Origin: Pedobacter psychrophilus
Lineage (GTDB): Bacteria > Bacteroidota > Bacteroidia > Sphingobacteriales > Sphingobacteriaceae
DNA: 64,000 bases
Reading direction: 5' to 3'
Assembly (NCBI RefSeq): GCF_001652725.1
Contig: NZ_LWHJ01000028.1
Coordinates: forward strand, 124,001-188,000
In this document: positions 1 through 64,000 of the stretch, in pieces
How positions within the stretch are numbered: the stretch's first letter is position 1
Layout: each line of letters starts with the position of its first letter
The notes under the pieces: model-generated
Databases searched by the model: none
Seen by the model: only the letters and a program-made list of their open reading frames with translations
What the model was told of the DNA's origin: nothing
Position numbers and translations under genes: made by a program

Positions 1-1700
1 TTATAGCGATAAGTTTAATCACTTTTTCTGCGATTTCTAAAGCTCAAACCTTTGTCCCTTTTGTGCAAACCATAAATAATCCAAATAGATGGGTTGATTC
101 TGTGTTTAAAAAAATGACCAGAAATGAAAAAGTTGCCCAATTATTTATGGTGAGGGCACATAGTAATCTTGGTAAAAAATATGCAGACTCTGTTGGTTTG
201 GTTATCAAAAAAGAGCATTTGGGAGGAGTCGTTTTTTTTCAAGGCGGACCAAATAGAATGGCGCCTATCGTTAATCAATATCAAGCCAATTCTAAAATTC
301 CTTTAATGATTGCCATGGATGGCGAGTGGGGATTGGGAATGCGTTTGGACAGCACAGTTGCTTATCCTTATCAAATGACTTTAGGAGCAATTCAGGATAA
401 TGGATTGATTTACAAAATGGGGCAGGAGGTTGCAAAAGACTTTAAGCGCTTGGGCATGCAAATTAATTTTGCTCCGGTTATAGATGTTAATAATAACCCA
501 AGAAACCCTGTAATTAATTATCGCTCTTTTGGCGAGAATAAATATAATGTTGCGCAGAAAGGAATTGCCTACATGAAAGGAATGCAAGAAAGTGGTTTAT
601 TCACCACTACAAAACATTTCCCTGGTCATGGTGATACAGATGTAGATTCTCATTTTGATTTACCCCAACTTAATTTTACCACAGGCCGTTTAGATTCTTT
701 AGAAATGTATCCTTTTAAACAGGCTTTCACCGAGGATTTAATTGGCGTTATGATAGCACACATGAACATTCCTGCTTTAGATGCAACACCAAATTTGCCC
801 TCAACGCTTTCTAAACCGATAGTTACCGACATCTTAAAAGAAAAATTAGGCTTTAAAGGTTTGGTTTTTTCTGATGCTATGGAAATGAAAGGGGTTATAA
901 AATATTTCCCTAACGGAGAGGCTGATGTAAGGGCTTTAATTGCGGGAATGGATGTAATTGAACTTTCTGAAAATACAGGTAGGTCTATAAAATTGATAAG
1001 AAAATCTATCAGACAAAAGAGATTATCATGGATTAATATAGACGAAAAAGTCAAGAAAATCTTAGCCGCTAAATATTGGATGGGCTTAAACAGGGTGGAT
1101 TCTGTAAGAACAGAGAACTTAGTTCCGGATTTAAACCGCCCAGAATCTTATCAACTGATACAAAAATTAACCGATGCTGCAATTACTGTGGTAAAAGGTG
1201 CGGATCAATTACCAATTAGAAATGATTTCGTAAGAAAAACCGCCATTTTAAGTGTTGGAGAAAATTTGCCAACGGTATTTGGAGAGATGATAAAAAAATC
1301 AAACCCTAAGAATCAACTTTTTATTATTCCTAAAGATATTTCTATAAAAGAAATGGTAGCCGTTAAAGCAGAATTACAAAATTTTGATCAGGTGGTTTTA
1401 GCAATTTATGATACCAGAAAACGCCCAACTAGTGAATTAGATTATTCAACAGATTTGAAGCTTTTTATAGCAGATCTAGCCAGAAAAAATTGCATCAGCG
1501 TTGTTTTTGCAAATCCTTATACAGTTGCTGGTTTACCCGGATTAGAAAACAGTAAATCCGTTTTAATAGGTTATCAAAATTCTAAAGAGATGGAAAAATC
1601 TGCGGCTAAAGTAATTTTGGGATCACTAAAAGCGACTGGAAAGTTACCTGTCACCATTAATGCTTTTTTTAAATATGGCGATGGCGCCCAAATGAAATAA
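1..1700 (+). CDS. Glycoside hydrolase family 3 beta-N-acetylhexosaminidase, 5' partial
   Basis: The reading frame is open to the left edge (first full codon at base 3). It encodes the end of a signal peptide finishing near Ser-Lys-Ala-Gln-Thr before the mature protein, so the GTG at 63 is internal and the true start lies outside the window. The NagZ-type motif KHFPGHGDTDVDSH (about 612-653) carries the His/Asp general acid-base dyad, and VFSDAMEM (about 864-887) carries the nucleophile Asp. A GH3 C-terminal domain follows. The protein probably removes N-acetylglucosamine from peptidoglycan fragments or other glycans in the periplasm. Many Bacteroidota relatives, as I recall, fuse this module to a serine beta-lactamase-like domain; here the gene stops right after the GH3 part. 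The family call is secure and the substrate is inferred. Confidence 0.88.
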   Translation, partial: IAISLITFSAISKAQTFVPFVQTINNPNRWVDSVFKKMTRNEKVAQLFMVRAHSNLGKKYADSVGLVIKKEHLGGVVFFQGGPNRMAPIVNQYQANSKIPLMIAMDGEWGLGMRLDSTVAYPYQMTLGAIQDNGLIYKMGQEVAKDFKRLGMQINFAPVIDVNNNPRNPVINYRSFGENKYNVAQKGIAYMKGMQESGLFTTTKHFPGHGDTDVDSHFDLPQLNFTTGRLDSLEMYPFKQAFTEDLIGVMIAHMNIPALDATPNLPSTLSKPIVTDILKEKLGFKGLVFSDAMEMKGVIKYFPNGEADVRALIAGMDVIELSENTGRSIKLIRKSIRQKRLSWINIDEKVKKILAAKYWMGLNRVDSVRTENLVPDLNRPESYQLIQKLTDAAITVVKGADQLPIRNDFVRKTAILSVGENLPTVFGEMIKKSNPKNQLFIIPKDISIKEMVAVKAELQNFDQVVLAIYDTRKRPTSELDYSTDLKLFIADLARKNCISVVFANPYTVAGLPGLENSKSVLIGYQNSKEMEKSAAKVILGSLKATGKLPVTINAFFKYGDGAQMK

Positions 1701-1878
1701 TAATTTATTCTAGTTTCGGCATAGTTTTTAATGTCTCATTAATAAAGACTTAAAACAATGTTTCAAATTTTAGAAGAAGTTAAATCTGGGGTTTACCTAG
1801 TAATTACTAAAATGCTTTTTTGGGCTCAAAACTTATATTTTTTCATTACCTCTATTTATAATATTTAAATATTATCCT

Positions 1879-2265
1879 ATGTTAAAAAACATCTATGCTT
1901 TTAATAGTTTTTCGGTTAAAGATTTAAAAAAAGCCAAAGATTTTTACGCTGATGTTTTAGGTTTAGACGTAAAAGAAAATGAAATGGGTTTGCTAGAACT
2001 CCATTTAGAAAATAACAATCCTGTCATACTCTATCCAAAACCTAATCACTCTCCTGCAACATTTACTGTATTAAATTTTAAAGTAAATGACATTGATAAA
2101 ACCGTTGATGAGCTTATTAGTAAAGGAATTGTATTTGAGACCTATACTGGGAAATATATTGAAACTGATGCAAAAGGAATCTCAAGATCAGAAAAAGGAA
2201 AAGGACCAAATATTGCCTGGTTTAAAGATCCGGATGGTAATATCCTTTCTATTTTAGCAGATTAG
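1879..2265 (+). CDS. VOC family (glyoxalase/bleomycin-resistance-like) protein
   Basis: This 128-residue protein has the paired beta-alpha-beta-beta-beta layout of the vicinal oxygen chelate fold. It opens with a strand and helix of the type SFSVKDLKKAKDFYADVLGL and closes with WFKDPDGNILSIL, the usual last strand carrying a possible metal-ligand position. Such proteins bind a divalent metal and act as lyases, dioxygenases, isomerases or drug-binding proteins; nothing here fixes the substrate. It stands alone: 178 bases separate it from the GH3 gene, and the next gene is convergent. It is cytosolic, with no signal peptide. Confidence 0.85.
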   Translation: MLKNIYAFNSFSVKDLKKAKDFYADVLGLDVKENEMGLLELHLENNNPVILYPKPNHSPATFTVLNFKVNDIDKTVDELISKGIVFETYTGKYIETDAKGISRSEKGKGPNIAWFKDPDGNILSILAD

Positions 2266-2352
2266 GAAACTTTAAATTCGTTCATTCCTTCTTAACTATT
2301 TTACAAATTGAGACTTTTTTTCTAATTAGAACCTTTGTAATTAGTCTATTCC

Positions 2353-4776
2353 TTAATCATCATCTTTCTTTTTCTTCTCCGCAACTACAAATGCGCTCCT
2401 ACGTGGTGCCGGCATAACAGAATTTTCACCTTTAATAGATTTCCAAACCACCTCATTTAGCTCTAAATCAGGGATTTTATCTTCATTTGCTAAATTAAAC
2501 GATTCGGATTTTTTAGAGCTTCCATTTACGGCAACGTTTATTTCGTTTAAGTCTATGTTTGATTTGATGAATTGGTAAGGTTTAAAGTTTGGCTTATCGG
2601 TAAAACAATCGTAAAATGGTTTTGCAGCAGCATCATATTGGCTCATGGGCGGCAAACTTAAAATCAATTCCATAGTACGCAATGCACCACTGGTAGAATA
2701 CATGGTATGGATTAACTCACCCCGTTTGGTGTAAGGACTAATTACTAAAATTGGCGAGCGGTGTGCATCTATATGATCTGGACCGTTTTGGGCATCATCT
2801 TCTAAAATAAAAACTACTGATTCTTTCCAAATTTTACTGTGCGAAAGGTGATCTATAAACATTCCCACTGCTAAATCATTATCTGCAACCGCAGCGGTAG
2901 GTGAGATTTTACCCTTTTTTTGTCCGCTTGTGTGATCGTTTCCAAAACGTAAGGTGTTAAATTGAGGCACTTTATCCTCGCTAAGTAAACGGTCAAAATC
3001 TTTTTGCCAAACATAAAAACGGGCAGTATCTTTAATGCTTAAATCAAAACCGGCATAATCGGGACAAAAATGGTTTTCTAGCGCTTTAATATTTGCCGTT
3101 TTCCCGTCAGAAAACTCTCCATAAGTACGATAGCTAACTCCAGCTCTTCTACAATAATCCCAAATAAAACCATCTTTTGGATATGCAATTTTACGAGATC
3201 CTTCATAATCATAAGTTCCGCCCCTGCCGCCGTAACTTATTGGCCAGGTTTTTTCAACGTAATCATTTGCATAAGCAGCCATGCTCCAATTATGTCCATC
3301 TGCACTTACTTCCGCATCCACATAAAAATTATCAAGCAATACAAATTCATTAGCTAAAGCATGAATATTTGGGGTAACTTTTTCTGGAAAAAGACAAAGG
3401 CTGTTATCTCCATTCCCCTTATTTATATCACCAAAAACTTGGTCATAAGTTCTGTTTTCTTTGATGATGTAAAAAACATGTTTTATTGGGCTACTATCTC
3501 CTACCTTTAATGGAATAGGGTTATTAATAGATGCACTTATGCCAACTTTATTAAATGGAGAATTGTCGAAAACTTGTTGACTATATTTTGTCAATTGCTC
3601 TGCATTTGGTTCTTTAATAATTGATAAAGTTCCTTTAAATAATCCTCCAATATACTGAACCTCTTTTTTTTCTGTCGGGCTTTTTTGATAGCCGCTATCA
3701 TCATTTTTGCTGATGGGTTGTGGCCCATTAGGATTGGGTAAACTCGTAAATCCTTTTCCGTTTGTAACCCAAATTTTATCACCATAACTTTTAACCGAAG
3801 TTGGGTACCAACCCGTTGGGATAAAGCCTTTGCTCACACTATTAAAAGGATTACTGACATCAAAAACAGCTAAACAATTATTATCTGCATTGGCAATGTA
3901 TAAAGTTTTCTCATCTTGAGATAAAGCCAAGCCATTAGTTGTAGAACCTGTTAAATTTGTAGGATAAAGCGATGCAGAAATTACTTCCATTACTTTTTTA
4001 GTCTCCGTATTAATTACCGAAACAGAATTATTTCCAGCGTTTGCAACATATAAAATACTCCCTTTTTTATTGAGAATAATTTCATTTGGATTATTTTCTA
4101 CAGCAATGCTATCCGTTATTTTTTGCTGCGCAACATCATAAAATGCAATCTTATTTCCTCCCCATAAAGAAATAATGAGCATCTTTTTATCGGGTGAAAG
4201 CACACATGAATAAGACTCTGCGCTCAAAGGATATTGTTTGATGATTTTATTAATTTTTAAATCGACAACATACAGACTGTTATTCTCTTTAGTAACAGTA
4301 TACAAAATGCCTTGCTTATCATCTACAGCTATCCCTGTTGGGCTTATTTTATTAGGCCATTTTTTCCCAAGTCTTATCGTATCGGCATCGCCAATTTTTT
4401 TTTTTATCGGATAAACTAGAATAATGTTCTCATTTCCTCCGCTTACGTAAATTTTTTTATCGTTTGCGCTAAACTGTAATCCATACCAGGCTGTTTTTAA
4501 AGACTTTTCATCCAAAATTCTATTAGATTTAGCATCAATCAATTGGATGCTTTGGGTGCTTTGTCCGTTATTGGTAACCGCCAAAAACTGATGGTTATGA
4601 GATAATTGAATGTTTAAAGGTAAATCTCCTAACTGCAAAAAATTCCCTGCCGGACTTAAAGACCAACCGTTGGATAATAATATTTTGTTAGCCTCAGGAT
4701 TGTATGTGGGCGTTTGTGCATTTGTAAAAACTATAGCAGAAAATAGTATAAATAAAAAGGCGAGTAACTTCTTCAT
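2353..4776 (-). CDS. Secreted YncE-type beta-propeller / phosphoesterase fusion protein
   Basis: I chose the Met at 4776 because it gives a canonical signal peptide (MKKLLAFLFILFSAIVFTNAQ); an in-frame start at 4806 would add ten residues. Residues about 50-340 contain repeated blades of a seven-bladed propeller of the YncE/SMP-30 type, with repeated phrases such as LYVANAGNNSVSV and LYIANADNNCLAV. From about residue 430 the sequence is a phosphoesterase-family domain (PF04185-like, the phospholipase C/acid phosphatase group), starting at HVFYIIKENRTYDQVFGD and including a later metal-site-like EDDAQNGPDHIDAHRSP. This domain order is a known Bacteroidota architecture. The substrate is unknown, but a periplasmic or surface phosphatase is likely. 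It is monocistronic and divergent from the methyltransferase gene. Confidence 0.85.
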   Translation of the reverse strand: MKKLLAFLFILFSAIVFTNAQTPTYNPEANKILLSNGWSLSPAGNFLQLGDLPLNIQLSHNHQFLAVTNNGQSTQSIQLIDAKSNRILDEKSLKTAWYGLQFSANDKKIYVSGGNENIILVYPIKKKIGDADTIRLGKKWPNKISPTGIAVDDKQGILYTVTKENNSLYVVDLKINKIIKQYPLSAESYSCVLSPDKKMLIISLWGGNKIAFYDVAQQKITDSIAVENNPNEIILNKKGSILYVANAGNNSVSVINTETKKVMEVISASLYPTNLTGSTTNGLALSQDEKTLYIANADNNCLAVFDVSNPFNSVSKGFIPTGWYPTSVKSYGDKIWVTNGKGFTSLPNPNGPQPISKNDDSGYQKSPTEKKEVQYIGGLFKGTLSIIKEPNAEQLTKYSQQVFDNSPFNKVGISASINNPIPLKVGDSSPIKHVFYIIKENRTYDQVFGDINKGNGDNSLCLFPEKVTPNIHALANEFVLLDNFYVDAEVSADGHNWSMAAYANDYVEKTWPISYGGRGGTYDYEGSRKIAYPKDGFIWDYCRRAGVSYRTYGEFSDGKTANIKALENHFCPDYAGFDLSIKDTARFYVWQKDFDRLLSEDKVPQFNTLRFGNDHTSGQKKGKISPTAAVADNDLAVGMFIDHLSHSKIWKESVVFILEDDAQNGPDHIDAHRSPILVISPYTKRGELIHTMYSTSGALRTMELILSLPPMSQYDAAAKPFYDCFTDKPNFKPYQFIKSNIDLNEINVAVNGSSKKSESFNLANEDKIPDLELNEVVWKSIKGENSVMPAPRRSAFVVAEKKKKDDD

Positions 4777-4867
4777 ATCATTATTAAATAATCCAAATTT
4801 AATCACTTAATATTATTTTAACAGTACATAAACGTTATGTAAAAATTAAATCTGCCCACAGTTTATT

Positions 4868-4875
4868 TACCTTTG
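4868..4875 (+). promoter_or_regulatory. Candidate Bacteroidota -7 promoter element (TACCTTTG)
   Basis: The sequence matches the TAnnTTTG -7 consensus of Bacteroidota housekeeping sigma factors and ends five bases before the ATG of the rRNA methyltransferase gene. If used, transcription would begin at or next to the start codon, giving a leaderless or nearly leaderless mRNA. No clear -33 TTTG partner is visible, so this is tentative. Confidence 0.35.
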
Positions 4876-4880
4876 CCCTT

Positions 4881-6065
4881 ATGATTTCTGTATTATTAAA
4901 TAAAGGCAAAGAAAAAGCGGTTTTACACCAACATCCATGGGTTTTTTCTGGTGCATTGCAAGCGATAAAAGAAAAACCAAAAAACGGAGAATTAGTAAAA
5001 GTGCTTTCGCAGAAACAAGAGTTTTTGGCCTATGGTTATTTTAATGATGCTTCTAGAGTTGCGGTAAGGTTGTTAAGTTTTGATGAAGCGGAAATCCCTA
5101 ACGAAGATTGGTGGCGTAAAAAAATTAAGAAAGCAGTTGAGGCAAGAAAAGATATTTTAACTAGCGATAATAACACTTGCCGTTTGATTTTTAGCGAATC
5201 TGATTATTTACCTGGCTTAATCGTCGATAAATATGGCGATTATTTAGCCGTTCAAATTTTAACGAGTGGAGTTGAAAATATGAAGGCCGTAATTATTGAT
5301 GAGCTGCAAAAACTAACTGGCGCAAAAGGAATTTTTGATAAGGGAGATGCAACTGCAAGGGCTCATGATGATTTACCAGCAACAGAAGGTTTACTTTGGG
5401 GAGAGCTTCCTCCTGATTTTGTAGAAGTAATAGAAAATGAAATTAAATATCACATCAATATTGTTGAGGGACAAAAATCTGGTTTTTACTGTGATCAAAG
5501 AGAAAACCGTAAACTTTTGGCTGGCTTTGTAAAAGATAAATCTGTTTTAGACTGCTTTTGTTACAGCGGAGGTTTTACTTTAAATGCTTTAGCAAATGAT
5601 GCAAAAGAAGTTGTTGCTGTGGATAGCTCGGCTTTAGCCATAGAAACTTTTAGAAAAAATGTTGCTCTAAATGGCTTCGATCCATTTAAGGTTACTCCAA
5701 TTCAAAGCGATGTAAATAAACAGCTTCGTTTGTTTAAAGAAGAAAATCAAAAATTTGATGTGGTGATTTTAGATCCACCAAAATACGCTCCTTCAAGATC
5801 TGCTCTAGACCGAGCGGCGAGAGCGTATAAAGATTTAAACCGTTTAGGAATGCAGATTTTAGAAAGTGGTGGATTATTAGCAACTTTTAGTTGTTCGGGA
5901 GCTGTAGATATGGAAACCTTTAAGCAAATTATTGCTTGGGCCGCATTAGATGCTGGTAAAGAAGTTCAAATCATCCATCAATTTCATCAACCTGCTGATC
6001 ATCCCGTTAGGATTTCTTTTCCAGAAGGGGAGTATTTAAAAGGTTTGCTTTGTAGGGTTTATTAA
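4881..6065 (+). CDS. Class I SAM-dependent rRNA (cytosine-C5) methyltransferase, RlmI family
   Basis: This 394-residue protein has an N-terminal PUA RNA-binding domain (residues about 1-80, including HQHPWVFSGAL). A central EEHEA-like region follows, then a Rossmann methyltransferase domain. The SAM site is seen as VLDCFCYSGGFTLNAL, and DVVILDPPKYAPSRS is the DPPK catalytic motif of this family. The C-terminal half has an SCSG motif in which the Cys is a likely catalytic or helper residue. E. coli RlmI (COG1092) makes m5C1962 in 23S rRNA and is the closest characterised relative; that exact target is inferred here. It is divergent from the phosphoesterase gene and followed by a strong hairpin terminator. 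Confidence 0.9.
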   Translation: MISVLLNKGKEKAVLHQHPWVFSGALQAIKEKPKNGELVKVLSQKQEFLAYGYFNDASRVAVRLLSFDEAEIPNEDWWRKKIKKAVEARKDILTSDNNTCRLIFSESDYLPGLIVDKYGDYLAVQILTSGVENMKAVIIDELQKLTGAKGIFDKGDATARAHDDLPATEGLLWGELPPDFVEVIENEIKYHINIVEGQKSGFYCDQRENRKLLAGFVKDKSVLDCFCYSGGFTLNALANDAKEVVAVDSSALAIETFRKNVALNGFDPFKVTPIQSDVNKQLRLFKEENQKFDVVILDPPKYAPSRSALDRAARAYKDLNRLGMQILESGGLLATFSCSGAVDMETFKQIIAWAALDAGKEVQIIHQFHQPADHPVRISFPEGEYLKGLLCRVY

Positions 6066-6080
6066 AATTAACACGAGATA

Positions 6081-6117
6081 AAAAGGGCTTATGATTTGTT
6101 AAATTATAAGCCCTTTT
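6081..6117. terminator. Bidirectional hairpin terminator
   Basis: A 12-bp stem (AAAAGGGCTTAT paired with ATAAGCCCTTTT) closes a 13-base loop. A and T runs at its two ends make it a plausible intrinsic terminator for the methyltransferase gene on the plus strand and the TonB receptor gene on the minus strand, which converge here. Confidence 0.75.
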
Positions 6118-6212
6118 AAAAATTTTGAATAACCACTAAGGAGTTAAGGGACATTAGACGTGTTGTTACCAAAAACCTTAATTTTTCTCAATGCCTTAAT
6201 GGTAAAAATCAA

Positions 6213-8576
6213 CTAAAACTTCACGTTTAAAGACAATAAAAAACTAGTCTCTGCTTGTGGGAAATAATAATTTTCTGTTGTTAAGCCTCCAGCGATATAA
6301 CTAAATGTGTATCCATTGCTTTCATAAAGCTCGTTAAAAACATTATTAACCAATAAACCAACACCAATGCTTTTTACATTCTTAAGTTTAAAATCATAAC
6401 TTAAACGGAGGTTGTTCACAAAAAAAGCATCTAGCTTTCTGCTATTATTTGAGGTGTTATCTAAAAATTGTTTTCCAACATATTTGCTGATAAAAGCTAT
6501 CTCTGATGCATTTGTTGGTTTAAAAGATAAAGTACTGCTGCCTACAAAGTTTGGCGAAAAAGCTAAATCGGTTTTGGTGTAAGTGTTTTTAACCTGACCT
6601 CCGTTATCATAATCATCGATAAACTCTTCAAAGTTTTTCACTTTGTTTTGACTAAAAGCAGCTGTTGCGCCCCAACTTAGCTTTGGCAAAACCGCAAAAG
6701 TCGCATCCAATTCTACCCCGTTTCTATAGCTATCCTCAACATTAGACCGAACGTAAGAACCAACATCATTTATTTGTCCCGTTAAAACCAATTGGTCCTT
6801 ATAAAACATGGAATAAATATTTGCCCCAATATTAAAGCTTGGTTTTTTAATTCTATAACCAGCTTCAACATCGTTTAAATGTTCTGGTCTTGGGCGACTA
6901 TCTGGAGTTGATTCTGTATAATCATCTCGGTTTGGCTCTTTATTCGCTACAGCAAACGAAGCATAAAAATTACTTTCGGGATTTATTTGGTACGTTAATC
7001 CAACTTTAGGATTGAAGAAATTTAAAGTCGCATTTTGCGCAACATTATTTTTATTCCTATCAAAGCCTAAAAAGTCATAACCAACATTGCGGTACTGTAA
7101 ATCGCCAAAAAGAGAAACTTTATCTAACTGAACGGTTGCTTTCCCGAAAATATTAAAATCGGTTTTAAAGCCATTATCAAAATAATAACGTTGTCTAATT
7201 TTACTGTCCGATGCGAATTGAGCCCAAATTACCTCGCCGTAATGATTACCGTCGTATTCATTATAGGCTCCTCCTAAAGTAAAATCAAATTTTGACGTTG
7301 GTTGATAGCGTAATGAATAAGTTAATCCGTAAAAATCATTCGCTAACCAACGCCTCCTGATTAAATCAGAATTAGAAATGGTTTCACTGCCGATAATTAC
7401 ATTGTTAATCTTATAATCGTAAAGCGTTTGATCTTCCTTGAATTCTTCATAATAACCGCTTCCTCTTGTATAATGCAAAGCTCCATTAAAAGAAAGTTGG
7501 TTATTGATGCTTTTAGAATATAATAATTGGTAATGATCTTGTTGATAATTATCGGTTTGGTCATCATAAGTAAACTCATTAAACCTACGATCTGTAGTTA
7601 ATTTACTTTCAGGAATTCCGTTCCAAGCCTGATAAGTTTTTTCTTTTCCAGAGAAAACATTAAAACGCAATAAGCTTGTTTTGCCGTAATATGCTCCTGA
7701 TAAAAAATAAGACTTTAAATCTGATGAAGCCCTGTCCATATAACCATCTGATATAATTCTTGATAAACGTCCGTCAAAACTGAATTTCCCATTTATTAAC
7801 CCTGAACCCAAGTTTACGGTGTTTTTTAAAGTATTATATGACCCACCAGATGTGTTTATTTCGGCGTAGGCTTTTTCATTTAAAGTATTGGTTTGTACGT
7901 TTATACTTCCACCAAAAGCTCCTGCTCCATTTGTTGATGTTCCTACTCCACGTTGTATTTGAATATTATCAACTGAAGAAGCAAAATCAGGTAAATCCAA
8001 AAAATAAGAACCCTGGCTTTCCGCATCATTATAAGGAATTCCGTTAACGGTCACATTTATTCTGCTTGCATCAGAACCTCTAATTCTAATACTTGTGTAG
8101 CCAACACCAGCTCCCGCGTCAGAAAATGTAACCACATTGGGTGTTTGGTCTAATAAATAGGGTAAATCCTGACCGAAATTGTTTTTTTCTAAGTCCGATT
8201 TGTTCAGGTTTTTAAATGTAGTGGCCGAGTTATTTGCGGCTCTCGTTGCGTTTACAATAACTTCATCGGTAAGAAATTCGCTTCTTTTTAAATTGATATT
8301 AAGCTCTTGATTATTACTAATGACTAAGCTTAATTCTTGGGTTTTATAACCCACAAAACTCACTGTTAAAATGTAATTTCCTCCTTTGATTTTATTGAAT
8401 TGATAATCTCCAAAAGAATTTGATTGGGTTATGCCAACTGACTTTAGATTTAAAGTTGCGCCCATTAAAGGTTGGTTGCTATTTGCATCCATAACCTTTC
8501 CTTGCAGTTTGTATTGCGCCAATAAAAATAATGGACAAACTACAGCAAGCATTGCTGATAGAATAAATTTTTTCAA
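6213..8576 (-). CDS. TonB-dependent outer-membrane receptor, predicted thiamin uptake
   Basis: The 787-residue product has a signal peptide (MKKFILSAMLAVVCPLFLLAQ). A carboxypeptidase-regulatory-like beta-sandwich covers residues about 22-110. The plug starts near residue 120 and includes a VGYTSIRIRGSDASRINVTVNG stretch. A long 22-stranded-barrel region ends in the aromatic-rich terminus FLLSLNVKF. TonB-dependent receptors import scarce nutrients using ExbBD/TonB energy. The key clue to substrate is the TPP riboswitch directly upstream: riboswitch-controlled receptors in Bacteroidota have been predicted to import thiamin or its phosphates. No inner-membrane PnuT-type transporter or thiamin kinase is adjacent, so the receptor is a single-gene unit here. 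Substrate is inferred; family is certain. Confidence 0.92.
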   Translation of the reverse strand: MKKFILSAMLAVVCPLFLLAQYKLQGKVMDANSNQPLMGATLNLKSVGITQSNSFGDYQFNKIKGGNYILTVSFVGYKTQELSLVISNNQELNINLKRSEFLTDEVIVNATRAANNSATTFKNLNKSDLEKNNFGQDLPYLLDQTPNVVTFSDAGAGVGYTSIRIRGSDASRINVTVNGIPYNDAESQGSYFLDLPDFASSVDNIQIQRGVGTSTNGAGAFGGSINVQTNTLNEKAYAEINTSGGSYNTLKNTVNLGSGLINGKFSFDGRLSRIISDGYMDRASSDLKSYFLSGAYYGKTSLLRFNVFSGKEKTYQAWNGIPESKLTTDRRFNEFTYDDQTDNYQQDHYQLLYSKSINNQLSFNGALHYTRGSGYYEEFKEDQTLYDYKINNVIIGSETISNSDLIRRRWLANDFYGLTYSLRYQPTSKFDFTLGGAYNEYDGNHYGEVIWAQFASDSKIRQRYYFDNGFKTDFNIFGKATVQLDKVSLFGDLQYRNVGYDFLGFDRNKNNVAQNATLNFFNPKVGLTYQINPESNFYASFAVANKEPNRDDYTESTPDSRPRPEHLNDVEAGYRIKKPSFNIGANIYSMFYKDQLVLTGQINDVGSYVRSNVEDSYRNGVELDATFAVLPKLSWGATAAFSQNKVKNFEEFIDDYDNGGQVKNTYTKTDLAFSPNFVGSSTLSFKPTNASEIAFISKYVGKQFLDNTSNNSRKLDAFFVNNLRLSYDFKLKNVKSIGVGLLVNNVFNELYESNGYTFSYIAGGLTTENYYFPQAETSFLLSLNVKF

Positions 8577-8590
8577 TTTGATTTTTTTAA

Positions 8591-8641
8591 AAGTTAAACA
8601 ACCGGGCGATAGGGGTTACCACCTTCGTAAAATTTTAACTT
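8591..8641 (-). promoter_or_regulatory. Possible expression-platform hairpin between riboswitch and receptor gene
   Basis: On the minus strand AAGTTAAA (8641-8634) can pair with TTTAACTT (8598-8591). The resulting stem ends about 15 bases before the ATG of the receptor gene, with a GC-rich interior that includes GGTGGTAACCCC. Such a hairpin would sit where an expression platform is expected, and its 5' arm directly follows the aptamer. There is no clear U-run terminator, so control of translation is as likely as termination. Confidence 0.35.
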
Positions 8642-8644
8642 ATA

Positions 8645-8835
8645 CCTAGTCCCTACGCCGGCATTATCCGGATCAGGTGTATCTAAAAGTTTTAAGTGAT
8701 AGGGTTTAAGTTTTTAACTTATTACGTATAACTTATAACTTTCAAATTGGGTATGTTCTCAGCCTGTTTTTGTATTTGTGAGGATAAATGAGCTAGCATC
8801 AAATTTCCGTATAACACAAACAAGGCACCCCTTAT
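8645..8835 (-). ncRNA. TPP riboswitch (THI element) upstream of TonB receptor
   Basis: Read on the minus strand, the conserved blocks occur in order. GGGGTGCC is at 8831-8824, CTGAGA followed by ATACCC is near 8764-8750, and ACCTGATCCGGATAATGCC with GCGTAGGGA follows at about 8679-8651. These are the P2, J3-2 and P4/P5 core elements of the thiamin pyrophosphate aptamer. The P3 arm is long, with GCCTTGTTTGTG pairing back to CACAAA and AACAGGC, and there is a long AT-rich insertion between ATACCC and the ACCTGATC block. The element lies 69 bases before the receptor start. High intracellular TPP would be expected to reduce receptor expression. Confidence 0.93.
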
Positions 8836-8934
8836 TGATGGCGCAAATATATAATTATAATTGAAGTTTGAGAAGGGATTTATTTTGGTTTAGAGATTAA
8901 TAAGAGAAATAATGCCTTTTGTTTGGTTTTTTTA

Positions 8935-8964
8935 CCTCGGTCTGTGTCCCCACAGAACGAAACC
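8935..8964 (+). repeat. REP-like palindrome, copy 1
   Basis: This 30-base unit has a stem CGGTCTGTG, a 4-base loop and CACAGAACG, followed by AAACC. One stem base is mismatched. Compared with copy 2 in the opposite orientation it differs at two of 30 positions. It overlaps the stop codon of the RAYT gene, so the transposase gene ends inside its own repeat. Confidence 0.8.
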
Positions 8965-9518
8965 TAGAGCGCTTCTGAAATATGAGTTAAAAAATTAAAA
9001 TCATCAATCTCTGTTTCATAAAATTTTGCAGAAGACCATTTATAATCTGCTGACTCCTTCGCTAAATTCCACTTTTCTTGTACTGGATTATTGTGAATGT
9101 ATTCTATTTTTTGAAACACTTTTTCTCGTGAATCCATTAGTATAGCTAAGGCATCTCTTTGCCAAAAGCGATATTTTCTTTCTAGTTCATCAACTTTAAA
9201 TTGATTCAGAAAATCAGATTGATTTTGTTGGAGGAGTTTCTGAAATTGATGAGCAGTGAATTTATTGAAACTGGCATAAGGCATTTCTTTTCCATTTAAG
9301 GCTTTCATCTTCCAAATGATATGAATGTGATTAGGCATAATGGCAAATGCATAAACAATGATTTTCTCTCTTGAAACTAATTCTTCTAAACTGTTGATAA
9401 TGATGTTTTTAAATTCATCGTTGGCTAAGAGATGTTTCCAGTCATTTATAGTTGCTGTCCAAAAGTAAACTTCATTGAGAAGCATGATGGAATTTCTTTG
9501 TGATTTGAACATATCCAT
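8964..9518 (-). CDS. REP-associated tyrosine transposase (RAYT), Y1/HUH family
   Basis: The 184-residue protein belongs to the IS200/IS605-like TnpA_REP group. The HUH metal motif is MPNHIHIIW (His64 and His66), and the predicted nucleophile is Tyr140 in KIEYIHNNPV, a hallmark of RAYTs. WQRDALAILMDSREKVFQKI forms the preceding helix. These single-domain enzymes cleave and join single-stranded DNA at palindromic REP sequences, and they are usually single-copy and host-domesticated. Palindromes of one family flank this gene: one overlaps the stop codon and an inverted copy lies 42 bases upstream of the start, which supports the assignment. No IS-type partner gene (TnpB) is present. The gene looks intact. 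Confidence 0.9.
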   Translation of the reverse strand: MDMFKSQRNSIMLLNEVYFWTATINDWKHLLANDEFKNIIINSLEELVSREKIIVYAFAIMPNHIHIIWKMKALNGKEMPYASFNKFTAHQFQKLLQQNQSDFLNQFKVDELERKYRFWQRDALAILMDSREKVFQKIEYIHNNPVQEKWNLAKESADYKWSSAKFYETEIDDFNFLTHISEAL

Positions 9519-9559
9519 AATTAAAGGTAAAAAATTTGGTGGTTAATTATGGATATGGT

Positions 9560-9589
9560 GGTTTCGGTCTGTGAGGACACAGACCGAGG
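9560..9589 (-). repeat. REP-like palindrome, copy 2 (inverted)
   Basis: This copy has a perfect 9-bp stem (CGGTCTGTG with CACAGACCG around a 4-base loop) and is in inverted orientation relative to copies 1 and 3. With copy 1 it brackets the RAYT gene head to head, the arrangement of a minimal REP-RAYT unit (REPtron). Confidence 0.82.
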
Positions 9590-9844
9590 TGGAAATGAGT
9601 TTTCCACAATTAAAAATCATAAAATATTGCTATAGTCTTTTACATACTCTAAAAACACCATTAAATATCTGTATTACAAGGTTTCATGTAATTTTTATAC
9701 TCTTAATTCATTTCTAATTTTCAACTGAATCAATGTGTGGATTTTTATCTGTTTTCGTATAAAAATCTAATTTTAAAACTTAACTGTTTAAAACTAAAAC
9801 CTAGTAATCGTTTGTAAATCAATATCTTATTTCTATAATTAATA
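9590..9844. other. AT-rich intergenic stretch with no recognised gene
   Basis: With REP copy 2, this makes up the 326-base gap between the RAYT gene and the next ORF. It is strongly AT-rich, with runs of T and A, and no ORF, RNA gene or terminator is evident. It probably contains the promoter of the gene at 9845. Confidence 0.5.
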
Positions 9845-10207
9845 ATGAAAAATATGAACACATTAAAATCATTTGGAAAATATACGATGTCTCAAACACA
9901 TTTTGGCTGGAGCGTAGAAAAATTAAGATTAGAGTTCAAAAATCGGTATTTATCCTATACTACTTATGGATTAAAAGTTGGATTGGAGGCTGATGTTTCT
10001 CACCTTTCGCTGTTTTACAAAGTTGATCAAGACTTTATTATTCCTATTCTAAACAATCCGTTTAAAGATATAGATTCTTCAAATCGTTCATTAAGATCCA
10101 TAGCTTTTGAAACTAGAAGAGCGGCTAAGGAGTTTGAAAATCTGTTGTCTCATGAATATCCGAATAAATTTATCTTCAAATTCAACGAGTTATTTCCAAA
10201 ATCCTAA
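9845..10207 (+). CDS. Hypothetical protein bracketed by REP repeats
   Basis: I do not recognise this 120-residue protein. It starts MKNMNTLKSFGKYTM and has no signal peptide, membrane segment or obvious catalytic motif. It is rich in aromatic and charged residues, with a C-terminal amphipathic segment (about residues 80-104, RSIAFETRRAAKEFENLL) that may be a helix. Internal starts at residues 4 and 15 are possible. It lies between REP copies 2 and 3, separated from the core genes on both sides, so it may be a passenger of the mobile region or a small accessory gene. Its AT-rich, normal-looking codon use suggests a real gene, but this is not proven. Confidence 0.55.
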   Translation: MKNMNTLKSFGKYTMSQTHFGWSVEKLRLEFKNRYLSYTTYGLKVGLEADVSHLSLFYKVDQDFIIPILNNPFKDIDSSNRSLRSIAFETRRAAKEFENLLSHEYPNKFIFKFNELFPKS

Positions 10208-10214
10208 ATCAAAC

Positions 10215-10243
10215 CCTCGTCTGTGTCCTCACAGACCGAAACC
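10215..10243 (+). repeat. REP-like palindrome, copy 3
   Basis: This 29-base copy has the same orientation as copy 1, with one G missing from the 5' stem (CCTCGTCTGTG) and a perfect TCACAGACCGAAACC half. It lies seven bases after the stop codon of the 120-residue gene. Its presence outside the RAYT unit shows that the repeat is dispersed, not just an IS end. Confidence 0.8.
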
Positions 10244-10249
10244 GCATAA

Positions 10250-10375
10250 AACAGCAATAACCCAAATTAAATAAACTGGATTGGACGAAAAGCCCACAGC
10301 GTAGCGAGGACTTGTAGGGAAAGCCAGATTATCGGAACTTATGAAACACCAAACCAAGCTTTTCAAAACTTTAAA
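10250..10375. repeat. Possible degenerate intergenic repeat
   Basis: The stretch includes GGACGAAAAGCCCACAGCG, then GGACTTGTAGGGAAAGCC, in an otherwise AT-rich gap. It is more GC-rich than its surroundings. It resembles dispersed intergenic sequences that I associate with Bacteroidota genomes, but I see no second good copy in this window. Confidence 0.3.
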
Positions 10376-10429
10376 ATTTTAATATCTTTACAGCTCATTT
10401 AACACTGTTTACAGCAGTATCAATGAAAT

Positions 10430-11383
10430 ATGAAAGCATATCAAACACTTCTTTATTATTGCTATAGCCACATCCAGGATGCGGAGCAATACACAAAAAA
10501 TCATCTCAATTTTTGTAAATCTTTAGGTTTAACCGGTCGTATTATTATAGCCGATGAAGGTATAAATGGTACAGTTTCTGGCAAAGCCGATGCTTGTAAA
10601 GCTTATATGGATTACATTTATGCCGATGGTAGGTTTAATGCAACCGAATTTAAAATTGATGAGGTTGATAAACCTTCTTTCATTAAAATACATTGCCGTT
10701 ATAAAACAGAAATAGTTTATTCAGGCTTAAAAGATCCTTCGTATATAAATCCTACGCAAGAAACCGGTAAACATCTTGAGCCTAAAGCATTTGCCGAAAT
10801 GAAAGATCGAGATGATGTGGTGATTTTAGATGTGCGCTCTAATTATGAGCATAGTATGGGAAAGTTTAAAAACGCGATAACTTTAGACATTGAGAATTTT
10901 AGGGATTTTCCCGCCATGATTAATGAGCTGGCACAATATAAAGACAAAAAAATATTAACCTATTGCACTGGTGGAATTAAATGTGAAAAAGCATCAGCTT
11001 TACTTTTAAAAGAGGGTTTTAAAGATGTTTATCAGTTGCATGGAGGGATTATTAAATACGGTAAGGAAACAGATGGAAAAGATTTTGACGGTAAATGTTA
11101 TGTTTTTGATAATAGACTTGCTGTTGATGTCAATAAAATAAATCCAACGGTTGTTTCAAGTTGCGGTAACTGCGGTAAAACTACTACCAAGATGATTAAC
11201 TGCGCCAACCCAGAGTGCAATAAACATTTTACGCAATGTAATGAATGCGGAGTCACGTTGGATGGCTCTTGTTCTGATGTCTGTCAAAATCATCCAAGAA
11301 AAAGACCTTATGACGGCACAGGATATTATGTAAAAGTACCACAACCAATTATTAAGAAAACGATTATTTTAGCGCAATCTTAA
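10430..11383 (+). CDS. trhO: tRNA uridine(34) hydroxylase TrhO (rhodanese family)
   Basis: The 317-residue product matches the YceA/TrhO architecture. An N-terminal ferredoxin-like domain (residues 1-95, with IIIADEGINGTVSG) precedes a rhodanese domain (about 115-220). The active-site loop is CTGGIKCEKA with Cys179. A Cys-rich C-terminal tail follows, with several CxxC-like pairs that may bind zinc. TrhO uses molecular oxygen to hydroxylate U34 of certain tRNAs to 5-hydroxyuridine, a step toward mo5U/cmo5U-type wobble bases. It is a single gene and overlaps the convergent next gene by 20 bases at the 3' end. Confidence 0.93.
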   Translation: MKAYQTLLYYCYSHIQDAEQYTKNHLNFCKSLGLTGRIIIADEGINGTVSGKADACKAYMDYIYADGRFNATEFKIDEVDKPSFIKIHCRYKTEIVYSGLKDPSYINPTQETGKHLEPKAFAEMKDRDDVVILDVRSNYEHSMGKFKNAITLDIENFRDFPAMINELAQYKDKKILTYCTGGIKCEKASALLLKEGFKDVYQLHGGIIKYGKETDGKDFDGKCYVFDNRLAVDVNKINPTVVSSCGNCGKTTTKMINCANPECNKHFTQCNECGVTLDGSCSDVCQNHPRKRPYDGTGYYVKVPQPIIKKTIILAQS

Positions 11384-12200
11384 CTAAAACAGGGCAATGA
11401 TCTGATGGATATTTCCCTTGATAAGTATCTGTTAAAACGCCCCAATTACTTGTTGTAAAGTGTTTGCTTACAAAAACATGATCAATAATGGCTGTTCCTG
11501 TAACTGATTTTCCGAAGTTTTGAAAAGAGTTGTTATTGGCATATGGATATTTTACTTGCGTATAGCTATCTATTAATAAATCGCTTTTTTCTATAATTTC
11601 ATAAGGCTCACTATCATGATTTCCATTTAAATCGCCCATAAAAACAGCGGGATTTTTGCCTGCAATTAGTTCTATTTTAGAAATTATAAGTTTACTGCTT
11701 TCTTTTCGGGCTATCACTCCCTGATGGTCATAATGAGCGTTAAAAACATAAAATTTCTTTTTTGTTATCTTATCTTTTATGTACACCCAAGAGCATATTC
11801 TTTTGCAGCAAGTGGCGTCCCATCCTAAACTCGGAGTTTCAGGTGTTTCTGATAGCCAAAAATCTCCCTTGTCCAAAAGTTCAAACTTGTCTTTTTTGTA
11901 AAAAATAGCCGAATGTTCTCCAGCATCTTGTCCATCATCTCGCCCTTTCCCATAAACTGCATAGTTTGGCAAAGCAGTTAAAACATCTTGGATTTGGTTC
12001 TTAAAGGCCTCTTGGATTCCCAAAATATCAAAATCGTGAAAACGAATTAAAGAAGAAACAGCCATTCGGCGATCTTTCCATAAGTTACCTACATCCGAAG
12101 ATGTTTCTAATCTGAGATTATAAGTACCTACTGTTAAATTTTGGGCTTTTACACAATAAGTGATTGATATAAGCAAAACGATGCAGAAAAACTTTCTCAT
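11364..12200 (-). CDS. Secreted endonuclease/exonuclease/phosphatase-family protein
   Basis: A signal peptide (MRKFFCIVLLISITYCVKAQN) precedes a DNase I-like fold. The metal-binding and catalytic motifs are visible: LGIQEAF (Glu), NAHYDHQG (His), VFMGDLNGNHDSEPY (Asp/Asn), IIDHVFVSK and the final SDHCPVLVKI (Asp-His). The usual length for this group is about 270-290 residues, and this one has 278. In Bacteroidota these proteins are often annotated as nucleases or phosphodiesterases of unknown substrate. The location is periplasmic or secreted. The 3' end overlaps the end of trhO by 20 bases on the opposite strand. Confidence 0.87.
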   Translation of the reverse strand: MRKFFCIVLLISITYCVKAQNLTVGTYNLRLETSSDVGNLWKDRRMAVSSLIRFHDFDILGIQEAFKNQIQDVLTALPNYAVYGKGRDDGQDAGEHSAIFYKKDKFELLDKGDFWLSETPETPSLGWDATCCKRICSWVYIKDKITKKKFYVFNAHYDHQGVIARKESSKLIISKIELIAGKNPAVFMGDLNGNHDSEPYEIIEKSDLLIDSYTQVKYPYANNNSFQNFGKSVTGTAIIDHVFVSKHFTTSNWGVLTDTYQGKYPSDHCPVLVKIALK

Positions 12201-12297
12201 AATTTTAATAAACGTTTAAAAATAATTATTAATACAAGACCTTTTTAGGTAATTCTAAATCTAAATTAAACCAATAAGCATAATTTGTTAATGATGA

Positions 12298-14889
12298 TTA
12301 TTGGTTTCTCAAAACCTCTAAAGGCGGGTTGTTCAATATTTTTCTACTACTTAAAACTCCAGTAATTACTACTAATGTGGTTATAGAAATAAAGAGGGTT
12401 AAGATTGGCAAAAGAGTTGGGGCAAAGGAGCTTTCAAAGCTAAATGCCGCTAAAGCCCAACTTCCAAACAAAGCCAAAACCAGTCCAGTTCCTGTTGCAA
12501 TTAATCCTAAAAACAAATATTCTATTGCAGTAATTGTTAATATTTGCTTTTTACTTGCGCCTAACGTTCTCAAAAGAATACTTTCTTGCAGCCTTTGGTT
12601 TTTACTGATTAAAACCGAAGACAATAAAACAATCCATCCGGTTGCCATACTAAAAGTTGCCATAAACTTTATTACGAAACCGATTTTTGAAAGAAGCTCA
12701 TCTAAAACTTCTAAAATTAGCGCTAAATCTATCATTGATATATTAGGAAACTTTTTAACAACAGCTGTTTGATACGTTGCAGACGCATTTTTGTTAGGAA
12801 CATGAGTCATCAATACATGAAATTGTGGCGCATTCTCTAAAACCCCGGTTGGGAAAACTATTCTAAAATTGGTTTGCATCCTATTCCAATTAACCTCTCT
12901 TAAACTACCTACTATTGTGGGTATCATTACACCTTGAACGTTAAAAAGAATTTTATCGCCCACAACAACTTTTATTCTTTTTGCATAACCTTGTTCTATA
13001 GAAACATATATCAAGTCGTTGGGGTTTTTAACATTCCCAACCCATTTACCTGCTGTAATTTTTTCTGCCTGAGTTAAAGTATCTTGAAATGTAACCCTTA
13101 ATTCTCCTCTAAAAGCCCTTTTTGAAGGCTCTTCGTTTTTTTCCTCTTTATTTTTTTGTGACGATAAACTATCGGCTTTAGCCAAATCATTAGCGCTTTT
13201 ACCATTTATTTCTTCAATCCTTACGGTGATGATTGGCACCTGGTTCATTACTGGCAAATTGTACTTTTTGGTAAGTTGTGCCACACTATCTTTTTGGTCA
13301 TTCTGGATATCGAATAAAATCATATTTGGTTGATTTTCTCCTGCGGCCAGTGTAACACTTTTAATTAAAATACCTTGCACAAAAAATAGCGTACAAATAA
13401 ATGCAGTTGATAAACCGATGGAGACAGTTAGCATTAAAGTTTGATTATTCGGCCTATATAAATTAGCAAAACCTTGTCTCCATAGATATCCTAAAGATTC
13501 TGGAATTGATTTTTTTACCAACCACATCAATAGTTTTGAAATTGAAAAGAGCAATATGAACGCAACTAATATACTTGCCGTAAAAGAAATTGCTTGCACT
13601 AATGTGCTCATTTGCAAATAGGTAAAACCAAATACAAATAATAAAATCAATAAATAAACTAGCCATTTTAGAAAATCTATATTGCTTCTCTCCGTTTCAA
13701 AAGAAGACCTTAAAGCATTTAATGGAGATATTCTGCGAACGCTTAGTAAAGATGGCAAAGCAAATAAAATAGAGATGATAACACCCAGGCTAATTCCTTG
13801 CGCAATTGCCGTCCAAGATATTTGCATAGTGATTTGAACGGGCAAAAAGTCTTTTAAAACGCTAGGGAGTATAAATTGTATGGCTGTTCCTAAAACTGTT
13901 CCCAACACAGCACCTAATAATCCTAAAAAGAAAATTTGTATCAAGAAAATAAGAAATGCTTCCTTTGCTTTTACGCCAAGGCAGCGTAATGTTGCTATAG
14001 TTCCCAGCTTTTCCTTAATATAAACATGGATTGCGCTACCTACGCCAATGCAACCTAATAAAAGCGCAATAAATCCTGCTAAAGCCAAAAACCGACTTAA
14101 ATCTTTAAAAGAACGCCCGGTATTTTCTTTGGTTGATAATATTGTTTCTATATCAAATCCTGCTTTTTCTGCCTTTGCTTCAATGTTTTTGACAGCTTTC
14201 TCTGCAGCTTTCGCTTGATTAAATTTGAAGTAATATTTGTATTGTATCCTACTCCCAATCTGAGTGAGACCGGTTTTTTCTAAATATTGCATTGGGATAT
14301 ATACCACGGGAGCTATGGAAGAAGTGATTCCCGTTTGACCCGGTGCTTTCTCCAATGCTCCGGCAATTTCAAAATTAAGCGCTCCAACTTTGATAGAATC
14401 TCCAACATTTGCACCGTATTGCAGCATCAATGTTTTATCAACTATTGCCTTTTTACCTTTTTGAAAGTTTCTTCCTGCTGCTATTGGATTGGTTTCAATT
14501 TCTCCGTAGAAAGGAAAGGCGCCTTGTAAAGCCTTAATTTGAACAAGTCTGCTGTTTTGGTTTTTAATAAAGTAAACCATAGAGGCAAAACTTCTTTCGG
14601 TACTTTGCTGGTCACCTAATGTATCCAATAAAACCGCGAAATCCTTTTCAGCTGGTTTTCTACTGTCTAAGATTAAATCCGCTCCAGCTAATTCTTTAGC
14701 TTGGTTATCAATATCTTTTTCTAAGTTATCCCTAAAAGAATAAACGGCGACTAAAGCAGCAATTCCTAAAACGATAGAGGAAATAAACAATAGCAATCGA
14801 GATTTATTCTTACGACTATCTCGCCACGCCATTTTGAAAATCCAACCAAAGTTGATTCCTTTTTTCTCTAAAAATTGATTGTTCAACAT
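12298..14889 (-). CDS. FtsX-like ABC transporter permease, YbbP type
   Basis: The 863-residue protein has the layout of large FtsX-type permeases. There is an N-terminal membrane segment (about residues 30-50), a long periplasmic region, a block of three helices (about 265-385) and a second pair of FtsX blocks. The last of these spans about residues 730-845 and ends in the typical NPPLEVLRNQ tail. It follows the ATPase gene by 16 bases, so the two form one exporter. E. coli YbbAP is the best-known relative; a role in lipid or hydrophobic-compound export has been discussed, but the substrate is not settled. The divergent SGNH esterase matches the ybbA/ybbP/tesA neighbourhood in E. coli. Confidence 0.9.
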   Translation of the reverse strand: MLNNQFLEKKGINFGWIFKMAWRDSRKNKSRLLLFISSIVLGIAALVAVYSFRDNLEKDIDNQAKELAGADLILDSRKPAEKDFAVLLDTLGDQQSTERSFASMVYFIKNQNSRLVQIKALQGAFPFYGEIETNPIAAGRNFQKGKKAIVDKTLMLQYGANVGDSIKVGALNFEIAGALEKAPGQTGITSSIAPVVYIPMQYLEKTGLTQIGSRIQYKYYFKFNQAKAAEKAVKNIEAKAEKAGFDIETILSTKENTGRSFKDLSRFLALAGFIALLLGCIGVGSAIHVYIKEKLGTIATLRCLGVKAKEAFLIFLIQIFFLGLLGAVLGTVLGTAIQFILPSVLKDFLPVQITMQISWTAIAQGISLGVIISILFALPSLLSVRRISPLNALRSSFETERSNIDFLKWLVYLLILLFVFGFTYLQMSTLVQAISFTASILVAFILLFSISKLLMWLVKKSIPESLGYLWRQGFANLYRPNNQTLMLTVSIGLSTAFICTLFFVQGILIKSVTLAAGENQPNMILFDIQNDQKDSVAQLTKKYNLPVMNQVPIITVRIEEINGKSANDLAKADSLSSQKNKEEKNEEPSKRAFRGELRVTFQDTLTQAEKITAGKWVGNVKNPNDLIYVSIEQGYAKRIKVVVGDKILFNVQGVMIPTIVGSLREVNWNRMQTNFRIVFPTGVLENAPQFHVLMTHVPNKNASATYQTAVVKKFPNISMIDLALILEVLDELLSKIGFVIKFMATFSMATGWIVLLSSVLISKNQRLQESILLRTLGASKKQILTITAIEYLFLGLIATGTGLVLALFGSWALAAFSFESSFAPTLLPILTLFISITTLVVITGVLSSRKILNNPPLEVLRNQ

Positions 14890-14905
14890 TTAATATTTTT
14901 TGAGG

Positions 14906-15616
14906 TTAAACAATAGTTTTTAAAGCTTTTTCAGTTGGCTCATCGCTAATGATGTTTCCGTTTCTAATTTTAATAATCCTATTTGTTTTTGATGCTAATT
15001 CTAGATCATGAGTTACAATTACCAATGTAGTACCTGCTTGCGTATTTAAATCAAAAAGAAGTTGCTCAATTTTAACGCTTGTTTCTCCATCTAAATTACC
15101 TGTAGGTTCATCGGCAAATAATATGGCGGGTTTAGTAGAAAATGCTCTAGCTAAAGAAACTCTTTGCTGCTCACCGCCAGAAAGTTGAACAGGATAATGG
15201 TGAGAACGGTCTGCCAAACCCACTTTATCTAATAAATCCAATGCAACGCTTTTGATGTTTTTTTCCCTTCTTAATTCTAACGGAACCATAACGTTTTCTA
15301 AAGCCGTTAAAGTTGGCATCAACTGAAAGTTTTGAAAAATAAACCCAATATTTTGATTTCTTACCGCTGCTAGCTCATCTTCAGATAAATTGGTTAAATC
15401 AATATTGTTTAAAATCACTTTCCCCGATGTAGATTTGTCTAAACCGGCACATAAACCCAGGAGTGTTGTTTTTCCACTTCCGGATGGTCCAGTAATTGCA
15501 ATTGATGAACCTTTATCAATAGAAAAATTTATATCTTGAAGCACATTTAAAGATTTCCCCGCACTTTTATAGGTTTTGTATACGTTTATTACATCTAATA
15601 TGATGGTGTCTTGCAT
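14906..15616 (-). CDS. ABC transporter ATP-binding protein, YbbA/LolD type
   Basis: The 236-residue ATPase has a Walker A GPSGSGKT (residues 43-50), a Q-loop FIFQNFQLMPTLTALENV, the signature LSGGEQQRVSLARAF, a Walker B ILFADEPTGNLD and an H-loop VIVTHD. This set is typical of the MacB/LolD/YbbA subfamily that powers FtsX-like permeases. It is upstream of the permease gene with a 16-base gap, so the two are probably translated from one mRNA. It is divergent from the SGNH hydrolase gene, with 107 bases between the starts. Confidence 0.93.
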   Translation of the reverse strand: MQDTIILDVINVYKTYKSAGKSLNVLQDINFSIDKGSSIAITGPSGSGKTTLLGLCAGLDKSTSGKVILNNIDLTNLSEDELAAVRNQNIGFIFQNFQLMPTLTALENVMVPLELRREKNIKSVALDLLDKVGLADRSHHYPVQLSGGEQQRVSLARAFSTKPAILFADEPTGNLDGETSVKIEQLLFDLNTQAGTTLVIVTHDLELASKTNRIIKIRNGNIISDEPTEKALKTIV

Positions 15617-15723
15617 TTTGGCAAATTTTAATAAAAAGAATAGCTTAAACTTAAAGATTAATTATCTGTTACTTTTATTTGTTTAACATTTAAAGTTCAT
15701 TTTTTGATTTACACAACTACATT

Positions 15724-16404
15724 ATGTTACGAATTACTTTTGCCCTTTCATTAATAATCATTGTTATAACCTCTTGCGGGGATAATGCCAATAAAGCTAA
15801 AGACACTGAAAACCCCACAACAGAAACCACAATAGTTGCTAATACACCTAATAAAAACATACTTTTTTTTGGCACCAGTTTAACGGCTGGTTTAGGTTTA
15901 AATCAATCCGAAGCTTATCCTGCCTTAATTCAACACAAAATAGATTCTTTAAATTTAAATTATAAAGTTATAAATGGAGGTTTAAGCGGGGAAACTTCTG
16001 CTGGCGGAAAAAGCAGAATAGATTGGCTTTTAAAGCAGCCTATATCTGTTTTTGTTTTAGAACTTGGCGCAAATGATGGATTAAGAGGCATCCCTGTAAA
16101 AGAAACAAGGGCAAATTTACAAGCCATCATCAATAGGGTAAAAGAAAAATATCCTGATGTGATTATGGTAATGGAAGGGATGCAAATGCCGCCAAATATG
16201 GGTGAAAAATACACTCAAGACTTTAAAGAAACTTTTAGTTTATTAGCTAAAGAAAATGATATGATTTACGTTCCTTTTTTATTAGAAGGTGTGGGTGGAG
16301 TAGCTAAATTAAATCAAGATGATGGCATTCATCCTACCAAAGAAGGTCAAAAAATTCTAGCTGAAAATGTTTGGAAAATGCTAAAACCTGCGCTCCTTGA
16401 TTAG
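15724..16404 (+). CDS. SGNH/GDSL-family arylesterase-like lipoprotein
   Basis: The N-terminus is a lipoprotein signal (LIIIVITSCG, lipid Cys18), followed by a Thr/Lys-rich linker. The SGNH blocks are clear: FFGTSLTAGLGL carries the catalytic Ser52 (the usual GDSL Asp is Thr), NGGLSGETSAGG the Gly, LELGANDGLRG the Asn, and DDGIHPTKEGQ the Asp/His. It is about the size of TesA-like hydrolases, which cleave acyl esters or thioesters. The neighbouring YbbA/YbbP exporter genes are divergent, as in a conserved neighbourhood of this enzyme class. The Asp-to-Thr change next to the nucleophile is a mild oddity and does not remove a catalytic residue. Confidence 0.88.
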   Translation: MLRITFALSLIIIVITSCGDNANKAKDTENPTTETTIVANTPNKNILFFGTSLTAGLGLNQSEAYPALIQHKIDSLNLNYKVINGGLSGETSAGGKSRIDWLLKQPISVFVLELGANDGLRGIPVKETRANLQAIINRVKEKYPDVIMVMEGMQMPPNMGEKYTQDFKETFSLLAKENDMIYVPFLLEGVGGVAKLNQDDGIHPTKEGQKILAENVWKMLKPALLD

Positions 16405-16525
16405 ATTTATCGTGGTTTAAAATCCAGTTATTTTATTGAGATTTATTTTTGCGATTAGAAAATTATAGCTTCTGTAACTAAGCGAAACCCCAAACAATTG
16501 TTGAGCATTAGAAAGTTCGATTCAT

Positions 16526-16555
16526 AAAAAAAGAGGTTTTTTCAAACCTCTTTTT
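16526..16555. terminator. Bidirectional hairpin terminator between esterase gene and dnaA
   Basis: AAAAAGAGGTTT pairs with AAACCTCTTTTT around a short loop. The A run on one side and T run on the other let it act on both strands. It lies between the convergent ends of the esterase gene and dnaA. Confidence 0.75.
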
Positions 16556-16586
16556 TATTATAAATTCCTTAAATGAGATTTTTTGA

Positions 16587-18014
16587 TTAGCTCATTTTTA
16601 ATTTCTTCTGTATATCGTGAACGTAAGCTTTAAACTTTTTATCGGTATCTATTAAATCCTCAACAGTTTGACAAGCATAAATCACAGTAGAGTGATCTCT
16701 TCCGCCAAAAAATGCGCCTATACTTTTTAAAGATGTTTTAGTGTGGCTTTTAGAAAGATACATAGAAATTTGACGAGCTTGTACAATCTCTCTTTTTCTT
16801 GTCTTAGATTTTACCATCTCAATAGGAACTTCAAAATACTCACACACCAATTTTTGGATGTATTCCATCGAAATTTCTTTGCTGGTATTTTTGATAAAAT
16901 TCTTTAACATTTGTTTAGCTAACGCTAAATCAATCTCTTTCTTGTTTAAAGTGGATTGTGCTAATAATGAAACCATTGCACCTTCTAATTCTCTAACGTT
17001 ATTATCAATGTTGTTAGCAACATATTCAATCACATCATTTGGCAGCTCAATTCCGTCTTGATACATCTTCTTTTTTAAGATGGCCATTCGGGTTTCCATA
17101 TCTGGGACAGAAAGATCTGCTGATAATCCCCATTTAAACCTCGATAATAAACGCTCTTCTAATCCAGCCAAATCTTTTGGTGGTTTATCAGATGTTAAGA
17201 TCAATTGTTTGCCGCTTTGATGCAAATGGTTAAATATGTGGAAGAAAATATCCTGTGTTTTATCCTTACCGGCAAAATTATGCACATCATCCATAATGAT
17301 GATATCCATTGCCTGGTAAAAATTCACAAAATCGTTTATTGTATTGTTTTTCAATGAATCTACAAACTGCTGGCAAAATTTCTCGCAAGAAACATAAATA
17401 ACCAACTTATCCGGCATCGTTTTCTTAACCTCGTTACCTATCGCTTGTGCCAAATGTGTTTTACCCAAACCAACACCGCCATAAATCATTAAAGGATTAA
17501 AAGAAGTTCCACCTGGTTTTGCGCCTACTGCATATCCAGCAGATCTTGCCAAACGGTTACAATCTCCTTCAATAAAATTCTCGAAAGTATAATTTGGATT
17601 TAATTGCGGATCTACTTGTAATTTCTTTAATCCTGGTATTACAAAAGGATTTTTTATGTCTTTATTTAATGCAATTGGCATTGGGATAGATTGATTTTTC
17701 CCTTCTGCTCCGTTGCCAGATGATGGTAAATTAGTGGTGAAAGGTTTTTGAGATGATGATTTTTCTACAACAATATTGTATTCTAATCTTCCTTTATCCC
17801 CAAGGTGTTTCTTAACGGTTTTTCTTAAAAGCCCAACATAATGTTCTTCTAGCCACTCGTAAAAAAATAAGCTAGGTACCTGAATGGTCAATACGCTTTC
17901 TTCTAATCTTAAAGGAATAATCGGCTCGAACCAAGTTTTAAAACTTTGGGTCGGGATGTTATCCTTAATAATTTGAAGACAGTTCTCCCATACATTGGTA
18001 CAAGTTTTTTCCAT
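16587..18014 (-). CDS. dnaA: Chromosomal replication initiator DnaA
   Basis: The 475-residue protein has all DnaA domains. Domain I is at residues about 1-80, followed by a low-complexity linker at about 85-120. The AAA+ domain has Walker A GGVGLGKTH (179-187), Walker B IIIMDDVHNF and a sensor II region with NVRELEGAM. Domain IV has the DNA-binding signature GGRDHSTVIYACQ near the C-terminus. DnaA opens oriC at DnaA boxes in its ATP form. No cluster of DnaA boxes (TTATCCACA-like) is visible in the short flanks, in line with Bacteroidota where dnaA is often not next to the origin. It appears to be a single gene. Confidence 0.97.
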   Translation of the reverse strand: MEKTCTNVWENCLQIIKDNIPTQSFKTWFEPIIPLRLEESVLTIQVPSLFFYEWLEEHYVGLLRKTVKKHLGDKGRLEYNIVVEKSSSQKPFTTNLPSSGNGAEGKNQSIPMPIALNKDIKNPFVIPGLKKLQVDPQLNPNYTFENFIEGDCNRLARSAGYAVGAKPGGTSFNPLMIYGGVGLGKTHLAQAIGNEVKKTMPDKLVIYVSCEKFCQQFVDSLKNNTINDFVNFYQAMDIIIMDDVHNFAGKDKTQDIFFHIFNHLHQSGKQLILTSDKPPKDLAGLEERLLSRFKWGLSADLSVPDMETRMAILKKKMYQDGIELPNDVIEYVANNIDNNVRELEGAMVSLLAQSTLNKKEIDLALAKQMLKNFIKNTSKEISMEYIQKLVCEYFEVPIEMVKSKTRKREIVQARQISMYLSKSHTKTSLKSIGAFFGGRDHSTVIYACQTVEDLIDTDKKFKAYVHDIQKKLKMS

Positions 18015-18112
18015 GTTAATTTTCTAATATGTTGATTTAAAATGCGATGGAAACCTGACGGGGATGTCTATTTCCGAGCATCGAAGATTGAAAAAAAAAT
18101 TGATTAAAAAAA

Positions 18113-19060
18113 CTATATTTTAAAATTATTATCAATTACCTCAATAGCAGAAGTATAAGATACTTTTTTACTTTTTAAGTGATTAAAATCATAATCTATT
18201 CGCCCTAAATTTAATCCTGCAAAACCTACTTGGTTTACCAAAGTTTCATTTCCATTTTTATTCTTAATGCTATCTGGCACATTTAAAAAAGTATGGGTAT
18301 GACCACCAATAATCAAATCTGTATAATACGTGTTTTGGGCTAATACAATGTCTGAAACCTTGTTTTCTTTATATTTATATCCTAAATGAGAAAGGCAAAT
18401 CACCAAATCACATTTTTGGTCAAGTTTTAAAAAGCGCTCCATTTCAACAGCCTTTGCAATAGGTTCTAAATATTTTGTGTTGCCATATTGTTGCGGATTT
18501 ACCAATCCTGTAAGCTCAATTCCTAAACCATAAACACCAATTTTCAATCCTCCTTTTTTAAAAATTTGATAGCCTTTTGTCTTGCCTTCCATTGCGGTAT
18601 CGGTAAAATTATAGTTGGCATTTAAAATTGGGAAATTTGCAAATTTTAGCTGTTTCGCAAATCCCTCCACACCATTGTCAAAATCATGATTTCCCATAAT
18701 AGATGCATCATAATTCATCATGCTCATCATCTTAATTTCTAACTCGCCTCCCCAATAATTAAAATAGGGCGTTCCCTGAAAAATATCACCCGCATCTAAA
18801 AGCAAAACATTCTTTTCTTCGCTTCTTATTTTATTAATTAATGCCGCTCTTGCAGCAACTCCGCCCTTGCCTGCATTTCGGCTTCCGTCCATCGGGAAAG
18901 CGTCAATTCTGCTATGCACATCGTTGGTGTGTAAAATGGTGAGTTTGGTGGTTTCTTCTGCGGCAAATAAATTGTTAGATTTTAAACCTAATGCCAATAA
19001 TGCTGCGCCGCCAACAGATGTTTTTAAAAACCTGCGTCTATTTAATTTTGATTCTTCCAT
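18113..19060 (-). CDS. Tat-exported metallophosphatase, 5'-nucleotidase N-terminal-like
   Basis: The N-terminus has a twin-arginine signal (NRRRFLKTSVGGAALLALG), so export is probably in folded form through Tat. The calcineurin-like metallophosphatase motifs are ILHTNDVHSRID, LLDAGDIFQGTP, IMGNHDFDNG and a late GGHTHTF. This is the catalytic half of an UshA-like 5'-nucleotidase or 2',3'-cyclic phosphodiesterase; the second, substrate-binding half is encoded by the upstream gene. The start overlaps the end of that gene by 23 bases in another frame, so translation is probably coupled. The periplasm is the expected site. Confidence 0.92.
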   Translation of the reverse strand: MEESKLNRRRFLKTSVGGAALLALGLKSNNLFAAEETTKLTILHTNDVHSRIDAFPMDGSRNAGKGGVAARAALINKIRSEEKNVLLLDAGDIFQGTPYFNYWGGELEIKMMSMMNYDASIMGNHDFDNGVEGFAKQLKFANFPILNANYNFTDTAMEGKTKGYQIFKKGGLKIGVYGLGIELTGLVNPQQYGNTKYLEPIAKAVEMERFLKLDQKCDLVICLSHLGYKYKENKVSDIVLAQNTYYTDLIIGGHTHTFLNVPDSIKNKNGNETLVNQVGFAGLNLGRIDYDFNHLKSKKVSYTSAIEVIDNNFKI

Positions 19061-19778
19061 CTAATACAGGATTAAGTTTTTTACCTTCTTTATTCATTTT
19101 AGCCAAATAGTCTAATATGGCATCTCTCAATTTATAATCTAAATCTTTTCTTTCAATATTTTTACTAAAAATCACTCCGCCGTCGCCGCCATTTGCCATA
19201 TAATCTGAAGTAAGCACCACATAATCCTTAGTCACATCAAATGGTTTTCCATTAATGGTAATATCTACCGCCTTTTTATTAGCTATGGTAAAGCGAGCTC
19301 CGGAAATTGGGTCTCCACCACTTTCGGCAATATAATCGAAGAATTTTTGCATATCTTCTCCCTTAAACTTTACTCTGGTAAAAGCGTTTTCAAAAGGCAT
19401 CAATTCAAAAATTTTATATCGATAAATGTTCCCTTCAGGCAAAGAAATCCTCAATCCTCCTGAATTTGTATAGGCCACATCAAACTCAATTCCTTTCTCT
19501 TTTGCGCTATCATACATGGCATCTGCAAAAAAATTATTTAATGTGCCTTCGGGAGATCCTTTTTTTATTTCTTTTGATGAAACCGCCAATACATCATTCA
19601 TTATTGAATCAAGCTTTAATTTATAAGGCTGATAAAAAGACAATATTGCCGAGTCTTCAGGCATTTCTGCACTAATAGGATAAAGTTGTTTTTCGGTTTT
19701 AGCTAACTGTAATTTTGGACCGCATGCGCCTAAAAAAGCTAATGTTACTATTCCTATTTTAAATCTTAATTTTTGCAT
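19038..19778 (-). CDS. 5'-nucleotidase C-terminal domain lipoprotein
   Basis: The signal ends in a lipobox (LAFLGACGP). The rest, residues about 45-245, is a stand-alone 5_nucleotid_C domain. It includes NNFFADAMYD, the VAYTNSGGLRISLPEG stretch and an MPFENAF motif. In E. coli UshA this domain follows the metallophosphatase on one chain and carries the nucleotide-base binding residues. Here it is a separate, membrane-anchored protein, and the catalytic half follows with a 23-base overlap. The two presumably act together to release nucleosides or phosphate in the periplasm. Confidence 0.9.
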   Translation of the reverse strand: MQKLRFKIGIVTLAFLGACGPKLQLAKTEKQLYPISAEMPEDSAILSFYQPYKLKLDSIMNDVLAVSSKEIKKGSPEGTLNNFFADAMYDSAKEKGIEFDVAYTNSGGLRISLPEGNIYRYKIFELMPFENAFTRVKFKGEDMQKFFDYIAESGGDPISGARFTIANKKAVDITINGKPFDVTKDYVVLTSDYMANGGDGGVIFSKNIERKDLDYKLRDAILDYLAKMNKEGKKLNPVLDGRIKIK

Positions 19779-19794
19779 TTATTTTATTTTCGAT

Positions 19795-19895
19795 TTTTTG
19801 TGCGTTCGGGCGGGCTATCCACTGTAGTTTTTTTGCTCTCTGCTAAGCCCTCAAGGCAAAAAAAGCTGCCGTTTCTATCCCTAACGCAAATAATA
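19795..19895. repeat. Imperfect inverted intergenic repeat
   Basis: The left arm begins GTGCGTTCGGG and continues to a run of T. The right arm, read on the other strand, begins TTGCGTTAGGGATAG and also runs into a block of T. The two arms are similar and separated by about 20 bases. The element lies in the 195-base gap upstream of the 5'-nucleotidase pair. It may be one member of a dispersed family; a shorter, weaker relative may be present near 27280. Confidence 0.4.
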
Positions 19896-19973
19896 ACTGT
19901 TATTAAAATTTTTTATCTTCTCTGTTTTTCTATCGGTAAACTTTGTTTGTTAGTTTCCGCTCCGTCTGATTGC

Positions 19974-21521
19974 TTAATACTCCCCAAAAACATCTCTCAA
20001 CACATCTGCAATTTCACCCAAAGTTGCATATTCTTCTACTGCGGATAAAATAAAAGGCATTAAGTTTTCAGTACCTTTTGCTGCATTTTTTAATGCATCT
20101 AGCTTTAACGAAACTTCTTTGTTGTTTCTTTCAGCTTTAAGCTGATTTATTTTTTGGGTTTGTTCAATTCTAATGCTATCATCAATTCTAAAAACTTCTG
20201 GATTTACCTTTTCAGCCGATGTATATTTATTTACACCAACAATAATTTGCTCTCCAGATTCTATCGCCATTTGATATTCATAAGCGGCAGCGGCAATTTC
20301 ATTTTGGATATATCCTTGCTCAATCGCATTTACAGAACCACCTAAAGCATCAATTTTATCGATGTAAATATTAGCAGCAATCTCCATCTCATCAGTTAAA
20401 GATTCAACAAAAAAAGAACCTGCTAATGGATCAACAGTTTGTGTAACCCCACTTTCATAAGCAATTAACTGTTGAGTGCGTAATGCAATAGACGCTGCTT
20501 CTTCGGTTGGTAATGAAAGCGCCTCGTCGTAACCATTGGTGTGTAAAGATTGCGTTCCACCTAAAACCGCAGCCATTGCCTGGTTGGTAACCCTTACAAT
20601 ATTATTTATAGGTTGCTGTGCTGTTAATGTTGATCCGCCAGTTTGTGTATGAAATCTTAATTGCTGTGCCCTTTCATCCGTTGCACCCAATTCTTTTGTG
20701 ATTTTTGCCCACATCCGCCTTGCTGCCCTAAATTTTGCTATCTCCTCAAAAAAATTATTGTGGCAATTAAAAAAGAAAGATAATCGCTTTGCGAAAATAT
20801 TAATGTCTAAACCTTTTTCTAGCGCTGCTTTTAAATAAGCTTTTCCGTTGGCCAAAGTAAAAGCCAGCTCTTGAACGGCTGTAGAACCGGCTTCCCTAAT
20901 ATGATAGCCAGAAATAGAAATGGTATTCCATTTTGGGACTTCCTTAGCACAAAACTCAAAAATATCTGTAATTAAACGCATAGAAGCTTTTGGAGGATAA
21001 ATGTAAGTTCCTCTAGCAGCGTATTCTTTTAAAATATCATTCTGGATAGTTCCAGAAATTTTTGATAAATCTGCACCTTGCTTTTTCGCTAATGCAATGT
21101 ACATAGCCAACAAAGTAGATGCGGTTGCATTGATCGTCATAGAAGTAGTAATTTTCTCTAACTCTATTCCATCAAAAAGTTGCTCCATATCCTTTAAAGA
21201 ATCTATGGCAACACCAACTTTACCCACTTCACCATCCGACATTTCATGGTCGCTATCATAACCAATTTGAGTTGGTAAATCAAATGCGACGGAAAGCCCC
21301 ATTGTGCCTTGCTTTAATAAATAATGGTAGCGTTTATTAGATTCTGTTGCGGTAGAAAAACCCGCATATTGGCGCATGGTCCATAATCTGCCACGGTACA
21401 TGTCTTTTTGAATGCCTCTGGTAAACGGAAATTCGGCGGGTAATTCTTGCATTGGATTGCAAGTTTTGTAAACTTCTTTTATTTCAATTCCAGAAGAGGT
21501 TTCAATTTTTTTAACAGACAT
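19974..21521 (-). CDS. Methylmalonyl-CoA mutase large subunit (no B12 domain)
   Basis: The 515-residue chain covers only the TIM-barrel, substrate-binding part of B12-dependent acyl-CoA mutases, with no C-terminal cobalamin domain (DxHxxG). By alignment from memory to the Propionibacterium enzyme, residues that mark methylmalonyl-CoA as substrate are present: Arg45 and Arg50 with Tyr52 ([11 protein letters not shown]), Arg170 (ARGTYIYPP) and His207 ([10 protein letters not shown]). Isobutyryl-CoA mutases have Phe and Gln at the Tyr52 and Arg170 positions. The partner B12-binding chain must be encoded elsewhere. The role would be interconversion of methylmalonyl-CoA and succinyl-CoA in propionate metabolism. 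It is followed upstream by a membrane protein gene with an 11-base gap. Confidence 0.9.
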
Positions 21522-21532
21522 GAATTTTTATT

Positions 21533-22060
21533 TTAGATTTCTTGGATATCGTTTTTCATTACCAACAAAGCCAAGTCGTAAGGGTTTTCTTCTAGTTCTT
21601 CCATTTTAATAAAAACCAACTTACTCAGTTCAACAGCAGAAGTTTCTGCAGGTAAAATATTTGCCGAATGGTTAATTAGTCCAATCGTATCATCCTTAAC
21701 TCTTTTAATAATATTCCATGCATTTTGGCTGATATATAATTGTTGTGAAATATTGTGTTGATACTCTGCTTTAACTTCATTTATAACTAAACCTTGCATT
21801 TCCTTGGCGGTCATCCCGGATTGATGTAAACGAACCATTAAATTTGTCGGGTTTATGCGTTCTACAAATAAAATCATCCTTTCATAAGCTTGTAATTTTA
21901 AAGGCAAAATATCTTTTACCACCATTTTTTTATACTCTAGTTCCTTTAAATCGTAATAAGTATCAAAATGATTTTTAAGAAGAAAATAAGCAGCAAAAAA
22001 CACGAATAATCCAGAAAGGGTATATTTTAAAACATCGACAAAAAAAGCGCTAATATCCAT
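21533..22060 (-). CDS. Conserved membrane-anchored protein of unknown function
   Basis: The 175-residue protein has one N-terminal transmembrane segment (about residues 10-27, LKYTLSGLFVFFAAYFLL) and a long, mostly helical cytosolic region rich in charged residues and Leu. The pattern resembles coiled-coil or bundle-forming stretches. I do not recognise it as a characterised family, but similar proteins upstream of mutase genes are common in Bacteroidota as far as I recall. It is 11 bases upstream of the mutase gene and probably cotranscribed with it. Confidence 0.7.
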   Translation of the reverse strand: MDISAFFVDVLKYTLSGLFVFFAAYFLLKNHFDTYYDLKELEYKKMVVKDILPLKLQAYERMILFVERINPTNLMVRLHQSGMTAKEMQGLVINEVKAEYQHNISQQLYISQNAWNIIKRVKDDTIGLINHSANILPAETSAVELSKLVFIKMEELEENPYDLALLVMKNDIQEI

Positions 22061-22123
22061 TGATTTTTAATGTAAGTTAAGGGTAATAAATTTTGGTAAA
22101 AAACAAAAATCTACATTTTACCG

Positions 22124-22131
22124 TATATTTG
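22124..22131 (+). promoter_or_regulatory. Candidate -7 promoter element (TATATTTG)
   Basis: The sequence matches the TAnnTTTG consensus and lies 20 bases upstream of the ATG of the iron-sulfur carrier gene. No confident -33 partner is seen at the usual distance. Confidence 0.35.
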
Positions 22132-22151
22132 TATAATTAATTTATTGATTT

Positions 22152-22502
22152 ATGAGCACAGCAGTAGAAACAGCAGCACCAGTAAGCTTAACCGAAGGTG
22201 CAAAAAAAGAAGTGAAAAAATTAATGTCACAACAAGAGTTGGGATCAGATTTTGGTTTACGTTTAGGTGTTGAAGGGGGTGGTTGTTCTGGAATGAATTA
22301 TATTTTAGGATTTGACCAAGAAAAAGAAGGTGATAGCGAATACGATATTGACGGAATCCGTGTTTTTATGCATAAAGCGCATGGTTTATATTTGGCTGGG
22401 ATGCAGGTTGATTTTCAAGATGGTTTAAATGCCCGTGGTTTTGTTTTTAACAATCCAAATGCCGCAAGTACTTGCGGTTGTGGTACCAGTTTTTCAGTAT
22501 AA
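22152..22502 (+). CDS. A-type iron-sulfur carrier protein (IscA/SufA/ErpA family)
   Basis: The 116-residue product is a HesB/IscA-like protein. The three conserved Cys are present: Cys45 in GGGCSGMNY and Cys108/Cys110 in TCGCGTSF at the C-terminus. These proteins carry [4Fe-4S] or [2Fe-2S] clusters from a scaffold to target enzymes. The gene stands apart from any suf or isc operon, so the exact type (ErpA, SufA or IscA) cannot be decided. It is followed by a strong bidirectional terminator shared with the convergent zinc peptidase gene. Confidence 0.92.
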   Translation: MSTAVETAAPVSLTEGAKKEVKKLMSQQELGSDFGLRLGVEGGGCSGMNYILGFDQEKEGDSEYDIDGIRVFMHKAHGLYLAGMQVDFQDGLNARGFVFNNPNAASTCGCGTSFSV

Positions 22503-22524
22503 AATTTAGTTTAACTCAAATAAT

Positions 22525-22563
22525 AAAAAATGCCCAATCTGAAATTCAGGTTGGGCATTTTTA
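22525..22563. terminator. Bidirectional hairpin terminator
   Basis: AAAAATGCCCAA...TCTGAA pairs with TTCAGGTTGGGCATTTTT, a long GC-centred stem with A and T runs on its flanks. It separates the convergent Fe-S carrier and peptidase genes. Confidence 0.8.
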
Positions 22564-22581
22564 TTTAAAAGCTTTTTAATC

Positions 22582-23268
22582 TTAATTTCTTCTTCCCAAT
22601 AACATAGAAGCATAATAAACCAATGTTGCTAATGATGATAATGCAGCAACTACGTAAGTCATGGCTGCCCACCATAAAGCATCTTTTGCTTGATCATTTT
22701 CTATACTAGTTTGCATAATTCCTTTTTCTGTTTGCAACCAAGCTAATGCCCTTCTGCTTGCATCAAATTCTACAGGTAAAGTAATAAAACTAAAAATGGT
22801 AACAATTGCTAAAGCACCCACACCAACGGCTAATACAATTGGATTCCCACTAAAAATCATCAAAAAGAAACCTATCATTAATGTCCATTGAATAATTTTA
22901 CTAGAAACATTTACAACCGGAACCATTGAAGACCTAAATTGCAACCATGAATATGCTTTTGCATGCTGTACAGCATGTCCGCATTCATGTGCAGAAACGG
23001 CTGCAGCAGCAATACTTCTTCCGTGATAAACATCAGGAGATAAATTTACCGTTCTGTTATCAGGGTTGTAATGATCGGATAATTGTCCGCCTACAGAAAT
23101 GATTTCAACATCGTAAATACCATTATCTGATAACATTTTTTTTGCGATTTCTGCTCCGCTTAAGCCAGAAGATAAAGCTATTTCAGAATATTTTTTGAAT
23201 TTATTTTTAAACCGCCATTGAACTAAAAATCCAATTAATGCTATGGCTACAAATAAGATTAATCCCAT
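22582..23268 (-). CDS. Zinc-dependent membrane metallopeptidase, YugP-like
   Basis: The 228-residue protein is built of an N-terminal transmembrane helix (residues 2-17) and a soluble part with the zinc motif HECGH (His94 to His98, SAHECGHAVQH). At least two further membrane segments follow (about 125-165 and 205-225). Features such as LSPDVYHGRS and the position of the active site fit the YugP/DUF2268-like neutral zinc metallopeptidase family. Its substrate is not known; a quality-control role in the inner membrane is possible. It stands alone, with a 388-base gap upstream. Confidence 0.9.
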   Translation of the reverse strand: MGLILFVAIALIGFLVQWRFKNKFKKYSEIALSSGLSGAEIAKKMLSDNGIYDVEIISVGGQLSDHYNPDNRTVNLSPDVYHGRSIAAAAVSAHECGHAVQHAKAYSWLQFRSSMVPVVNVSSKIIQWTLMIGFFLMIFSGNPIVLAVGVGALAIVTIFSFITLPVEFDASRRALAWLQTEKGIMQTSIENDQAKDALWWAAMTYVVAALSSLATLVYYASMLLGRRN

Positions 23269-23656
23269 TTTTTATATATTTTTTATAATGATAATCAAAA
23301 AGTATTCCTTTCAAAAATTTACGACAGAAATTTTACTTAGATAACTTAGTAATGATTAAAAGATGATCATAAATTGCTGTAATTCTATCGATTATAAAAA
23401 TAAAACGGTTTTAAACTTAAACTTGATTTCTTTTAAAAAGTCGTTAAATCGCTTTTTACCTGACAATTTTGCAGTTTAAAATTTAAAAATCCAATAATGA
23501 TTAAATATTATCCTGCATAAAATTTATGCTCAAAGCATTAAACTTAAACTCTATCCTAAAAATTTAACCTTTCATCATGCAATTCATTCCACCCATCTTA
23601 AAAACCTTAATTAATCCCCCTTAAACCCACACTTTTATATCGTTAAACAATACGAT
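23269..23656. other. 388-base AT-rich intergenic region
   Basis: This separates two divergent genes. It is rich in A and T with no ORF of useful length, no RNA gene and no terminator-like hairpin that I can defend. It must carry the promoters of the zinc peptidase gene and of the receptor gene at 23657. Confidence 0.45.
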
Positions 23657-25762
23657 ATGAAACAGTTTTTAATCTTTTTAATCTTTCTTTTAAGCATCGG
23701 CGAAAGCCAAGCCCAAACTTTAATTATGGGGACGGTTAAAGACGCTAAAGCAAAGCCGGTTATTGGAGCAAGTATTTCTATTAAAGATTCTTACGACGGA
23801 ACAAGCACTGATAGCTTAGGGAATTTTAGTTTTAAATCGAGCGAAAGCGGAGAAATTTTAGTTTTGTTTTCTGCAATTGGATTTGGGATAGATAGTGTTA
23901 AAATAGTTTTAACAGGAGCCGCCCTAAACTTAAATTTAGTATTAAAAGAAAAACTTAACGCATTAAATGCCGTAACCATAACCGCGGGTTCTTTTGAAGC
24001 CAGCGACTCTAAAAAAGGAGTGGTTTTGAGTTCTTTAGATGTTGCAACAACTGCGGGCGCAGTTGCTGATGTTTATGCCGCTTTACAAACTTTACCAGGC
24101 ACTCAGCCGGCATCTGGCGAAAGTGGTTTATTTGTACGTGGTGGTGCAGCAACAGAAACCAACACCTATTTTGATGGTCTTCTTGTAAAAAACCCTTTCA
24201 ATACTCAATTACCAGATATTGCTTCTCGTGGACGTTTTAGTCCTTTTATGTTTAAAGGAACTACCTTTTCTGCTGGGGGATATTCTGCTGTTTATGGTCA
24301 GGCTTTATCCTCAGCACTTATTTTAGAAAGCAAAGATTTACCAGAAAAAACAACCACAGATATTTCTTTGATGACGGTTGGTGGAGGTTTAGACCAAACT
24401 ATTAGATTTAAAAACTCGGCTTTAAGTTTTGGAGGAAGCTATATCAATTTAAAACCTGCTTACTCTGTTTTTAAACAAGCTACAGATTGGAATCACGAAC
24501 CAACATCTGCTGGCGGAACCATAACCTATAAATTAAAAGTTGCTAAAACAGGGATGTTAAAATCATATACAGAATATTCAAAATCTGATGTGAGCTTAAA
24601 CACTGCTGATTTGAATACTCAATCTAAAAGTTTTTTCAGTAACGGTAATAAAAACCTTTACACCAACCTCAGCTATCAAGATTATATTGGTAACGATTGG
24701 AAAATTAACACTGGTTTTTCTGCAAGCAATAACAGCGATAACGGCGAACAAGCTATCAATAATTATGGAAGAACAGATCGTTTAATTCAAGCAAAAGCTA
24801 CGGTTACAAAATACATCGGGCAATTATCAACCATCAAATTTGGAAGCGATTTTTTAAGCAGCCACAGAGATGAATCTTGGAATGGTTTAAGCCGAGCTTA
24901 TAATGATAGATTGACCTCCGCTTATGTAGAAAGTGATATTTTTCTTTCTAACGATTTAGTGGCGAGGGTAGGTTTAAGAGCAGAACATTCTTCTTTTTTG
25001 AATCAAAACAATGTTGCACCACGTGTTTCTTTAGCTTACAAAACAGGAAAAGGCAGTCAGGTTTCTTTTGCTTATGGCGAGTTTTTTCAAAATCCCGATG
25101 ATCAATATCTAGTTCAAACCAATCAACTAGATTTTCAAAAAGCAACACATTATATGGCCAATTTCCAAAAAATGAAAGACGGACAAACTTTCAGAATTGA
25201 GGCTTACTACAAAAAATATAATGATTTGGTAAAATCAGCTCCTAACTTAAATAACAAAGGTTACGGCTATGCAAAAGGAATCGATTTGTTTTGGAGAGAT
25301 AAAAAAACTTTTAATGGGGTAGACTATTGGATTTCATATTCTTACCTGGACACCAAAAGAGATTTCAGTAATTATCCAAGCGCAGTTACTCCAGAATTTG
25401 GTGCAAAACACAGTTTAAACATTGTTTACAAACAATTCTTCAGCAAGTTGAAATCTTATGTTGGCGCAACTTATAGCATTGCTTCTGGTCGTCCGTTTTA
25501 CAATCCAAATGCAACTGCGTTTATGAGCGATAAAACAAAGCCTTATCAAAACTTGAGCATCAACGTAAGTTATTTAACCAGCGTTTTTGGAAAATACACT
25601 GTGATTTACGCTTCCGTAAGCAACTTGCCCGGCTTTAAAAATGTTTACGGCTATCATTATTCTAATGATGGGCAGTTTAGAGAAAGTGTACAGCCGCCAG
25701 CATTAAGAAATATCTTTTTAGGCATGTTCATCACTATCGGAGATAATACTTATAAGAATTGA
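23657..25762 (+). CDS. TonB-dependent outer-membrane receptor with CarboxypepD-reg-like domain
   Basis: The 701-residue protein begins with a signal peptide (FLIFLIFLLSIGESQAQ) and a carboxypeptidase-regulatory-like domain (about 20-105). A plug domain with ESGLFVRGGAATETNTYFDG follows, then an outer-membrane barrel. It lacks SusC length (about 1000 residues) and no SusD gene follows, so it is the short, non-Sus receptor class. The substrate is unknown. The next gene, 115 bases downstream, encodes a secreted helical-repeat protein, so the two may be one transport or sensing unit. No riboswitch or ferric-uptake box is evident. Confidence 0.9.
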   Translation: MKQFLIFLIFLLSIGESQAQTLIMGTVKDAKAKPVIGASISIKDSYDGTSTDSLGNFSFKSSESGEILVLFSAIGFGIDSVKIVLTGAALNLNLVLKEKLNALNAVTITAGSFEASDSKKGVVLSSLDVATTAGAVADVYAALQTLPGTQPASGESGLFVRGGAATETNTYFDGLLVKNPFNTQLPDIASRGRFSPFMFKGTTFSAGGYSAVYGQALSSALILESKDLPEKTTTDISLMTVGGGLDQTIRFKNSALSFGGSYINLKPAYSVFKQATDWNHEPTSAGGTITYKLKVAKTGMLKSYTEYSKSDVSLNTADLNTQSKSFFSNGNKNLYTNLSYQDYIGNDWKINTGFSASNNSDNGEQAINNYGRTDRLIQAKATVTKYIGQLSTIKFGSDFLSSHRDESWNGLSRAYNDRLTSAYVESDIFLSNDLVARVGLRAEHSSFLNQNNVAPRVSLAYKTGKGSQVSFAYGEFFQNPDDQYLVQTNQLDFQKATHYMANFQKMKDGQTFRIEAYYKKYNDLVKSAPNLNNKGYGYAKGIDLFWRDKKTFNGVDYWISYSYLDTKRDFSNYPSAVTPEFGAKHSLNIVYKQFFSKLKSYVGATYSIASGRPFYNPNATAFMSDKTKPYQNLSINVSYLTSVFGKYTVIYASVSNLPGFKNVYGYHYSNDGQFRESVQPPALRNIFLGMFITIGDNTYKN

Positions 25763-25877
25763 GAATAGTCAAAAACAAACATATAAAATCATAACAAACA
25801 CAAAGCCTAACAAACTAACAATCAAACCACCAAACAAAATAATAAACAACTCAACTAACAATTTAAAAAATAAAATC

Positions 25878-26528
25878 ATGAAAAAGAACATCAAAAACAT
25901 CATCGCAATTGTATTTATCCTTTTAACAGGAACTACTTTAAAAGCACAGGACGCTAAATATATTGGTGCAATGCAATCTGGTTTAAAAATGTTTTCGGAA
26001 GCTAAAACCGGAGCAGATTATGTAGCAGCATCAAATCAATTTGAAAGAATTGGGACACAAGTAAAAACAGAATGGTTACCGTTTTATTACGCTGCTTACA
26101 CGCAACTGATTAATAATACAACTTTAACCAATACCGATGAAAAAGATGCGGCAATGGATAAAGCACAAGAATTAATTGATAAAGCAGAAGCAATTAATCC
26201 GAAAGAAAGTGAAATTTTTTCAATGAAAGGCTACATTAAGTTTATGAAAATTTATGTAAACCCAATGGCAAGGATGCAAAGCGGAATGGGTGCAGCAATT
26301 ACAGATTTAGAAACCGCAAAAGCCTTGAATCCTGCAAATCCACGCCCATATTTTATTCTTGCACAAAATGCGTTTTACACTCCAGAAGCTTTTGGAGGCG
26401 GAAAAAATGTGGCAAAACCAAAATTTACGGAGGCGGCCGCAAAATTTGATGCTTTCAAAACATCAAACCCAATGATGCCAAATTGGGGAGTAGAAAGAAA
26501 TGCTTCGCTGTTGGTGGAGTGCAAATAA
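25878..26528 (+). CDS. Secreted TPR-like helical repeat protein
   Basis: A signal peptide (IIAIVFILLTGTTLKAQ) precedes a 195-residue mature part. It has alternating helices with TPR-like spacing: YVAASNQFERIG, AMDKAQELIDKAEAINPKESE and AITDLETAKALNPANPRPYFIL, each a helix ending in an Asn-Pro turn. Such proteins usually act as adaptors. It follows a TonB-dependent receptor gene and is probably cotranscribed. No enzyme motif is visible. Family assignment rests on repeat shape only. Confidence 0.75.
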   Translation: MKKNIKNIIAIVFILLTGTTLKAQDAKYIGAMQSGLKMFSEAKTGADYVAASNQFERIGTQVKTEWLPFYYAAYTQLINNTTLTNTDEKDAAMDKAQELIDKAEAINPKESEIFSMKGYIKFMKIYVNPMARMQSGMGAAITDLETAKALNPANPRPYFILAQNAFYTPEAFGGGKNVAKPKFTEAAAKFDAFKTSNPMMPNWGVERNASLLVECK

Positions 26529-26557
26529 CAATAATTACCGTTTTCCTGAGTAACAAC

Positions 26558-26592
26558 AAAGCCCAAGATTTGAACACCTTGGGCTTTATTTA
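26558..26592. terminator. Bidirectional hairpin terminator
   Basis: AAAGCCCAAG pairs with CTTGGGCTTT, followed by TATTTATTTA. It separates the helical-repeat gene from the convergent beta-barrel gene. Confidence 0.7.
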
Positions 26593-26593
26593 T

Positions 26594-27187
26594 TTAAAAT
26601 AGTTTGAACCCCACGCTTAAATGCATCAGGCTTTGTCGCTGACCATCATTTTTATTAATGTCTTGTAAACTTGTTTCATACCTTAAATCAACAGAAAAAT
26701 TACCAACATCTACGCCTGCACCAACTTGTCCATTGGTTATAAAGTCTCTATACTTATAAAAATCAGGGTTTATTGCTTGTGTAAATGCATTGCTATTATC
26801 ATCTAAATTAAATTGGAACGATGGTCCTGCCATAATTCTAAAATTTAGTTTCTCTAACCCAAATTTAGTTCCTAGCAATAACGGTATATCCAAAGTGGTA
26901 AACTTTTGCTTTTCTTCTGTGGTTGCTGTTCCGGTTCCCGAGTTTATTTTTATTGTTAAATCAGAACCTTTTGAACCAATGTAAGCTTCAGGCTGTAAAT
27001 AAAACTTATTTCCAACTCTGGCCCACACACCAACCTGGTAACCCAAAACTCCGGATTCTTCAAACTCATTATTTTGTGCCTTTATAGTGTTATAATTTAA
27101 TCCGGCTTTTAAACCTAAATTAAATTGCGCAAAAGCTCCAACAGAACTCGTTGCAATAACTGCGATTATCAATATTAACCTTCTCAT
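26594..27187 (-). CDS. Outer-membrane beta-barrel protein, PorT-like
   Basis: The 197-residue protein has a signal peptide (MRRLILIIAVIATSSVGAFAQ) followed by short amphipathic strands. These include FNLGLKAGLNYN, VGVWARVGNKFYLQPEAYIG and RIMAGPSFQFNL, ending with MHLSVGFKLF and a C-terminal aromatic residue. This is the OMP_b-brl_2 (PorT-like) type, usually an eight-stranded barrel in the outer membrane. Function is unknown. It stands alone and is followed by a shared terminator. Confidence 0.85.
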   Translation of the reverse strand: MRRLILIIAVIATSSVGAFAQFNLGLKAGLNYNTIKAQNNEFEESGVLGYQVGVWARVGNKFYLQPEAYIGSKGSDLTIKINSGTGTATTEEKQKFTTLDIPLLLGTKFGLEKLNFRIMAGPSFQFNLDDNSNAFTQAINPDFYKYRDFITNGQVGAGVDVGNFSVDLRYETSLQDINKNDGQRQSLMHLSVGFKLF

Positions 27188-27578
27188 ATCTTTAACTTTA
27201 ATGACTAAATTTTTATAAACTCTGGTTTTAAGATATTATTGTGATTTTAATTTTTTGGAAAAGCAAAGTCCTTCTATTTAATTTCCGATAGTCGGGTCGT
27301 CCACACTCGCTTTTTTAATGAAGAAAAATCATTAAAAAGAGCTCAAACAAATGCTCCCACCCCGTTTATTAAACTTAGGCTTTCAAAATCAAAATTGAGT
27401 AAACGACTTAATATTTCTTAATTCCTTAATGTTAAACCAAACATCGGAAAACAACTTTTAAAATCCCTTTTATCCTAAAATCTTATAAATCAAGATTCAG
27501 ACAATTATTTAGAAATCTTGCCAATCCTAAAACTCCAAAAATTAAGATTAAAACAAATTATTTACCTTTACATCAACA
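27188..27578. other. 391-base intergenic region with a hairpin and a possible degenerate repeat
   Basis: The gap between the divergent beta-barrel gene and tadA is AT-rich. A hairpin is at 27309-27342 (GCTTTTTTAATGA paired with TCATTAAAAAGAGC). Around it, GGGTCGTCCACACTCGC at 27294-27310 resembles the GGGCTATCCACTGTAG part of the element at 19795. No gene is visible. Confidence 0.45.
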
Positions 27579-28055
27579 ATGAAATATTATAGTTTTACAG
27601 ATCAACCGTTCATCAATCCTGATGAATTTTTTATGAACGAAGCTTTAAAAGAAGCACAATTGGCTTTAGAAGCAGATGAAATACCAGTTGGTGCAGTTAT
27701 CGTATCAAAAGGAAAAATAATTGGAAAAGGGCATAACCTCACTCAAAGATTAAATGATGTTACCGCACATGCAGAAATGCAAGCATTTACAGCTGCGGCA
27801 AATTACATAGGAGCCAAATATCTAACAGATTGCACCTTATATGTAACTTTAGAACCCTGTGTAATGTGTGCTGGTGCTGCCTTTTGGACACAAATTAGCC
27901 GAATTGTATTTGGTGCATCGGATCCACAACGAGGTTTCCAAAAGCATTCAAAAAATATCTTACATCCTAAAACAGAATTGATTGGCAACATTCTTGAGGT
28001 TGAATGTAGTAGCATTGTTAAACAGTTTTTTTTAGATAAAAGAAACAAATCTTAA
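27579..28055 (+). CDS. tadA: tRNA adenosine(34) deaminase TadA
   Basis: The 158-residue deaminase has the zinc motifs of the cytidine/deoxycytidylate deaminase fold: HAEMQAF (His and the catalytic Glu) and PCVMCAGA (two Cys ligands). TadA converts A34 to inosine in tRNA-Arg(ACG). The N-terminal extension before the conserved EALKEAQLALEADEIPVGAVIV is about 18 residues; a start at MNEAL (residue 19) would give a shorter form, but the longer ATG is kept. It is followed 76 bases later by sodA, so the two may be cotranscribed. Confidence 0.93.
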   Translation: MKYYSFTDQPFINPDEFFMNEALKEAQLALEADEIPVGAVIVSKGKIIGKGHNLTQRLNDVTAHAEMQAFTAAANYIGAKYLTDCTLYVTLEPCVMCAGAAFWTQISRIVFGASDPQRGFQKHSKNILHPKTELIGNILEVECSSIVKQFFLDKRNKS

Positions 28056-28131
28056 CATTAATCTGAACAAAAACCACGTTCAGCTGCTTATCTTTAAAAG
28101 AATTATTATTTAACTTAAAACAAAATATATT

Positions 28132-28737
28132 ATGGCTTTTGAATTACCTGCGTTACCATACGCATCAGGCGCATTAGAACCAAACATTGATCAGCAAACA
28201 ATGGAAATCCACCATGATAAGCATCACGCTGCTTATGTAAATAATCTTAATGCTGCATTAGAAGGCAAAGGTGATGTTGGATCTATTGAAGATATCTGTA
28301 AGAACATTTCAAAACATCCAGTTGCAGTTAGAAATAACGGCGGTGGACATTATAACCATTCATTATTTTGGACAGTAATGGGTCCAAATGGTGGTGGAAA
28401 TCCTTCTGGAGAATTAGCAACAGCAATTGATGAGGCTTTTGGTTCTTTTGATAAATTTAAAGAAGATTTCTCTAAAGCAGGAGCAACTCGTTTTGGTTCT
28501 GGTTGGGCTTGGTTAATTGTAGGTGCCGATGGAAAATTAGCTGTAACATCAACTCCTAATCAAGATAACCCATTAATGGATATTGCAGAAGTAAAAGGAA
28601 CTCCAATTTTAGGAATGGATGTTTGGGAACATGCATATTATTTAAAATATCAAAATAAACGTCCTGATTATATTGCAGCATTCTTTAATACTGTAAATTG
28701 GGATGAGGTTTCAAAACGTTTTGCAGCAGCAAAATAG
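28132..28737 (+). CDS. sodA: Superoxide dismutase, manganese type
   Basis: The 201-residue enzyme has the Fe/Mn-SOD fold. Metal ligands lie in [10 protein letters not shown] (His27), [11 protein letters not shown] (His), and [11 protein letters not shown] (Asp and His). The pattern GGGHxNH together with NQDNPLM is the manganese-type signature, because the active-site Gln sits on the C-terminal domain; iron enzymes carry it on the N-terminal helix. No signal peptide is present, so it acts in the cytosol. A strong terminator follows. Distinguishing Mn from cambialistic activity needs assay. Confidence 0.95.
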
Positions 28738-28764
28738 TTTTTGGCATAATTTTAAATCATTTTT

Positions 28765-28797
28765 AAGCGGAAAGAAATAAATTTTTCCGCTTTTTTA
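28765..28797 (+). terminator. Hairpin terminator after sodA
   Basis: AAGCGGAAA pairs with TTTCCGCTT, followed by a run of T. The next small ORF begins 12 bases later. Confidence 0.75.
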
Positions 28798-28808
28798 TTT
28801 TATAAGTT

Positions 28809-28973
28809 ATGAAAAAATATACAGTTTTAAGTTTATTTACTTTAGTTACCATGCTATTAAGCAGTTGTTCTCTTTTAGAAGGCGTTTTTAAAGGGGGTGT
28901 TTATGTGGGTATATTCATAGTGATTTTTGTAATATTTATCATTGGTTTTATCCTATATAAAATTATGAGTTAA
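28809..28973 (+). CDS. Small lipoprotein with one transmembrane segment
   Basis: The 54-residue ORF starts MKKYTVLSLFTLVTMLLSSC: a lipoprotein signal with lipobox LLSSC and lipid Cys20. A short linker (SLLEGVFKGG) leads into a hydrophobic stretch of about 20 residues (VYVGIFIVIFVIFIIGFILY) and ends KIMS. The FKGGxYVGIFIV pattern is common in small Bacteroidota lipoproteins, some mis-annotated as phosphatidate cytidylyltransferase; they have no enzyme domain. It lies seven bases before the MDR oxidoreductase gene, after a terminator, so it probably starts that transcript. Function is unknown. Confidence 0.75.
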   Translation: MKKYTVLSLFTLVTMLLSSCSLLEGVFKGGVYVGIFIVIFVIFIIGFILYKIMS

Positions 28974-28980
28974 TATTATA

Positions 28981-29979
28981 ATGATGAAAGCGGCTGTACT
29001 TGAAGGAATAAATCAAAAATTTGTTATAAAAGAAGTCCCTAAACCAACTTTAATACAAAGCGAAGTTTTGGTTAAAATAAAGGCTGCTGCTTTAAATCAT
29101 AGAGACAACTGGATTACAAAAGGAAAATATGCTGGTTTAAAGTTTCCAATTATTTTGGGTTCTGATGGTAGCGGAATTGTGGAAAAAGTTTTCGATAAAG
29201 AAAATCAGCATTTAGTTGGACAAGAGGTTGTTATTAACCCAGGAACAAATTGGGGCGATAATGAATCTTTTCAAAGTACAGACTTTAAAATACTTGGTTT
29301 ACCCGAGGACGGAACATTTGCAGAATATGTAAAAGTTAATGCTGAAAATGTTTATCCTAAACCCAATCATTTAAGTTTTGCAGAAGCGGCTGCATTTCCT
29401 TTAGCTGGATTAACATCTTACCGGGCTTTATTCTCTAAAGCCAGAGCAACCAAAAAAGATACTGTTTTAATTGTAGGTGTTGGTGGCGGTTCAGCAACTT
29501 TCGCTTTGCTTTGGGCTATCAATTTAGGAGCGGATGTTTATGTAACATCAAGTTCAGATGAAAAAATACAGAAAGCCATAAAATTAGGTGCAAAAGGCGG
29601 GGTAAACTACACGAAACAGGATTGGGATTCTGATTTGAAAGAATTATCTGGTGGCATTGATGTAATTATTGACAGCGCAATTGGCGATGGCTTTGCAAAA
29701 CACTTTAGTTATATAAACGCAGGAGGAAGAATCGTGTTTTTTGGAGCAACTGCCGGAGATTTGCCTCCTTTAAATGCAAGAGCAATTTTTTGGAAACAAA
29801 TTCAAATTATTGGAACCACAATGGGGACGAGCAAAGATTTTGAGGAGATGCTGACTTTTATTAATTCAAATAAAATTGTACCAATTATAGATCAAACCTT
29901 TTCTCTAAATGATATTGATAAAGCCATACAAAGGATGGATGCTTTTAACCAGTTTGGTAAAATTATTTTAACACTATAA
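28981..29979 (+). CDS. Zinc-type MDR oxidoreductase (quinone oxidoreductase-like)
   Basis: The 332-residue protein is a medium-chain dehydrogenase/reductase. The N-terminal GroES-like domain has LNHRDNWITKGKY, and the nucleotide-binding half has VGVGGGSATFALLWA, the GxGxxG-like NADPH site. The catalytic-zinc Cys of alcohol dehydrogenases is absent (HRDNW in place of a Cys-containing motif), which fits the quinone oxidoreductase or enoyl reductase group. The substrate is unknown. Two adjacent Mets allow a start at 28981 or 28984. It is directly after the small lipoprotein gene. Confidence 0.88.
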   Translation: MMKAAVLEGINQKFVIKEVPKPTLIQSEVLVKIKAAALNHRDNWITKGKYAGLKFPIILGSDGSGIVEKVFDKENQHLVGQEVVINPGTNWGDNESFQSTDFKILGLPEDGTFAEYVKVNAENVYPKPNHLSFAEAAAFPLAGLTSYRALFSKARATKKDTVLIVGVGGGSATFALLWAINLGADVYVTSSSDEKIQKAIKLGAKGGVNYTKQDWDSDLKELSGGIDVIIDSAIGDGFAKHFSYINAGGRIVFFGATAGDLPPLNARAIFWKQIQIIGTTMGTSKDFEEMLTFINSNKIVPIIDQTFSLNDIDKAIQRMDAFNQFGKIILTL

Positions 29980-30025
29980 TTTTTACTGGCAACATCTTTG
30001 TTTGGCATCTAAAAATAACTTGACG

Positions 30026-30211
30026 ATGAATTTAAAAAGAACATTTGGAGCCGTATTAACAATTCTTGGGATTGTTGGCCTTATTTACACAGCGGTTGGA
30101 TTTTTAAACAACTCTGGAGATACAAAAGCACTAATTGTTGCTGGAATATTAGGGGTGATATTTTTCTTTACCGGAATTAGTTTGGTAAGAACGACCAAAG
30201 ACGAATCCTAA
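30026..30211 (+). CDS. Small two-helix membrane protein
   Basis: I use the ATG at 30026 (61 residues) in place of a TTG at 30002. The protein has two hydrophobic segments (about residues 6-24, TFGAVLTILGIVGLIYTAVG, and 34-52, LIVAGILGVIFFFTGISLV) separated by a short polar loop, and a charged end TKDES. Similar short proteins occur across Bacteroidota with no assigned role. It is 46 bases after the oxidoreductase gene and is followed by a bidirectional terminator. Confidence 0.7.
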   Translation: MNLKRTFGAVLTILGIVGLIYTAVGFLNNSGDTKALIVAGILGVIFFFTGISLVRTTKDES

Positions 30212-30224
30212 GAATTACGGCTCA

Positions 30225-30256
30225 AAAAAAATCCCGCTTTAGCGGGATAGATTTTT
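30225..30256. terminator. Bidirectional hairpin terminator
   Basis: ATCCCGCT and AGCGGGAT form an 8-bp GC-rich stem with a two-base loop, flanked by an A run and a T run. It reaches the stop codon of the convergent NlpC/P60 gene. Confidence 0.8.
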
Positions 30257-30821
30257 AATTATTATTAAGCTGGCCTTTGAGAGATTCTAAAATCCTGCCT
30301 CCTTTATAAAAATATCGTTGCCAGTAGGCTTCTTCCAAGTTAGAAATCATTACACCTTTACTAGAGGAGGCATGGGCAAACTTATTATCACCAATATAAA
30401 CCCCTACGTGGCTAATAGATTTGCTATGTATTTTAAAGAAAACTAAATCCCCTTCTTTTAAATCCGACTTATTAATAGGATTAACCATGCTAAAAATATT
30501 TCTGGAGTTACTACCTATAATAGTGTTAAAAGTTTTATCATATAATTGAAAAGCAAAACCTGAACAATCAATTCCTTTTTTAGTATCGCCTCCCAAATGG
30601 TATGGAGTGCCCAACCAATCGTATATAAACTGATACATTTTTGTATTACTTGTAGCAGAAATTGCAACACCCATTACTTGGGAAAAAAATTGACTTGCTA
30701 AATTATCAGGATCGGAAACTTCTGCTTTTGGTGCATTTGATGAAGGAGTAGATTTTGAATTTTGTGCTTTTGTAGTTGAGATAAAGCAAACTAAAAGAGT
30801 AAAAATTAAGATTTTCTTCAT
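30255..30821 (-). CDS. Secreted NlpC/P60-family (C40) peptidase
   Basis: A signal peptide (MKKILIFTLLVCFISTTKAQ) precedes an Asn/Ser-rich linker and then the NlpC/P60 domain. The catalytic Cys86 is in GIDCSGFAFQLY, His138 in ISHVGVYIG, and His150 in FAHASSSKGV. These enzymes usually cleave the D-Glu/diaminopimelate bond of peptidoglycan stem peptides or turnover fragments. Nothing nearby points to a special role. It stands alone, with 231 bases to pdhA. Confidence 0.92.
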   Translation of the reverse strand: MKKILIFTLLVCFISTTKAQNSKSTPSSNAPKAEVSDPDNLASQFFSQVMGVAISATSNTKMYQFIYDWLGTPYHLGGDTKKGIDCSGFAFQLYDKTFNTIIGSNSRNIFSMVNPINKSDLKEGDLVFFKIHSKSISHVGVYIGDNKFAHASSSKGVMISNLEEAYWQRYFYKGGRILESLKGQLNNN

Positions 30822-31052
30822 TAAAAGTGTTTTTTATGTTCTAAAAATACAGAATCTTAGAACGGACTAAACAAAATAATATTTTGCCACTGTGCGAAAT
30901 TAAGATTAAAGTTTGTCTTACGCAAGTACTAATTTAAAAGTTTCGGATATTTTAATGGCAATTAATATCCTTATTAAACAAATAAAGAATTTGTAGGTTT
31001 TATATTTGATTAGATATTGATAGATTTGCTTTCCCATAATTAGAATTTACAA

Positions 31053-32048
31053 ATGAGTTCAATTGCGATAACAAAAGAGACATACCTATATTGGTATGAG
31101 ATGATGCTGCTACTTAGAAGATTTGAAGAAAAGGCAGGACAATTATACGGACAACAAAAAATCAGAGGATTTTGTCATTTATATATAGGTCAAGAGGCGG
31201 TAATTGCTGGCACCATGTCGGCAACAAAAGCAGATGATAGTTTAATAACTGCATATCGTGATCACGCACATCCAATAGCAAAAGGAATGTCTCCAAATGC
31301 GGCTATGGCAGAACTTTATGGAAAGTCAACTGGTTGTTCAAAAGGAAAAGGTGGTTCTATGCACTTTTTTGATAAAGAAAATAAATTTTTTGGTGGTCAT
31401 GGTATTGTTGGTGCACAAATTCCTTTAGGCGCTGGTATTGCTTTCGCTGAACAATATTTAGGTACAGACAATGTTAATGTTTGTTACATGGGGGATGGTG
31501 CTGTTCGTCAAGGAGCATTAAATGAAACCTTTAACATGGCAATGCTTTGGAAAATTCCGGTAATTTTTGTTTGTGAAAACAATGGCTACGCTATGGGAAC
31601 TTCTGTTGCTCGTACATCTAACACAACTGATATCTATAAATTAGGATTAGGCTATGAAATGCCTTGTATGCCTGTTGATGGAATGGATCCTGTTGCAGTA
31701 CACAATGCAATGGATGAAGCAGTACAAAGGGCTCGAAAAGGAGAGGGACCAACGTTCCTTGAAATAAGAACTTACAGATATAAAGGTCACTCTATGTCTG
31801 ATCCACAAAAATATCGTACAAAAGAAGAAGTTGAAGAATATAAGTCTAAAGATCCTATAGAAATTGTTAAAAATAAAATTGTAGAGGAAAAATGGGCAGA
31901 CGAGGCTTGGTTTGAAGAAATCGCTTCAAAAATAAAATCTCAGGTAGAAGAATCTGTTAAATTTGCAGAAGAATCTCCATTCCCAGAACCAGAAGAACTT
32001 TACAAAGATGTATATGCCCAAAAGGATTATCCTTTTGTAAAAGATTAA
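31053..32048 (+). CDS. pdhA: Pyruvate dehydrogenase E1 component, alpha subunit
   Basis: The 331-residue protein has the ThDP-binding motif GDGAVRQGALNETFNMAMLW (GDG to NN spacing) and VCENNGYAMGT. There is an E1-alpha phosphorylation-loop region (RYKGHSMSDPQKYRT), although regulation by kinase is not expected in bacteria. It decarboxylates pyruvate with thiamin diphosphate and transfers the acetyl unit to E2. The next gene, 31 bases downstream, is E2. No beta subunit gene (pdhB) is in the window, so it must lie elsewhere, as is known in some Bacteroidota. Confidence 0.95.
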   Translation: MSSIAITKETYLYWYEMMLLLRRFEEKAGQLYGQQKIRGFCHLYIGQEAVIAGTMSATKADDSLITAYRDHAHPIAKGMSPNAAMAELYGKSTGCSKGKGGSMHFFDKENKFFGGHGIVGAQIPLGAGIAFAEQYLGTDNVNVCYMGDGAVRQGALNETFNMAMLWKIPVIFVCENNGYAMGTSVARTSNTTDIYKLGLGYEMPCMPVDGMDPVAVHNAMDEAVQRARKGEGPTFLEIRTYRYKGHSMSDPQKYRTKEEVEEYKSKDPIEIVKNKIVEEKWADEAWFEEIASKIKSQVEESVKFAEESPFPEPEELYKDVYAQKDYPFVKD

Positions 32049-32079
32049 TTTCAAACACATATTATATTCAATATAAAAA

Positions 32080-33804
32080 ATGGCTGAAGCAGTAAAAATG
32101 CCCAAAATGAGTGACACCATGACTGAAGGTGTTTTAGCAAAGTGGCACAAAAAAGTTGGTGATAAAATTAAAGCGGGGGACGTAATTGCCGAAATTGAAA
32201 CCGACAAAGCAACGATGGATTTTGAATCTTTTCAAGAGGGTGTTTTACTTTATGTTGGTGTAGAAGAAGGTAAAGCAGTTCCCGTTAATGGAATCATTGC
32301 CGTTATGGGACAAGAAGGTGAGGATTATAAAGCTGCTTTAGAGGGAGAAAAGACTGAAGAAGAGCCGAAAGCTGAAGAAGAGCAAAAGACTGAAGAAAAT
32401 AAAACGGAAGAACCTGTAGAAACCACTGAAGAAAAAGAAGAACCTAAACAGGAAGAAATACCAAAGGAAAAGGTTGACACCTCAAGTATCCCGGCTTCAG
32501 TAATTAGAATGCCTGCTTTAAGTGATACAATGACAGAGGGTGTTATTAATAAATGGAACTTTAAAGTTGGTGATAAAATTAAATCTGATGATAGCTTAGC
32601 TGATGTAGAAACTGATAAAGCAACTATGGAAGTGGTTGGTTATGAAGAAGGAACATTGCTTTATTTATCAGTAAAAGAAGGTGAAGCGGTTCCTGTAAAT
32701 GGAATTATCGCTATCGTTGGTAAAGAAGGAACAGATATTTCTCCTTTATTAAATGATGCACCATCAGCTGAAAAGAAAGAAGAGAAAAAAGAAGAAACTC
32801 CTGCCGCTGCCGCAACACCAGATGCTGTAGCTGCTCCAAGGAAAGAAGAACAAAAAGAAGAATCGGTTGCCGCCAATAAAGAATCTTCTTCAAATGAGGA
32901 TAGCAGGGTAAAAGCATCGCCTTTGGCTAAAAAATTAGCAGAAGATAAGGGCATTAATTTAAATGATGTTAAAGGTAGCGCAGAAGGCGGAAGAATTGTA
33001 AAGAAAGATATTGAAGAGTATAAGCCTGCAGAAAAACCTGCAGAGGCACCAAAATCTGCTGAAAGCGCACCAGCTGAAAAAGCCGCCGCTCCCGCACCAG
33101 TAATTCCTCAATATATTGGAGAAGAGAAATTTACGGAAAAACCTGTTTCTCAAATGCGTAAAGCAATTAGCCGTAGCTTAACAGAAAGTTTATTTACTGC
33201 TCCGCATTTTTACTTAAATATCACTGTTGATATGGATGGTGCAATGGCAGCTCGTACTCAAATTAATACAGTTGCTCCTGTCAAAATTTCGTTCAATGAT
33301 ATTGTGATTAAAGCTGTAGCGATTGCGTTAAAACAACATCCCGCTGTAAATTCCTCTTTTAGAGGGGATAAGATTCGTTTTAACGAACACACCAATATTG
33401 GCGTTGCGATGGCAATTGAAGATGGCTTACTGGTACCTGTTATTCGTTTTGCTGATGGTAAGAGCTTATCTCACATTTCAATGGAGGTGAAAGATTTTGC
33501 ACAAAAAGCTAAGGCTAAAAAATTACAGCCAAAAGATTGGGAAGGTTCAACATTTACAGTTTCTAATTTAGGAATGTTTGGTATAGATGAATTTACTTCA
33601 ATCATCAATACTCCTGATGGGGCAATTTTATCTGTAGGCGCTATACAACAAGTTCCGGTTGTTAAAAATGGAGCGGTTGTGCCGGGTAATATCATGAAGT
33701 TAAGTTTAGGCTGTGACCATAGAGTTATTGATGGTGCAACAGGAGCTCAATTCTTACAAACTTTAAAAGCGTTGTTAGAACAACCTATTAGATTATTGGC
33801 ATAG
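32080..33804 (+). CDS. Pyruvate dehydrogenase E2 (dihydrolipoamide acetyltransferase)
   Basis: The 574-residue protein has two N-terminal lipoyl domains: Lys43 in ETDKATMDF and Lys180 in ETDKATMEV are the lipoylated residues. Charged, Ala/Pro/Glu-rich linkers join them to the peripheral subunit-binding domain (about 288-325, VKASPLAKKLAEDKGI). The catalytic acetyltransferase domain ends LGCDHRVIDGATGAQFL, with the active-site His and Asp. It moves acetyl groups from E1 to CoA. Two lipoyl domains and long linkers are normal for this family. A terminator follows, so pdhA and E2 form a two-gene unit. Confidence 0.95.
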   Translation: MAEAVKMPKMSDTMTEGVLAKWHKKVGDKIKAGDVIAEIETDKATMDFESFQEGVLLYVGVEEGKAVPVNGIIAVMGQEGEDYKAALEGEKTEEEPKAEEEQKTEENKTEEPVETTEEKEEPKQEEIPKEKVDTSSIPASVIRMPALSDTMTEGVINKWNFKVGDKIKSDDSLADVETDKATMEVVGYEEGTLLYLSVKEGEAVPVNGIIAIVGKEGTDISPLLNDAPSAEKKEEKKEETPAAAATPDAVAAPRKEEQKEESVAANKESSSNEDSRVKASPLAKKLAEDKGINLNDVKGSAEGGRIVKKDIEEYKPAEKPAEAPKSAESAPAEKAAAPAPVIPQYIGEEKFTEKPVSQMRKAISRSLTESLFTAPHFYLNITVDMDGAMAARTQINTVAPVKISFNDIVIKAVAIALKQHPAVNSSFRGDKIRFNEHTNIGVAMAIEDGLLVPVIRFADGKSLSHISMEVKDFAQKAKAKKLQPKDWEGSTFTVSNLGMFGIDEFTSIINTPDGAILSVGAIQQVPVVKNGAVVPGNIMKLSLGCDHRVIDGATGAQFLQTLKALLEQPIRLLA

Positions 33805-33824
33805 AGAATTAAACTATTTTATAT

Positions 33825-33856
33825 AAAAAACCTCGTTCTAAAGACGAGGTTTTTTG
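33825..33856. terminator. Hairpin terminator after E2
   Basis: AAAAAACCTCG pairs with CGAGGTTTTTT around a 9-base loop. The run of T serves the plus strand; the run of A serves the convergent gene on the minus strand. Confidence 0.75.
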
Positions 33857-33911
33857 TTTTCTAGACATTTAGATAGTCTGAGAATATCCGTTTACTCTTC
33901 GCTTATCTGCT

Positions 33912-34448
33912 TTAATTAATCGTAATAATTTTTGCGGTGTATCCTTCTCCGATTTTATGATTAGGCTTTGTTGGATAAAAAATGTTAGCTGTTATTATCG
34001 CCGCAGGAAATACAGAAAATGCAGCAGCAAATGCCGTCAAAGCTGGGCTTATGTCTGCTGCGTTTACCGCTAGTGCAGCACCAGATCCAATTACAGCAAA
34101 AGTTCCCAGAAAAGTAAAGAGCTCTGAAGACTTATTTACCTTTTTAATTGCCATCAGATCATCAAAATTAAATACGACTTGTTTGGCGGTTCTTTTATCT
34201 ACTCTCAAGTAAATTTGGCTTATACTTACAGAATCTACTTTTCCCCTGAAGCCTATAATGTTTTGGTTAGTTTTAATATTTTTCAATTGTAATTTACTAA
34301 CCGGGTATGACAGACGAACCTGGTCTCCTTTTTTTATGATGTCAGTTTTACCGTTTGCAAAAGATAATAATATCTTGTTTTCTTGCGCTTTAGTAAATAA
34401 GGCCGCTAAACAAATGATAATGGCGAATAGAACAGGTTTAAAATTCAT
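33912..34448 (-). CDS. Secreted protein of unknown function with two hydrophobic segments
   Basis: I chose the Met at 34448 because it begins a signal peptide (MNFKPVLFAIIICLAALFTKAQ); the longer ORF start at 34481 adds eleven unlikely residues. The mature part (about 155 residues) begins with a beta-rich region, then has a hydrophobic Ala/Gly/Phe stretch (about residues 110-160). The latter looks like two membrane helices or a glycine-zipper-like insert. It ends YTAKIITIN. I do not recognise the family. It lies alone between the E2 terminator and rpsP. Confidence 0.65.
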   Translation of the reverse strand: MNFKPVLFAIIICLAALFTKAQENKILLSFANGKTDIIKKGDQVRLSYPVSKLQLKNIKTNQNIIGFRGKVDSVSISQIYLRVDKRTAKQVVFNFDDLMAIKKVNKSSELFTFLGTFAVIGSGAALAVNAADISPALTAFAAAFSVFPAAIITANIFYPTKPNHKIGEGYTAKIITIN

Positions 34449-34530
34449 GCAATAAATGTAAATAGATTTTTTATTAAACAATAGTAAAAAAATAATTTGT
34501 TGAAGTCTAGCAAATTACCTTTTAAAAAGC

Positions 34531-34538
34531 TACATTTG
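34531..34538 (+). promoter_or_regulatory. Candidate -7 promoter element for rpsP (TACATTTG)
   Basis: The sequence fits TAnnTTTG. It lies 50 bases upstream of the rpsP start, just before a small hairpin, so a transcript starting a few bases downstream would begin at or within the hairpin. Confidence 0.45.
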
Positions 34539-34541
34539 CGT

Positions 34542-34560
34542 CCCTTTTCGAGTAAAAGGG
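34542..34560 (+). promoter_or_regulatory. Hairpin in the rpsP leader
   Basis: CCCTTTT and AAAAGGG form a 7-bp stem with a 5-base loop (CGAGT). It lies in the predicted 5' leader, 28 bases before the ATG of rpsP. It is a candidate for mRNA stabilisation or for S16 autoregulation; this is inference. Confidence 0.4.
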
Positions 34561-34588
34561 GTATTGCAAAAATTTAATGTATTAAAAA

Positions 34589-35248
34589 ATGGCAACTAAA
34601 ATTAGATTACAAAGACACGGTAAAAAAGGAAAACCTTTTTACTACATCGTAGTAGCGGATGCAAGAGCTCCAAGAGATGGTAAATTCATCGAAAGATTAG
34701 GTTCTTACAATCCAAACACCAATCCTGCAACTATCGAATTAAATTTTGATAAAGCGGTAGCTTGGGTAGGCACTGGAGCAACTCCAACCGATACCACAAG
34801 AGGAATTCTATCTTCTAAAGGCGTACTTTACAAAAATCACCTAAATGGTGGTATTACAAAAGGTGCTTTAACAGAAGAACAAGCAAATGAGAAATTTAAT
34901 GCTTGGTTAGAAGGAAAAGATAAAGAAACTACTGCTAAAAAAGAAGGTTTATCTTCTACAAAAGCGGAAACTAAGAAACTTGCTTTAGCAGCGGAAACTA
35001 AAAAGAAAGAAGCACAAGCAGCAGCAATAGCAGCTAAAAATGCTCCTGTTGCTGAAGAAACTTCAAAAGAAGAAGAAGTGGAAGTAGCTGATGAGACTGA
35101 GGTACCTTCAGAAGAAACTGCTCCGGTAGCTGAGGCTGAGGCAACTCCAGTAGTTGAAGAGACTTCAGTAACGGAAGAAACTCCAGTAGTAGAAAAAGCG
35201 GAAGAAGCTCCTGCAGCAGAAACAGAAGAAGAAGCTCCAAAATCTTAA
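34589..35248 (+). CDS. rpsP: 30S ribosomal protein S16 with long acidic C-terminal extension
   Basis: Residues 1-85 match S16: [21 protein letters not shown], then [15 protein letters not shown]. Elsewhere S16 is about 80-90 residues long. Here another 130 residues follow, rich in Ala, Glu, Lys, Thr and Val (for example [16 protein letters not shown]), with low complexity and no known fold. Long S16 tails are a known trait of Bacteroidota. S16 binds 16S rRNA in the body of the small subunit. In many bacteria it is followed by rimM and trmD; neither is here. A terminator follows at once. Confidence 0.95.
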
Positions 35249-35260
35249 GATTTTAAAACT

Positions 35261-35296
35261 AAAAAACCGCTTTGAAAATTCAAAGCGGTTTTTTTA
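35261..35296. terminator. Hairpin terminator after rpsP
   Basis: AAAACCGCTTTGA pairs with TCAAAGCGGTTTT, a 13-bp stem, with a T run at its end. It may also serve the convergent TPM-domain gene on the minus strand. Confidence 0.8.
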
Positions 35297-35320
35297 TGTC
35301 ATGATTCTTAATATCACATC

Positions 35321-36118
35321 TTACCAACTTCCACTAGCGCCACCGCCACCGAAGCTTCCGCCTCCAAAGCCACCAAACCCACCGCCTCCAGAAGAGCCTC
35401 CACCAAATCCACCACCGCCACTTCTTCCGCCACCACTATTTGCCATTCCTGCTAATAGAGACCACCAAAAAATATTTGCACCACCTCTTCCTCCAATTAC
35501 ATTTCTTCCACCGCCTCCACCACCGCTTCCCTTACTAATTAAAGCAATCACTGCAATTATGATTAAAACAATTAAACCTACGGGAAAACCACTGCCTTTT
35601 CCTGATTTTTTAGGCTCGGTGTTTTTATATTCTCCTTTAGTGTAACTAATTATTGCGTTTATACCTGCATCTAAACCGCCAAAATAATTTCCAGATTTAA
35701 ACTCGGGTTTTATTTCATTTTCAATTATTCGTTTAGCGATTGCATCTGGTAATGCTCCTTCCATTCCGTATCCGGTTTGGATAGTTATTTTTCTATCGCC
35801 AATGGAAGCTAAAACTAAAACTCCTGTGTTTTTTTCCTTTCCTCCAATTCCCCAGGCTCTACCTAATTGGTAACCATAATCTTGTATATCATAACCTTCT
35901 AAGGATTGTATAAGAACTACCGAAACCTGAATAGATGTAGAATCATCGAAAGCAACTAATTTGCTTTCTAAATCAGCTATTTGCGAGCTATTTAGTGTAT
36001 TAGTATAATCGTTTACTAACTTATTAGGCTTAGCAGGAAAATTTTGGGAGAATCCTAAAAAAGATAAAAGACCAAGGCAAACAATTAAAAATATTTTTTT
36101 CATCTTTCTATTTCTCAA
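35321..36118 (-). CDS. TPM-domain protein, YgcG-like, with Gly-rich C-terminus
   Basis: The product (265 residues) has a signal peptide (MKKIFLIVCLGLLSFLGFSQ; Met6 is a possible start). A TPM_phosphatase domain follows (about 30-155, LVNDYTNTLNSSQIADLESKL, then GYGMEGALPDAIAKRIIENEI). One transmembrane helix (about 178-192, VGLIVLIIIAVIALI) precedes a Gly/Ser/Phe-rich tail of about 70 residues. This is the YgcG/TPM type often found beside LemA. Its ATG overlaps the stop of the second TPM gene (ATGA), so translation is probably coupled. The role in the envelope is unknown. Confidence 0.9.
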   Translation of the reverse strand: MRNRKMKKIFLIVCLGLLSFLGFSQNFPAKPNKLVNDYTNTLNSSQIADLESKLVAFDDSTSIQVSVVLIQSLEGYDIQDYGYQLGRAWGIGGKEKNTGVLVLASIGDRKITIQTGYGMEGALPDAIAKRIIENEIKPEFKSGNYFGGLDAGINAIISYTKGEYKNTEPKKSGKGSGFPVGLIVLIIIAVIALISKGSGGGGGGRNVIGGRGGANIFWWSLLAGMANSGGGRSGGGGFGGGSSGGGGFGGFGGGSFGGGGASGSW

Positions 36119-36543
36119 TTTAAGAAAACAATATCGTCTGACAGTTCATTATTATCCTCTGTTTGATATGGGAAATATTTCTTCAATTGCTTTCCCGCCT
36201 CAATAATTCCAATACTAATTCCTTCTGCCAGTTCTCTATTCTTAAATTTATCTACCATTAATTTTTTAGTGCTGTTCCAAAAATCGGGCGGTACCACTTT
36301 ATTAATTCCTTCATCCCCAATAATTGCAAATTTGTGGTCATCTAATGCAACGTAAATTAAAACGCCGTTTCGTAAAGCAGTAGCCTCCATTTTTAAATCA
36401 TAAAAACAAGTTATAGCCCTTTCATAAGCGTCTATATCACATTTACTTTCTACACATACCCGCACTTCACCACTCGTGGCTTTTTCTGCCCACTCAATAG
36501 ATTGTTTTATCTTGTCCTGTTCCTTATCGCTTAAAGCTGCCAT
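36115..36543 (-). CDS. TPM-domain protein without signal peptide
   Basis: I start at the ATG at 36543 (MAALSDKEQDKIKQ); a TTG three codons upstream is a weaker choice. The 142-residue product is a TPM domain, with VRVCVESKCDIDAYERAI, VLIYVALDDHKFAIIGDEGINK and AEGISIGIIEAGKQLKKYFP. It has no export signal. It lies between lemA (26 bases upstream) and the exported TPM gene (overlapping by four bases), the known lemA-TPM-TPM order. Function is unknown. Confidence 0.88.
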   Translation of the reverse strand: MAALSDKEQDKIKQSIEWAEKATSGEVRVCVESKCDIDAYERAITCFYDLKMEATALRNGVLIYVALDDHKFAIIGDEGINKVVPPDFWNSTKKLMVDKFKNRELAEGISIGIIEAGKQLKKYFPYQTEDNNELSDDIVFLN

Positions 36544-36569
36544 AAATATCAATTATCGGTATAATCAAT

Positions 36570-37148
36570 TTAAAATTCAACTTTTGGAGCTTTATTTGCG
36601 CCTGCTTCTGCCGCAAAACTTCCTTTTTGTTGAAAACCAAACATGCCTGCAAAAAGATTGTTTGGAAACGTTCTGATATTAGTATTGTAATCTTGAACTG
36701 CTTCGTTAAAATCTTTTCTTGCCACGGTAATTCTGTTTTCAGTTCCTTCAAGTTGCGCCTGTAATTCTAAAAAGTTTTGATTAGCCTTTAATTCTGGGTA
36801 ACGTTCAGAAACTACCATTAAACGACCTAAAGCTTGGCTTATCTCTCCTTGAGCACCTTGAAATTTTTGAATATTTTCAGGAGTCAATTTGTTAGGATCA
36901 ACCTGAATAGAGGTTGCTTTGGCTCTTGCCTCAATAACTTGAGTTAAAGTTTCCTTTTCAAAATTGGCGGCACCTTTTACGCTATTTACCAAGTTTGGGA
37001 TTAAATCCGACCTGCGTTGGTACTGATTTTCTACTTCACCCCATTGGGCTTTAACTTTCTCGTCTTTTGTAACAGAACTATTGTAACCACAAGAGCTTAA
37101 AGAAGCTACAGTAATGAAAGCCACAAGGCTAAAAATTAATTTTTTCAT
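36570..37148 (-). CDS. LemA family lipoprotein
   Basis: The Met at 37148 begins a lipoprotein signal (MKKLIFSLVAFITVASLSSCG, lipid Cys); a start eight codons earlier is less likely. The LemA fold is a four-helix bundle with QWGEVENQYQRRSDLIPNLVNSVKG, the conserved helix 1 region, and ERYPELKANQNFLELQAQLEGTENRITVARKDFNEAVQDYN, the last conserved helices. It ends with a short Phe/Gly/Ala-rich tail. LemA proteins are anchored in the envelope and have no known reaction. It is the first gene of the lemA-TPM-TPM unit. Confidence 0.93.
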   Translation of the reverse strand: MKKLIFSLVAFITVASLSSCGYNSSVTKDEKVKAQWGEVENQYQRRSDLIPNLVNSVKGAANFEKETLTQVIEARAKATSIQVDPNKLTPENIQKFQGAQGEISQALGRLMVVSERYPELKANQNFLELQAQLEGTENRITVARKDFNEAVQDYNTNIRTFPNNLFAGMFGFQQKGSFAAEAGANKAPKVEF

Positions 37149-37197
37149 ATCGATTTTTCTAATTTTTTTCAATTTAATACTTTGGACTCAATTTTCA

Positions 37198-37205
37198 TAC
37201 CTTTG
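37198..37205 (+). promoter_or_regulatory. Candidate -7 promoter element (TACCTTTG)
   Basis: It matches TAnnTTTG and lies 33 bases before the ATG of the FAD-dependent dehydrogenase, in the 90-base gap divergent from lemA. A TTTG occurs upstream at 37181 but at shorter than usual spacing. Confidence 0.35.
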
Positions 37206-37238
37206 TTACTATTCGGGATAAAAACCCGACAAATCATC

Positions 37239-38804
37239 ATGATTAAAGAAATTGAATTGGTAATCTCCCCTGATGAGATTTATAATTTACCTAAAATTGA
37301 GCTCAAAATTCTTGTTCAAGAAAATATAAACTCATCAGACCTTAATTATTTTAAAATCCGTAAAAGATCAATCGACGCAAGGAGTAAAAACCCAGTTTAC
37401 AGACTAAAAATTGTTTTATATATAAACGAAGAGCCACATTTACAACTCCAAACCGTAAATTATCCTAATGTAAATGATGCTAAACCTGTTTTAATAATTG
37501 GCGCAGGACCCGCAGGAATGTTTGCCGCGTTACGTTTAATAGAATTAGGCTTAAAGCCGATAATAATTGAACGAGGTAAAAATGTTAAAGAGCGGCGAAG
37601 AGATTTAGCAAATATTAATAAACAGGGGATATTAAATCCAGAGTCAAATTATTGCTATGGTGAAGGTGGGGCGGGAACTTATTCTGATGGTAAATTATAT
37701 ACAAGGTCTGATAAACGCGGCGATGTAAATAAAATGCTACAGATTTTGGTGCAACATGGCGCTACTGATGATATTTTAATTGATGCTCGTCCGCATATTG
37801 GAACTAATAAATTGCCTCAAATTATAACCTCCATAAGAGAAACGATATTAAATGCCGGTGGGGAAATCCATTTTGAAACCAAACTGATAGATCTTAAAAT
37901 CAATAGCAATGAGGTTGTGGCCGCTGTTACCAACAATGGAAGTTTTGACGCAAAGCACATAATTTTAGCTACCGGCCATTCTGCCAAAGACATCTATTAT
38001 TTGTTGAGCAGAAAAGGTCTTTTATTAGAAGCAAAACCTTTTGCGTTGGGGGTGAGGATAGAACACCCTCAGTATATTATTGACCAAGCACAATACCACT
38101 GTGAAACAAGACATGAAAACTTGCCACCATCCTATTATAGTTTAGTTACTCAAGTAAAAGATAGAGGGGTTTTTTCTTTTTGCATGTGCCCGGGAGGAAT
38201 AATTGCACCTTGTGCAACTGATGATAATGAAATTGTTGTAAATGGATGGAGCCCTTCAAAAAGAAATAATCCTTTTGCAAATTCAGGAACTGTAGTACAA
38301 ATTAACATTAACGATGTCACAAAAAATCCAGAAGAAAATCCTTTTGCATTGTTAGAGTTTCAGTCTCAAATTGAAAAAGCTGCCTTTATTGCTGGTGGGG
38401 GAAATTTAAAAGCTCCTGCTCAAAGGATGGTGGATTTTGTAAACCATAAAATATCCTCTGATTTACCCTCAAATTCTTATTTACCAGGATTAACGTCTGC
38501 TGATTTACATCAGATTTTACCCAAATTTGTGAGTGAAAGATTAAAAGAGGCATTGCCTCAATTTGGAAAAAAAATTCCTTCAGTTTTCGGAAACGGCGGT
38601 TATTTTACAAACGAAGCCGTGTTGGTTGGAGTTGAATCAAGAACCTCTTCTCCCGTTAGAATTCCTAGAGACAAATTAACTTTACAACACCCGCAGTTAA
38701 AAGGTTTTTTTCCGTGTGCCGAAGGGGCTGGTTATGCTGGTGGCATTATTTCTGCAGCAATAGATGGTCAGGCTTGTGCAGACGCGGTATTAAAATCAAT
38801 TTAA
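37239..38804 (+). CDS. NAD(P)/FAD-dependent oxidoreductase (COG2509 type)
   Basis: I use the ATG at 37239 (521 residues, starting MIKEIELVISPDEIYN). The longer ORF begins with TTG and adds 19 residues with no family support. An N-terminal ferredoxin-like domain (residues 1-80) precedes a Rossmann FAD motif VLIIGAGPAGMFAALRLIELG. A YGEGGAGTYSDGKLYTR stretch is typical of uncharacterised FAD-dependent dehydrogenases (COG2509), and IILATGHSAKDIY is the later GD-like FAD motif. The C-terminal end has AEGAGYAGGIISAAIDG. The substrate is unknown. A CoA-binding protein gene follows ten bases downstream. Confidence 0.92.
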   Translation: MIKEIELVISPDEIYNLPKIELKILVQENINSSDLNYFKIRKRSIDARSKNPVYRLKIVLYINEEPHLQLQTVNYPNVNDAKPVLIIGAGPAGMFAALRLIELGLKPIIIERGKNVKERRRDLANINKQGILNPESNYCYGEGGAGTYSDGKLYTRSDKRGDVNKMLQILVQHGATDDILIDARPHIGTNKLPQIITSIRETILNAGGEIHFETKLIDLKINSNEVVAAVTNNGSFDAKHIILATGHSAKDIYYLLSRKGLLLEAKPFALGVRIEHPQYIIDQAQYHCETRHENLPPSYYSLVTQVKDRGVFSFCMCPGGIIAPCATDDNEIVVNGWSPSKRNNPFANSGTVVQININDVTKNPEENPFALLEFQSQIEKAAFIAGGGNLKAPAQRMVDFVNHKISSDLPSNSYLPGLTSADLHQILPKFVSERLKEALPQFGKKIPSVFGNGGYFTNEAVLVGVESRTSSPVRIPRDKLTLQHPQLKGFFPCAEGAGYAGGIISAAIDGQACADAVLKSI

Positions 38805-38814
38805 ACTTTAAATA

Positions 38815-39180
38815 ATGGCATTTAAAAAAACACTTATTCTTGGGGCTTCTACAAATTCTAGTAGATATTCTTACATGGCTGCTTGCCGTTTAGTTATTAA
38901 GGGGCATCCAATTGTTAATGTTGGAATGAAAAAGGGGGAAGTTGCAGAACATCCTATTGAAAAACCCGAAATTATTCATAAGGATATTGATACTTTAACC
39001 TTATATGTTGGGCCACATAACCAGAAAGATCTATATGACTATATTATTAAAACAAAGCCTAAAAGAATCATATTTAATCCCGGTTCGGAAAACCCGGAAT
39101 TGGAAAATCTAGCCCATGAAAACGGTATTGAAACTATTGAAGCTTGCACTTTAGTAATGCTTTCTACAAATCAATATTAG
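38815..39180 (+). CDS. CoA-binding protein (Rossmann, YccU-like)
   Basis: The 121-residue protein is a single CoA_binding domain. It opens LILGASTNSSRYSYMAACRL, a variant of the GASxxxxKxG motif, then has HPIVNVGMKKGEV and RIIFNPGSENPELENLA. It resembles the succinyl-CoA synthetase alpha N-terminal fold but lacks the ligase parts, so it probably binds CoA or nucleotide in a regulatory way. It follows the FAD-dependent gene directly and is likely cotranscribed. Function is not established. Confidence 0.87.
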   Translation: MAFKKTLILGASTNSSRYSYMAACRLVIKGHPIVNVGMKKGEVAEHPIEKPEIIHKDIDTLTLYVGPHNQKDLYDYIIKTKPKRIIFNPGSENPELENLAHENGIETIEACTLVMLSTNQY

Positions 39181-39263
39181 AAAACAACACTTAGTTTTTT
39201 CCTCATTGAAATTTGATTTTTTAAGGATGGCAACATAATTGTTTGTAATAAGGACATTAACAA

Positions 39264-40589
39264 ATGATTATGAAAAATAAAAATTTATATTATTTAGCTA
39301 TTCCTTTATTTTTATTAGCTGCTGCCTGTAGTAATAAAGCAATTAAAGAAAGTCAAGGAACTAATTCTTCGGATTCCTCAACTGCCAAAAACTTAGATTC
39401 ATTACCAGCAATATCAGAATCTAAAACAAAATTTAGCAATATTATTGGTTGGGAAGATAATCATACTCCAAAAGCACCTTCGGGGTTTATTGTTACGCGT
39501 TTTGCTGAAGGGATTAAGAGCCCCAGACAGTGTTATATAGCGCCAAATGGAGACGTTTTGGTAGTACTTTCTAATTCTGAAAGATCAGCTAAAGATAAAT
39601 TAATTGGTGAAATTTCTGGTAAAGCAGATGCGGAAGTTGGCGGCAAAAGTTCAAATACCATTTTGCTTTATAGAGATAAAGATGGCGATGGTGTTGCAGA
39701 GACTAAAAGCACTTTTTTACAAAATTTGAATCAGCCTTTTGGAATGTTAATTATCGGCAATAACTTTTATGTTGCCAATACTGACGGTTTATGGATGTAT
39801 CCATATCAAACAGGTAACGTTAGAATTGAGCAAAGTGGGAAAAAAATATTGGATTTACCTGCCGGTGGCTACAATAATCATTGGACAAGAAATTTGATTG
39901 CTAATGCTGATAATTCTAAAATATATGTTTCAGTTGGATCTGGAAGTAATGTAGGTGAAAATGGATTAGAAAAAGAGGTAAGGCGGGCAAATATTTTAGA
40001 GATAAATCCCGACGGAAGTGGCGAGAAAATTTATGCCGCTGGCTTAAGAAATCCTGTTGGAATGGCATGGAATCCCTCTACAAATGAATTATGGACCGCT
40101 GTTAATGAAAGAGACGGATTGGGAGATAATTTAGTGCCTGATTATATCACATCTGTAAAAAAAGATGGTTTTTATGGCTGGCCTTTTAGCTATTTCGGAC
40201 AAAATGTTGATCCGAGAAGAAAAGGAGAAAAACCTGAATTAGTCGCCAAAGCAATTGTTCCTACCTACGCATTAGCGCCACATAGTGCTTCTTTAGGATT
40301 AGCATTTTATAACGGGGATAAGTTTCCCGAGAAATATAACGGTGGTGCTTTTGTTGGACAACATGGTTCTTGGAATAGATCTGAATTTACCGGCTATAAA
40401 GTGGTTTTTGTTCCTTTTAACAACGGTAAACCTAATGGTAAAGAACAAGACTTCCTGACTGGTTTTGCCGTTGAAGATGGAAGTAGAGACGTACACGGAA
40501 GGCCTGTAGGAGTAACTGTTGCTAATGATGGTGCTTTATTAGTGGCTGATGACGGAGCTGGTATTATTTGGAGAGTTGCGGCTAAATAG
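39264..40589 (+). CDS. PQQ-type sugar dehydrogenase-like lipoprotein
   Basis: A lipoprotein signal (LAIPLFLLAAACSN) and a Ser/Thr linker of about 50 residues are followed by a six-bladed propeller of the glucose/sorbosone dehydrogenase type. Visible features are RFAEGIKSPRQCYIAPNGDVLV, YNNHWTRNLIANADNSKIYVSVGSGSN, GLRNPVGMAWNP, AFVGQHGSWNRSEFTGYKVVF and LLVADDGAGIIWRV. These match soluble PQQ-dependent aldose dehydrogenases (GSDH/ASD). Whether PQQ is bound cannot be seen; no pqq genes are near. A second Met two codons later is an equally good start. A terminator lies 130 bases downstream. Confidence 0.88.
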   Translation: MIMKNKNLYYLAIPLFLLAAACSNKAIKESQGTNSSDSSTAKNLDSLPAISESKTKFSNIIGWEDNHTPKAPSGFIVTRFAEGIKSPRQCYIAPNGDVLVVLSNSERSAKDKLIGEISGKADAEVGGKSSNTILLYRDKDGDGVAETKSTFLQNLNQPFGMLIIGNNFYVANTDGLWMYPYQTGNVRIEQSGKKILDLPAGGYNNHWTRNLIANADNSKIYVSVGSGSNVGENGLEKEVRRANILEINPDGSGEKIYAAGLRNPVGMAWNPSTNELWTAVNERDGLGDNLVPDYITSVKKDGFYGWPFSYFGQNVDPRRKGEKPELVAKAIVPTYALAPHSASLGLAFYNGDKFPEKYNGGAFVGQHGSWNRSEFTGYKVVFVPFNNGKPNGKEQDFLTGFAVEDGSRDVHGRPVGVTVANDGALLVADDGAGIIWRVAAK

Positions 40590-40719
40590 TTTGATAAAAA
40601 AGATTGCTTTGTCTTATTTAAAACATTAACGATAGTTATAAGACTGTATCAATTTTCAATATTTTAAAGTTACATAGGCTTATTGTTAGCCTTAGTTAGA
40701 AATTTAAAAACATAAAGTA

Positions 40720-40762
40720 AAAACCCCATCAGAAAAATATCCTGATGGGGTTTCTTTTTTTT
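40720..40762. terminator. Bidirectional hairpin terminator
   Basis: AAACCCCATCAG pairs with CTGATGGGGTTT, followed by a long T run on the plus strand and an A run on the other. It ends the sugar-dehydrogenase-like gene and the phosphate-transporter run from the opposite side. Confidence 0.8.
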
Positions 40763-40774
40763 ATCTCTTATTTT

Positions 40775-41785
40775 TTAAAATACGTAATGAGTGATAGCGA
40801 AAACGATTGCTGCTAAAGTTGCAGAAACAGGAATGGTCAATATCCAAGCCCAAACTAAACTATAGGTTATTCCCCAGCGAACAGCAGAAACTCTTTTAGT
40901 CAAACCTACACCAATAATTGATCCTGTAATGGTATGAGTCGTAGAAACTGGAATTCCAAAATGTTCTGTAATCCCTAAAGTTACCGCACCTGCCGACTCC
41001 GCACTAACCCCTTCTAAAGATGTAACTTTTGTTATTTTTGAGCCCATTGTCTTTACTATTTTCCAACCGCCGCTCATTGTTCCTAAAGAAATTGCTGTGT
41101 AACACACTAAAGGAATCCACTCTGGCATTGGAGAACCTGGAGCAACTATTTTATTAGCTACCAAAGCGGCAAATATAATTCCCATTACTTTTTGGGCATC
41201 ATTTCCTCCGTGGGTAAAACTTAAAGCGGCAGAAGAGACCAATTGTAATCTTTTAAACCATTTTTCGGCTGTTGCAGGTCTAGCGTTTTTAGATATATTG
41301 ATAATAATTAAATTAATAACAACCGCTATTATCATCCCGATTATAGGAGCTAATACAATAAATGCTACCACTTTAATGATTGGCGCAAAATTTACCGCCG
41401 CAAATGCACTTAACCCTAAAGAAGCCGCCTTTGCCATGCCCGCACCTGCAAAACCGCCTATTAAAGTATGTGAAGAACTAGAAGGAATGCCATAATACCA
41501 TGTCAGTAAATTCCAAGCTATTGCGGCTATTAACCCACTAAGAACAACCTCTAATGTTACATATTCTGCAAAAACAGTTTTTGCAACTGTATCTGCTACT
41601 TTATGATCTTTAAAAACAAAATATGCTGCAAAATTAAAAATGGCAGCCCAACAAACCGCTTGAAAGGGAGAAAGTACTTTTGTAGAAACGATTGTTGCTA
41701 TTGAGTTTGCGGCATCATGGAAACCATTGATGAAATCAAATACAATAGCCAGAATAATTACAATAACTAATAAGGTGGTAACCAT
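40775..41785 (-). CDS. Inorganic phosphate transporter, PiT family
   Basis: The 336-residue integral membrane protein has about ten transmembrane helices and the two PiT half-signatures. The first is DFINGFHDAANSIATIVSTKVLSP in the N-terminal half; the second, in the C-terminal half, includes FTHGGNDAQKVMG and GITEHFGIPVSTTHTITGSIIG. PiT carriers take up phosphate, or metal-phosphate, with protons or sodium. It follows the DUF47 gene by 20 bases, a known partnership in bacteria, and a histidine kinase gene is further upstream. Confidence 0.95.
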   Translation of the reverse strand: MVTTLLVIVIILAIVFDFINGFHDAANSIATIVSTKVLSPFQAVCWAAIFNFAAYFVFKDHKVADTVAKTVFAEYVTLEVVLSGLIAAIAWNLLTWYYGIPSSSSHTLIGGFAGAGMAKAASLGLSAFAAVNFAPIIKVVAFIVLAPIIGMIIAVVINLIIINISKNARPATAEKWFKRLQLVSSAALSFTHGGNDAQKVMGIIFAALVANKIVAPGSPMPEWIPLVCYTAISLGTMSGGWKIVKTMGSKITKVTSLEGVSAESAGAVTLGITEHFGIPVSTTHTITGSIIGVGLTKRVSAVRWGITYSLVWAWILTIPVSATLAAIVFAITHYVF

Positions 41786-41805
41786 TTAAAATCTTTATGT
41801 TAAAA

Positions 41806-42447
41806 TTAGGCGTTTTTAACCAAAATGGTTTCTAAAACATTGGCAACATCTTCACACATGTCTGTTGCGGCTTCTAATGCATTTAAAACTTCTTTATATT
41901 TCATGATTACCTTAGCATCATCTTCGAAATCAAAAAGATCGCCAATGGCTTGATCAAAAACTTCATCTGCCTGGTTTTCTATGCTATTAATCCTTACACA
42001 AGAATCTGTAATAACTCTGATGTTTTTTAGATTCTTAATTTCTTTTATCGCTTTATCAACGTCTACACAAGCCTGTGCCACTAAATCTGCTAGCTTCTTT
42101 ATTGCCGGGGTAGATTCGTGAACATTGTAAAGTAAAATCCTATTAGAACTTCCGTGGATATAATCAGCAACATCATCTAATGTGGTTGCCAAAGTATGTA
42201 TATCCTCTCTATCAAATGGGGTGATAAACGTTTTGCTGAGCTCCAAATAAATTTGATGTGTAAGTTCATCGCCTTTATGTTCTAATTGTTCAATTTCTTT
42301 ATGGATGGGTTCTCTTTCCTTTAAATCATCGGTGTTTACCAGTTTTTTTATTAAAATGCCCATTGCTACTAGGTTAGCACTTGCGCTTTCGAAAAGTGGA
42401 AAGAATTTTTTATCCTTAGGAATAAAGTATGAAAAAATATTATTCAT
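41806..42447 (-). CDS. DUF47 (PhoU-like) protein, partner of PiT
   Basis: The 213-residue protein is an all-helical bundle, TIGR00153/DUF47 type. The HKEIEQLEHKGDELTHQIYLELSKTFITPFDREDIHTLATTLDDVADYI region is typical of the family, with metal-binding-like Glu/Asp pairs. These proteins sit next to PiT transporters and are thought to regulate phosphate uptake, as PhoU does for Pst. It is 71 bases downstream of the histidine kinase gene and 20 upstream of PiT. Confidence 0.93.
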   Translation of the reverse strand: MNNIFSYFIPKDKKFFPLFESASANLVAMGILIKKLVNTDDLKEREPIHKEIEQLEHKGDELTHQIYLELSKTFITPFDREDIHTLATTLDDVADYIHGSSNRILLYNVHESTPAIKKLADLVAQACVDVDKAIKEIKNLKNIRVITDSCVRINSIENQADEVFDQAIGDLFDFEDDAKVIMKYKEVLNALEAATDMCEDVANVLETILVKNA

Positions 42448-42518
42448 TTCAATGCTGTGTTTTTGTGGGGTAAAACTACAATAGCAATGTTAAGGGAATG
42501 TTAACTATTGCCTCTTTG

Positions 42519-43574
42519 TTAACCAATCAGCGGAATATTTATAAAGTTTTCTTTCGCTTTTTGAAGGGTAAAGCCAAAAGTTGACCCTATTCCTTGTGTA
42601 CTTCTAACGTTGATGGTTTGGTCGTGGGCTTCTACAATATGTTTTACAATTGCTAATCCTAAGCCCGAGCCTCCAATTTGTCTTGATCGGCTGCTGTCTG
42701 TTCTATAAAATCTTTCGAATAAACGGGGAAGATGTTCTTCATTAATTCCAATTCCTTCATCGGTAATTTCTGTTAAAATTTGATCATGCAAACTAAAAAT
42801 AGAAATAAAAGTGTGTCCATGCTCCTTACCGTATTTGAAAGAGTTATCAATTAAATTTACTAAAACTTGCCTAATTTTTTCTCTATCTGCCTTTACCCAG
42901 GTTGGTACATCATATTTATCTTTTAACACCAATTCTATTTTATATTTTTTTGCTTTTAACTCTAAGGACTCCATTACCTCTTTTACTAAGGCGGTCAATT
43001 CAAATTTTTCTATATTAATTGGGATCTCGCCGCTTTCTATTTTTGAGATTTCATTTAAATCTTTTATTAATACACTTAATCGATCTACATTATTAGAGAC
43101 TTTGTTTAAAAAAACCTGGGCCTGTTTTGGGTCTTCCAGGCCCCCATCTTTTAAAGCTTCTACATAACCTTCAATGGCAAATAATGGCGTCTTAAACTCG
43201 TGGGAAATATTAGAGAGAAATTCTTTTCTAAATTTTTCTTGTTTTTTTAAATCGTCAATCTCCAATTTTTTATCCCTTGCCCACTCTTTAACTTCTTGTT
43301 CTACATCGTTAATTGGGTCGGGGCTTATATATTCTCCTAAAGCATCTTTTAAATCTTTACCCAATTTTAAACTATGGATTAGTTTATAAATGAGCTTAAT
43401 TTTAGAGTAAACGTATTTATTGATGAGATAATAAAACACAAAATAACTAACAATGGTTGCGATCAACAGAGAAACTAGTGAATAAATTATTTTGTGCTGA
43501 AAATACATATTGACAGCGGCAATGGATATACCAACGGCGAAAGCATTAATGAAAACGAGGGTGCGGAGTTTCAT
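42519..43574 (-). CDS. Membrane sensor histidine kinase, PhoR-like
   Basis: The 351-residue kinase has two N-terminal transmembrane helices (about residues 5-23 and 29-52) with almost no periplasmic loop, so it probably senses membrane or cytosolic signals. A short linker leads to the H-box SHEFKTP with the phosphorylatable His125, then an N-box LVNLIDNSFKYGKE, G1 DEGIGI and G2 GGSGLGLAIV. It resembles PhoR/PhoB-type kinases. There is no response regulator next to it in the window. It lies upstream of DUF47 and PiT, which suggests a link to phosphate. Confidence 0.93.
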   Translation of the reverse strand: MKLRTLVFINAFAVGISIAAVNMYFQHKIIYSLVSLLIATIVSYFVFYYLINKYVYSKIKLIYKLIHSLKLGKDLKDALGEYISPDPINDVEQEVKEWARDKKLEIDDLKKQEKFRKEFLSNISHEFKTPLFAIEGYVEALKDGGLEDPKQAQVFLNKVSNNVDRLSVLIKDLNEISKIESGEIPINIEKFELTALVKEVMESLELKAKKYKIELVLKDKYDVPTWVKADREKIRQVLVNLIDNSFKYGKEHGHTFISIFSLHDQILTEITDEGIGINEEHLPRLFERFYRTDSSRSRQIGGSGLGLAIVKHIVEAHDQTINVRSTQGIGSTFGFTLQKAKENFINIPLIG

Positions 43575-43593
43575 GGTGTATTATATTTGAAAT

Positions 43594-44721
43594 CTAAAAA
43601 GGGTATCCGTGGGTGTTCTTAACAATAAATTGCGTTAAAGATGGCGAAATTTTTAATAAGGAAATAGCCGACTGTGTTACTAATTTATTACCAAAAAAGT
43701 TTTGAATTCCTCTCCCAATTTTTAACCTAGCTGCAAATTGTTTGTTCCATTCTGATAAATATTGTTTTTCCAGCATTTTTCTTTTTTCGATGGTGATTCC
43801 ATTACAACAAAAACTAATGATGCTTTCAGCTAGTGTTTTTCCAGAATGTATAGCTATTGCCATTCCATTTCCACAAAGCGGAGCAATCATACCGGCAGTA
43901 TCGCCACACATTAAAATATGGTTTTCTATTAATGATTTTTTCTCAAAGGATATTTCATTAATAGTTTCTGGTTGATCCCAAACAAATTTGCTGTTTTTAA
44001 AATGCTTTTTGAGCTGGGGATTTTGAAAAAGAATCCTTTCCTCCATTTTTTGGATTGAACCAAATTCCTTCAAATATTTATTCTCAATTAAATAACACAA
44101 ACAATATAAATCATTTTCGATTTTATTGATGCCGCAATAACCGCCTTTAAAATTATCTAATTGTATGGTATTGGAAGGAAAATCTGATTTGATATGATAT
44201 TTAACGCCTAAATATGGACTGCGTTGATAAAAAAATTTACGCTTTAATTTTTGATCCAGGTTTGATCTTTTTCCAAAAGCCCCAATAGCTAAATCAGCAT
44301 TTAAGGATTGATTTGCGGTTTCTACTGTAAACTTTTCATCCTCAAAAACAACATCTAAAACCTTTGTTTCTAATAAAAAATTAACACCTGCCTTTAAAGC
44401 AATGTGATATAAAGCATTATCGAGTTCAAATCGGCTTATGCCAAAAGCGCCTAAATCTAAATCGGCTTTTAAGGCTTTTCCGTTTGGTGCGGTAATGATT
44501 AGTTTAGAAATATTTGAAGCATCAAAATCTTTTGGGTTAAACCCGATGCTTTGTAAAAAAGGCAAAACTTCGTTACTTACATACTCGCCACAAACCCGAT
44601 GAAAAGGAAATTTTTTTCGCTCGATAAGTGTGACGCTAAAATCGGCTTTAGCCAAAAGAATTGAGTTTGTTAAACCTGCCAAACCGCCTCCAATAATGAT
44701 GATGTTTGGCTTTTTTTGCAT
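43594..44721 (-). CDS. FAD-dependent oxidoreductase, geranylgeranyl reductase-like
   Basis: The 375-residue flavoprotein starts IIIGGGLAGLTNSILLAKAD, the FAD Rossmann motif, then has ERKKFPFHRVCGEYVSNEVLPFL. The GDTAGMIAPLCGNGMAIAIHSG stretch is the second FAD motif with the GD of p-hydroxybenzoate hydroxylase-like enzymes. It belongs to the geranylgeranyl reductase/halogenase-like clade. The catalytic Lys found in true halogenases is not apparent. The substrate is unknown. It is ten bases after thiL and 19 before the histidine kinase gene. Confidence 0.88.
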   Translation of the reverse strand: MQKKPNIIIIGGGLAGLTNSILLAKADFSVTLIERKKFPFHRVCGEYVSNEVLPFLQSIGFNPKDFDASNISKLIITAPNGKALKADLDLGAFGISRFELDNALYHIALKAGVNFLLETKVLDVVFEDEKFTVETANQSLNADLAIGAFGKRSNLDQKLKRKFFYQRSPYLGVKYHIKSDFPSNTIQLDNFKGGYCGINKIENDLYCLCYLIENKYLKEFGSIQKMEERILFQNPQLKKHFKNSKFVWDQPETINEISFEKKSLIENHILMCGDTAGMIAPLCGNGMAIAIHSGKTLAESIISFCCNGITIEKRKMLEKQYLSEWNKQFAARLKIGRGIQNFFGNKLVTQSAISLLKISPSLTQFIVKNTHGYPF

Positions 44722-44731
44722 TGGCGTTTTG

Positions 44732-45781
44732 CTAGCTATTTGTAGAAGTAAATGCGTTCCAGCCCTGTGCTTTTAATTCATGAACGTTTCCGGCTTTGGT
44801 AATCAAATAATTTCCAGCACTTTCTTCGGTGATGTAACCAATAATACTAATGTCAACATCGTGTTTCATGCTGTCGTAATCTGCTTGCTTTATGGTAAAA
44901 AGTAATTCATAATCTTCTCCACCATTTAAAGCACAAACTGTTGGGTCTAAACCAAATTCACGGGCCGTTTCAGCCGTCATTGGGTCTAAAGGGATTTTCT
45001 CCTCATAAATTTTACAGCCTTTTTTAGACTGACGAGTGATGTGTAAAATCTCAGAGGCTAAACCATCAGAAACATCAATCATTGATGTGGGTTTAATCTT
45101 CAACTTCGCCAATAAGTCTATAATGTCAATCCTGGCTTCGGGTTTTAACTGACGTTCAACAATGTAATCTTTTCCTTCTAAATCTGGTTGGATGTTTGGA
45201 TTTGCCAAATAAACTTGCTTTTCTCTTTCTAGCAATTGTAATCCAACGTAAGCTCCGCCTAAATCTCCAGAAACGCAAATTAAATCCCCTTCTTGTGCTC
45301 CGTTTCTGTAAGTAATGTCTTTTTCATCGGCATAACCAATGCTGGTTATTGAAATCACTAAACCTTGTCGGGAAGATGTGGTATCGCCACCAATTAAATC
45401 CACATTAAATTTTTCACAAGCTAAAAGCATTCCTGCATATAATTCCTCAATTGCCTCTAATGGAAATTTGCTGGAAAAACCAAGAGAAACTGTAACCTGA
45501 GAAGCAATCCCATTCATGGCATAAATATCACTCAGGTTAACCTGAATCGCTTTATAACCCAAATGTTTTAACGGTGTAAATGCTAAATCGAAATGGATTC
45601 CCTCTAAAAGCATATCAGTAGAAATCAAGGTTTTTTTACCTTCAAAATCTAAAACCGCGGCATCATCACCAACTCCTTTAATAGAACTTTTATTTTTTAT
45701 AACGATGTGTTTTGTGAGATGGTCAATTAAACCAAACTCTCCTAAACTAGCTATTTCTGTTTTATCTGTTTGCTCAAACAT
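44732..45781 (-). CDS. thiL: Thiamine-monophosphate kinase ThiL
   Basis: The 349-residue enzyme carries the ThiL motifs GVGDDAAVLDFEGKKTLISTDMLLEGIHFDL and VDLIGGDTTSS, plus MIDVSDGLASEILHI and LNGGEDYELLF toward the C-terminus. It phosphorylates thiamin monophosphate to TPP with ATP, the last step of the pathway. The TPP made here is the ligand of the riboswitch at 8645-8835. There is no riboswitch before this gene. It begins a minus-strand run that leads to the phosphate transporter. Confidence 0.95.
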   Translation of the reverse strand: MFEQTDKTEIASLGEFGLIDHLTKHIVIKNKSSIKGVGDDAAVLDFEGKKTLISTDMLLEGIHFDLAFTPLKHLGYKAIQVNLSDIYAMNGIASQVTVSLGFSSKFPLEAIEELYAGMLLACEKFNVDLIGGDTTSSRQGLVISITSIGYADEKDITYRNGAQEGDLICVSGDLGGAYVGLQLLEREKQVYLANPNIQPDLEGKDYIVERQLKPEARIDIIDLLAKLKIKPTSMIDVSDGLASEILHITRQSKKGCKIYEEKIPLDPMTAETAREFGLDPTVCALNGGEDYELLFTIKQADYDSMKHDVDISIIGYITEESAGNYLITKAGNVHELKAQGWNAFTSTNS

Positions 45782-45874
45782 TATTGGTCGGAATATGCTC
45801 TATCAATTGAAATAATAATAGATTTTTACAAAGTTAAGAAATGATTGGGGAAATGGATTTGGAATATTGTTAAT

Positions 45875-45909
45875 GGGATTAAATAAACCTATTAGATTTA
45901 TTTAATCCC
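45875..45909 (-). terminator. Hairpin downstream of aldo/keto reductase gene
   Basis: GGGATTAAATAAA pairs with TTTATTTAATCCC, a perfect 13-bp stem with a 9-base loop, 12 bases after the stop codon of the aldo/keto reductase gene. It has no long T run, so it may be a weak terminator or mRNA-end stabiliser. Confidence 0.55.
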
Positions 45910-45920
45910 ATGAAAATTTA

Positions 45921-46946
45921 TTAGTCTTCTGCTTTTCTATCTCCGCCTTGTCTTTCTAACATCCATCCTGGATATTCGGGACTTAGTTTACTTACCACGT
46001 CTAATTTTTTTAATTCATCTTCAGTAAACTTTACATCAACTGCTTTTAAATTATCTGCTAACTGACTTGTTTTTTTAGCGCCAACAATTACTGTTGTTAC
46101 TGTTTTTTGATGTAATAGCCAAGCTAAAGATAATTGTGCAACGGATGCGCCTTTTGCTTCTGCCATAGGTTTTAAAATATCGATAATATCAAAAGCTTTT
46201 CCTTCATTTACTGGTGGAAAATCAAAATTCTTTCTTCTTCCTTCTCCAGATTTTATATCTCTACCGTACTTTCCGCTCAGTAAACCGCCCGCTAAAGGAC
46301 TCCAAACCATCAAGCCTAACTTTTGATCTTTTAATAGCGGAACTATTTCTCTTTCTAAATCTCTGCCTGCAATGGTATAATAAGCCTGTAAAGAAATAAA
46401 TTTTTTAAATTTTTCTCTTTCAGAAATACTTAAGGCTTTCATAATTTGCCAAGCAGCCAAATTGCTACAACCAATGTAACGAACATGGCCGTGTTGTACT
46501 AAAATGTCTAAAGCAGATAGTGTTTCTTCTAAAGGAGTTAGGGCATCAAATCCATGAATTTGATATAAATCTATGTAATCAACGTTTAACCTTTTTAAGC
46601 TTTCTTCTGCTTGTTGCAAAATATGTTTGCGAGTTAAACCGCTTTGGTTTGGCCCTTCACCCATTTTGCCTCTGACTTTTGTTGCTATTACTAATTCATG
46701 GCGATTTAACCCTAAATCTTTAATGGCTTTGCCCGTCATTTCTTCACTAACGCCTTCGCTATAAATATTTGCCGTATCAATGAAATTTATTCCTCCATTA
46801 ACCGCTGTTTTTATTAGCTCGTTTACTTCGTTTTGCTGCAGCTCGCCAATGGCTTTCCACATTCCTTCTCCTCCGCCAAAAGTCATGGTGCCTAAGCAAA
46901 GTTCCGAAACTTTTAATCCCGTGTTTCCTAAAATATTGTATTTCAT
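45921..46946 (-). CDS. Aldo/keto reductase
   Basis: The 341-residue protein is a (beta/alpha)8 aldo/keto reductase with the tetrad Asp (FIDTANIYSEGVSEE, with Tyr), Lys (LVIATKVRG) and His (DLYQIHGFD). The NADPH-binding end has SLAWLLHQKTVTTVIVGAKKTSQLADNLKAV. It lies apart from other genes with a hairpin behind it. The substrate is unknown; a general carbonyl reductase is likely. Confidence 0.93.
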   Translation of the reverse strand: MKYNILGNTGLKVSELCLGTMTFGGGEGMWKAIGELQQNEVNELIKTAVNGGINFIDTANIYSEGVSEEMTGKAIKDLGLNRHELVIATKVRGKMGEGPNQSGLTRKHILQQAEESLKRLNVDYIDLYQIHGFDALTPLEETLSALDILVQHGHVRYIGCSNLAAWQIMKALSISEREKFKKFISLQAYYTIAGRDLEREIVPLLKDQKLGLMVWSPLAGGLLSGKYGRDIKSGEGRRKNFDFPPVNEGKAFDIIDILKPMAEAKGASVAQLSLAWLLHQKTVTTVIVGAKKTSQLADNLKAVDVKFTEDELKKLDVVSKLSPEYPGWMLERQGGDRKAED

Positions 46947-47068
46947 GGTATTTGTGTTTATATACTCTTATAAATATTTTTTGATATGAATTGTTTTAAT
47001 GGATTTACTAAAAAAGATAGTGCTATAGGTTTAAGCAACGCTTAATATGAGAAGATATGTAGGTAAAT

Positions 47069-47539
47069 CTATTCTGCTAAAACAATCCTAACGCCAGCGT
47101 CGCTAACATTTTTTAAAGGATTATCCCTCATGTTTTGTTCAACTACAATGGTATATTTCCCATTTGTTGGGAATTTATAGTTCTCTTTATAAATCAATTG
47201 ATAACTGTAAAGATTTCCTGATCCATTACCCAACCATTCGCCATCTTGCATTGCCAATTGAAATTCCTGGCGTAAAGGTTCGTCTTTTAGTTTTGGCCCC
47301 AGTAAATGAAATCTCAACCAAATATTGGCATATTTATAATCAGCTGTATGCCTAAAATTTACGTAGATATTATATTTTTTTGTGCTATCGGTAATGTTTA
47401 CAACCGCTTTAATAGGTTTTATATAAGTCCAATTTTCATTAGGGATATGATCAAAAGTATCTACCAAAACATTATTATCACAGGCTTGTAAACCCATAAT
47501 TATCGAAATCAAAAAAATAAAATTCCTTAAAATTTTCAT
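47069..47539 (-). CDS. gldH: Gliding-motility lipoprotein GldH
   Basis: The 156-residue protein has a lipoprotein signal (LISIIMGLQACDNN). The family features are VDTFDHIPNENWTY, FRHTADYKYANIWLRF and the C-terminal NGKYTIVVEQNMRDNPLKNVSDAGVRI. GldH is one of the Gld proteins of the Bacteroidota gliding/type 9 secretion machinery and sits in the envelope. Its ATG overlaps the stop of the PSP1 gene (TAATG), so the two are translationally coupled. It is the last gene of the M16-hpt-holB-ricT-gldH run. Confidence 0.92.
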   Translation of the reverse strand: MKILRNFIFLISIIMGLQACDNNVLVDTFDHIPNENWTYIKPIKAVVNITDSTKKYNIYVNFRHTADYKYANIWLRFHLLGPKLKDEPLRQEFQLAMQDGEWLGNGSGNLYSYQLIYKENYKFPTNGKYTIVVEQNMRDNPLKNVSDAGVRIVLAE

Positions 47540-48873
47540 TAATCCTGACTAGGTTTTTCATTATTGTTATTCGGTCTTCTTTTCTTATTCCTGTTTTTAT
47601 TTGGCTTTGGTTTATTTTCTGTTGCCGCGTTTTGGTTTGGATTGTTTAAATCCGCTGTTTTTAATTTAGGAATATTTGTTTTGTTAGGATTATTTTCTTC
47701 CTTATTTAATTGATTCGGGTTTTTATCCGATCTGCTTTTTGCCTTGTTTTTATTATTGTTTTTATTCTTATTCCTTTTATCGTCTAAACGCGTTAAACTA
47801 TCCTGACCAACAACATTTTCATAATCAAAAGATTTTTCTGCGGATTTTAACTCCTCCATAATTAAAGCTAAATCCCTTAAATCTTCGGGTTTTTCGCCTC
47901 TTTTATTCATTTCCTGAACCTCTTTAACCCTACTTACTTCTATAGGAATCCAGGTGTTATCCTCCCCAAAATAAGTATACCACATAATTTGTTTAAATAT
48001 GTCGGTTTTTTGAAGCCTTGCTTCGCCTTTTTCTGTTTTTAATCTATCCGCATTATCTGGAATGGTTTTTAAAGCATCCATATAAGTATCTAGCTCATAA
48101 TTTAAACAACATTTCAGCTTTCCGCATTGCCCTGCTAACTTTAGCGTATTTAAAGAAAGGTTTTGATAACGAGCTGCTGAGGTTGAAACTGTTTTGAAGT
48201 CTGTTAACCAAGTGCTGCAGCATAATTCTCTTCCGCAAGAACCGATTCCGCCCAATCTACTCGCTTCTTGACGCATTCCGATTTGGCGCATTTCTATACG
48301 AACCCTAAAAGCTTCTGCAAGCTTTTTTATTAGTTCTCTAAAATCTACTCTTCCTTCTGCGGTATAATAAAATGTAGCTTTAGAGCGATCTCCTTGATAT
48401 TCGACATCGCTCAATTTCATAGCCAAACCCAATTCTAAAGCAATAGTCCTAGATTTATGCATCGTTTCAGATTCACGCTCTTTGGCGTTTTTCCATTTGT
48501 CAACATCTTGTGGAGATGCTTTTCTATAAATTTTTAACGGTGCTTTTTCTTCTGTAACTTTTTTACGGTTCATTTGCATACGCACCAACTCGCCCGTAAG
48601 GGTAACATGACCAATATCATAACCTCCTGTAGTAGTTTCTACTGCAACTAATTCACCCGCTTCTAGATAAATATTCTCGTCGTTTCTATAAAAATCTTTT
48701 CTAGCGCCTTTAAACCTTATTTCTACATAAGGAAATGGCTTATAATTTATTGGCAAATCCATATCAGACAACCAATCATAAACATCTAATTTACTGCAAC
48801 CGCCGTCTGTTAAACAAGAACCGTTACTTTGCAACCTGCAGGCGCACATCCGCCTGATGAACAACTTCCACAT
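47539..48873 (-). CDS. PSP1/RicT-family protein, N-terminus apparently frameshifted
   Basis: The main part (residues about 40-290) is a PSP1 domain, with FPYVEIRFKGARKDFYRN, TGGYDIGHVTLTGELVRMQM and CGRELCCSTWL ending in a Cys-rich patch. After it comes a low-complexity Asn/Lys-rich tail. The start at 48873 gives MWKLFIRRMCACRLQ, unlike relatives. Another frame from 48878 encodes MGCGSCSSGGCAPAGCK, the usual Cys-rich start, and runs into a stop. Adding one A to the AAA at 48828-48830 restores KSNGSCLTDGGCSKL. RicT-like proteins help RNA-processing complexes in Bacillus. It overlaps gldH by one base and follows holB closely. Confidence 0.85.
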   Translation of the reverse strand: MWKLFIRRMCACRLQSNGSCLTDGGCSKLDVYDWLSDMDLPINYKPFPYVEIRFKGARKDFYRNDENIYLEAGELVAVETTTGGYDIGHVTLTGELVRMQMNRKKVTEEKAPLKIYRKASPQDVDKWKNAKERESETMHKSRTIALELGLAMKLSDVEYQGDRSKATFYYTAEGRVDFRELIKKLAEAFRVRIEMRQIGMRQEASRLGGIGSCGRELCCSTWLTDFKTVSTSAARYQNLSLNTLKLAGQCGKLKCCLNYELDTYMDALKTIPDNADRLKTEKGEARLQKTDIFKQIMWYTYFGEDNTWIPIEVSRVKEVQEMNKRGEKPEDLRDLALIMEELKSAEKSFDYENVVGQDSLTRLDDKRNKNKNNNKNKAKSRSDKNPNQLNKEENNPNKTNIPKLKTADLNNPNQNAATENKPKPNKNRNKKRRPNNNNEKPSQD

Positions 48874-48881
48874 CCCATATT

Positions 48882-50033
48882 CTATAATAATATATTAGAG
48901 TCCGCTTTGTGGCGGAACGTATTAAACTTTAAAATTTTGACCAATACCAAAGATACATCTAAAAATAATATTTTAGGATTGGCATTTCTCTCGATATGAT
49001 ATATGGCTCTTTCTAATTCTTCAGAAATGGCTTCTGCTTTTGCCAAATCTAAAACCGTGGAAAATTTACTAATAAATTCTAACTCTTTTTCTGGTAAATG
49101 AATTAACCCAGGAGTTTCTGCGATAAATAGCATACATTCTCTCATTAAATTAATTCCGTATCGCAAAAAATTCTTTTGGTTTTCTCTGCCCATTTTTGCA
49201 AGTTCACCCTCAGTATATTCAACTATTTTTAGCCCATTGTTTTGCCAACAAGACCTTAGCCATTGCAAAAAAACCTCATGATAATCGTTGTCTTGTGTGG
49301 TTAATAATTGTAATGCGGTTTGTAAATTTCCATTACTTAAATAGGCTAATTGTTTTGCTTGGTCTGGTTTTAATCCTTTTTGTGATGATAAATATTCTTC
49401 TATTTCTTCGTTTCTTAATTTTGGAATCTTAACCAATTGTGTACGAGAAATAATGGTATTCAAAATTTGATCTTGATTTTGCGCAACCAACAAAAACAAG
49501 GTTTTTTGAGACGGCTCTTCAACAACTTTTAAAAGTGCGTTGCCTTCCTTTTCTAAATATTCTGGCAACCATAAAATCAAAACTTTATATTCCGATTCAA
49601 ATGGTTTTAAACTAAGTTTACTAATGATGCTATGCGCTTCGGCGATGTTGATGTTGGCTTGTTTATTATCGGCGTTTAGTTGGTCTCTCCATTCGTCTAA
49701 TCCTAAATATGGATTGTTTAAAAATGCTTTTCGCCACTCCTCGATAAAGGTTAACGCGGTATCATCTTTATGTTTGGCAAAAAAGGGATAGGAAAAATGT
49801 AAATCAGGATGAACTAATTTATTGTATTTTCTACAAGAAGAACATTCGCCACAAGAATCCTCTTCGGTTTTATTTTCACAACAAATGTATTGAGCATAAG
49901 CAATTGCTAAAGCCAAACCTCCGCTTCCTTCTGGTCCGAGAAATAATTGAGCATGGCTAATCCTTTCATCTTTAACGGTTTGTATAAGATGTTTTTTAAC
50001 CGCTACTTGGCCTACAATATCTTTAAATTGCAT
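48882..50033 (-). CDS. holB: DNA polymerase III subunit delta' (HolB)
   Basis: The 383-residue protein has the clamp-loader fold. QLFLGPEGSGGLALAIAYAQYI is a P-loop-like region, followed by a four-Cys zinc module (CCENKTEEDSCGECSSC). The SRTQLVKIP sensor-like stretch is typical. The Walker A is degenerate (EGSGGLA), as expected for delta', which does not hydrolyse ATP. It works in the clamp loader that places the beta clamp on DNA. It is 20 bases downstream of hpt and three upstream of the likely original start of the PSP1 gene. Confidence 0.9.
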   Translation of the reverse strand: MQFKDIVGQVAVKKHLIQTVKDERISHAQLFLGPEGSGGLALAIAYAQYICCENKTEEDSCGECSSCRKYNKLVHPDLHFSYPFFAKHKDDTALTFIEEWRKAFLNNPYLGLDEWRDQLNADNKQANINIAEAHSIISKLSLKPFESEYKVLILWLPEYLEKEGNALLKVVEEPSQKTLFLLVAQNQDQILNTIISRTQLVKIPKLRNEEIEEYLSSQKGLKPDQAKQLAYLSNGNLQTALQLLTTQDNDYHEVFLQWLRSCWQNNGLKIVEYTEGELAKMGRENQKNFLRYGINLMRECMLFIAETPGLIHLPEKELEFISKFSTVLDLAKAEAISEELERAIYHIERNANPKILFLDVSLVLVKILKFNTFRHKADSNILL

Positions 50034-50053
50034 TTATTATTAATTGTTTACTC

Positions 50054-50608
50054 TTATGGTTTTTGCCCGCTTAAACGATAGATATCACAAGTATTTCTGC
50101 CTAATCCTTTATAATCCATTCCGTATCCAACAACAAAATCATTGGCAATTTCAAACCCTACAAATTCTATTTCTTTAAATTGATGTTGTAATGCATCTGG
50201 TTTTAATAAAAGGGTTGCTACTTTAATTGACGCCGGCTCTTTTTCTTTTATTTTATCGATTAAAAATTTTAATGTGCTTCCTGTATCGATTATATCTTCT
50301 ACAATAATCACATCGCGACCTTTTATATCAATGTTTAAAGCTAATTCTTCAATGATATTTCCAGTGCTTTTTGTACCTCCGTGGTAGGAAGCAACCTTAA
50401 CAAATGCTACTTCACAACCAATTTTCACTTCTTTAAGTAAATCGGCCATAAACATTAGTGCTCCATTTAAAACCCCAATAAATACTGGTACTTTATCTTC
50501 ATATTCTAAATTTAACTGAATGCCAATTAATCGAATACGTTTTTCGATCATATTATGTTCGATAAATGGTTCAAAAGTTTTATCGTCAATTGTCATTTTA
50601 TTATGCAT
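50054..50608 (-). CDS. hpt: Hypoxanthine phosphoribosyltransferase
   Basis: The 184-residue enzyme has the PRPP motif VIIVEDIIDTGSTLKFL and an upstream active-site loop (VKVASYHGGTKST). It converts hypoxanthine or guanine to IMP or GMP with PRPP in purine salvage. Met5 is an alternative start. It follows the M16 peptidase gene by six bases and precedes holB by 20 bases. Confidence 0.95.
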   Translation of the reverse strand: MHNKMTIDDKTFEPFIEHNMIEKRIRLIGIQLNLEYEDKVPVFIGVLNGALMFMADLLKEVKIGCEVAFVKVASYHGGTKSTGNIIEELALNIDIKGRDVIIVEDIIDTGSTLKFLIDKIKEKEPASIKVATLLLKPDALQHQFKEIEFVGFEIANDFVVGYGMDYKGLGRNTCDIYRLSGQKP

Positions 50609-50614
50609 GGCTCG

Positions 50615-51859
50615 CTAATCTAAGGGTTCAAAAATTAAGGTACTTAATTTATTCGGGTTAAAAATATCATTAGAAATTTCTAATAAATCATCCGCTGTTA
50701 CTTTATTTATTTTTTCAAAGACTTCTTTTAAAGAATCTATTTTACCGTAATCCAATAAACTTTTAGCCATCGAAATTAAAACTCCCATTCTGTTTTCTTC
50801 GCCTAAAGCAATTTGACCAATAAATCTTTGCTTTGCTTGTGCCAATTGAATGCTGCCTAATTTATTTTCTCTAAGTTTCCTTAATTCTTTATGTACTAAC
50901 TTGGTTGCTTTGGCTACTTTTTCTGTATCTGTTCCAAAATAAATAGAAAATAACCCTGTGTCACTTAAAGGTGAATAATTAGATTCTATGGTGTAAGCAA
51001 TTCCGTGTTTTTCTCTTATTTCCAAATTTAATCTAGAGCTCATCCCCGTTCCTCCTAAAAGGTTATTAAGTAATAATAATCCTGTTTTATTTTGATGATG
51101 AAATCCGTACGATTCATTGCCTATCATACAATGGCTTTGATTAATCGGTTTCTTTTGTGTCTCGTTTAGTTGATCATTTCTTGTTGGCTTTTTCCGATGT
51201 TTAATGCTTTTGTTTTCTGGGATAATGCCAAAATATTTTTCTGCTAAACGGGCAACTTTACTTAAAGGATAAAATCCAGAAACAGCAAATATGATTTCAT
51301 GTGTGTTATAGTTCTTGGCTATAAAGTCTGTTAATTCCTTTTTTACAAATGATTTTACCGTATCAGGGGTTCCTAAAATGTTTTCACCTAAAGTATGATT
51401 AGCAAATATTAATGCTTCAAAATCATCATTAATAGCTTCTTCGGGCTGGTCTTCATAACTTGCAATCTCATCCAAAATAACTTCTTTTTCTTTGATCATT
51501 TCCTCTTCTGGAAAGGTTGAAAAGAAGGCAATATCTTGAAGCAAGTCCATCGCTCTTTCTAAATGTGGCTCTAAAAACGAGGCTTGTAAACACGTATATT
51601 CTTTTGTGGTATAGGCGTTTAAATCTCCGCCTACAATTTCTAATCTATTTAAAATTTGATTGGTGTTTCGCTTTTGCGTTTGTTTAAATAACAGATGCTC
51701 AATAAAATGCGCCAAACCAGGTCTTCCTTTTTCTTCATCCCTGGAACCGGCATTAATAATTAAACAACAATGAGAAACTGCAGATTTTACAGGGTTTAAT
51801 AAAATTCTGATGCCGTTTTTAAGAGTATATAACTGATGGTCCATTTTTAGTATTGGCAA
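50615..51859 (-). CDS. M16 family zinc peptidase (processing peptidase-like)
   Basis: The 414-residue protein has the inverted zinc motif HFIEH (His51 to His55, in RPGLAHFIEHLLFK) and the downstream Glu of EVILDEIASYED. The second half (about 200-400) is the non-catalytic M16 C domain, with GGTGMSSRLNLEIREKHGIAYTIES. No signal peptide is visible, so it may act in the cytosol or on exported substrates by another route. Substrate is unknown. It leads the hpt-holB-ricT-gldH run. Confidence 0.92.
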   Translation of the reverse strand: MPILKMDHQLYTLKNGIRILLNPVKSAVSHCCLIINAGSRDEEKGRPGLAHFIEHLLFKQTQKRNTNQILNRLEIVGGDLNAYTTKEYTCLQASFLEPHLERAMDLLQDIAFFSTFPEEEMIKEKEVILDEIASYEDQPEEAINDDFEALIFANHTLGENILGTPDTVKSFVKKELTDFIAKNYNTHEIIFAVSGFYPLSKVARLAEKYFGIIPENKSIKHRKKPTRNDQLNETQKKPINQSHCMIGNESYGFHHQNKTGLLLLNNLLGGTGMSSRLNLEIREKHGIAYTIESNYSPLSDTGLFSIYFGTDTEKVAKATKLVHKELRKLRENKLGSIQLAQAKQRFIGQIALGEENRMGVLISMAKSLLDYGKIDSLKEVFEKINKVTADDLLEISNDIFNPNKLSTLIFEPLD

Positions 51860-51909
51860 AGATAAAGAAATTTACTCCTTGCTTAATATACAGATTGTCT
51901 GTAAAAAAT

Positions 51910-51942
51910 AAAGGTTGCGCTTTTAAGAAAGCGCAACCTTTA
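51910..51942 (-). terminator. Terminator of the pirin-like gene
   Basis: AAAGGTTGCGCTTT pairs with AAAGCGCAACCTTT, and on the minus strand the stem is followed by a T-rich run. It lies 18 bases after the stop codon of the pirin-like gene and before the M16 gene start. Confidence 0.8.
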
Positions 51943-51960
51943 TCTCTGCTAAACAAAAAC

Positions 51961-52671
51961 TTAGTTCATTGGTATTTCAATTACTAAAAGTTTGGTATCG
52001 GCCTTAGCCAAAAAATTTACTTTCTCTATTTCGTAAATTCCTAAAGCATCTCTTTCTTTCAAATTATGGTCTGCAACTTCTATTTCTCCCTCTAAAACAA
52101 ATACATATACTCCATGATTTTTATTTTTTAAATGATAATCAATATTAGTATCAGCATCTAAATTTGCCATAGAAAAATAAGCGTCCTGATTTATCCAAAC
52201 GCTAATAGCTTCTTCTTCTGGAGAAACAACAGTTAAAAATTTGTTTTTCTTTTCTGCTTCAGAAAAAGTTTTTTGCTCATATCTAGGCTCTATGTCCTTT
52301 TCTTTGGGCATAATCCATATTTGTAAGAATTTAACCGGCTCTGTTTTAGAGTTATTAACTTCGGAATGTTGTATACCACTTCCGGCTGACATGATTTGAA
52401 CATCCCCTTGATTGATAACTTTCTCTCTTCCTGTACTATCATTGTGTTTTAATGCTCCAGAAAGCGGAATGCTCACTATTTCCATATTATCATGTCCGTG
52501 TGCTCCAAATCCCATTCCTTGCTCTACAAAATCATCATTTAAAACCCTTAGTAAACCAAAGTTCATTTTGTTTTCATCATAAAATTGACTAAAACTAAAT
52601 GAATGATAACTTTTTAACCAACCTCTGCTTGCGAAGCCTCGCTCGCCCGCAGGATGAAATATTGTTTTCAT
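51961..52671 (-). CDS. Pirin family protein (bicupin)
   Basis: The 236-residue protein has an N-terminal cupin with the metal-site pattern GFGAHGHDNMEIV (two His, Glu), then SAGSGIQHSEVNN with a further His. A second, degenerate cupin follows. Relatives include YhaK and quercetinase-like pirins. Functions vary: quercetin dioxygenase activity has been reported for some, while others are regulators. It is divergent from the SDR gene with 87 bases between starts. Confidence 0.93.
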   Translation of the reverse strand: MKTIFHPAGERGFASRGWLKSYHSFSFSQFYDENKMNFGLLRVLNDDFVEQGMGFGAHGHDNMEIVSIPLSGALKHNDSTGREKVINQGDVQIMSAGSGIQHSEVNNSKTEPVKFLQIWIMPKEKDIEPRYEQKTFSEAEKKNKFLTVVSPEEEAISVWINQDAYFSMANLDADTNIDYHLKNKNHGVYVFVLEGEIEVADHNLKERDALGIYEIEKVNFLAKADTKLLVIEIPMN

Positions 52672-52758
52672 AATTTCCTTATTTATATTACATGTTTAAA
52701 CATACAAATTTTATTCCAATACTTTTATTTGTATTTTTGTTGTTTATTATATCTAATT

Positions 52759-53415
52759 ATGGCATTAAAAGCGATTGTATTAGGGGCAAGCGGACTTATT
52801 GGCAGTAATTTGCTAAGCATAATTTTGTCTGACGATAATTATGAGGAGGTTATAGTTTTTGTGCGGAAAAAATTAACGCTTAAGAGTTCTAAATTGATAC
52901 AAATCATAACTGATTTTAACAATCTTGATGAGTTAAAAAACGCCACTAAAGCTGATGTCGTTTTTTGTTGTTTGGGTTCAACAAAAAAGAAAACTCCCAA
53001 TTTAGAAAAATACAAAAAAGTTGATCATGATATACCTCTCTTCATCGCTAACGAGGCATTGAAAAATGGGGCTAGTCAATATCATATCGTATCAGCTTTG
53101 GGCGCAAACCTTAATTCTTCAAACTTTTATAGCAGGATGAAAGGAGAGATTGAAAACGATTTAAAAGACTTAAACTATCCTAGCTTGTTTATTTATCAGC
53201 CTTCATTTTTAGAAGGGGATAGAAATGAATATCGCCCATTAGAAAAAATAATGTCTCCAATTATGAAAGGATTGAATTTTTTATTGATTGGTCCATTAAG
53301 AAAATATCAAAGTATTGCCGCGGAAGATGTCGCTAAAGCAATGGTAAAAGAATCTATTAAAAATAAAAGAGGCATCTTTGTAATTGAATCAGATCAAATT
53401 AAAGAATTAGCGTGA
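52759..53415 (+). CDS. NAD(P)-binding atypical SDR protein, HTATIP2-like
   Basis: I start at the ATG at 52759 (MALKAIVLGASGLIGSN), not the extended ORF start at 52654, whose first 35 residues are hydrophobic, unlikely, and overlap the divergent gene. The 218-residue protein has the atypical Rossmann GASGLIG and, later, YSRMKGEIEND, a Tyr-xxx-Lys pattern. It resembles the TIP30/HTATIP2-like atypical short-chain dehydrogenase group. Its stop overlaps the GTG start of the ABC-F gene (GTGA), so the two are coupled. The substrate is unknown. Confidence 0.87.
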   Translation: MALKAIVLGASGLIGSNLLSIILSDDNYEEVIVFVRKKLTLKSSKLIQIITDFNNLDELKNATKADVVFCCLGSTKKKTPNLEKYKKVDHDIPLFIANEALKNGASQYHIVSALGANLNSSNFYSRMKGEIENDLKDLNYPSLFIYQPSFLEGDRNEYRPLEKIMSPIMKGLNFLLIGPLRKYQSIAAEDVAKAMVKESIKNKRGIFVIESDQIKELA

Positions 53416-55262
53416 GTATTGTATCAGCAGAACAATTAGGCCATAATTTTAACGATTATTGGCTTTTTAAAAATTTAACATTTGGCATACATCAAGGGCA
53501 AAGAGTGGCGCTTGTGGGAATAAATGGCGCAGGAAAATCTACTCTTTTAAAATTATTAGCAGAAAAAATTAAGCCTTCAGAAGGTAAGGTTGTTAAAGCA
53601 AAAGATATACGTTTTGGCTATTTGGAGCAAGATCCACAATTTGAAAGCGGACAAAGTATTAGTGATTTTATTTTTAGTTTGGATAATCGTCAACAACAGA
53701 TTATTAGAGAATATGAAGAGCTGTTAGAAAATGAAAATCCAGATGTTGATGAAATCAGCAGATTAACCGAGGAGTTAAGCAATTTAGAAGCTTGGGAATA
53801 TGAACACAAAATCAAAACCATTTTAGGTCGTTTAGATATACATCATTTAGAACAAAAAATTGATACTTTATCTGGCGGACAAAAGAAAAGGTTGAGTTTA
53901 GCTAAGCTTTTAATTGATGAGCCTGATGTTTACGTAATTGATGAGCCAACCAACCATTTAGATATTGACACTATTGAATGGCTGGAAAGTTTCTTGACTA
54001 CAGGAGGAAAAACCATTTTAATGGTTACCCACGATCGTTACTTTTTAGACAATGTCTGCAATGAAATTATTGAACTAGAAAATGGACAAGTTTTTTCTTA
54101 TAAAGGAAAGTATGCTTACTATTTAGAGAAAAAAGCAGAGCAAGACGCTATTAATAGTACTGTTTTAGCCAAGAATAAAAACTTGTTAAAAAAAGAATTA
54201 GAGTGGATGAGAAGAATGCCTCAGGCTAGAGGAACTAAATCTAAGGCTAGAATTGATTCTTTTTATGATTTAGAAAAAAAGACTCAAGGTCAATTCAATA
54301 AAGAGTCTGTGAAATTAGATGTTAAGGTAAGTCGCCAAGGCAATCAAATACTAGAAATAGAAAATATCTCTAAAACATTTCAAGGAAGGAAAATTATTGA
54401 TGGATTCTCGTATACATTTAAAAAAGGAGATAAGATTGGGTTAACGGGAAAAAACGGAACAGGAAAATCAACATTCTTAAATATAATTACTCAAAGTCTT
54501 AAGCCTGATGTAGGAACTGTAAAAGTTGGAGAAACAACAGTTTATGGTTATTATCATCAATCCGGATTAAGTTTTGATGGTAGTGAGAAAGTTATTGATG
54601 TAGTGAAAAACATAGCTGAATTTATAACTATGTCTGATGGAAAGACAATTTCAGCCTCACAACTATTAACTCACTTTCTTTTCCCTCCTAAAAAACAACA
54701 TGGTTTTGTAAGCCTGTTAAGCGGTGGTGAGAAAAAACGTCTTCATTTAATGAAGGTTTTAATAAAAAATCCTAATTTTTTAATTTTAGATGAGCCTACA
54801 AATGATTTAGATATTGATACTTTAAATGTACTAGAAGAGTTTTTAGAAAATTATCCGGGTGTTTTAATTTTAGTTTCTCACGATAGATATTTAGTTGACA
54901 AACTAACCGAACAATTATTTGTTTTAGAAGGAGATGGTGATGTTAATATTTATAACGGCAATTATTCTTCTTACAGATATGAACAAGAAATATTAAAAAC
55001 ACAAGGCAAAGAAGAAAAATCAATTCCGGTAAAACCTGAGAAAAAAGAGGTTTCAACGAAAAAATTAACATATAAAGAGAAGATTGAATTAGATAGTTTG
55101 GAAGAAGAAATTTCTAGTATAGAAAATGAAATAAAAAATTTGGAAGAGAGTCTCAACAATAATAAATCTCCAGAAGACTTAATTGAATTATATTCTAAAA
55201 TAGAAACCAAGAACAAACAGTTAGAAGAGAAATCTTTTAGATGGATGGAATTAAGCGAGTAA
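53412..55262 (+). CDS. ABC-F ATPase, Uup-like
   Basis: The GTG start overlaps the stop of the preceding gene by four bases. The 616-residue protein has two ATPase cassettes. The first has GINGAGKSTLLKLL and LSGGQKKRLSLAKLLIDEPDVYVIDEPTNHLD. The second has GKNGTGKSTFLNII and LSGGEKKRLHLMKVLIKNPNFLILDEPTNDLD. An inter-domain linker carries RMPQARGTKSKARID. The C-terminal 60 residues are a Glu/Lys-rich coiled coil like the DNA-binding domain of Uup. ABC-F proteins act on the ribosome (EttA-like) or in DNA-related processes (Uup). No membrane domain is present. Confidence 0.93.
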   Translation: MSIVSAEQLGHNFNDYWLFKNLTFGIHQGQRVALVGINGAGKSTLLKLLAEKIKPSEGKVVKAKDIRFGYLEQDPQFESGQSISDFIFSLDNRQQQIIREYEELLENENPDVDEISRLTEELSNLEAWEYEHKIKTILGRLDIHHLEQKIDTLSGGQKKRLSLAKLLIDEPDVYVIDEPTNHLDIDTIEWLESFLTTGGKTILMVTHDRYFLDNVCNEIIELENGQVFSYKGKYAYYLEKKAEQDAINSTVLAKNKNLLKKELEWMRRMPQARGTKSKARIDSFYDLEKKTQGQFNKESVKLDVKVSRQGNQILEIENISKTFQGRKIIDGFSYTFKKGDKIGLTGKNGTGKSTFLNIITQSLKPDVGTVKVGETTVYGYYHQSGLSFDGSEKVIDVVKNIAEFITMSDGKTISASQLLTHFLFPPKKQHGFVSLLSGGEKKRLHLMKVLIKNPNFLILDEPTNDLDIDTLNVLEEFLENYPGVLILVSHDRYLVDKLTEQLFVLEGDGDVNIYNGNYSSYRYEQEILKTQGKEEKSIPVKPEKKEVSTKKLTYKEKIELDSLEEEISSIENEIKNLEESLNNNKSPEDLIELYSKIETKNKQLEEKSFRWMELSE

Positions 55263-55263
55263 T

Positions 55264-55524
55264 ATGAGCATAGAAAATTGGATTGCTTCTTTTGGTGTTG
55301 GAATTTTACTAATTGGTTTCTTCTTAAATGTCTTTGGATACTTAGATAGCAAAAGCAAACCTTACTCTATATTAAATGCGTTAGGAGGAATTATAAGTTG
55401 TTATGCGTCTTGGTTGGCCGAATTTTATCCGTTTGTTGTTTTAAACTCAATTTGGTCAACAACAGCAATTATTTCATTATTAAAGTCAAATGTTTCACGT
55501 GAAACAACATTTGAAAAAGACTGA
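55264..55524 (+). CDS. Small membrane protein, CBU_0592-like
   Basis: The 86-residue protein has two or three hydrophobic segments (about 9-27, 38-52 and 56-72), starting MSIENWIASFGVGILLIGFF and including ILNALGGIISCYASWLAEFYPFVVLNSIWS. It matches a family of short membrane proteins sometimes called CBU_0592. Function is unknown. One base separates it from the ABC-F gene. Its last codons contain parS copy 1, so its C-terminus reads NVSRETTFEKD. Confidence 0.8.
   Translation: MSIENWIASFGVGILLIGFFLNVFGYLDSKSKPYSILNALGGIISCYASWLAEFYPFVVLNSIWSTTAIISLLKSNVSRETTFEKD
55491..55506. other. parS centromere-like site, copy 1
   Basis: TGTTTCACGTGAAACA is a perfect 16-bp palindrome that matches the general bacterial parS consensus for ParB (TGTTNCACGTGAAACA). 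It lies inside the last codons of the small membrane-protein gene, 80 bases before mnmG. ParB loads here, spreads, and with ParA and SMC segregates the origin region. No parA or parB gene is in the window. Confidence 0.9.
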
Positions 55525-55546
55525 AACTCCAATATAAAAGACGAAA

Positions 55547-55562
55547 TGTTTCACGTGAAACA
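55547..55562. other. parS centromere-like site, copy 2
   Basis: This is the same perfect palindrome, 56 bases from copy 1 centre to centre, located eight bases before the mnmG start codon. Paired parS sites next to mnmG (gidA) suit an origin-proximal location. Confidence 0.9.
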
Positions 55563-55570
55563 AATAAAAT

Positions 55571-57433
55571 ATGTTTGAAAAATATGATGTAATAGTTGTT
55601 GGCGGTGGTCATGCTGGTTGTGAAGCGGCTGCCGCTGCTGCCAATATGGGCTCTAAAGTAATGCTTATTACAATGAATATGGGGGTAATAGCCCAGATGA
55701 GTTGTAATCCTGCAATGGGTGGAGTAGCAAAAGGTCAGATAGTAAGAGAAATTGATGCGATGGGCGGATATTCTGGAATTGTTGCAGATAAAACAACTCT
55801 TCAGTTTAGGATGCTTAACCGTTCTAAAGGTCCAGCAATGTGGTCACCAAGGACACAGAACGACAGAATGCGTTTTGCTGAAGAATGGCGAATAGCGCTA
55901 GAGAAAACACCAAACATCGATTTTTGGCAGGACATGGTTTCATCCCTTCTTATTAAAGACGGAAAAGTTTCTGGAGTAAAAACTTCTCTGGGAGTAGAAA
56001 TTGAATCTAATGCTGTTGTACTAACTAACGGCACTTTCTTAAATGGAGTTATACACATAGGTGAAAAAAGAATGGGCGGTGGGAGAACAGCAGAAAAATC
56101 TTCAACTGGAATTACAGAACAATTAGTTGAATTGGGTTTTGAATCTGGACGAATGAAAACTGGTACGCCCCCTAGGGTTGATGGTCGATCCTTAGATTAT
56201 TCAAAAATGGAAGAACAGTGGGGAGATGACGATGGTGGAAAATTTTCTTATACTGATACTGTAGTTCCTTCTGAAAAAAGATGTTGTTGGATTACATACA
56301 CAAATCCTGCTGTACATGAAATGTTAAAGGAAGGATTTGAAAAATCCCCAATGTTTACTGGAAGAATCAAAGGATTAGGTCCAAGATATTGCCCTTCTAT
56401 AGAGGATAAAATAAATCGTTTTGCAGAAAGAGATAGACATCAGATTTTTGTTGAGCCAGAAGGATTTGAAACTGTTGAGATTTATGTAAACGGTTTCTCT
56501 ACTTCATTACCGGAAGACATCCAATTAAAGGCCTTAAGATTAATACCTGGTTTTGAAAATGTAAAAATGTTTAGGCCTGGGTATGCAATTGAATATGATT
56601 ATTTCCCTCCTACCCAATTATATTTAAGCTTAGAAACTAAATTAATAGAAAACCTATTTTTTGCTGGGCAAATTAATGGAACTACCGGATATGAGGAAGC
56701 AGCTGCCCAAGGTTTTATTACAGGTATAAATGCTCATCAAAAAATCAATAAAAAAGAAGCTGTGATATTGAAAAGGAGTGAATCTTATATAGGGGTTTTG
56801 ATTGACGACTTAGTGACTAAAGGAACGGAAGAGCCTTACAGAATGTTTACATCGAGGGCAGAGCACCGTCTATTATTAAGACAAGATAATGCTGATGAAA
56901 GGTTATCTCCTATTGCTTTTAAATTAGGGTTAATTAATGAGGAGAGAATTGAAAAGGTAAAATTAAAAATTAAAAATGCTTTGTCTATTGTAAAATACAC
57001 CAAAGAACATTCAGTTAATAAAGATATTGCAAATCCAATTTTAGAAAAATTAGAGACCGCTACTTTAAATCAAAATGTAAAATTATTTGCTTTATTAGGA
57101 AGACCACAAGTTAAAACTTCTGATTTGCGAAATATGAATTTAGAGTTTGATGAGTTCCTTAAAAGTTTTGATAAAGAAACTGTAGAACAAGCTGAAATAA
57201 AAATTAAATACGACAGTTACTTTGAAAAGGAATTAGAGATTGTAGCAAAAATGAAAAAGATGGAGGACAAAGAAATTAATGTTGATTTTAACTATCATCA
57301 ATTAAATTCTTTATCAAAAGAGGCTAGAGAAAAGTTAATGAAAATAAAACCAAAGACTTTGGGACAAGCTTCCAGGATTTCTGGCGTTACACCATCTGAT
57401 GTCTCTGTTTTAATGGTTCATATATCTAGATAA
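55571..57433 (+). CDS. mnmG: tRNA uridine-5-carboxymethylaminomethyl(34) synthesis enzyme MnmG
   Basis: The 620-residue flavoprotein has the FAD motif [19 protein letters not shown] and the GidA signature [24 protein letters not shown]. The C-terminal helical domain includes [33 protein letters not shown]. Length is typical for the family (about 620). With MnmE it adds a carboxymethylaminomethyl group to U34 of certain tRNAs. No mnmE or gidB is next to it. parS copy 2 ends eight bases before its start, so ParB binding could also affect its promoter. Confidence 0.97.
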
Positions 57434-57545
57434 TTATTAATTTGCTGATTGTCAAACACTTAAAACAAATATAGCCATATAAAGATCTTTGTTTTATAGC
57501 AATTATCTTTTATTCTGAGACTTAATCTTCATAAAAAATAAAAAA

Positions 57546-59201
57546 TTGATTAAATCATTTAAAAACCACCTTAAATTAAATTACCTAAAAAACGCTTTTC
57601 TAATTATCGCCGTTTTTATGATTTTATTTAATTATGGTTGTGCAAGTTTACAAACACCAGACGGCGGACCAAGAGATACTATTCCTCCAAAAGTTGAAGA
57701 AGAAATGCCAAAAAATCTTTCCAGAAATTTTAGAGGGAAACAAATCGAAATCACTTTTGATGAATTTTTTAAACTTAGCAATGAGTATCAAGAAATAACT
57801 CTTTCTCCGGAAACTGAAATTGCGCCAACCTATAAAGTAAAAAAGAAAACCTTAGAAATAACATTTAAAGATTCGTTAGAAGTAAATACAACCTACTCAA
57901 TCAAATTTGGAAAAGCGATTCAAGATGTAAACGAATCCAATACTTTAAAAAACTATAGTTTTGTTTTTGCGACTGGTCCAAAATTGGATTCTCTGCAGAT
58001 TTCAGGAAAAGTAATTAGTTCACAAGATAACCAGCCGGTTCTAGACGCAACTGTTTTTTTGTTTCCTATAAATAAGGACACATTATTTGGAAAGAAAAAA
58101 CCTACAATCTATACTTCATCTGATAGCTCTGGAAATTTTACATTAAAAAACCTAAGAGAAGATACTTATCGCATTTATGCATTAAAAGAAGCGGGTGCCG
58201 ATAGAATTTATAATTCCCCTAATGAGGATATTGCCTATTTGAAAGATTCAATTGTATTAAGTAAAGACATTTCTAATATATCATTAAAGCTTTTTAGACA
58301 GGTGGCTGATAAATTTAGAGTTTTAGACAGGAAATTAGAAAAAGATGGCAAAATTGATTTCTTTTTTAATACACCATTAAGCAATCCATCATTAAAATTT
58401 ATCAGTGATAACAATATTAAAAATCCAATTATCGATTTTTCTTCTAAAGGAGATACCGCTCATTTATGGTTAAGAGAAATTGCTTTTGACTCTTTAAAAG
58501 TTTCTATCAACAATGACGATAAACCTTTAGATACAGTTACTTTAAGACGCTCTTTAAAAGACACTTACAACAGAGTAATTCTTTTTAATAATAATCTTTC
58601 TGGCGGGAAAATAGTTCCGGGAAGACCTTTGACTTTAACTTTTAATCTCCCAATTGAAAATATAGACGTTAGTAAAATTGTGTTAACGGAAGATTCTATT
58701 CAACGAAGTGGTTTGACTATTAAAAAATTAATTCCTTCAGAATTGAAATATCAAATTGATTATCCTTGGAAGATAAAAAAGCGCTATACCTTAAGCTTTA
58801 ACGAAGGTGCAATTAAAGATATTTATGGTACCGAAAATAAAGCATTGAAGTTAGATTTTGAATTGGATGAAATAGAAAACTATGGAAACCTAAGCTTAAA
58901 TGTAATGAAGGAAGATAGCTTAAAAAATTACATCGTTCAATTAATGGTTGGTAAAGAAAATACCATATATAAAGAATTTATTATCACGCAGAACTCTACG
59001 GTTAACATTAATAATATTCCTACAAATACTTATAAAGTAAGGGTTATTGAAGATTTAAATAGCAATGGAAAATTTGATACTGGTAGCATTAAGCAAAAAA
59101 CTCAACCAGAAAAAGTCTGGTTTTGGGATAAAGATATAGTAACTAGAGCAAATTGGGATCGAGAAGAAAAGATAATTATACCCAAAATTTTTCCAGATTA
59201 G
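57546..59201 (+). CDS. Ig-like-domain outer-membrane lipoprotein
   Basis: The start is TTG at 57546: the only ATG (at 57618) would cut the signal peptide, and no ATG lies upstream before an in-frame stop. The signal is LKNAFLIIAVFMILFNYGCAS with lipid Cys32. The mature protein begins with a bacterial Ig-like (SbsA-type) domain (TPDGGPRDTIPPKVEEEMPKNLSRN, then IEITFDEFFKL, about residues 35-150). A carboxypeptidase-reg-like module (about 150-245) and further beta-sandwich regions to residue 551 follow. It is probably an adhesion or envelope-structure protein. It lies 112 bases after mnmG. Confidence 0.8.
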   Translation: MIKSFKNHLKLNYLKNAFLIIAVFMILFNYGCASLQTPDGGPRDTIPPKVEEEMPKNLSRNFRGKQIEITFDEFFKLSNEYQEITLSPETEIAPTYKVKKKTLEITFKDSLEVNTTYSIKFGKAIQDVNESNTLKNYSFVFATGPKLDSLQISGKVISSQDNQPVLDATVFLFPINKDTLFGKKKPTIYTSSDSSGNFTLKNLREDTYRIYALKEAGADRIYNSPNEDIAYLKDSIVLSKDISNISLKLFRQVADKFRVLDRKLEKDGKIDFFFNTPLSNPSLKFISDNNIKNPIIDFSSKGDTAHLWLREIAFDSLKVSINNDDKPLDTVTLRRSLKDTYNRVILFNNNLSGGKIVPGRPLTLTFNLPIENIDVSKIVLTEDSIQRSGLTIKKLIPSELKYQIDYPWKIKKRYTLSFNEGAIKDIYGTENKALKLDFELDEIENYGNLSLNVMKEDSLKNYIVQLMVGKENTIYKEFIITQNSTVNINNIPTNTYKVRVIEDLNSNGKFDTGSIKQKTQPEKVWFWDKDIVTRANWDREEKIIIPKIFPD

Positions 59202-59221
59202 TTCTTTTTTTATAAATAAAC

Positions 59222-59731
59222 TTACTTAAACCATCCTGCATACATCACATAGTTGTGTGGTAGTTTCTTCAACATTTCACGTTGATCATCGGTAATTGGC
59301 TTTATCTTTTTAGCAGGAATTCCAGCGTATAAATAACCAGATTCACAAATCGTTTTTTCTAAAACGATAGCTCCTGCGGCAATAATAACAAATTCTTCAA
59401 CTACCGCATGATCCATTACTATTGCACCCATTCCAACTAAGACATTATCTTTTAAAGTACAACCATGAACTAAAGCATTATGTCCAATAGATACATAACT
59501 TCCAATAGTTGTTGCGGCTTTTAAATAAGTAGCATGTATAACCGTACCGTCTTGGATGTTTGTATAATCACCAATGGTAATGCTATTTACATCTCCACGG
59601 ATAACAGTATTAAACCAAACCGAACAATTATTTCCCATGTTAACATCACCTACAATCGTACAGTTATCGGCAATGAAACAATCATTTCCCCATTTAGGGC
59701 TTTTATCTTTTACTGGAAGTATGAGCGGCAT
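59222..59731 (-). CDS. Gamma carbonic anhydrase family protein
   Basis: The 169-residue protein is built of left-handed beta-helix hexapeptide repeats ([LIV]GxxxxI). Metal-binding His occur in QDGTVIHATYL, SIGHNALVHGC and related turns. Such proteins are trimeric with zinc or iron between subunits, and some hydrate CO2. An acyltransferase-like relative is the other option. It is on the minus strand, two bases downstream of nadB's stop, so the two are likely one operon with nadB upstream. Confidence 0.93.
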   Translation of the reverse strand: MPLILPVKDKSPKWGNDCFIADNCTIVGDVNMGNNCSVWFNTVIRGDVNSITIGDYTNIQDGTVIHATYLKAATTIGSYVSIGHNALVHGCTLKDNVLVGMGAIVMDHAVVEEFVIIAAGAIVLEKTICESGYLYAGIPAKKIKPITDDQREMLKKLPHNYVMYAGWFK

Positions 59732-59732
59732 A

Positions 59733-61322
59733 TTATAAAATAGTATCGTTTAATTGATCTAAATGATTTGGATAATCTGTTGTAAAGTGTAAACCTCTAC
59801 TTTCTTTACGTTCCATAGCGGACTTAATTACAATGTAAGCCACTTGAATCAAGTTTCTTAACTCACATAATTTAACCGATAGCTTTGTCTTCTTATAAAA
59901 ATCTTCTGTTTCTTCGTATAATAATCCTAACCTCCGCATTGCTCTTTCTAATCTGAAATCAGAACGTACAATACCAACATAATCACTCATCATTTTTTGC
60001 ATTTCCCTGATATTATGCGTTACCAAAATATCTTCGTTAGAAAGTTGAGTGTTTTTATCATTCCAATCAGGAATTTCTTCAGGAATATTAAATTCTGATA
60101 ATCTATCTTTTGAATGCAGATAAATACGATGTGCAAAAACCAATGCTTCTAATAAAGAATTAGAAGCTAACCTATTAGCGCCGTGTAAACCTGTTGAAGT
60201 TACCTCGCCACAGGCGTATAATCCTTTTAATGAAGATTGTCCATTTTCATTAACCATAACTCCTCCACACATATAATGACAAGCAGGAGTTACAGGAATC
60301 ATATCTTTTGTCATATCCAAACCAATAGAAAGACACCTTGCATATATATTAGGAAAATGTTCTAGAATATCAGCTTTCTTACGATGTGTAATATCCAAAT
60401 AAACAAAGTCATCACCAGATTTTTTCATTTCATTATCTATTGCCCTGGCTACAATATCCCTTGGTGCTAAAGAACCTCGCTCATCGTACTCATACATAAA
60501 TTCCACTCCATCTTTCCTTTTCAATACGCCTCCGAAACCACGAACAGCTTCAGAAATTAAAAATGCTGGATATTCGCCTGGATTATATAAAGCAGTTGGA
60601 TGGAATTGTATAAACTCCATATTTCTAATTTTGGCTTTAGCCCGATAAGCCATGGCCACTCCATCACCAGTAGCAATAGTAGGATTAGTTGTTGAGCTAT
60701 AAATATGCCCTGCACCACCAGCTGCCAAAATTGTAATTTTAGATAAAAACTTTTCTATTAATCCAGATTTTGTGTCTAAAGCGTAGGCTCCATAACATTC
60801 AATATCTTCTGAATGGCGATTTACAAATTTTCCTAAATGGTGTTGGGTAATTAAATCGACAACAAAATAGTGAGTTAGTATTTCAATATTAGGATTTTCA
60901 TGTATCTCTTGTAACAAAGCTCTTTCAATCTCGAAGCCTGTAATATCTTTATAATGTAACACCCTATGTTCTGAATGTCCACCTTCTTTTGCTAAATCAT
61001 AAACACCTAATTTTGTTTTATCAAAGTTAGTTCCGTATTCAATAATCTCACTAATTCTATCTGGACCTTCTTTTACAACAATTTCCACAACCTTTTTATC
61101 ACACAAACCATCACCTGCAATCAAGGTATCTTGTATGTGCTTTTCAAAGGAATCTTCTTGTTTATCCACAACTACTGCAACTCCACCTTGGGCATACTTA
61201 GTGTTAGATTCGTCTTCATTAGATTTTGTAACTATCAGAACTTTACCATGTTTGGCCGCCTTTAGTGCAAAACTTAATCCAGCAATACCCGAACCTATGA
61301 CTAAGAAATCAACATTTTTCAT
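59733..61322 (-). CDS. nadB: L-aspartate oxidase NadB
   Basis: The 529-residue flavoprotein has the FAD motif FLVIGSGIAGLSFALKAAKHG. MEFIQFHPTALYNPGEYPAFLISEAVRGFGGVL and RGSLAPRDIVARAID are hallmarks of the fumarate reductase/NadB clade. It oxidises aspartate to iminoaspartate, which NadA then uses. nadA is divergent, 448 bases away, so the two form the start of NAD biosynthesis; nadC is not seen. Both genes are oriented away from the shared gap. Confidence 0.96.
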   Translation of the reverse strand: MKNVDFLVIGSGIAGLSFALKAAKHGKVLIVTKSNEDESNTKYAQGGVAVVVDKQEDSFEKHIQDTLIAGDGLCDKKVVEIVVKEGPDRISEIIEYGTNFDKTKLGVYDLAKEGGHSEHRVLHYKDITGFEIERALLQEIHENPNIEILTHYFVVDLITQHHLGKFVNRHSEDIECYGAYALDTKSGLIEKFLSKITILAAGGAGHIYSSTTNPTIATGDGVAMAYRAKAKIRNMEFIQFHPTALYNPGEYPAFLISEAVRGFGGVLKRKDGVEFMYEYDERGSLAPRDIVARAIDNEMKKSGDDFVYLDITHRKKADILEHFPNIYARCLSIGLDMTKDMIPVTPACHYMCGGVMVNENGQSSLKGLYACGEVTSTGLHGANRLASNSLLEALVFAHRIYLHSKDRLSEFNIPEEIPDWNDKNTQLSNEDILVTHNIREMQKMMSDYVGIVRSDFRLERAMRRLGLLYEETEDFYKKTKLSVKLCELRNLIQVAYIVIKSAMERKESRGLHFTTDYPNHLDQLNDTIL

Positions 61323-61770
61323 ATATTTTATTTATCTTAAAACCACGTAATTTAAAAGATGTTTAAAACATCCTAAAATGTGTTGGTTTGATGTATGTAA
61401 TTTATTAAAAGTTTTTAGTTATGTTAATAACCTTCATAAAAATGAAAATGTAATTTATTTATGAGCTCATTACCATCATAAAAAATAGAGTTAACTAACT
61501 TTTTAAATTTGATAAGCACTAACAGTATAAAAAAGTAAAATTAATTTAGGTTTTTAGAAGTATATTGAAAATCAGATAGATAATATGAAGTTAATGTTAA
61601 CAACATGTTAATTCTATTTTAATAATCAGTTATACAAAATAAATACCACAAACTTTTGCACCAAACTAACACCCTAATAAATAATAATATCTTTCTATAT
61701 AAAATAATTGTTTGTTATTGGAATGGTGGAAAAGCTTAATTTTGAAATTCTACATTTGAAGAAGAAAATC
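61323..61770. other. 448-base AT-rich divergent promoter region of nadB and nadA
   Basis: Almost entirely A/T. ATGTTAA occurs at 61421-61427, 61594-61600 and 61605-61611; the last two are direct copies 11 bases apart, one helical turn. They could be an operator, but in such AT-rich DNA chance is possible. No ORF or RNA gene is seen. Confidence 0.4.
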
Positions 61771-62763
61771 ATGAACGTAGCAGAAGAAATAAATTTAAAA
61801 GGTTTTATTGATGAAGCAATTGATCCAACTTTAGATCTGTTTGAAGAAATCAATAAATTAAAAAAAGAAAAGAATGCAGTTATCTTGGCTCATTATTATC
61901 AAGAATCTGATATACAAGATATTGCAGATTATATTGGTGATAGTTTAGGGCTTTCGCAAGAAGCTGCAAAAACAGATGCTGAAGTTATAGTTTTTGCCGG
62001 AGTTCATTTTATGGCCGAAACGGCAAAGATTTTATCTCCAAATAAAAAGGTTTTATTGCCCGATGCTAAAGCAGGATGTTCTTTGTCTGATAGTTGTCCT
62101 CCTCACCTATTTAAAAAGTTTAAAGAAAAATATCCAGATCACTTAGTAATCACTTATGTAAATTGTACTGCAGAACTTAAAGCGTTAAGCGATATTGTTT
62201 GTACTTCTAGCAATGCAGTTCAGATTGTAAATAGTTTGCCTAAAGACCAAAAGATAATTTTTGGACCAGATAAAAATTTAGGTGCCTATGTGATTAAAAA
62301 GACTGGGCGTGATATGGTTTTATGGAATGGAGCCTGCATGGTACATGAGATTTTTGCCCGTGAAAAAATTACCAAATTAAAAGAGCGTCATCCAGATGCT
62401 AAATTTATTGCGCATCCAGAATGCGAAGAGTTAGTTTTAGAAATGGCAGATTATGTGGGCTCTACTACAGGTTTGTTAAATTACACTGTTAATAATCCTG
62501 CAACACAATTTATTGTAGCTACCGAATCTGGAATTATCCATCAAATGGAAAAATCTAGTCCAGATAAAAGTTTTATACCAGCACCGCCAAATAATGCTTG
62601 TGCTTGTAATGATTGCCCACACATGAAACGTAATACGTTGGAAAAGCTATATTTATGTTTAAAAAATGAGTTACCAGAAATTGATGTTCCACGTGAAATA
62701 ATTGAAAGAGCAAGAAAACCAATAGAAAGAATGTTGCAGATTTCTGCAGAGTTAGGTTTGTAA
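61771..62763 (+). CDS. nadA: Quinolinate synthase NadA
   Basis: I use the ATG at 61771 (330 residues, [16 protein letters not shown]), which fits NadA family length; the ORF extends to a TTG at 61708. The enzyme has [26 protein letters not shown] at the N-terminus, [12 protein letters not shown], an [26 protein letters not shown] stretch, and [15 protein letters not shown] with the Cys ligands for the [4Fe-4S] cluster. It condenses iminoaspartate with dihydroxyacetone phosphate to quinolinate. A near-perfect parS sequence is inside the gene (62685-62700). It is followed four bases later by an S41 peptidase gene. Confidence 0.95.
62685..62700. other. parS-like sequence inside nadA
   Basis: TGTTCCACGTGAAATA differs from the consensus TGTTNCACGTGAAACA at one base (position 15). 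It encodes DVPREI of NadA. It may be a weak third ParB site, 7.1 kb from the perfect pair, or chance. Confidence 0.35.
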
Positions 62764-62766
62764 AAA

Positions 62767-64000
62767 ATGAAAAACAAAATAATCCATCTTTTACTTGTTA
62801 CAAGTTTAATATTATCCTGCAAATCCCAACAAAAATTCAATACAAAAATAACATCAAAACATGCTCCTCAAGAATTAAAGAAAGATTTAGAAATAGTTCA
62901 AAACTCTTTAGAAGATAATCATCCTGGTGTTTACTGGTATATCAATAAAAAAGAATTAGATTTTAAATTTGATAGTTTAAAAAGCACTTTAAAAGATTAT
63001 TTAACTCCTTTACAATTTTACAGAGAATTAGCTCCTGTAGTTGCTGCAGTAAAATGTGGACATACAAGAATTGTATATCCCGGAATTTCGCTTAACAAAT
63101 TTCAAAAAGATAGTATCAAAAAGGCGGGATCAAAGCCATTATCTCAATTATATTATTTTGTTGATAGCAATAGAATATTTGTAGAATCTGTAAATAAGAT
63201 AGAATTAAAAATTCTGCTTAAGGGCGCTGAAATCATTGCTATTGATAGTAATCCAGCATCAGAAATCATAAAAAAAGCACAAAGCTTATATTCTTCAGAT
63301 GGTTATAATAAAACTTTTTACAATCGGGTTTTAGATAAATCATTTGATGCTTATTATTATTTAAGCTATGGAAAAAGTGATTCTTCAAAACTTACCCTAA
63401 AAAGAGGAGATAGCACCTATTATTATGTTTTAAAAACCATTAAACCAGCTAAAGAAGATAAAAAGCTATTGACACCACAAGAAATTGGAAAGAAAAAGAT
63501 TGATGATAAACAAGCTCAAAAATTAAAAAGAGCAAACCGTTATAAAGGGATTGATGATTTTGGAATGCCACTACTAGATTTAAAATATGATTCAGTTTTA
63601 AATAGTACAGCTATCATGACCGTTAAAAGCTTTTCATTTGATAATTCTAATTTTAAGAAGTTTTTTAGAGAGAGTTTTAATGAATTAAAAGATAATGATA
63701 CACAGCACCTCATTTTAGATATAAGAAATAATGGAGGTGGAAATTTAATGGCTTGTAATAGGTTATTCAGGTATTTATATGATCAACCCCATAAATTTAA
63801 CGGTAGAGCTTATATGAATAACTCCTATTTTCAATCTATAAAATATGAAGATAAAAAAACTGCTTTTAAAGTTGCTAAAATAATTACACTACCAATTAGC
63901 TTAATAACCGGCATATTTTTAAACCATAAAGATAGTATAGGGAAATATGGTTTTTTACCTACAACAGCTTTAAAAAAACCACTAGAGAATGTATTCAAAA
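62767..64000 (+). CDS. S41 family peptidase lipoprotein, 3' partial
   Basis: This open frame starts MKNKIIHLLLVTSLILSCKSQQ (lipobox ILSC, lipid Cys18) and stays open to the right edge, 411 residues in. The region LKKDLEIVQNSLEDNHPGVYWY is common in tail-specific protease-like proteins. A PDZ-like section precedes AIMTVKSFSFDNSNFKKFF and HLILDIRNNGGGNLMACNRLF, the conserved S41 strand-turn that leads to the catalytic Ser, which lies beyond the edge or further on. It follows nadA by three bases and may be cotranscribed. The substrate is unknown. Confidence 0.85.
   Translation, partial: MKNKIIHLLLVTSLILSCKSQQKFNTKITSKHAPQELKKDLEIVQNSLEDNHPGVYWYINKKELDFKFDSLKSTLKDYLTPLQFYRELAPVVAAVKCGHTRIVYPGISLNKFQKDSIKKAGSKPLSQLYYFVDSNRIFVESVNKIELKILLKGAEIIAIDSNPASEIIKKAQSLYSSDGYNKTFYNRVLDKSFDAYYYLSYGKSDSSKLTLKRGDSTYYYVLKTIKPAKEDKKLLTPQEIGKKKIDDKQAQKLKRANRYKGIDDFGMPLLDLKYDSVLNSTAIMTVKSFSFDNSNFKKFFRESFNELKDNDTQHLILDIRNNGGGNLMACNRLFRYLYDQPHKFNGRAYMNNSYFQSIKYEDKKTAFKVAKIITLPISLITGIFLNHKDSIGKYGFLPTTALKKPLENVFK

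Follow-up and report, generated by a model that had tools for sequence, protein, structure and literature searches.

The ricT gene (PSP1 / RicT_YaaT family) carried on the minus strand, at 47539-48878, of the 64,000-nt stretch of Pedobacter psychrophilus DNA analysed here (the window) is out of frame near its start: it lacks one A when compared with the four-A run of most relatives, and its Cys-rich MGCGSC...CK start is thus in a different frame from the rest of the protein. This frame break is most likely an artefact and not a real feature. The window (contig C28, positions 124001-188000) belongs to a draft genome of 3,999,136 bases in 33 contigs, and comparison with related genomes argues strongly that the missing A is a base-calling or assembly error made in that draft.

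The gene was identified by its PSP1 domain (PF04468, E 2e-33, 115 bits against a cut-off of 27) and by its match to the RicT_YaaT_fam model (NF041131, 267.7 bits, cut-off 70). A tblastn search with the RicT protein of Pedobacter segetis as query covered it from 48878 down to 47542, the match being split over two frames. Two genes on the same strand, both with an open frame, flank it. The upstream one (48882-50033) is a holB-like gene for the DNA polymerase III delta' subunit (PF13177, E 7.5e-40; the TIGR00678 score, 163.1 bits, is under that model's cut-off of 180.6), and the downstream one (47069-47539) is the gldH lipoprotein gene (PF14109, E 4.7e-37; TIGR03511, 107.7 bits against a cut-off of 78.7). 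A genome search revealed no second copy of ricT in the window genome, and a structure search found no solved structure related to P. segetis RicT.

Read from the ATG at 48878, the 5' piece of ricT (48810-48878, minus strand) encodes MGCGSCSSGGCAPAGCK, then VTVLV, and ends on a TAA (48812-48810); its residues 1-17 show 100% identity to P. segetis RicT. The long frame present in the mechanical list of open reading frames (47539-48873, minus strand, 444 aa) starts at an out-of-frame ATG, at 48873, which sits five bases after the true one; its product begins with MWKLFIRRMCACRLQ-SNGSCLTDGGCSKL, so that 15 unrelated residues precede the true RicT frame. A DNA alignment with five relatives placed the apparent one-base deletion in an AAA run (48828-48830, minus strand; it reads TTT on the plus strand): the relatives display AAAAGT, or a variant of equal length, where the window has AAAGT. 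The frames and the comparison with relatives therefore bear out the original prediction, which had put a one-base frameshift at the Cys-rich start, had proposed that one A restored in this AAA run would join the two frames, and had noted that the gene as written starts at 48873 with unrelated residues. It had also stated that the first frame hits a stop; there is indeed a stop, the TAA mentioned above, although the frame continues for five codons beyond the K before reaching it.

The presence of an ATG shortly after the true start is not peculiar to the window. Among 123 distinct relatives, 106 have one five bases past the true start, and the frame behind it is open to the NG codons in 68 and closed in 38. 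Because it is found at the same offset in so many relatives, this overlapping ATG is not an adaptation but a side effect of the MGCG codons.

The Cys start and the Fe-S core are encoded in one frame at all of the 138 related loci (134 found by script and 4 by eye), as opposed to the window, where the arm is encoded in another frame. These loci were drawn from a 41-genome search (29), from the best 80 of 577 matches (80) and from the best 30 of a phylum sample (29). The set leans towards close relatives and contains some genomes twice, the 134 script-found loci corresponding to 123 distinct proteins. In the 41-genome search, 39 genomes gave a match (G010 and G037 gave none) and the best 30 places became loci. 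The loci that seemed devoid of the Cys motif turned out to have it: for 13 of 109 the search pattern excluded HDWL, for 4 of 138 there were other start codons or FNWL, and inspection by eye revealed the Cys start in both groups. As to the run itself, AAAAGT is present in 84 of the 123 distinct relatives, and the 12 commonest six-base versions cover 116 of them. Alignment of the N-terminus with that of close relatives, which had been suggested as a check, thus gave a single frame in all related loci examined.

The nearest named relatives, among the best 80 of 577 matches, are Pedobacter species, with P. segetis first. The RicT protein of P. segetis SD-b is 87-90% identical to that of the window, and its first 33 residues, MGCGSCSSGGCAPAGCKSNGSCLTDGGCSKLDV, are identical when the two frames of the window are read separately; the difference is that P. 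segetis has one unbroken frame, with TGTAAAAGTAAC there versus TGCAAAGTAAC in the window. Since P. segetis carries these 33 residues in one frame, the split start is no chance resemblance. Searching the window genome with the same protein gave two matches, covering residues 1-18 and 16-428. Upstream of the gap, three bases differ from P. segetis. None of these substitutions changes a residue when the original frame is read; reading the shifted frame gives three codon changes (Arg/Gly, Leu/Val and Gln/stop, the stop being in P. segetis). If the gap were real, these three silent changes, though few, would fit with an original frame that was under selection up to very recent times.

RicT proteins of the class have an N-terminal arm with 5-6 Cys, of which the P. 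segetis form is MGCGSC-x4-C-x4-C-x5-C-x5-C (48780-48878 in the window). When 198 genomes of the phylum were searched with P. segetis RicT, 131 gave a match and 67 gave none. The window genome aside, every one of the 48 genomes of the family or class that matched aligns from residue 1-3, as do 13 of the 82 matching genomes outside the class. As judged from these alignments, the Cys-rich arm is conserved throughout the Bacteroidia-class RicT genes sampled and, in view of the latter proportion, is not universal in the phylum. A literature search found, in the portions of the publications that it returned, no report or test of a role for this arm.

The Fe-S core of the window RicT frame is whole: it spans 44 residues (CGRELCC...CGKLKCC) and has the C-x4-CC...C-x4-CC arrangement of the family, the same 44-residue span being found in all of the 123 distinct relatives that the script retained. 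The core Fe-S cysteines of RicT are intact whether the missing A is an error or real; the earlier claim that the normal Cys cluster is lost holds for the N-terminal arm only. Bacillus subtilis RicT (YaaT; NF041131, PF04468) resembles the window protein by the family match, by the six core cysteines (C-x4-C-C ... C-x4-C-C) and by their spacing: in the window the first cysteine of one motif and that of the other are 37 residues apart, which equals the distance from C161 to C198 in the published residue numbers (PMC6751060). In the part of that report drawn on here, B. subtilis RicT binds Fe-S clusters and acts with partner proteins on RNA processing, with C161, C166, C198 and C203 ligating cluster 1 and C167 cluster 2; the difference is that the arm cysteines of the window protein's relatives are not among the ligands named in it (PMC6751060).

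Two other breaks of the window genome affect genes that must be intact. On contig C11 (82798-87095), the gene which we take, from recognition of its sequence, to be rpoC is interrupted, at about 85635, by what looks like the deletion of one base (GGG to GG); four relatives have CACGTGGGTGG there, one further row (L190) being set aside because of its wrong orientation. It consists of a 958-aa piece and of a second frame from 85635, so that RpoC is cut at about residue 952 of 1440 and PF04998 is found in two pieces at this locus. In the other genomes with an RpoC match the frame is open (16 of 16, 1430-1445 aa), the G029 match showing one TAA. The rplP gene (ribosomal protein L16, PF00252; C11:266529-266949) has an apparent two-base deletion at about C11:266705; it is in two pieces in the window genome and in one piece in 16 of 16 other matching genomes. 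Both rpoC and rplP are single copy in the window genome. An RpoC without its C-terminal third, or an L16 without over half of its length, is incompatible with life, and the two splits are almost certainly sequence errors. Since a living cell cannot carry rpoC and rplP as written, the window assembly holds indels that are false and that strike indispensable genes, as is the case for draft-assembly indel errors. The likeness to the false frameshifts generally known from draft genomes lies in the uncompensated nature of the indels, in the location of several of them in short one-base runs and in the fact that essential genes are hit; rplP departs from this, with two bases lost and no simple change in run length.

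The frequency of such indels was assessed by tblastn, with the proteins of two relatives against the window genome DNA and the reverse. The regions covered were 378 kb of C28 and the first 400 kb of C11; the coding sequence compared amounted to 52,652 + 18,376 codons (about 213 kb), and this type of comparison misses breaks close to gene ends. After hand-checking, uncompensated indels were found in 5 of 209 gene comparisons in the window genome versus 0 of 214 in the relatives (Fisher p 0.029), both directions comparing largely the same genes; when all uncertain candidates were kept, the values were 6/209 versus 2/214 (Fisher p 0.13). The first total is the sum of the B-to-A (146) and D-to-C (63) runs, and the second that of the A-to-B (150) and C-to-D (64) runs. 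The cross runs (D-to-A 17, A-to-D 17, B-to-C 4 and C-to-B 4) were left out of both counts; among them, only D-to-A gave a candidate, which was ricT again.

The seven candidate rows in the window genome (B-to-A 4, D-to-C 2, D-to-A 1), in which ricT is counted twice, lead to five broken genes: ricT, an M3-type peptidase gene, an NtrY-like kinase gene, rpoC and rplP. Their indels are of mixed kinds (three -1, one +1 and one -2). A few candidates were discarded. B164, a match of 16 residues with 56% identity at the start of a gene, was too uncertain to be retained. Of the four P. segetis rows of the A-to-B run, two mirror the window genome's own breaks (peptidase and ricT); the other two, A153 and A160, fall before what is probably the true start, and were rejected on visual inspection of the DNA. 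A118 (C28:146585), listed by the DNA aligner as a frameshift, contains none (ATG TTA TTG GGA versus ATG CTT ATT GGC). The 30 + 38 clusters given by this aligner were mostly gene ends or aligner noise, and the tblastn counts were used in their place.

The genes presumed, from recognition of their sequences, to code for the M3-type peptidase and the NtrY-like kinase are frameshifted relative to P. segetis (C28:28774-30890 and C28:259833-263529, respectively). The former has T5 for T6 and the latter one extra base in an A/T run; for these two, the frameshift may be either an error or a mutation.

Because false indels exist in the assembly and the gap contradicts all relatives examined, the ricT gap is most simply an error. 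This conclusion depends on rpoC and rplP, and not on the indel count, since the p value of the latter is fragile (0.029 versus 0.13). We infer that the ricT indel shares the cause of those in rpoC and rplP: a short run would have been undercalled, AAAA being read as AAA, and the real gene would be an ordinary RicT gene starting at 48878 and endowed with the Cys-rich arm MGCGSCSSGGCAPAGCKSNGSCLTDGGCSKL. The mixed nature of the five indels means that no one mechanism of error is established. What runs counter to an error is the quality of the assembly (completeness 99.92%, contamination 0.11%) and the size of its contigs, which are short (18 of 33 contigs probed) and compatible with a short-read assembly; miscalls of a four-A run are rare in assemblies of that type. 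The alternative of a genuine deletion of one base, very recent and at a plausible site (a four-A run), is unlikely given the constancy of the arm in all relatives examined; moreover, the impossible indels of rpoC and rplP mean that unsupported indels of the window genome merit little trust. Such a deletion would have translation start at 48873 and 15 foreign residues replace the first part of the arm, with a core that still works or a gene that is being lost. It would be tolerable to the extent that the core cysteines are intact and that the new-frame ATG, located five bases past the old one, lets the rest of the protein be made. Nor would a ricT mutation have to be lethal, since, according to the part of the report drawn on here, a Riemerella anatipestifer transposon mutant disrupted in a PSP1-domain gene could be obtained, its haemolysis being greatly reduced (PMC7881567).

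Besides an assembly error, the original prediction had envisaged altered metal binding and recoded decoding. The former would apply only if the deletion were real, and then only to the N-terminal arm. The latter, in which the frames would be joined, to give a normal RicT, by ribosomes shifting -1 or by transcriptional slippage at the AAA, is very improbable. In its favour, both halves are conserved at high identity, and the silent upstream substitutions suggest past selection on the original frame; the relatives, however, need no shift, and the other broken genes would need different kinds of shift at unrelated sites. The sequence TTGCAAAG contains, by inspection, no X-XXY-YYZ heptamer, and an AAA is too short for polymerase slippage. 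With no slippery heptamer seen by inspection and with single-frame relatives, ricT does not qualify as a programmed -1 frameshift gene. It is scarcely conceivable that the genome is correct as written and that RicT, RpoC and L16 are all made by frequent ribosomal frameshifting at non-standard sites. An assembly error is the option that gains from the finding that rpoC and rplP are also out of frame.

To conclude, in the 213 kb of coding sequence compared, the window assembly has 5 uncompensated indels, or approximately one every 43 kb. At that rate, lone frameshifts taken from it without the reads provide no basis for proposing a pseudogene or recoding. Were the deletion real and the start at 48873, four arm cysteines would be lost and the Fe-S core would be kept. 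As biology, the ricT break is probably without importance.
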